Part shown: piece after piece, positions 1 through 21,424 of the stretch
How positions within the stretch are numbered: position 1 is the stretch's first letter
Layout of the letters: each line of letters starts with the position of its first letter
Virus record (IMG/VR): IMGVR_UViG_3300025151_000360
Span: 1 to 21,424 of that record
DNA length: 21,424 bases
Origin: a virus
Strand: one strand, 5' to 3'
Position numbers and translations under genes: made by a program
The notes under the pieces: model-generated
What the model was told of the DNA's origin: nothing
Database searches by the model: none
The model's input: only the letters and a program-made list of their open reading frames with translations

Positions 1-780
1 ATCAATGGCGTTGATAGCGGTAGCAGGAGCCGCACCCGGCGCTTCTTTCTGAAGGTCAGCAATAACCGAGCCACCAAGCGAACTAATTTTCTGCTTGAGT
101 GAAGCATCACACATGAGATCGGTAGGCGTACCACCGTTATCAAAGCAACGCTCCATAGCGAGGTTAATCATTGCCATCGTCAGAACTGCATCAGAACCCG
201 AAGGGCTTGCTTTAGACGTACCGTTAGGATAGCCAGCCGTAGGCGAACCTTGGTTGACGATACCAACAACAGGAGAAGCCGAACCATCAATTATGTTTGA
301 CGTTCCTGCCGCGGCAGTACCAAGCCAAGACATTACAGCCGCAGTTTTACGAGCAGTACCCGTAGCACCAGCAACAGCAAGGTCTTCAGACAGTAGCATC
401 TTTTCCATATCGCGCTTAATTTCTTTTGCGCGTTTGGCAAGTTGATACGCCTGAGATGAACGACGGCCAGCAAAATCCACCGCCTCAGCCGTCCCACTCG
501 TTTGCACCGCTTTGTAACTTATTTGTGCATAATTACCCAGACGGCGTGGCTCTGCAACAGCAAGTGCGTTCATGCTATCGTCACCTTCTAACTGCTGGTT
601 AGCGGCGGCGGCGGCAAGTTCATCAGTCTGCCATTCAAAGTAAGTGTTGTCACACGACCCTTTGCCCACGCTCGACATAAACGGCGTGTCCATCGGGCTG
701 ATATTGTAAATGATATTACTTAGGTCTTCCCTAATGCCAACGGCACTATAGGTAGTCCTAGTATTAGTTGCGATTGCCAT
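1..780 (-). CDS. Major capsid protein, SU10/DUF5309-like (C-terminus outside window)
   Basis: The reading frame is open from the ATG at 780 to the left edge, giving the first 260 residues with no stop. The start has a good ribosome site (AAAGGAG about 8 nt upstream). The N-terminal region contains GIREDLSNIIYNISPMDTPF, followed by FEWQTDELA, LEGDD, RLGNYAQISYKAVQTSGT and KRAKEIKRDMEKMLL. This series is characteristic, from memory, of the SU10-type/DUF5309 major capsid proteins with an HK97-like fold. Its place directly after the scaffold gene and downstream of terminase and portal fits. It would form the icosahedral shell. It is cut only by the window border, so nothing indicates a pseudogene. 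The family name rests on remembered motifs; the capsid role is supported by gene order as well. Confidence 0.85.
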   Translation of the reverse strand, partial: MAIATNTRTTYSAVGIREDLSNIIYNISPMDTPFMSSVGKGSCDNTYFEWQTDELAAAAANQQLEGDDSMNALAVAEPRRLGNYAQISYKAVQTSGTAEAVDFAGRRSSQAYQLAKRAKEIKRDMEKMLLSEDLAVAGATGTARKTAAVMSWLGTAAAGTSNIIDGSASPVVGIVNQGSPTAGYPNGTSKASPSGSDAVLTMAMINLAMERCFDNGGTPTDLMCDASLKQKISSLGGSVIADLQKEAPGAAPATAINAID

Positions 781-798
781 AAAATGACTCCTTTATTA

Positions 799-1866
799 TT
801 ATAGTTCTACATAATCTTCAAACAGACCTGCGGCATCTTCTGCCTTTCCTGTCTGCTGTAGACGTTTCATTTGTTTGGTACGCTTTGCTTTATCAGTATC
901 AGCCTTGTTTACTTTAGCCTTGCTCCGCACTACTTTAGGTTTGTTTTTAACTTTTTTAGACCTAACCGTGTTTTGCTTTTTCTGCATATCTTCATATGCT
1001 TTGGCTTGCATAAGTACAATGATTGACCTGTGATCGACAAGTTGACTTAACTCTTCTTGTGTATATCCTTTGCTTAGAGCAAATTCCGATACGGCTTTAG
1101 CCATTGCCTGCCGTTTATCGTCTTCTGCCCACTGCGGGATAAGTTTCACCATCTTCTGATGCTCTTCCTGAACAATACGCTGATGTTCTTTCTGAGCCTC
1201 TACTTGCGCTTCTTCCTGTGCTTTTGTTTGGGCTTGCTGTAGAGACTGAATCTGATCTTGAGCCTGACGATATTCATCACGCTTGGTTAGATATTCCTCT
1301 CTATCTTCCATCTTAAGCCTTTCCCAATCAACATTCTGGAATTGCGATAAATGTGAATAGTTAGTTTCAATTGCTTGTGCGACAGCACTAACGTACTGAT
1401 CTCTGGCTTGCTGAGTCTGAGCAATTTCATTTTGATAGTTTTCTACTACCTGATCTATCTGCTTTCGATATTCTGCAAGTTGTTGAGTTTTCCTTGTGTA
1501 ATCCGCTTGTCGGGAGTAGCCTTTGACGAGTTCTTCTTCCGTGACTTCATGTTCCTCTCCGTCTACTGTTACAGTATAGAGAGTTGTCTCTTCCGAGTCG
1601 TCTTCAACTTCTTCTTCATCGAATTCTTCAGATTCATCATCATCAGAAATTTCTTCTTCGGTTTCTTCAACCTCTTCTTCAATTTCATCAGTTGTTTCCT
1701 CTAAAGCGTCTTCAGTTACTTCTTCAGACGGCGATGCCTCCTCTTTCTCTTCCGGTTCCTCTAACGAGTCCATGAGTCCAAGTATCGCATCTTGGGCTTC
1801 AGATATACTACCGGGTGCTTTGGGTAGTTCACCTGTAAGTTGTGGGGCTGTTTGCGTATCCACCAT
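799..1866 (-). CDS. Head scaffolding protein
   Basis: This 355-aa protein is very acidic in residues about 20-95 (long runs of E, D and S) and then switches to a Q/E/K-rich helical segment (about 125-240) with strong coiled-coil character. It ends in a lysine-rich tail (about 295-335). Between the acidic part and the helix is DGEEHEVTEEELVKGYSRQ followed by ADYTRKTQQLAEYR, a motif often seen in phage scaffold proteins. Such proteins guide capsid assembly and leave or are cleaved before DNA packaging. It lies 18 nt upstream of the capsid gene, the usual position. The start at 1866 has AGGAGA upstream. A fused protease domain is not visible. The acidic stretch explains the AT-rich shadow reading frames on the opposite strand. 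Confidence 0.8.
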   Translation of the reverse strand: MVDTQTAPQLTGELPKAPGSISEAQDAILGLMDSLEEPEEKEEASPSEEVTEDALEETTDEIEEEVEETEEEISDDDESEEFDEEEVEDDSEETTLYTVTVDGEEHEVTEEELVKGYSRQADYTRKTQQLAEYRKQIDQVVENYQNEIAQTQQARDQYVSAVAQAIETNYSHLSQFQNVDWERLKMEDREEYLTKRDEYRQAQDQIQSLQQAQTKAQEEAQVEAQKEHQRIVQEEHQKMVKLIPQWAEDDKRQAMAKAVSEFALSKGYTQEELSQLVDHRSIIVLMQAKAYEDMQKKQNTVRSKKVKNKPKVVRSKAKVNKADTDKAKRTKQMKRLQQTGKAEDAAGLFEDYVEL

Positions 1867-1875
1867 AATAATCTC

Positions 1876-2118
1876 CTATATGTGGTATTCCTTAAGTTTC
1901 TTCGCCATATCTCCTGTTTCCACAATGGAGGTTAGATGTAGACGTATCCGTTCAAGGAGTCTTAATGACAGCCAGATTTGTTCTCTGGCCTCTACTTCAC
2001 TGACTCCCGAAGAATTCCAAGAGTTCAGTAAATTTTTTTCTAGCGTTTCAAACGCTTCGTTGAACAACTTATCTGAGAGGAGGCGTCTAGCGTGTTCCTC
2101 TCTTAGTTCGTTACTCAT
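1876..2118 (-). CDS. Conserved small phage protein of the head operon
   Basis: The product is an 80-aa, mostly helical, charged protein (MSNELREEHARRLLSD at the N-terminus; REQIWLSLRLLERIRLHL and then SIVETGDMA near the C-terminus). I recognise the pattern of an E-x-IW-L-x-LL-x-R helix followed by a xSIVETG box from small proteins that sit between portal and scaffold genes in many phages, but I know no established function. It is separated from the scaffold gene by 9 nt and from the preceding gene by 7 nt, so it must be co-transcribed with both. A weak AGGAT ribosome site precedes the ATG. A head-assembly or portal-associated role is inferred only from position. Confidence 0.75.
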   Translation of the reverse strand: MSNELREEHARRLLSDKLFNEAFETLEKNLLNSWNSSGVSEVEAREQIWLSLRLLERIRLHLTSIVETGDMAKKLKEYHI

Positions 2119-2125
2119 ATTTATC

Positions 2126-2362
2126 CTATCTTGATTTTGGTGGCCGACCTATACCGGGATTCATTGCTTTATTATATCTAACTCTTTTTCTTGTTTGAGT
2201 TGGAGATAGTCTACGCCACTCTGACCAAATTTTATCTTTTTCTTCCATACTTTGAAAAGGTAAAGATGCTTTATATGCTCTTGCTGTTTGACCTATAATA
2301 TTTCCTGTTCCAGTTCCTTTAACTGTAGATTTTCTATTTTTTGGTTTTACATATCTTGGCAT
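2126..2362 (-). CDS. Small basic protein between portal and scaffold genes
   Basis: This 78-aa protein is strongly basic, with an N-terminal KPKNRKSTVKG segment and a C-terminal RKRVRYNKA...GIGRPPKSR tail. The middle (about residues 40-58) could form one amphipathic helix. No signal peptide or membrane segment is visible. It starts 4 nt after the portal stop with AGGAT upstream of the ATG, and is followed after 7 nt by the next small gene. The charge suggests contact with DNA or with the acidic scaffold, which is an inference. I do not recognise a family. Its codon use is more AT-rich than that of the portal gene. Confidence 0.7.
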   Translation of the reverse strand: MPRYVKPKNRKSTVKGTGTGNIIGQTARAYKASLPFQSMEEKDKIWSEWRRLSPTQTRKRVRYNKAMNPGIGRPPKSR

Positions 2363-2366
2363 AGTA

Positions 2367-4316
2367 TTATCCTATAGCAATGGGTCTATTTTGTTCTGCT
2401 TCAAGTTGTAGTTCAGCCGCTTTCAGTTGAGCCTCTACAGCAGATTCAGCCGCTTCCTGTTGAAGTTTCTGTTGTTTCAACTGTAGGTCAGCCGCCTTAA
2501 TTTGCAGTTCCTGTTGTTTAACCTGCATCTCCATCATCTTTTCTTGCTCTGCCGGATCAGGTTGTGGAGGAACCATCTCTGGGTTAGTTAAGAAATCATC
2601 TACATTCTGGAAGCCCATGTTCTTTACAAGCGCGGCTCCCATGTTGTACAGGTTCTTTTCGTTGACAATGTTGAGTCCACCGCGCATTGCATCGCCAGCA
2701 AACTGTAGCATAGTAGTCAGGTGCATCAACTGTTGGTCACGATTACCATTACCAATTCCTACGGCAACTGTGCAGTCCATTTTGTCACGCCACATATCAG
2801 GACGGACAGGAACCCACTGGTTGCGTAGTTTGACTACACGCTCTTTGTCTTGGTTCTTAAGGACAAGTTCGTAAATACAACGCATCAAATCTCTTACGCC
2901 AGTTTCGGCAAAGCATCGCGCTATTAACTCTACTCTGGATTGAGCGGCTGTCATTGTAGCGTTTACTGCGGTAGCCGTAGTGTGAGAGGTCAGTGCATTG
3001 TCGTTAAGACCTTGACTGTATTTGTTTACGCCTGATCGTGACTCTCTCTGTTGGTCAAGATAACCTAGCATCTGGAATGAGGAAGGCTCAAGTTGCGGAG
3101 TCGCCAATGGCATGATAGCGTTAGGTGACTTAACTCGTACCACACCGCCCGGACGTTGGGATAGCAAATCATCTAGATTCGCTTGACCTTCAAGGACTGC
3201 GTACCGACCAAAGTTCTGGTTGTACATATTGTCCATGAGATTCCGCATTAACGTACTCTTGATGAGTTGCAAGTCCATGATAAGGTCTGCAATAGACAAA
3301 CCAAAGAACTTATGAGGAATCTTTACCGGAGTAATGCTGACAAACGGAATCTTGTCAATAGGATCGTTAGCAAGAATCTTACTACCTACTGAACAAACCT
3401 TTCTTAGTTCGGCAATACCATCGCCATCGTAGTCTGTTTTAAGAAATGACTCATGCAACCAGTAAGTTCTGAGTGCTTCTTCGCTATCAGACTGAGAACC
3501 CCAGCCTTCAAAGTAGTTAGCAGAATCGTCAAACTCGTAACGGCTAAGTCTTTCAGAGGAGAAAGCCGCCATATCGTCATCACCACCACCCATTTCTCTA
3601 GGGTCGAGGTCTTCATCAGGATACATAAGGCGTAACTCTGACAAAGTTTTTCTGACACGATGGCAAACAAACCTAGCATCCTGAATATCTTTAGCCTCAC
3701 GGCTAATAAGAAACTCATCAGGTGGTACGTTTTCAATCTTTACCCGCCCTGTATATGAGGTTCGTTTAATAACAACATCGTGTTTTGCGCCATAATCATC
3801 AACGTATGGAGTGTGTTCCATAATCTCAATGTCTGGCGACATAATAAGTAGGTTGAATTCCTGTTCGTCAAGACCGTTATACTCTTCACGGTTCCAGTCT
3901 TCGTAGTCATCCCACCATACTTTAACGATGCCGTTCTTTTGGAGGAGAGCATCAGTGAACCAAGTGTAAAGGATTTCCCAACCGTTGTTATCTTTTGTAA
4001 AGATATGGTTGACGTAATCGGTGGCCTGTTCTGCCGACTCTACATCTTCTGGTCCATGAGGCTCAAATGTAACCATTTCATCGCCACTGGCGAACACTCT
4101 CATTAGTGACGGTTTAATCCATTCAATAGTATCCATAACAGAAGAATCAACGTACTGACTCCTGCCTTCTACTTCATTACCAAATGGAAGTGCATAGTAG
4201 TAATCCATAGCAGATTCTCTCTGCTTGGATACAGTGTCATTATAGCCTAGAGAGTCAGTGATTTCTCCCTGAACTCTGGCTAATAGTTCTTCGTCTGTTA
4301 CTTTAGATGATGCCAT
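2367..4316 (-). CDS. Portal protein (head-to-tail connector)
   Basis: The 649-aa protein is the length of P22-type/podovirus-like portals. Portals form the dodecameric ring through which DNA enters and leaves the capsid and against which the terminase docks. Visible features include an N-terminal YYYALPFGNEVEGRSQYVDS segment, then VMDTIEWIKPSLMRVF, a long alpha/beta middle, PFVSITPVKIPHKFFGLSI (typical wing/stem border), and LMRNLMDNMYNQN leading to the long stem helices. The last roughly 55 residues are Q/E/K-rich and almost certainly a coiled coil (MQVKQQELQIKAADLQLKQQ). The gene overlaps the end of the large terminase by 14 nt, the standard TerL-portal arrangement. No strong ribosome site is seen before the ATG at 4316, so translational coupling to TerL is likely. 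Confidence 0.92.
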   Translation of the reverse strand: MASSKVTDEELLARVQGEITDSLGYNDTVSKQRESAMDYYYALPFGNEVEGRSQYVDSSVMDTIEWIKPSLMRVFASGDEMVTFEPHGPEDVESAEQATDYVNHIFTKDNNGWEILYTWFTDALLQKNGIVKVWWDDYEDWNREEYNGLDEQEFNLLIMSPDIEIMEHTPYVDDYGAKHDVVIKRTSYTGRVKIENVPPDEFLISREAKDIQDARFVCHRVRKTLSELRLMYPDEDLDPREMGGGDDDMAAFSSERLSRYEFDDSANYFEGWGSQSDSEEALRTYWLHESFLKTDYDGDGIAELRKVCSVGSKILANDPIDKIPFVSITPVKIPHKFFGLSIADLIMDLQLIKSTLMRNLMDNMYNQNFGRYAVLEGQANLDDLLSQRPGGVVRVKSPNAIMPLATPQLEPSSFQMLGYLDQQRESRSGVNKYSQGLNDNALTSHTTATAVNATMTAAQSRVELIARCFAETGVRDLMRCIYELVLKNQDKERVVKLRNQWVPVRPDMWRDKMDCTVAVGIGNGNRDQQLMHLTTMLQFAGDAMRGGLNIVNEKNLYNMGAALVKNMGFQNVDDFLTNPEMVPPQPDPAEQEKMMEMQVKQQELQIKAADLQLKQQKLQQEAAESAVEAQLKAAELQLEAEQNRPIAIG

Positions 4317-5766
4317 ATTGTTTATATTCTATATCGTTTGTCCAAGTTGGATCACTGCCAGAAACAGCGAATCGTCGTGATAATACTGCGTACCGTGTCG
4401 CGCTCATTAAATCGTCTTTGAACGGAACTACTTTGCCGCCCTTTCTGTGGTACATTCTAAATTCTTCAAACCAATCAGTCAATGTGTTGAATACATGGAA
4501 TCTCCCATCCTCCATATACTGCAACATATCCATCAGACCTTCCTCTACGGAATTGCCACCTTTGTTCTGCCCGAGGGCTGGAGGATTGGTAAAATGCTCC
4601 AACATCATATTGCACCCAAGGCTCCTGTATTGGTCTGCAAGACCCGGATTGCCCATGCTGTCTCTCCTATTGCCATCGTGAGGATACGCAATAGGGACGC
4701 TCTCAGAGCGTGTCCTGATGGATGCGGCGTGTACAGACGGTGATGCTTTGGATTGTCGGTAACAATCGTAGATATATATTTCGTCGTTGTCTTTATCCCA
4801 AGCGGCCCACACTACAGCGGTAGGGTGATCCCAACCGAAGTCAATACCTGCAATTTTCGCCCAATGATCCTCAATTTGGATAGGATCAATCATAACTTTG
4901 TCTTCCTGTACCGGGAAAACAAGGCCGGAACCAATGCTGGGGCGGCCATATCGCCTCATTTCTCTCTCATGCGGGGAGTAACTGGAGAGAATCTGGGTCA
5001 TAACGGCTTCATTTAGGTGGCCTTTGTTACCTTTCATGGAGGTAACTGCCTCTGAAGCGTCATCCCAAGTAGCGTTTGTCAAGGATTGACCGGGCTGTAG
5101 GTTGTTCATAAACGATGCAACAGTCTCAGTCATGCCCGATTCTGGTGTAAATGTCATGTAAACCATGCCTTTACGGTCCAGTGTTCGGGTTACAGCCTGT
5201 GAATATAACTCTCTGGAGGGTTCCTCGTCAAGCCATATACAGTCTACACTGCGTCCCTGCCACTTGTCAACACCCATTTCGTAGGCTTTGAAGTGTAAAG
5301 AAGAGTTCCCGCCCGTAACGTGTTGTATAAGCGCAACACTTTTTGCGTTGGGTACACCCGGTTTACGTTCCGTTTTTATAATTTTACTTTTAGGTATCGC
5401 ACCGGACCCAAACGCATCAGGATCATCTGGGGAACCCAATAGTTCGTATTGTACAATGTCTCTGGTTGTTTCGTTTGAAACCCCACCCGCCCAAGCGGTG
5501 ATGGGTTGATCGTACCGTTTTCCTTCCCACCAGTCAGGATATAGACCTGTAAGATGGTAACTCATCTCTGCCGCACCGGAAAAAGACTTCCCAATGCGGT
5601 TAGCCGCCATCAGAAGCCTCTGGTTGGCCTCTGCGCCTGTTTGGTGGAACTTCTGCTGGTAAGGGTAGGGATCGTACTCGTCAATGCGAGAGAAGCGTAC
5701 AAGGCTCCTGAGAGCCTGTTTTAATTCTAACTCTTTACGGTACTGTTCAGTGCTTAAGCCTTTCAA
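4303..5766 (-). CDS. terL: Terminase large subunit (packaging ATPase/nuclease)
   Basis: The 487-aa protein has the full terminase layout. The ATPase has a Walker A-like AANRIGKS (about residues 54-61), a Walker B CIWLDEE (about 176-182, D180/E181) and the coupling motif TFTPESG shortly after. The C-terminal RNase H-like nuclease has AGIDFGWDHPTAV for the first acidic residue and FKDDLMSATRYAV (D451/D452) for the last. It cuts concatemeric DNA and drives it into the prohead through the portal. It overlaps TerS by 20 nt and portal by 14 nt. The start shown is a TTG codon with GAGG close upstream; the next in-frame ATG lies inside the Walker A region, so a start near 5766 is required. A near-cognate start plus overlap implies expression coupled to TerS. 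Confidence 0.93.
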   Translation of the reverse strand: MKGLSTEQYRKELELKQALRSLVRFSRIDEYDPYPYQQKFHQTGAEANQRLLMAANRIGKSFSGAAEMSYHLTGLYPDWWEGKRYDQPITAWAGGVSNETTRDIVQYELLGSPDDPDAFGSGAIPKSKIIKTERKPGVPNAKSVALIQHVTGGNSSLHFKAYEMGVDKWQGRSVDCIWLDEEPSRELYSQAVTRTLDRKGMVYMTFTPESGMTETVASFMNNLQPGQSLTNATWDDASEAVTSMKGNKGHLNEAVMTQILSSYSPHEREMRRYGRPSIGSGLVFPVQEDKVMIDPIQIEDHWAKIAGIDFGWDHPTAVVWAAWDKDNDEIYIYDCYRQSKASPSVHAASIRTRSESVPIAYPHDGNRRDSMGNPGLADQYRSLGCNMMLEHFTNPPALGQNKGGNSVEEGLMDMLQYMEDGRFHVFNTLTDWFEEFRMYHRKGGKVVPFKDDLMSATRYAVLSRRFAVSGSDPTWTNDIEYKQYGII

Positions 5767-6118
5767 GTGCCTCTAACTCCCGAATGATCTCTTCTTTACT
5801 CATTTGGTCGATGTTGGTAGTTTCTACCTTGTCTACTGGTTTAAGTCCAGCGCGGTCAAGAATATCTTTAATGGCTCCCAATCTGACAGATTCAGACTCG
5901 GCCTTTTCCGCAAGGTCGGTCAACCACATAAGACTGGCCGGAATCTTATCCGCAATAGCCTTTTGCACTTCCTTTTGTATTTCAGGATACAGTTGGTTCT
6001 TTAGTTGGTATCCTTTGCTTTTAGCAGTCTTTTCAGAATACCCAGCCGCGATAGCCGCTTTAGTGGCGTTACCAGTAAGGACGTATGTTTCTATGAACTT
6101 GTCTTGTTTTTCCGTCAT
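5747..6118 (-). CDS. terS: Terminase small subunit
   Basis: This 123-aa protein begins with MTEKQDKFIETYVLTGNATK followed by AAIAAGYSEKTAKSKGYQL. That is the helix-turn-helix DNA-recognition region of Terminase_2-type small subunits. The second half (about residues 60-123) is charged and helical with coiled-coil potential, as expected for the oligomerisation part. The small subunit recognises the packaging site and regulates the ATPase of the large subunit. It starts with an ATGA overlap on the stop of the preceding gene and overlaps TerL at its own end. Length and position match the family. Confidence 0.9.
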   Translation of the reverse strand: MTEKQDKFIETYVLTGNATKAAIAAGYSEKTAKSKGYQLKNQLYPEIQKEVQKAIADKIPASLMWLTDLAEKAESESVRLGAIKDILDRAGLKPVDKVETTNIDQMSKEEIIRELEALERLKH

Positions 6119-7506
6119 CTGCCATATCCTGAGTCATGCCATGCTTGACTTCCCTGTTTTGGAACTGATTTAGGAGGAGCAAGGAATTCTCTTACCATGT
6201 CCTGTACATAGTCTGAACCGCCGGTTGGGACTTTGCCTTTTCTGATTTCTTTCTGTGCAAACTTCGGTAGTTTCTTAAATGCTTTTGGTTTAGCAACAGA
6301 TGTAGCCGCAACCTTTACCGGAGATGGAGGAGGCGGTGTTCTCCTGTGTGGCGCAACTTTTTGCGGTGCAGGAGGTGTAACGTCAATAACGATATCAGGG
6401 CCGCTGGATGTAGGAATAGTAACTTTATTAGACTCTGGAGTTACCTGTCTTACTGCCTGTTGTGCGATAATAGTCTCTGCGGCTCTCTGGGCTAGGGCTT
6501 CCTGTAGCGCTTCACCACCCGCTTCTGATACCGCTCCTTGGTCAAAGTCAGGTCCAATTACTCCGCTACCACCACCCTGAAATCCTCCAGCCTCCAGAAA
6601 GCCTTCTACACCTTCAAGGTCAGAATCCATGACTGGACCGAATTCCATCTGTAAATTCATAGAAGGTTCAAATACATCGTCTTGCGCTCTTCCGGGAATG
6701 TCTGGGCCATGAGTGCCAAAATCAACATCAATAAAATCAAGAAGAGCATCCATACCTGTTTTAACTGCTGGCATTGCTCCAACAACTCCTAATCCCGAAA
6801 TTGAAGCGCCAATTCCTAATTCTTGTGCGGTTTCTTGTGCCGCTTTTGCCGCAAGGGCTTCTAAAGCAGGATTAATATAATTATAGTTTGGCTCTAAATT
6901 GACTTGAGCATAAGCATTGTCTAAATTATATACATCACTTTCTTCTTGTGATAATGCGTTGTTAATTCCAAAATCATCAAGGCTCATTTGAGCGGCATCA
7001 GGGCCACCGCCTACTCCCATCCCATAATTTGTTGATGCTCGTTGAGGAGTATCACCGGTTAAATTTCTAAGTCCAAGTGCTGTACCTAAAACTGCCAAGC
7101 CAAGTCCGGGAGGCGTTGGTGACGGCATTGATGACATAGCCCTAGCGTATGCGGCATCTTCTGTAGATAATCCTCTCCACGGAGTTTGATTATGGGTTGT
7201 GGCTGTTAATGGCCCAAACTGTTCTATAAAATCAATAGCATTATATTGTTTTCCGGGAACAGGTTTTTGAGCCATCATGGTAGCAGGATCAAATAATGAT
7301 CGCTCAAACTCTTCCATTTCTTGTAATGAACTAAATGGGCTTGCTTCCAGTTCTGCTGCTAGAGCGGCATTAAAAGCGTTTTGCGCTTCTCGTGCTTGAT
7401 CTAATCCAGACAGTGTTCCTTGTGGATCAGCAAGATTAACTCCTACTGGCCCAGCATCAAAGGCTCTGCCTTCAATATCTGCTCCGCCGCTTGCTCCTGC
7501 TGACAT
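6115..7506 (-). CDS. Low-complexity 463-aa virion-operon protein, possible ejection or internal protein
   Basis: I do not recognise this family. The protein is rich in A, G, P, S and Q and appears largely disordered. It has two short hydrophobic helices, one around residues 133-150 (PPGLGLAVLGTALGLRNL) and one around 230-250 (LGIGASISGLGVVGAM). A proline-rich stretch of about 25 residues (VTPPAPQKVAPHRRTPPPPS) is followed by a basic tail (KPKAFKKLPKFAQKEIRKGK). Hydrophobic helices in a disordered protein with a basic end are compatible with an internal ejection or pilot protein, which is inference only. The ATG at 7506 has AGGAG upstream, and the stop overlaps the TerS start. A structural gene upstream of TerS is not the usual order, so it could instead be a packaging accessory protein. 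Confidence 0.7.
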   Translation of the reverse strand: MSAGASGGADIEGRAFDAGPVGVNLADPQGTLSGLDQAREAQNAFNAALAAELEASPFSSLQEMEEFERSLFDPATMMAQKPVPGKQYNAIDFIEQFGPLTATTHNQTPWRGLSTEDAAYARAMSSMPSPTPPGLGLAVLGTALGLRNLTGDTPQRASTNYGMGVGGGPDAAQMSLDDFGINNALSQEESDVYNLDNAYAQVNLEPNYNYINPALEALAAKAAQETAQELGIGASISGLGVVGAMPAVKTGMDALLDFIDVDFGTHGPDIPGRAQDDVFEPSMNLQMEFGPVMDSDLEGVEGFLEAGGFQGGGSGVIGPDFDQGAVSEAGGEALQEALAQRAAETIIAQQAVRQVTPESNKVTIPTSSGPDIVIDVTPPAPQKVAPHRRTPPPPSPVKVAATSVAKPKAFKKLPKFAQKEIRKGKVPTGGSDYVQDMVREFLAPPKSVPKQGSQAWHDSGYGR

Positions 7507-7532
7507 CAGTGTACTCCTAATATTAGTGTTTT

Positions 7533-7739
7533 CTACTGGGTATGTCTAAAGTTAAATCCTGTCCCATCTCCATAAGGGATATCTCTTTGTCGATCTCGTC
7601 TTTTTTTATTCCGATCTATTTGTCTTTTGTAGAAATTTCTTTTAGTTGGTTTTTTTATATCAAGACCAGCCATTCTCATAGGATCGCCTTCACCCATTCT
7701 CTCATGTTGCTTGTAAGCGGGAATCTTTTTCTTTATCAT
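7533..7739 (-). CDS. Small, strongly basic protein, first gene of the leftward operon
   Basis: The 68-aa product is highly basic (MIKKKIPAYKQ..., and a cluster KRNFYKRQIDRNKKRRDRQR at about residues 34-53). It has no membrane segment and no cysteine motif. The ATG at 7739 has AAGGAT in good position (TAAGGATTTACTAATATG) and the next gene follows after 26 nt, so it is the promoter-proximal gene of the late operon. It could bind DNA or RNA, but this rests on charge alone. No family is recognised. The basic composition resembles that of the 78-aa protein encoded after the portal gene, without obvious sequence identity. Confidence 0.65.
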   Translation of the reverse strand: MIKKKIPAYKQHERMGEGDPMRMAGLDIKKPTKRNFYKRQIDRNKKRRDRQRDIPYGDGTGFNFRHTQ

Positions 7740-8050
7740 ATTAGTAAATCCTTATAAATGGTTAAATGTCCCTTCGCTGTATGGGGAGAACATATATATA
7801 TATTATTTTTATTATTGGGGTGGGGTAGGGTATCAGTAGTCCTATACGTTTACAGCCGGATGCTTCGGAGTCCGTGTGTGTGTGGGAGTAGGACATCCAT
7901 CTGAGGCTATCTGAGTTCTACAGCCAAGAGTATACTTCCCTATAGAGTAATCAAAGCCTGGGTAACTATCAATATCTTTCTAAGATGTTCCGCCCGGAGC
8001 CCGGAACCCAGCCCAACGGCAAGAAACAGAAGTATATCTCTCTATGTGAA
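7740..8050 (-). other. Untranslated leader of the leftward late operon
   Basis: About 310 bases without a supported gene lie between the leftward promoter and the first leftward gene. Read on the plus strand it holds an alternating TA tract (about 7791-7803), a T/A-rich run to about 7816, a G-rich string with three G-tracts (7817-7830) and a dyad GTTCCG/CGGAAC at about 7988-8008. On the minus strand there is a T7-promoter-like CTATAGGGA at about 7938-7946. A long leader of this kind could carry RNA structure or an origin-like unwinding element, but nothing here proves it. Confidence 0.5.
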
Positions 8051-8055
8051 TCATA

Positions 8056-8089
8056 TGATTATATCATAGAAATTCTTAAAGTAATAGGT
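8056..8089 (-). promoter_or_regulatory. Leftward late promoter, copy 1 of a 34-bp bipartite element
   Basis: On the minus strand the element reads ACCTATTACTTTA, 8 variable bases, then TATGATATAATCA. The second block contains a perfect extended -10 (TGATATAAT; TATAAT at 8063-8058). The predicted start is near 8051, about 310 nt before the first leftward gene. The upstream block lies where a -35 should be but does not resemble TTGACA, so an activator site is plausible. Both 13-nt blocks recur without a mismatch at 12976-13009. Confidence 0.75.
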
Positions 8090-8115
8090 CAACCGCGCTT
8101 GGGCGCTCTGAAGGT

Positions 8116-8129
8116 GGCGACAAGTCGCC
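8116..8129. repeat. Dyad GGCGACAAGTCGCC, copy 1
   Basis: This is a perfect 6+6 bp inverted repeat around a central AA. Its core GCGACAAGTCGC recurs at 9114-9125, so the two copies bracket the orphan gene cassette. A two-base loop is too small for a comfortable RNA hairpin, so a protein-binding DNA site is more likely. It lies just upstream of the leftward promoter copy and is therefore well placed as an operator. Confidence 0.6.
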
Positions 8130-8400
8130 TCTGGAAAAGGTGAATTCTTCCTTTTTTTAACTGCTCCGGCTACGCCTGCGCGAAGGGAATCAGCAGGAAG
8201 TCCTTGCGCTTCGCTTGGACTTCGCTGTCTTTCTCTAACTAACTTGCCTACTTGCAGGGTAGCATGGAACCTGAGATAATCAAGACTGCCCAGGGCGAGG
8301 CGATACAACAGCCTCGGTCTTGACTAACTCAGAACCCATGCACCAACGAAAGGTGTAGGCAATTCAGTCTACTAACTATGATTCGTAAGGAGAATCTAAA
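8130..8400 (+). other. Structured leader before the orphan gene
   Basis: About 270 non-coding bases hold several consecutive inverted repeats. AAGTCC (8198-8203) pairs with GGACTT (8217-8222), with an inner GCG/CGC. CAAGAC (8281-8286) pairs with GTCTTG (8317-8322), with inner GAGGC (8297-8301)/GCCTC (8311-8315). GCACC (8340-8344) pairs with GGTGT (8352-8356). The composition is more GC-rich than the flanks. A T-run at about 8152-8158 follows a weak AAAAGG/CCTTTT stem. No tRNA features and no known riboswitch were recognised. It ends in a good ribosome site, AAGGAG. Confidence 0.45.
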
Positions 8401-9054
8401 ATGAAAGATACTTTAGAAAACTTGTTGATGGTTAAGAATATGGTTGGTTTTAGCGCCCAAGGCTCTGCAAATTGCTCTGCCCTCGGATATGCCAAAAGCA
8501 TAGCGAAGCGTTATGTAGTCCCGCAGGTCGAGCCAACTGTGGATAGCAGAGCCGAATGGGAAGATTCGGTAAATACAGAGATGGAGGATTGGCTTCTTGA
8601 CCAGTCTGGAAAATCTGAGGAGTATAATCCTTGGGAAGAACTGAATAAGTTCGCCTTTATTATCCATTCTCTGAATTTGCCGGAGCCGACCTTGGAAAAA
8701 TCTTTGGAGTATCTGATCAATGCGGATTTCACACCGCCGAGTAAGAAAGATATCGAAGAGTTGGTCGGCGAAGTCCGAGACGAGTTTAAGACTAAAGCCG
8801 AGGCTGAAGCCTTCGTTTTACAGTCTCTTGAAGAGGAGCATAAGGTTAGTTGCTCAGAGTTTGAAGAACTCGGATCGGAGTTGATCTTTATTGTCGAGGC
8901 TATGGTTGCTAATGCACAGCCAGTGCCTTTACCTGATGCGTTTAAGGTGAAACTGAGTGGCTTCGCTAAAAAGGCGGTTGATCGACAGCGTGAGCGTAGA
9001 GGTCTTGTCGCCAGTTTAGGTGACTGCAAACTGCTGAAACTCCTGATTATCTAA
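8401..9054 (+). CDS. Orphan 217-aa protein with its own leader and terminator
   Basis: I do not recognise this protein. It is acidic and mainly helical, with several E/K-rich helices (KKDIEELVGEVRDEFKTKAE at about residues 119-138, then EAFVLQSLEEEHKV) and a short hydrophobic C-terminus (KLLKLLII). No membrane anchor, signal peptide, zinc motif or nucleotide-binding motif is visible. The ATG has an excellent ribosome site (AAGGAGAATCTAAA). The gene stands alone between a structured leader and a strong terminator, and is richer in G and C than the neighbouring early genes. This is the organisation of a moron-like cassette expressed independently of the flanking operons. Acidic helical phage proteins of this size are sometimes inhibitors of host enzymes, but no function is assigned here. 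Confidence 0.75.
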   Translation: MKDTLENLLMVKNMVGFSAQGSANCSALGYAKSIAKRYVVPQVEPTVDSRAEWEDSVNTEMEDWLLDQSGKSEEYNPWEELNKFAFIIHSLNLPEPTLEKSLEYLINADFTPPSKKDIEELVGEVRDEFKTKAEAEAFVLQSLEEEHKVSCSEFEELGSELIFIVEAMVANAQPVPLPDAFKVKLSGFAKKAVDRQRERRGLVASLGDCKLLKLLII

Positions 9055-9061
9055 CAGGCAT

Positions 9062-9096
9062 GGGAGTCGGGGCTTCGGCCTCGGCTCCCTTTTTTT
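9062..9096 (+). terminator. Strong intrinsic terminator with UUCG loop
   Basis: A 12-bp stem (9062-9073 with 9078-9089, two G-U pairs) closes an exceptionally stable TTCG tetraloop (9074-9077) and is followed by seven T (9090-9096). It lies 8 nt after the stop of the orphan gene and separates that gene from the early operon. Confidence 0.95.
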
Positions 9097-9112
9097 GCTC
9101 GTCCTTAGATGA

Positions 9113-9126
9113 TGCGACAAGTCGCA
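9113..9126. repeat. Dyad TGCGACAAGTCGCA, copy 2
   Basis: This 6+6 bp inverted repeat around AA shares the core GCGACAAGTCGC with the copy at 8116-8129. It lies just after the terminator of the orphan cassette. Confidence 0.6.
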
Positions 9127-9306
9127 TAAAATTTTCTCGCTCGCTTGCGCTCGCTCGTAACAGCAAGAAACAGCAACGGCACTTCGCTACGCTCAGCCAC
9201 GGCCCTGGGAAAATGACTGAAATTATTAAGGCACGAAAGGTAAACTTTCCTTTAGATATAAGTGATTGTATTTAAAGGAAAACTTAAAGTTATAAGGTAA
9301 ACTAAT
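9127..9306 (+). promoter_or_regulatory. Control region before the early small-gene operon
   Basis: No gene is supported here. The first half holds GC-rich direct repeats (CGCTCGCT twice around 9138-9155, and CTTCGCTACGCTC at about 9182-9194). The second half has a perfect 9-bp inverted repeat, TTTCCTTTA (9246-9254) and TAAAGGAAA (9273-9281). A 10-bp direct repeat AAGGTAAACT occurs at 9237-9246 and 9294-9303, the second copy forming the ribosome site of the next gene. A promoter must lie here if the early operon is transcribed separately, because a strong terminator is upstream; I cannot choose convincing -35 and -10 boxes. The inverted repeat could be an operator. Confidence 0.45.
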
Positions 9307-9438
9307 ATGACATACAAAATAGATAAAGATAAGTATGTATTCTTTAACTGTAAAGGACAAGCAATAGTGTGGACGAGTAACTTCGATGATGCTATGATGC
9401 TTATCCGTGAATTCAATATGGAGAAACGTGATGCTTGA
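9307..9438 (+). CDS. 43-aa small early protein
   Basis: A short frame (MTYKIDKDKYVFFNCKGQ...) begins at an ATG preceded by AAGGT and ends inside the ribosome site and start of the next gene (ATGCTTGA, overlap 8 nt). Its last residues, MEKRDA, are encoded by the repeated junction sequence GGAGAAACGTGATGC. There is no recognised family. Support comes from the ribosome site, tight coupling and position as first gene of the run; because of its length it remains tentative. Confidence 0.55.
   Translation: MTYKIDKDKYVFFNCKGQAIVWTSNFDDAMMLIREFNMEKRDA
9420..9434 (+). repeat. Junction repeat GGAGAAACGTGATGC, copy 1
   Basis: These 15 bases combine ribosome site and start codon. Identical or near-identical copies lie at 9736-9750 and 9906-9920, each at the border of two small genes. 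Confidence 0.85.
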
Positions 9439-9736
9439 TACTCAAACTGTTGCCGATCTTAAGGTATTAATTAAACAAGAGTTTGATAAAAACTCTGAGG
9501 ATTTTGGTGTATTTGAGGACTGGTGGCATGCTCTTGTCAGGCCAGATTATCCTGTAAAAAAACTTCGTCGGCTAGATATCAACATATTTGATGGTGAAAA
9601 GTTTGGGATTCATCCTAGAACTACACGTTTACCTAAAGGTTATAATCCCAATGATACCGGCCTTCAATGTGTAGTTTATATCGTTGATGACAATCTTGAT
9701 ATTGACTATGACAATCCAATGAGACTTGAAATATAG
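9431..9736 (+). CDS. Small early protein, function unknown
   Basis: The 101-aa product starts MLDTQTVADLKVLIKQEFDK and continues with an acidic, aromatic-rich segment (FGVFEDWWHALVRPDY). It ends with an I/V/D-rich beta-like region (VVYIVDDNLDIDYD). I prefer the ATG at 9431 over an in-frame ATG at 9407, because 9431 sits exactly behind GGAGAAACGTG, a ribosome site used again by the next two genes. No family, membrane segment or metal motif is recognised. It is probably co-transcribed with its neighbours. Confidence 0.65.
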   Translation: MLDTQTVADLKVLIKQEFDKNSEDFGVFEDWWHALVRPDYPVKKLRRLDINIFDGEKFGIHPRTTRLPKGYNPNDTGLQCVVYIVDDNLDIDYDNPMRLEI

Positions 9737-9750
9737 GAGAAACGTGATGC
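9736..9750 (+). repeat. Junction repeat GGAGAAACGTGATGC, copy 2
   Basis: This copy is identical to copy 1. Its first G is the last base of the preceding TAG stop, and it supplies the ribosome site and ATG of the 56-aa zinc-finger-like gene. Confidence 0.85.
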
Positions 9751-9917
9751 CTCTGTGTATACATTGTAATCAGTATGTTGAAGATAATTCCGAAGCAGGT
9801 ATGACCAAAGACTTCAGGTATTATCACCCGGATTGCGTCAAAGAATCTGCAATGGATAAGTGGGATGATCTATACTATAATGGAGATGAATCCTTCACTG
9901 ACATAGGAGAAACGTAA
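9747..9917 (+). CDS. 56-aa putative zinc-binding protein
   Basis: The protein begins MPLCIHCNQYVEDNSEAG and has CIHC at residues 4-7 and HPDC near residues 27-30. This is a C-x2-C...H-x2-C set that could hold one zinc ion. The rest is acidic (DKWDDLYYNGDES). The ATG at 9747 is chosen over the in-frame 9726 because it lies directly behind the repeated GGAGAAACGTG ribosome site. It ends in a TAATG overlap with the next gene. The zinc ligand set is seen in the sequence; zinc binding is inferred, and no target or function is known. Confidence 0.65.
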   Translation: MPLCIHCNQYVEDNSEAGMTKDFRYYHPDCVKESAMDKWDDLYYNGDESFTDIGET

Positions 9918-9920
9918 TGC
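9906..9920 (+). repeat. Junction repeat GGAGAAACGTAATGC, copy 3
   Basis: One base differs from copies 1 and 2 (A for G before ATG), which creates a TAATG stop-start overlap. Confidence 0.85.
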
Positions 9921-10135
9921 TCAGAACAGAGATGATTGATAACTTAATTGATTGCTATACGATGAGAGAGTTAAGGGCTTTGGCTGATAGGTTAGGCATT
10001 GATCTTAACGATGATGATGGTAGTCATGCAGACATGGTATTCCTGGCTGACAGAATAGGTGATATACTATTTGATCCTGCGGGTAGTTACCATGAGTTCA
10101 ATAAGTTAGCGGAGGCGAACGATGAGCAAACCTAA
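9917..10135 (+). CDS. Small acidic early protein
   Basis: The 72-aa product (MLRTEMIDNLIDCYTMREL, then ALADRLGIDLNDDDG) appears to be helical. Its first 40 residues recall a small helical bundle in which a leucine-rich pair of helices is followed by an acidic loop. No family is assigned. It starts in a TAATG overlap with the preceding gene behind the third copy of the junction repeat, and its end overlaps the following gene by 14 nt, so expression is coupled on both sides. Confidence 0.65.
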   Translation: MLRTEMIDNLIDCYTMRELRALADRLGIDLNDDDGSHADMVFLADRIGDILFDPAGSYHEFNKLAEANDEQT

Positions 10136-10415
10136 ATCTTTTAAATCTTCCAGTGCTAAACTGGACGAAGATAAGGTAGAGCAAATCTACATTGAGTTAA
10201 GAGAAGGCACAAGTTTTGCGTCGATAGGCAAGATGTTTGATGTGTCTTATGCTACAATACAGAACGTAAACAAAGGTAAGTATTTCAAGATACCTGATGT
10301 GATCTATCCCATTGTAGATAGGCATCATAGATATGGTAAGGAACCTGTTGAACACAGTGAGTTCTGGGATACTTACTGGCCTGAGTCACCTATAAATCTA
10401 GGAGGTTTAAAGTGA
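10122..10415 (+). CDS. Helix-turn-helix protein, putative small regulator
   Basis: This 97-aa protein carries LDEDKVEQIYIELREGTSFA followed by SIGKMFDVSYATIQNVNKGK at about residues 13-53. That is a clear resolvase/Hin-type or sigma-region-4-type helix-turn-helix (SIGKMFDVSYATIQNV: A/G turn, then recognition helix). The remaining C-terminal half is short, with aromatic and charged residues and no catalytic motif. A DNA-binding role is inferred; it might regulate the nearby promoters or guide another early protein. GGAGG lies 7 nt before the ATG, inside the preceding gene. It is one of only two visible HTH proteins in the window besides TerS-like DNA binding. Confidence 0.7.
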   Translation: MSKPKSFKSSSAKLDEDKVEQIYIELREGTSFASIGKMFDVSYATIQNVNKGKYFKIPDVIYPIVDRHHRYGKEPVEHSEFWDTYWPESPINLGGLK

Positions 10416-10561
10416 ATCAAGAACTAAGCCAAGATGTTAAGGAAGCGATTGATTATATCCTGTTTAACTTTGAGTTAGCCGAGGTTGATATAATTCAAGA
10501 GCATTTATTGAAGCATCTTAACTGGTATATTGAGACAACTAATCAACAATGGGAGCATTGA
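10412..10561 (+). CDS. 49-aa small protein with GTG start
   Basis: A frame of 49 codons starts at a GTG in a GTGA overlap with the preceding stop and has an ideal AGGAGG ribosome site (10400-10405). The product (MNQELSQDVKEAIDYILF at the start, QEHLLKHLNWYIE near the end) appears to be a single helical hairpin. It closes the otherwise empty gap before the next gene. No family is recognised. The strong ribosome site and exact coupling are the main support. Confidence 0.6.
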   Translation: MNQELSQDVKEAIDYILFNFELAEVDIIQEHLLKHLNWYIETTNQQWEH

Positions 10562-10562
10562 T

Positions 10563-10805
10563 ATGTATGATCCGTATTCACCTAGTGGTTGGGACATTGA
10601 CGGTCATGGTTCTGTAGAAGTAGGCGATCTTATTTTTGATGACAATCAACTTATATGGATGTGTCTTGATGAGATTACATTGGAGCCTGTAACTGGTGAC
10701 CCAATGGAGACTAAGTTAGAGCCTGTGTTCTGGCTGTCTAGTAAGGATTTGTTTCGCGAGTTGCAGTTAAGTGAGAGTGAATTGATACCCTACTTAGGAG
10801 GTTAA
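10563..10805 (+). CDS. Small acidic early protein
   Basis: The 80-aa product starts MYDPYSPSGWDIDGHGSVEV and contains GDLIFDDNQLIWMCLDEI, a probable beta-rich segment, then a helical acidic end (LFRELQLSESELIPYLGG). The ATG at 10563, one base after the preceding stop and about 8 nt after GGGAG, is preferred over an in-frame start at 10530 inside the previous gene. No family is recognised. Confidence 0.6.
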   Translation: MYDPYSPSGWDIDGHGSVEVGDLIFDDNQLIWMCLDEITLEPVTGDPMETKLEPVFWLSSKDLFRELQLSESELIPYLGG

Positions 10806-10806
10806 G

Positions 10807-11028
10807 ATGCCTTGCAAATATTATTTTAGTGAGATACCCAACAATCAAGAAGGCCAGGAGTTTGTCCGGCTTATGAAAAAGCATCTAAATAAAGATAGAT
10901 ACTTGATGAGAGTGAGAGGTCAGCACTTAAAACCTGGTTTAAATTGGAGGCATTACACTTACGGCCAGGGAATTAAAGACTCAACCCATTTGAGAGTTTA
11001 TATCAATGAAAGTATTAATTGCCTGTGA
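10807..11028 (+). CDS. Small basic early protein
   Basis: The 73-aa product (MPCKYYFSEIPNNQEGQEFV..., MKKHLNKDRYLMRVRGQHLK) is basic with many aromatic residues. No domain is recognised. AGGAGG lies 6 nt before the ATG, and only one base separates it from the previous stop. It overlaps the start of the methylase-like gene by 23 nt, so it is part of the same transcript. Confidence 0.6.
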   Translation: MPCKYYFSEIPNNQEGQEFVRLMKKHLNKDRYLMRVRGQHLKPGLNWRHYTYGQGIKDSTHLRVYINESINCL

Positions 11029-11593
11029 AGAATCTCAAGCAGTAACCAAGGAGTTTAGAGCATTAGGTATTGATGCCTGGTCATGCGACACATTAGATTG
11101 TTCCGGTGGTAGACCTGAGTGGCATATCAAAGACGATGTATCAAAGCATCTCGAAGGATGGGATATGATAATAGCCTTTCCTCCTTGTACTCATCTGGCT
11201 TCTAGTGGTGCGCGATGGTTCCCAGAAAAGATAAAGGATGGAAGACAGCAACAAGGCATTGACTTCTTTATGATGATTGTTAATGCCAACTGTGATAAGA
11301 TTGCTATTGAAAATCCTATTGGAATTATGAGTACCAAGTACCGAAAGCCCGACCAAATTATTCAGCCTTATTGGTTTGGAGACCAGGCAAGAAAGTCTAC
11401 TTGCTTATGGTTGAAAGGTTTGGATAAATTAAAGCCAACTAAAATGGTTGAGCCTGATCTTTATATATGCAAAAACGGAAAGACATTCTCTAGAGATTAC
11501 ATGGTTGCTTTATCTGCCGGTAAAAATAGAGGACACTTAAGAAGTAAAACTTATCCAGGCATTGCATCTGCAATGGCAAACCAATGGAGTTAA
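11006..11593 (+). CDS. DNA cytosine methyltransferase-like protein
   Basis: The 195-aa protein begins MKVLIACEESQAVTKEFRAL, an AdoMet-binding motif I variant common in phage cytosine-methylase-like proteins, with WSCDTL as the following acidic strand. The catalytic loop is FPPCTHLASSGARWF (PPC, C61), and IENP (E102) corresponds to motif VI of C5 methyltransferases. It is much shorter than a complete restriction-type C5 enzyme, and no separate target recognition domain is visible. It would transfer a methyl group to cytosine, perhaps to protect phage DNA, or act as another cytosine-modifying enzyme. Its neighbour ArdC-like protein supports an anti-restriction setting. Family known from phages; activity inferred. 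Confidence 0.8.
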   Translation: MKVLIACEESQAVTKEFRALGIDAWSCDTLDCSGGRPEWHIKDDVSKHLEGWDMIIAFPPCTHLASSGARWFPEKIKDGRQQQGIDFFMMIVNANCDKIAIENPIGIMSTKYRKPDQIIQPYWFGDQARKSTCLWLKGLDKLKPTKMVEPDLYICKNGKTFSRDYMVALSAGKNRGHLRSKTYPGIASAMANQWS

Positions 11594-11594
11594 T

Positions 11595-11855
11595 ATGACT
11601 AGACAAGAACAGTTTGATAAGTTTGACCGTGAGCATCCTGAATTCTGGAATGAGTTTGAGCATCGTGCTTATGTTATGATGACAAAAGGACGCAAACATT
11701 ACTCTGCTCGTACCATCTTTGAGGTATTAAGATGGCATAGTGATCTGGATTCAGGTGGTAAATTCAAGATTCAGAATAACTGGATACCATTCTACGCTAA
11801 GAAGTTTAACGATATGTACTATGTAGATTTCTTTCTTACTAAAAACAGAGGCTAA
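11595..11855 (+). CDS. Conserved small phage protein
   Basis: This 86-aa protein (MTRQEQFDKFDREHPEFWNE; AYVMMTKGRKHYSARTIFEV; YYVDFFLTKNRG) has the appearance of a small conserved phage family in which a helical WxxF start is followed by KGRKHYSA and an RWHSDL strand. I know no function. The ATG at 11595, one base after the methylase stop, is chosen instead of an in-frame start at 11562, which would overlap more and lacks a clear ribosome site. The next gene follows directly. Confidence 0.7.
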   Translation: MTRQEQFDKFDREHPEFWNEFEHRAYVMMTKGRKHYSARTIFEVLRWHSDLDSGGKFKIQNNWIPFYAKKFNDMYYVDFFLTKNRG

Positions 11856-11856
11856 T

Positions 11857-12786
11857 ATGAAAGTTCCTGACAAGATAGCGAATGAGGTAAGGGATTCTGT
11901 CGTTGCTAACCTTACTAAATACAAGGAGGACATTGAGGCAGGGCTACCTGCACCGTGGAATCCTTGGTTTAGACCGTGGAAGAACGACGGTACAACCAAT
12001 ACTCTACAGCCTGTGATGGCTATGAACGGAGTATCTAAGCGTCCTTACAATGGATGCAACTGGTTCCTGCTTAACTTGCTAGTTAGTTATGAGTCGCCTG
12101 ATTACTACACACTGAATCAGATAAAGAAACTCACTGGTTCTGATATGCCTCTATCTAAGGAGGTGTTCCTTGAGGGCAGAGACATTGTATTCTGGAAGCC
12201 TATCAAGATTAATGATAAGGATTCCGGCAAGGAAAAGAAGATACCACTCGCTAAGACCTATAAGGTCTGGAACCGTGAGCAGATTGAGTCATGCGGTCAC
12301 GAACTACCAGAGGTTGCTGTTGCTATGGGTGATGACTTCGATCCCAAGACTGAGATAGATAAGTACCTTGCTAACCTGAATCTAAAGGGAGGCGTTCATC
12401 GTGGTGGTGACATGGCGTTCTACCGTCCGATGGATGACACGATAGGGCTACCTAATGACAGCGCATTTACCTGTGAGCATGAGCGTGAATCAACCAAGGC
12501 ACATGAAGGTGTCCATGCTACAGGAGCCAAGCACAGGCTAGACAGGAAGCGTGGTAGCAGGTTTGGTGATAGTGCTTATGCTTATGAGGAACTGGTTGCT
12601 GAGTTGGGAGCGGCTATGACCTGCCAATATGTAGGCATACCGCTTGAGAAACTACAGCATACACAGTATCTCCAGACATGGCTGACTAAACTGAAGGATG
12701 ATATGTCATTCCTATTCAGTGCCGCCGCTGAAGCAAGCAAGGGATTCCAGATGTTAACTGGCCTGGATCAGTCAGCATCTAAGTGA
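11857..12786 (+). CDS. ArdC-like antirestriction protein with zincin domain
   Basis: The 309-aa protein has the two-part layout of ArdC/DUF1738 proteins. The N-terminal single-stranded-DNA-binding part (residues about 1-165) contains PWNPWFRPWKNDG and RPYNGCNWFLL. The C-terminal metallopeptidase part has HEGVHATGAKHRLDR (HExxH at H216, E217, H220) and the downstream acidic YAYEELVAELGAA (E244/E245) for the third zinc ligand. ArdC proteins on plasmids protect incoming DNA from restriction, and some phages carry relatives. The DNA-binding and protease-like motifs are visible; the target is unknown. It ends the early run. A small gene on the other strand overlaps its last codons. Confidence 0.82.
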   Translation: MKVPDKIANEVRDSVVANLTKYKEDIEAGLPAPWNPWFRPWKNDGTTNTLQPVMAMNGVSKRPYNGCNWFLLNLLVSYESPDYYTLNQIKKLTGSDMPLSKEVFLEGRDIVFWKPIKINDKDSGKEKKIPLAKTYKVWNREQIESCGHELPEVAVAMGDDFDPKTEIDKYLANLNLKGGVHRGGDMAFYRPMDDTIGLPNDSAFTCEHERESTKAHEGVHATGAKHRLDRKRGSRFGDSAYAYEELVAELGAAMTCQYVGIPLEKLQHTQYLQTWLTKLKDDMSFLFSAAAEASKGFQMLTGLDQSASK

Positions 12787-12923
12787 TGGTCAAACTTAAC
12801 ACGCTTGTACGCAGTCTTAGGTTTGTGGTAGTGAGCCTTTGGCTTGTGGTCCTTGGCAACAAGATTACGTTGCCTATTCCTAAGTCGTTTAGCCTTGGCA
12901 TCTAACCTATGATTTGTTTCCAT
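12768..12923 (-). CDS. 51-aa basic protein, opposite strand between the two rightward operons
   Basis: On the minus strand an ATG (12923-12921) preceded by AGAGGAAAATTTAG opens a 51-codon frame. The product is extremely rich in K, R and H (METNHRLDAKAKRLRNRQRN; HKPKAHYHKPKTAYKRVKF). It overlaps the last 19 bases of the ArdC-like gene tail to tail and occupies a gap in the plus-strand genes that would otherwise be empty. The good ribosome site and consistent composition support it; its shortness argues for caution. It might bind nucleic acid. A divergent start would lie near the promoter element at 12976. Confidence 0.5.
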   Translation of the reverse strand: METNHRLDAKAKRLRNRQRNLVAKDHKPKAHYHKPKTAYKRVKFDHHLDAD

Positions 12924-12975
12924 CTAAATTTTCCTCTACTTAACTACCCTTAGAGGCTAAGTCATTGATTTATAT

Positions 12976-13009
12976 ACCTATTACTTTAGCATTTTGTATG
13001 ATATAATCA
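12976..13009 (+). promoter_or_regulatory. Rightward promoter, copy 2 of the 34-bp bipartite element
   Basis: The element reads ACCTATTACTTTA (12976-12988), 8 variable bases, then TATGATATAATCA (12997-13009). TGATATAAT at 12999-13007 is a perfect extended -10, predicting a start near 13014 and a leader of about 35 nt to the gene at 13049. Both blocks are identical to those in front of the leftward operon (8056-8089, opposite strand). The upstream block centres roughly 32 bases before the predicted start, as activator boxes of phage middle promoters do. Confidence 0.8.
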
Positions 13010-13048
13010 AGTATTACATCAACAACTTAGGAGTGAAAGGTAATATAG

Positions 13049-13669
13049 ATGACGGCTAATTTCTTACTGGATCGTATTGTCAGGAAGGGATTGACGTTGA
13101 TGAAGAAAGTTCAGTATGACAGGAGTAAATCTGACAGCATACCTATTGAGGTGTACAAGACTAGATGCCTTGGTTACATTGAAAGAGTCAATGAGTTAAA
13201 GTATTTAAAATCTGAAGACCTTGAAGATGCTAAAAAGAAACTGTTTAATGTATACTTCTATCTTCAGTCAGTGTCAGGACCAGAGAGGCAGACACCACAT
13301 CAAACTGAAATCTCTATTGAGATAGTAAGTAAGGCATTAGATCAGGCTGTTGCTGATGACTATGGTAAACGTACAGGAGGACTAGGGTTTAGTGTTACGC
13401 GAGGATTGACGCTCACGGAAGAAGCAGGTGAGCCTATTAACCACTATTTCCGTAAGGTTAAGAAGCGTCCAGTGTATTCCTTACTGCCTCCTATAGAAGA
13501 CAATCCGTTAGTGACGCCTATAGAGGAGCATATAGTAATGAAACAGACAATGCAGGAGTGGCGTGATGAGATGGCTAAACAAAAGAAGGAAATATTAGAT
13601 GCGAATAAACTGTCAAGACTGCACCCACAAGGAAGCGACACAACTAAATCCGTTTCCGATGTGCGATAG
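13049..13669 (+). CDS. First gene of the metabolism operon, function unknown
   Basis: The 206-aa product is charged and helical, with no membrane segment. Visible stretches are SIPIEVYKTRCLGYIERVNE, then YLKSEDLEDAKKKLFNVYFY, and a K/E-rich C-terminal helix ending in a polar tail. I do not recognise a family. The ATG at 13049 follows AAAGGT and AGGAG at longer spacing; an alternative in-frame ATG lies at 13100. The gene is the first behind the promoter at 12976. Its last 71 bases overlap the next gene in another frame. It may be a regulatory or DNA-associated protein, which is only a guess from its place. Confidence 0.65.
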   Translation: MTANFLLDRIVRKGLTLMKKVQYDRSKSDSIPIEVYKTRCLGYIERVNELKYLKSEDLEDAKKKLFNVYFYLQSVSGPERQTPHQTEISIEIVSKALDQAVADDYGKRTGGLGFSVTRGLTLTEEAGEPINHYFRKVKKRPVYSLLPPIEDNPLVTPIEEHIVMKQTMQEWRDEMAKQKKEILDANKLSRLHPQGSDTTKSVSDVR

Positions 13670-13847
13670 ATGTTGGGCCGTTAGGTTTAGTACCCAGTTT
13701 ATTGATGGAGAAGAGATACCATTCCTAGATATACACAGGGCTAGACTTAAAGGTCTGAATCTTTGGAGGAAAAAAGGCGAGTCCTCTGAAGATTGGGGTA
13801 AAAGATGTAAAGAATTCGCCCAATCAAAATCATATATAGGAACTTAA
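13599..13847 (+). CDS. 82-aa zinc-ribbon-like protein, overlapping the preceding gene
   Basis: The frame starts MRINCQDCTHKEATQLN and continues PFPMCDRCWAVRF, giving CxxC at residues 5-8 and CxxC at about 22-25, a standard two-knuckle zinc set. The first knuckle lies in the part that overlaps the preceding gene by 71 bases, which argues that the start at 13599 (with AAGGA about 9 nt upstream) is real and that the downstream ATG is not. The rest is basic and helical (FLDIHRARLKGLNLWRKKGE). A role in nucleic-acid binding is possible; no family is recognised. Confidence 0.65.
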   Translation: MRINCQDCTHKEATQLNPFPMCDRCWAVRFSTQFIDGEEIPFLDIHRARLKGLNLWRKKGESSEDWGKRCKEFAQSKSYIGT

Positions 13848-13848
13848 A

Positions 13849-14148
13849 ATGTCACATGGACACAGCAAAGATGGTCGTACTCCTACCTATAACTCATGGC
13901 GCAAGATGATGGAGCGTTGTTATAACCGTAATCAGATTGGCTTTGAGAACTTTGGTGGTCGTGGTATTGCAGTAGAACCTGAATGGCACGACTTCGCTAC
14001 ATTCTTGGAAGATATGGGAGAAAGATTTGAGAATACTTTCCTTGATCGTATTGACGTTGACGATAATTATGGCCCGGATAACTGTCGATGGAGTACCCGA
14101 GCAGTACAGGCTCATAACCACGCTCGTCGCCGGGCATTAGCCGCTTGA
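13849..14148 (+). CDS. Small HNH-associated/AP2-like phage protein
   Basis: The 99-aa protein has TPTYNSWRKMMERCYNRNQI, then FGGRGIAVEPEWHDFATFLE, LDRIDVDDNYGPDNCRWST and a basic end. The chain YxxWxxMxxRCYN - GGRGI - W - F - DMGxR - LDRID - NYxPxNCRW is a widespread phage pattern, often linked to HNH or homing-endonuclease-type proteins, with DRID and the following N as the HNH-like core. There is no complete HNH triad, so nuclease activity is uncertain. AGGAACTTAAA precedes the ATG, one base after the preceding stop. It could be mobile or fixed as a DNA-binding protein. Confidence 0.65.
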   Translation: MSHGHSKDGRTPTYNSWRKMMERCYNRNQIGFENFGGRGIAVEPEWHDFATFLEDMGERFENTFLDRIDVDDNYGPDNCRWSTRAVQAHNHARRRALAA

Positions 14149-14333
14149 AGCCAAAGCATTATGATATGCCAATACCGCCTATTGAATTTATTTTAAAAAA
14201 TAATCTTTGTTATTCTTCTGGAAGCATTGTTGCATTAGCATCTACTTGGGATAAAAGAGGAACTTCTGTTCAAGATTTAGAAAAAATAATTCAACACGCA
14301 AAGTTTTTAATTGAGCATATTAAAAAGCAATGA
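14145..14333 (+). CDS. DUF3310-like small protein
   Basis: The 62-aa product reads KHYDMPIPPIEFILKNNL, then SGSIVALASTWDKRGTSVQD, then LEKIIQHAKFLIEHIKK. This follows the phage DUF3310 pattern (HY-x2-PIxPIEyIxxN - GNvikYvxRxxkKgg - DLxKaixyLexLI), although the usual tyrosine/arginine positions in the middle are changed. The start is TTG in a TTGA overlap with the preceding stop and lacks a strong ribosome site, so coupling is likely. It is noticeably more AT-rich than its neighbours. No biochemical function is known to me. Confidence 0.65.
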   Translation: MKPKHYDMPIPPIEFILKNNLCYSSGSIVALASTWDKRGTSVQDLEKIIQHAKFLIEHIKKQ

Positions 14334-14632
14334 CAACTTGGAAACACTGTGAGCGCACCATCGCTAGTATCTTGGGTGGTGTGCGAACAGGTTGCAACGG
14401 TGAATCACGAAGGGATGTTGAGCATCCTAAGTGGAGCATTGAGGTAAAGCACAGGAAGAAGTTACCTGACTGGATACATGATGCTATGGGTCAGGCTGTG
14501 CTAGAAGCAGAACATAGAGTGCCGATAGTTGTACTGCATGAGAAGCAGATGAAGTACGAAGACAGTTATGTTATACTTAAGATCAAAGACTTTAAGGAGA
14601 TCACAGATGAATCAGTGGAAACCAAGGACTGA
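14330..14632 (+). CDS. PD-(D/E)XK nuclease, Holliday-junction-resolvase-like
   Basis: The 100-aa protein contains CERTIASILGGVRTG (E8), then SRRDVEHPKWSIEVKHRKK with D29 and the E38-x-K40 pair. This fits a minimal PD-(D/E)XK nuclease core as found in archaeal-type and phage Holliday-junction resolvases. The next helix (WIHDAMGQAVLEAE) and a strand (VPIVVLHEK) complete the fold. It would cleave branched recombination or replication intermediates before packaging. It begins with an ATGA overlap and is followed by an overlapping gene. Fold is inferred from motif spacing; substrate is not shown by the sequence. Confidence 0.72.
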   Translation: MTTWKHCERTIASILGGVRTGCNGESRRDVEHPKWSIEVKHRKKLPDWIHDAMGQAVLEAEHRVPIVVLHEKQMKYEDSYVILKIKDFKEITDESVETKD

Positions 14633-14819
14633 TATGGTAGACTTTGCAAACAGTATTCTTTCTGGTTGGGGTGATGCAATGGCAGAAGCCAGACGGCCAG
14701 AGGAAGGAGCAATCAAGATTTCAGTAGAGCAGAAGACTGTGAAGTTGAAGTGTGTATATCCCGATCCTGATGACGGATCATCTTACTCATGGGTAAAAGT
14801 AAATGAAGACAAAGAATGA
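14607..14819 (+). CDS. 70-aa hypothetical protein
   Basis: The product (MNQWKPRTDMVDFANSILSG; AMAEARRPEEGAIKISVEQK) has a helical first half and a beta-like second half ending in WVKVNEDKE. The ATG at 14607, behind AAGGAG, is preferred to the in-frame 14568. It overlaps the nuclease gene by 26 bases and the next gene by 17. No family is recognised. Confidence 0.6.
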   Translation: MNQWKPRTDMVDFANSILSGWGDAMAEARRPEEGAIKISVEQKTVKLKCVYPDPDDGSSYSWVKVNEDKE

Positions 14820-15198
14820 AGTGTTGCGTGAGTTGTTCGTAGAGAATGGCCTAATCAAAGGCGAGGACACACATGAACTTAAGTTCGGTAGCAAAGGTAC
14901 GACTATCATAACTCGTACTGGTATTGAGAAGATACAGTACCATAACGATATTGATGTGACGTATAAACTGGAGTCAGTTAATCCAGAGTTTGTGGTAGTG
15001 AAAGCAACCGCTACTAAAGGTGATCTAAAGATGGAGTCGTATGGAGAAGCGTCACCTGCTAATACAAAGCAACCCTATCCTGTAGCAATGGCAGAGAAAC
15101 GTGCATTGTCTAGGGTGATACTTAAGACAACAGGATTCTATAAGTTCGGTGTGTTTGGTGAAGATGAATCAGATGACTTCAAGGAGAAAGTCGCATGA
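14803..15198 (+). CDS. Possible single-strand-annealing (Rad52-like) or DNA-binding protein
   Basis: The 131-aa protein has a beta-rich first part and then GEASPANTKQPYPVAMAEKR followed by ALSRVILKTTGFYKFGVFGE, ending in an acidic tail. The GEASP...P..MAEKRALSRxxLK..G box is shared, as I recall, with a set of phage and bacterial proteins resembling Rad52-type annealing proteins, in which the AEKRA helix follows the beta sheet. This protein is shorter than most of them, so the relationship is only suggestive. Position close to resolvase-like and RecB-like nucleases favours a recombination role. It overlaps both neighbours. Confidence 0.5.
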   Translation: MKTKNEVLRELFVENGLIKGEDTHELKFGSKGTTIITRTGIEKIQYHNDIDVTYKLESVNPEFVVVKATATKGDLKMESYGEASPANTKQPYPVAMAEKRALSRVILKTTGFYKFGVFGEDESDDFKEKVA

Positions 15199-15464
15199 AT
15201 GTAAGAAAGAAAAACGCAAAGGAAAAAGAGTTCGATCAAGCAGAACTAAACAAAGCAAAGCACGACTTGGCTGAATCGGCTATTGGTTTTGCTAATGAAT
15301 TTGCTGAGTGTGATGGCGATGTGTTCTACTCATCGTATAAAGATTTCTCTAATAAGGTATGGCAGTATGAAAGAGAGAAGGAAAACAGTGCAATGCCCAA
15401 GGTAGGTGACACTTGGGATTGGGAAAACAAAGTATGTGGAGCGTATAGATACCGTGACATTTAA
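15195..15464 (+). CDS. 89-aa hypothetical protein upstream of ribonucleotide reductase
   Basis: This charged, helical 89-aa protein (MNVRKKNAKEKEFDQAELNK; ESAIGFANEFAECDGDVFYS) shares an ATGA overlap with the preceding gene and runs up to 59 bases into the ribonucleotide reductase frame. No family, membrane segment or metal motif is recognised. It is probably co-translated with the reductase gene. Confidence 0.6.
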   Translation: MNVRKKNAKEKEFDQAELNKAKHDLAESAIGFANEFAECDGDVFYSSYKDFSNKVWQYEREKENSAMPKVGDTWDWENKVCGAYRYRDI

Positions 15465-17091
15465 AACAGAATTGGGAGAGGCTATCTTCAAGCAGAAGTA
15501 TGCCTCAAATCCCTACGAAACATGGGAGGATAAGGCTCACTCGGTGGTTAACTCTGTGTGTGGAGACTTTAATGGACTGAAGACTCCGCTCATGGAGAAG
15601 TCAGAACGAGACAGGCTTATCAATTATATTAGTGAGTTCAAGTTCATGCCGGGAGGCAGGTACTTATGGTATGCAGGTAGAGAGGCACGATTCTATAACA
15701 ACTGCTACCTATTGAGGCTTGAAGAAGATACCAGAGAGGAGTGGGCTGGCGTTACAGAGAGAGCCATGACTTGTCTGATGACAGGTGGTGGCATAGGTGT
15801 TGATATCTCTAGGGCTAGACCGTCTGGCCGTCAGTTAAGGAGGACAGGTGGCGTAGCATCAGGGCCAATCCCATTACTGTATACCTTGAATGAGGTAGGC
15901 AGGAATGTAATGCAGGGTGGTAGCCGTAGGTCTGCACTGTATGGCAGTATGAACTGGCAACATGAGGACGCAGGTAAACTTCTTCGTGCTAAGAACTGGC
16001 ATGAGATGAGCGTTGGTAATACCACGCTAGCGGAACTGAAACAGGCAGACTTTAACTTTCCTGCACCGTTAGACATGATGAACATATCATTGAACTATGA
16101 CGATGCTTGGTTAAACAATCCTATTAACAGTACGTTTATGGAAAATGTAAGGCAAGCCATGATGACAGGCGAGCCGGGCTTCTCATTTAACTTTGGAGAT
16201 AAACAGAATGAGACTTTACGAAATGCTTGTACGGAAATTACGAGCGAAGATGATTCAGATGTATGTAATCTGGGCAGTGTTAACCTTGCTAATGTTAAAA
16301 CTCTGGATGAATTTCAGGATGTGGTTACGCTCGGCGCTAAGTTTCTAGTATGTGGTTTGATGAGAGCGCACCTACCTTACAAGAAGGTGTATGAAGTCAG
16401 GCAGAAGAACAGTCGTATTGGGTTAGGTCTTATGGGTATGCACGAATGGTTGTTGCAACGTGGATACAAATACGAGATGGTTGATGAACTAAAACAATGG
16501 ATGAAATCTTATGAGCGATTCAGTAAAGAAGCGGCAGACGCGCATTGCGATAGATTTATGCTCGCTAGTCCTAAAGGATATAGAGCAATTGCACCAACGG
16601 GAACAATTAGCATACTTGCCGGGACCACCTCTGGAGTGGAACCTATCTACGCCGTTGCATACCGGAGGCGCTACCTATCTGACGGAACCAAATGGAAACA
16701 CCAGTTTGTCGTTGACGGTACAGCACAAGCACTGATTGATACAGGCATCGATCCTGATAAGATTGAGTCTGCTGTTGACCTGGCATCTGACCCAGAACGT
16801 AGAGTTAAATTCCAGTATGAACTACAGAAGTATGTAGACCATGCGATTAGTTCCACGTTGAACCTACCTGCTTGGGGTAGTGAACTTAACAATGAAGATA
16901 AAGTTGCTGAGTTTGCACAGGTAATTAAGAAGTATGGGCCGGGACTGAGAGGATTGACTGTGTATCCTGACAGTGCTAGAGGAGGACAGCCTATCACATC
17001 AGTACCTTATGAAGAGGCTCATGCTAAACGTGGTGTTATCTATGAAGACAACAGTGAAGAGCAGTGTTTGTCTGGTGTCTGCGGTATATGA
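15406..17091 (+). CDS. nrdJ: Class II (adenosylcobalamin-dependent) ribonucleotide reductase
   Basis: The 561-aa protein holds the catalytic reductase barrel. NNCY (C100) and DVCNLGSVNLA (C287) form the redox pair; NACTEI (N273, C275, E277) is the substrate site with the thiyl cysteine; APTGTISIL binds phosphate; and the C-terminus EEQCLSGVC (C554, C559) is the shuttle pair. No ATP-cone is seen, and no radical-generating small subunit gene lies beside it, which together with the short length fits a cobalamin-dependent class II enzyme. It converts ribonucleotides to deoxyribonucleotides for phage DNA synthesis. The start is uncertain: GTG codons at 15406, 15436 and 15454 are all possible, and the last two would reduce overlap with the preceding gene. 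It ends in an ATGA overlap with the HNH gene. Confidence 0.9.
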   Translation: MTLGIGKTKYVERIDTVTFKTELGEAIFKQKYASNPYETWEDKAHSVVNSVCGDFNGLKTPLMEKSERDRLINYISEFKFMPGGRYLWYAGREARFYNNCYLLRLEEDTREEWAGVTERAMTCLMTGGGIGVDISRARPSGRQLRRTGGVASGPIPLLYTLNEVGRNVMQGGSRRSALYGSMNWQHEDAGKLLRAKNWHEMSVGNTTLAELKQADFNFPAPLDMMNISLNYDDAWLNNPINSTFMENVRQAMMTGEPGFSFNFGDKQNETLRNACTEITSEDDSDVCNLGSVNLANVKTLDEFQDVVTLGAKFLVCGLMRAHLPYKKVYEVRQKNSRIGLGLMGMHEWLLQRGYKYEMVDELKQWMKSYERFSKEAADAHCDRFMLASPKGYRAIAPTGTISILAGTTSGVEPIYAVAYRRRYLSDGTKWKHQFVVDGTAQALIDTGIDPDKIESAVDLASDPERRVKFQYELQKYVDHAISSTLNLPAWGSELNNEDKVAEFAQVIKKYGPGLRGLTVYPDSARGGQPITSVPYEEAHAKRGVIYEDNSEEQCLSGVCGI

Positions 17092-17390
17092 TTGAGAAAG
17101 ATATCAGATGGAAGCAGAAGAAGTACACTGATTGGGTGGCTACATTACCATGCGCCAACTGTGGTACGGAGGATGGTACTGTGGTCGCCCATCATCTGAA
17201 GAGTAAGTTGTTACCTCATAACATTAGAGGTGGAGGTATGTCAGTAAAGGTAGATGATTGGTTAACGATGCCTATGTGTTATACTTGCCATACTAAAGTA
17301 CATGAGGGAGGCATGGATTCAGAGCAACTGGTGTATATATTTAGTACATTGAAAGAAGCATTTAAACAACGGAGGTTTACATTCAAATGA
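17088..17390 (+). CDS. HNH/Ref-type zinc nuclease candidate
   Basis: The 100-aa protein carries CANCG (C22, C25), then VVAHHLK (H35, H36), and DDWLTMPMCYTCHTKVH with C64, C67, H68 and H72. This layout of two CxxC knuckles around an HH and a terminal H is that of small phage HNH proteins related to DUF968/Ref nucleases. Such enzymes nick or cut DNA, some in a RecA-dependent manner. The ATG at 17088 forms an ATGA overlap with the reductase stop and is preferred over 17064. Nuclease fold is well supported by residues; substrate is unknown. Confidence 0.78.
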   Translation: MIEKDIRWKQKKYTDWVATLPCANCGTEDGTVVAHHLKSKLLPHNIRGGGMSVKVDDWLTMPMCYTCHTKVHEGGMDSEQLVYIFSTLKEAFKQRRFTFK

Positions 17391-17701
17391 TTACTGATGA
17401 TGACAAAGCAGAAGCGGCACACAACGCTTTGACTGACAGTGATGAAGAGTATGGTACGCTATCTGCTTATGTTAAGATGGCTCCGCATATGACTAAACTT
17501 ATAAAGGCAAAGGCTTTTTTAAATACATCTGGTACTGTAGCAGAGAGAGAGTCGATGGCTTATGCGTCTGAAGATTATAAGAAGTTCACTGATAATCTGA
17601 AGGATGCTATGGTAGAATACGAGGTTCTTCATGCCAGAAGAGAATCTTGGCAGAGAGAAGTAGATATCTGGCGAACCGTAAGTGCTAACAGGAGAAAGTA
17701 A
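17387..17701 (+). CDS. Conserved helical phage protein
   Basis: The 104-aa product has the pattern DKAEAAHNALTDSDEEYGTL, then KAKAFLNTSGTVAERESMAY, then LHARRESWQREVDIWRTVSA and a basic end. I recognise this arrangement (alternating helices, xGTVAERE box, final IxVWRxxxANRR) as a widespread small phage protein of unknown function, usually found in DNA-metabolism operons. It is likely a helical coiled structure. It begins with an ATGA overlap on the HNH gene and ends in a TAATG overlap with the next. Confidence 0.7.
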   Translation: MITDDDKAEAAHNALTDSDEEYGTLSAYVKMAPHMTKLIKAKAFLNTSGTVAERESMAYASEDYKKFTDNLKDAMVEYEVLHARRESWQREVDIWRTVSANRRK

Positions 17702-17973
17702 TGAGCGATTACGAACAGAAAGATATGGATGGTGTTGTGTTTGAAGTACCTGCTGACCAGTTGACGGAGGATTGGATGGCTCCGTGGTCAGGCAAAGCAA
17801 TGGTAGATGGTGCTATGTATTGGGTAAACATATACGATAATGTATCTAAAGCAGGTAAGCCTTACCGTAAGTTGAAGTTCAAGGCTATGCAAGCAGCGTA
17901 TAATGATAAGCCTAAGAGTGCTGGACCTGCCAAAAACTATAAGAGTGTTGATGACATTCCTTGGGATGACTAA
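17701..17973 (+). CDS. Small protein with SSB-like acidic tail
   Basis: The 90-aa product has a beta-like core (AMVDGAMYWVNIYDNVSKAG, then KPYRKLKFKAM), a flexible basic/proline stretch (NDKPKSAGPAKNYKS) and an acidic end, VDDIPWDD. That end resembles the DDIPF tip by which single-stranded-DNA-binding proteins recruit partners. An OB-type fold followed by linker and acidic tip would suit a short single-stranded-DNA-binding protein, but the fold is not established. It sits between a conserved helical gene and a RecB-like nuclease with TAATG-type overlaps, which supports a role in recombination or replication. Confidence 0.6.
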   Translation: MSDYEQKDMDGVVFEVPADQLTEDWMAPWSGKAMVDGAMYWVNIYDNVSKAGKPYRKLKFKAMQAAYNDKPKSAGPAKNYKSVDDIPWDD

Positions 17974-18638
17974 TGTTTATAACCTATAAGAACGGTAAAG
18001 AGTACAACCTAGATTACGATGAGGATGCTCACTCCTATAAGGTAGACGGAGTGAAAGTCCCATCTGTTACTAGGATTGTAGACGCTTGCTTTCCTAAGAA
18101 CCTGACTGAGTGGGCTGTCGGCGTAGGTGAGGAGGAGTATCGCCGTGTCACTGATGAGGCTCTGGAGATAGGCAACGATTCTCACAAGTGGATTGAAGAT
18201 TACATTACCTTTGGTCACGCTTGTACTGATCCGGGTCATCATATATTTAACCCAACTAAGGCTTTCCTTAAATGGGTAGAAGATATTGAGCCTGACTGGA
18301 AGGATTCAGAGCGTAAGATATACTGTGATAGGTTTAAATATGCCGGGACTGTAGATGCAGTGGCAAAGATTAATGGTCGTGTTTGTGTAATAGATTTCAA
18401 AACGTCCAAGAAAATCTACAAGCCATACCACCTACAGGTAACGGCATACGCCCAGGCAATCAAGAGGATTGATGGTTTGAGACAGTGGCCTTTGGGGATA
18501 ATACTGCGGTTAGATAAAGAGACCGGGCTATATCAGCAGAAAGTATTTGAACCAAAGGATCACTTCAAAACCTTTGTCAAATGTATGGAACTTCGACAGT
18601 GGAGTTCTCTTAGAATTAAGGAGGCTGACATTGTATGA
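17973..18638 (+). CDS. RecB-like PD-(D/E)XK exonuclease
   Basis: This 221-aa protein matches RecB-family (PDDEXK_1/Cas4-like) nucleases. It has GNDSHKWIEDY (H71, E75), SERKIY (E113), YAGTVDAV (D128), VIDFKTSK (D141-x-K143) and LQVTAYAQA (Q155-x3-Y159), in the usual order and spacing. Phage members act as 5'-to-3' exonucleases that prepare ends for single-strand annealing or degrade host DNA. No iron-sulfur cysteines typical of Cas4 are grouped at the C-terminus. A TAATG overlap links it to the SSB-like gene. It ends overlapping the following small gene by 8 nt. Confidence 0.88.
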   Translation: MFITYKNGKEYNLDYDEDAHSYKVDGVKVPSVTRIVDACFPKNLTEWAVGVGEEEYRRVTDEALEIGNDSHKWIEDYITFGHACTDPGHHIFNPTKAFLKWVEDIEPDWKDSERKIYCDRFKYAGTVDAVAKINGRVCVIDFKTSKKIYKPYHLQVTAYAQAIKRIDGLRQWPLGIILRLDKETGLYQQKVFEPKDHFKTFVKCMELRQWSSLRIKEADIV

Positions 18639-18888
18639 AGATCAAGAGGATGTGCTAGGGTTGATAGTAACCCATGCTCAAGCATTAGTATGGGCTATGA
18701 ACCTAGCCAAGAACCATGAGTTAGCAGACCCAGAGGTAGCAGTTACTGTGATGGAAGAGATGCAGAAAGATTCCAAAAGCATATGGGAAGAACAACTCTG
18801 GCGTAAGGTAAGAGATGGATTCCTTGATGAACTACCATCAGCAAGCATATATAAATTTAGTCCAGACACTAGAGGACCAGACACATGA
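18631..18888 (+). CDS. 85-aa hypothetical protein, TTG start
   Basis: The product (LYEDQEDVLGLIVTHAQALVWAM, written here in two parts: LYEDQEDVLG and LIVTHAQALVWAM) is helical and continues LAKNHELADPEVAVTVMEEM and KKF-type basic residues near the end. No family is assigned. The start is TTG at 18631 with AAGGAGG 6 nt upstream (18618-18624), which beats the longer in-frame start at 18547 that would overlap the nuclease by about 90 bases. It ends in an ATGA overlap with the phosphoesterase gene. Confidence 0.6.
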   Translation: MYEDQEDVLGLIVTHAQALVWAMNLAKNHELADPEVAVTVMEEMQKDSKSIWEEQLWRKVRDGFLDELPSASIYKFSPDTRGPDT

Positions 18889-19637
18889 GTAACCTATTAG
18901 TCATTGGTGATCCACACGCTCACCCAAACTACGACAATAAAAGGTTCACGGATTTAGGCAGGTTCATTGTCAAGACCAGACCAGACATTGTAGTATGTAT
19001 TGGTGACATGGCTGATATGCCTAGCCTATCCATGTATGATAAAGGTACTAAGGGATTTGAAGGCAGGAGATATAAGAAGGATGTGGCCGCTGTTATTGAC
19101 GCACAAGAGAAGATGTTTGCGCCCATTAGAAAGGCGCGAGGATACAAGCCTAAGTTTTATATGACACTAGGCAACCATGAGGACAGGATAGATAGAGCCG
19201 TGAACTCTACACCTGAACTGGATGGTGCTATAGGCATGGAAGACTTGCAGTATGAGAAGTTTGGTTGGAATGTTACGCCATTCAAGAAGAGTATTACGAT
19301 CAAAGGAATAACATTCAGTCATTACTTTACATCTGGTGTAGCGGGCAGACCTATTAGTTCAGTACATATAGGTCATGCTCTTGTGTCTAAGTTACACTGC
19401 TCCGCTGTGCAAGGACACTCACATCTATACAATCATTCAGAACAGACACGGCCTGACGGCCAGAAGATATTTGGATTATCGGCGGGTTGCTATTCACATC
19501 CTGAGTACCGTGAGACTTGGTGCAAGGATACTGAATACCAATGGTGGAGAGGACTGATTATGCTTGAGGGTTTAGATGGAGAAGGATACTATAACAGCAT
19601 CCGAGCCATTACACAACGGAGCATTAGAGGAAAATGA
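18885..19637 (+). CDS. Calcineurin-like metallophosphoesterase
   Basis: The 250-aa protein has all sequence signatures of the metallophosphoesterase fold: GDPHAH (D9, H11), IGDMAD (D41), LGNHED (N97, H98), SHYF (H146) and QGHSH (H178, H180). These residues hold two metal ions that hydrolyse phosphoesters. Phage relatives may cleave cyclic or linear nucleotides, RNA or DNA ends; the substrate cannot be read from the sequence. ATGA overlaps join it to both neighbours in the DNA-metabolism operon, so an action on nucleotides or nucleic acids is the simplest reading. A role in removing defence signalling nucleotides is possible but speculative. Confidence 0.88.
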   Translation: MSNLLVIGDPHAHPNYDNKRFTDLGRFIVKTRPDIVVCIGDMADMPSLSMYDKGTKGFEGRRYKKDVAAVIDAQEKMFAPIRKARGYKPKFYMTLGNHEDRIDRAVNSTPELDGAIGMEDLQYEKFGWNVTPFKKSITIKGITFSHYFTSGVAGRPISSVHIGHALVSKLHCSAVQGHSHLYNHSEQTRPDGQKIFGLSAGCYSHPEYRETWCKDTEYQWWRGLIMLEGLDGEGYYNSIRAITQRSIRGK

Positions 19638-19927
19638 AATGGAAGAAGCCTAAAGATACTAAGGCTCTCCAAGAGAAAAGTGCCTACGGCAAAATTAAAA
19701 AGGCAGAGCGGATAACAACGTGGACCAACGTAGCCTACCCTGATAAAGATGCCGTGGCGTTAGAGAAAGAATGGGAGAAGAAAAAGACCAGGATGTTTGC
19801 CAAGTTCTGCTGGGAAAACCTTGGAGCAAAAGCACCTAGCGGTAAACTATGGGAAGAAATCTTCAGAGAAAAGACAGGCGTTGATCTAGTCAATTATGTT
19901 TCTGACCTCACAAGAAAGAAACTCTAG
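19634..19927 (+). CDS. Last gene of the rightward operon, hypothetical basic protein
   Basis: The 97-aa product (MKWKKPKDTKALQEKSAYGK; TWTNVAYPDKDAVALEKEWE; WENLGAKAPSGKLWEEIF) is basic, helical and aromatic-rich. No family is recognised. It shares an ATGA overlap with the phosphoesterase, and its end overlaps a gene on the opposite strand by 42 bases tail to tail. No terminator hairpin is visible in the convergent overlap. Confidence 0.65.
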   Translation: MKWKKPKDTKALQEKSAYGKIKKAERITTWTNVAYPDKDAVALEKEWEKKKTRMFAKFCWENLGAKAPSGKLWEEIFREKTGVDLVNYVSDLTRKKL

Positions 19928-20167
19928 TCTAGTGATACATCCTTTAGGGAAGGCAGTAATACCGTACTCTTTGTCTTCCTTATTTTTATCAAAGTCTTCT
20001 GGCGCTAGAGTGTTGCATATCTTAATAGTCTTTGGATCATCTTGAGGTATCAACCATCCTACTGATCTGATAACAGGACATTCAACCTCATCGTGAGGCT
20101 CCCATCCACTTGTCTGAAGGATGTCACGCCACTCAACTATAACTAATTGTTTAGAATCTGAATCCAT
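19886..20167 (-). CDS. Conserved small phage protein, convergent to the metabolism operon
   Basis: The 93-aa product contains VEWRDILQTSGWEPHDEVEC, then RSVGWLIPQDDPKTIKICNT and YGITAFPKGCITRLEFL. The set WRDI...SGW...CP...SxGWL...D...IxIxNTL...GxTxFPxGCIxxI is, from memory, a widespread phage protein of unknown function, probably a small beta-rich domain. It begins inside the end of the neighbouring minus-strand gene by 17 bases and is therefore part of the same leftward transcript. It may be regulated with lysis functions. Confidence 0.7.
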   Translation of the reverse strand: MDSDSKQLVIVEWRDILQTSGWEPHDEVECPVIRSVGWLIPQDDPKTIKICNTLAPEDFDKNKEDKEYGITAFPKGCITRLEFLSCEVRNIID

Positions 20168-21188
20168 ATGTTAGCATAGACCTCATGTTGCCGTATTCAA
20201 TCCCAACCGTATGATTGCCTATCTGCTTCTGAAGTCCAATCTGGTAGGAGTCTTCTGTCGCTTTCATAGTAAGAGGAAGGTCGTACCTTGAAACCGCATA
20301 GAGCGTAGCCAGTGCGGCACCAATACCAAGTATCTCCTTCTGGTATTCCTTGTACCACTCTTTCTTCAAAGCGATTTCTCTTTGACCACACGGATGGACG
20401 TTCCTTCCGTTTCCAGTACCTACGGCTCCCATTTTGCACGCAATATCTCCATATCTTTTCGCAACAGTTGAGGAAGAATCCATATGATATTCTGAAACTA
20501 TCACAGGTTTACCAAGAGACAGAGCCTCAGTTACCTTTGCTCTAAACTGTGACTCGTTTAAATCAAAACCAGTTTGCAGATATATTATATCAGCGTTATC
20601 AAAGTATCCTGGTTTGATACCGGGAGTAAGATGCACACCAACAGGCTTGTTTGTCTTGGTCTTTAGATCGGCAACCATCTCTCTGACTTGTGCCGCTGAC
20701 CAATACTCATCTACTTCTAACCCAATAACATAGCCGTCTACCTTGTTATCAAACCTCTGAACCATCTCAGAGTTATGAGACTTATGGTAGGAGAGAGGCT
20801 TGGATGCTAGGTTAGGAGAGTCATCTGCCATTAACCACATGACAGGACGCAGACCTCTGCTGTTAAGGTGGTCTAGTCTAAGTTCCCAATCGGATTGAGG
20901 CACAACATTTCCGATGCCGTCATCTCCATTCTGGGAATAGATATAGATATGCGTATCACCTTGATTAATAAGAGCGTTCTCTACTCTTCTACGCCAAGCA
21001 TCATCTACATCCATAGACAGATATGATAGACTCATCCAGTTACGCAGATCATTGTGCAAAAGAAAACTTGCTCTTGATCCAAAGATATCTGATCGTGCTA
21101 TTGAGGCGTACATTACCACAAACAATATACACAGGTACAGCAATACAATACCAAAAGATTTAATACAGTCTTTTATATATTCGTTCAT
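20151..21188 (-). CDS. Membrane-anchored TIM-barrel hydrolase candidate
   Basis: The 345-aa protein starts with a signal-anchor-like segment (GIVLLYLCILFVVMYASIA, residues about 13-31). The middle part (about 50-250) looks like a TIM-barrel glycoside hydrolase: WMSLSYLSMDVDDAW, RPVMWLMADD, YVIGLEVDEYW (E158/E161), YLQTGF and PVIVSEYH (E233). Two glutamates at the ends of successive strands match the retaining-glycosidase pattern. The C-terminal 55 residues contain a second hydrophobic helix (ILGIGAALATLYAVS) and end in beta-like QIGLQKQIGNHTVGIEYG...YGFRF with a terminal phenylalanine. It could cleave cell-wall or surface polysaccharide during lysis. The glycosidase assignment is inference; I cannot name a family. 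It starts in an ATGA overlap with the holin-sized gene. Confidence 0.6.
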   Translation of the reverse strand: MNEYIKDCIKSFGIVLLYLCILFVVMYASIARSDIFGSRASFLLHNDLRNWMSLSYLSMDVDDAWRRRVENALINQGDTHIYIYSQNGDDGIGNVVPQSDWELRLDHLNSRGLRPVMWLMADDSPNLASKPLSYHKSHNSEMVQRFDNKVDGYVIGLEVDEYWSAAQVREMVADLKTKTNKPVGVHLTPGIKPGYFDNADIIYLQTGFDLNESQFRAKVTEALSLGKPVIVSEYHMDSSSTVAKRYGDIACKMGAVGTGNGRNVHPCGQREIALKKEWYKEYQKEILGIGAALATLYAVSRYDLPLTMKATEDSYQIGLQKQIGNHTVGIEYGNMRSMLTYGFRF

Positions 21189-21421
21189 CTCATAAGTGGA
21201 TTAGGGTGCTTGGGTTCTCTGCCTTTCATCTTCACAGGGCCGGGGAGAAACCATCCAAGTACCATGGGAATTATTACTATGAGAATAAGCAACCATCCTC
21301 CCATCTCAGCCATAGAACCAAGCAGTGTCCAGAAGTTATCAGGAGCGCATGATCCTTCAGCCATAGTAGTACGGGACGAACCCACTCCTGTCGCCACATC
21401 TGCCACAAAGGCACTGGTCAT
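21185..21421 (-). CDS. Holin-sized single-membrane-segment protein
   Basis: The 78-aa protein has a polar N-terminus, one strong hydrophobic segment (WLLILIVIIPMVLGWFLPG, residues about 43-61) and a basic tail (KMKGREPKHPNPLMR). This is the topology of small phage holins or accessory lysis proteins. An alternative start in the same frame is the methionine at about residue 20. Its ATG lies 3 bases from the window edge, so the ribosome site is not visible and a longer N-terminus is possible. The ATGA overlap with the hydrolase candidate makes a lysis pair plausible. Confidence 0.55.
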   Translation of the reverse strand: MTSAFVADVATGVGSSRTTMAEGSCAPDNFWTLLGSMAEMGGWLLILIVIIPMVLGWFLPGPVKMKGREPKHPNPLMR

Positions 21422-21424
21422 GGC

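Follow-up and report, generated by a model that had tools for sequence, protein, structure and literature searches.

Extended -10 promoters that carry TATAAT can be active without any activator. The middle promoters of phage T4 contain a MotA box together with a sigma70 -10 element and are characterised by sigma appropriation through AsiA and MotA (PMC2988021). The MotA box, (a/t)(a/t)(a/t)TGCTTtA, is placed 12 ± 1 bp from TAtaaT and spans -35 to -26 when the distance is 13 bp, and the T4 promoter P46 contains an ACTT-centred box which is poorly bound by MotA when unmodified (PMC2988021).

The DNA analysed here (the window, 21,424 nucleotides) is a virus fragment from IMG/VR, in which many relatives were found. 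Its terminase was found to be about 54% identical to those of Vibrio phages and Pelagibacter phage Baldr and its B12-type RNR 56% identical to that of Roseobacter phage CRP-3, and no close isolate was present among the matches to the window's proteins. From these nearest matches of the terminase and the RNR, the uncultured phage is likely to be marine.

Two sites in the window were found to resemble the T4 middle promoters in the presence of a host TATAAT hexamer, often with TGn, and of a phage-specific box near -30 which appears in place of the -35, in the distance of 13 bp between the box and the -10, and in the use of the box at several operons. They differ from T4 in that the box is longer (13 bp, ACC included), is present at two sites only and would serve the head operon besides metabolism, and in that the phage belongs to a different group, as indicated by its SU10-type portal and the terminase matches given above. 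The presence of TGATATAAT and the absence of a TTGACA match are shared with ordinary sigma70 extended -10 promoters, and the sister phages have as orthologues ordinary sigma70 promoters of the -35/-10 or extended -10 kind, whereas an invariant 13-bp element over the -35 region is foreign to that class. As at the promoters of T7-like single-subunit RNA polymerases, a long near-identical motif is repeated before phage operons; unlike those promoters, the motif of the window includes a perfect sigma70 extended -10, and the phage RNA polymerase family PF00940 gave a match in the T7 control (9.9e-110) but none in the window, in the relatives searched or in the cultured relatives (genomes incomplete).

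Extended -10 promoter-like elements at two operons

The motif ACCTATTACTTTA-N8-TATGATATAATCA was found at exactly two sites in the 21,424-base record, with the positions and sequences that the initial annotation had quoted for its two 34-bp copies. The plus-strand site (12976-13009) was found to read ACCTATTACTTTA-GCATTTTG-TATGATATAATCA and the minus-strand site (8089-8056) ACCTATTACTTTA-AGAATTTC-TATGATATAATCA. The same two sites alone were recovered from the 21.4-kb record when up to three mismatches were allowed, and 100 dinucleotide shuffles contained no motif site. Both copies were found to contain the perfect extended -10 that had been read in them, TGATATAAT, in which TGn stands directly 5′ of a good -10 hexamer (the sigma70 extended -10 criterion), and both sites are, by their sequence, extended -10 promoter-like elements.

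Each copy was found to head an operon, as had been proposed. The late promoter (minus strand) contains the box ACCTATTACTTTA at 8077-8089 (-38 to -26) followed by the extended -10 block TATGATATAATCA at 8056-8068, with TATAAT at 8063-8058 and a predicted start near 8051. The late operon, whose first gene lies at 7533-7739 (minus strand), runs leftwards from 7739 and contains head and packaging genes for the terminase, the SU10-type portal and the capsid. The metabolic promoter (plus strand) contains the box at 12976-12988 (-38 to -26) followed by the extended -10 block at 12997-13009, with TATAAT at 13002-13007 and a predicted start near 13014, followed by a leader of ~35 nt up to the ATG at 13049. 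The metabolic operon (13049-19927, plus strand) begins with a gene with no assigned function (13049-13669) and contains RNR, nuclease-like and phosphoesterase genes. The initial annotation had named starts near 13014 and 8051, and these are the ones predicted from the -10 positions. The two promoters face outward from either side of the early operon (8401-12786), at a distance of 4.9 kb, and are therefore not back to back.

In the early region, a strong intrinsic terminator (9062-9089, plus strand) was found to contain a 12-bp stem followed by seven T nucleotides, directly 3′ of the gene at 8401-9054 and before the remaining early operon. A putative early promoter at 8275 (TTGCAG-17-GATAAT) was rejected, as it was not conserved in the related contigs L016 or L096, and a candidate palindromic operator, TTAACCTATTAA, found 5′ of early genes in L003, L005, L062 and L083, was resolved into homologous ribosome-binding leaders near start codons rather than promoters. 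Just 5′ of the metabolic promoter and divergent from it, a 51-aa ORF (12923-12768, minus strand) with a plausible ribosome-binding site was found to be 73% identical in L088 and L005 and 46% identical in L090.

The predicted untranslated leader of the late operon (7740-8051, minus strand, ~310 nt) was found by sequence comparison to contain three strongly conserved blocks, namely CCCACACACACACGGAC (7886-7870), CCCTACCCCACCCCA (7830-7816) and ATATATATATGTTCTCCCCATACAGCGAAGGGA (about 7806-7769; present in 21/21 sequences), all on the minus strand. Of 21 related sequences, most or all were found to keep the blocks, although the intervening sequence turns over. The leader could be a packaging (pac/cos) site, a C-rich antitermination/Rho leader or a translation-control leader, and an Rfam scan of the window gave no RNA family above the gathering score.

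Conservation and distribution of the upstream box

The box of the late promoter was found to be identical at 13/13 positions in the window and eight related contigs. The late promoters of the window, L016, L095, L097, L014 and L096 were compared with those of L044 and L118, which form a second sub-lineage. Between the sub-lineages, the upstream flanks were 23% identical (unalignable) and the spacers 48% identical, and the invariant positions numbered 13/13 in the box, 11/13 in the -10 block, 3/8 in the spacer and 1/30 in the upstream 30 nt. At a background identity of 30%, 13/13 by chance has a P of about 2e-7, a rough value in which the columns are taken as independent. The conservation was found to end abruptly at the upstream edge of the box. 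An invariant box beside an 11/13 -10 block amid unalignable flanks therefore marks the box as a selected element, and the comparison of sequences shows that these 13 bp (-38 to -26) are specific to the lineage, under selection and other than a -35. The sequence TGATAYAATCA was kept in the relatives, including some without the box (L035, L037 and L099), and no late promoter was identifiable with confidence in L024, L029/L030 or L123-L127. In L095 (about 2650-2690), a second TGACCTATT was found 5′ of the late promoter, 15 bp upstream of the box (TGACCTATTCGCGGATGACCTATTACTTTA), and is possibly a tandem half-site.

At the metabolic promoter, the box position was found to contain ACCTATTATATAG in L088, ACCTATTATAGAG in L005 and GGCTATTACTAGG in L090, whereas TGRTAYAAT was kept in every orthologue inspected. 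The first gene product of L088 and L005 is 96-97% identical to that of the window, yet only 8-9/13 box bases were kept, so box control of the metabolic operon is not generally conserved. The claim that the box is as conserved as the -10 was thus even understated for the late copy and did not hold for the metabolic copy. Judged from these alignments, it is a property of this phage that the boxes at its two promoters are perfectly identical, and clade-wide conservation is limited to the late box.

The box matches TTGACA at no more than 3/6 positions at spacings of 15-18 bp, in line with the initial annotation that it does not look like a -35. In L030 and L091-L094, the box position of the orthologous metabolic promoter was found to contain ACCTATTGACAAA, with TTGACA at 17-bp spacing, and the promoter as a whole (ACCTATTGACAAACGTATTTTTGTATGATACAAT) to be a perfect TTGACA-17-TACAAT. 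The orthologous or equivalent promoter of L051 contains TTGAAG-17-TATAAT and the late promoter of L035 contains TATACA-17-TACAAT. As the sister lineages contain -35 hexamers at exactly 17 bp, the box occupies the -35 register, and with a perfect TTGACA in the metabolic promoter of a sister lineage it would replace a -35. It is therefore probable that the host sigma factor recognises the customary -35 and -10 elements, and in the clade of the window CTATTAC, inside the conserved box, fills the -35 register.

The distribution of the motif was determined by an exact scan for the box and the extended -10, separated by 7-9 free bases, in 2.9 million viral contigs of IMG/VR. Eight contigs were found, all of them relatives and all with the motif at the late promoter, so that, in this exact scan, the further copies which the initial annotation had proposed to look for lie solely there, and none of the exact copies was inside phage genes. 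With looser criteria the scan also returned contig L119 and, in L088 and L005, the metabolic promoter. In 20 whole records searched with three mismatches the motif was confined to the same lineage, and the reversed control pattern gave no match in the same search. A single match, about the chance expectation, was present in 257 Gb of bacterial genomes; it lies in Chryseobacterium, apparently in coding sequence, and the box was rejected as a site of a host regulon. Because the motif is restricted to this phage lineage, a regulator of the box is probably phage-encoded.

Readings of the box and their rivals

The reading that we favour, with somewhat more confidence than doubt, is that the two sites are host-sigma70 extended -10 promoters co-regulated by a phage-specific box which replaces the -35. 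The host sigma70 RNA polymerase would be held by the extended -10, a usable -35 being missing, and the 13-bp box would most likely be bound by a sequence-specific regulator. This regulator would stand in for the contact between sigma region 4 and the -35, by analogy with MotA at T4 middle promoters, and would most likely be an activator of the late head operon and, in the phage studied here, of the metabolic operon as well. That the box binds some regulator, activator and repressor taken together, appears quite probable from the comparisons; such a regulator is most likely made by the phage, and an activator is more likely than a repressor.

The host RNA polymerase alone might read the box as a non-canonical -35 or spacer, for example with region 4 on CTATTAC, and with no dedicated regulator. 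This would agree with the perfect TGN-TATAAT, with the core CTATTAC exactly at the -35 position at 17-bp spacing and with the ordinary sigma70 promoters of the sister phages; however, TATTAC matches TTGACA at 1/6 positions, and a degenerate -35 contact leaves 13 consecutive invariant bases (-38 to -26) amid unalignable flanks unexplained, and we consider it unlikely. A conventional promoter overlapping the late site (TTGACC-18-TATGAT, 8092-8063), in which the box is merely spacer, matches the consensus at 10/12 positions, but its TTG varies (ATGACC in L095 and L014, TTCACC in L044 and L118, TATACC in the metabolic copy of the window), unlike the conserved TGATAYAATCA and box, and it is highly improbable. 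The main alternative is an operator: with a repressor of the phage or the host bound over the -35 region, both operons would stay silent early in infection. Like many operators, the box (-38 to -26) lies in part of the polymerase footprint, it is common to late and metabolic genes, and a strong extended -10 would presumably need early restraint; nevertheless, the box is without the dyad symmetry of most HTH operators, and L088 and L005, which are without the full metabolic box, still contain a weak -35 there, so that we give this alternative a low probability.

The T4-like geometry that had been suggested was borne out at -35 to -26, where TATTACTTTA matches the MotA consensus WWWTGCTTtA at 9/10 positions exactly 13 bp from TATAAT, with the same ACTT centre as in T4 P46; random sequence reaches such a match in 0.15-0.3% of trials. 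True T4-type appropriation by homologues of MotA and AsiA is nonetheless extremely improbable, as the ACC of the conserved box falls outside the MotA consensus and neither the MotA C-terminal domain (PF09158; T4 control 7.4e-71) nor AsiA (PF09010; T4 control 2.3e-43) was found in the window, 14 related IMG/VR contigs and three cultured relatives, the genomes of the closest relatives being incomplete. The C-terminal domain was used with the T4 control for MotA, as the N-terminal family matched neither the targets nor its control. As a MotA-box match was found but neither MotA nor AsiA nor a phage RNA polymerase, the resemblance points to a possible mode of action and not to membership. A phage-encoded sigma factor was rejected, with only two sub-threshold Sigma70_r4 hits among 20 contigs.

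A candidate regulator and the meaning for the phage group

A small HTH protein of 97 aa (10122-10415, plus strand) was the one product of the early region noticed as a predicted DNA binder and is a candidate for binding the box. It was recognised from an HTH_38 match below the curated cut-off and a predicted structure with a three-helix HTH core (mean pLDDT 74), and was considered further by its phylogenetic profile and recognition helix. A Foldseek search with the model gave nothing below E 0.001, the best hits being resolvase/Hin-type and LuxR/MarR-type HTH domains. The gene was present in 6/6 box-bearing contigs long enough to cover its position, among them the distant L118 (53% identity), in which the recognition-helix region matches the window at 14/15 residues. 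It was absent from L030 and L093, whose metabolic promoter contains the consensus -35 TTGACA; these two contigs, L062, L083 and L085 contain neither the box nor the gene. L123-L130 contain HTH homologues of 44-63% identity and no box, and the helix of the box-less L123 matches at 13/15 residues, so the profile does not single out the HTH protein. The absence of the gene in the TTGACA lineage and the recognition helix shared among box-bearing phages are suggestive only of a link to the box, and the protein is the best candidate regulator visible in this genome fragment, with a rather low probability. The family contains an EEIYIELREG motif, a YPI tail and a strongly variable recognition helix; it is a common early gene across the phage group, and a search of 50,697 annotated phage records gave no match to it.

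A phage group unrelated to T4 may independently have evolved a T4-style co-option of sigma70, in which a small early HTH activator, non-homologous to MotA, binds the box that replaces the -35; we regard this as rather doubtful. Under such independent co-option, and with the same reserve, the change from a consensus TTGACA to the box would be visible between sister lineages.

The arrangement of the two boxes suggests that capsid and metabolism genes are switched on or off together by a protein probably made by the phage. To our knowledge, the transcriptional switch of this uncultured, probably marine phage group has not been described. If the favoured reading of a phage-specific box in place of the -35 is true, this would be an independent case of a phage which puts its own control box in place of a host promoter's -35 half, and the sister lineages, with a consensus -35 or the box in the same promoter, would form a natural series on the evolution of such a switch. 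The motif is also a testable marker of late transcription in metatranscriptomes.
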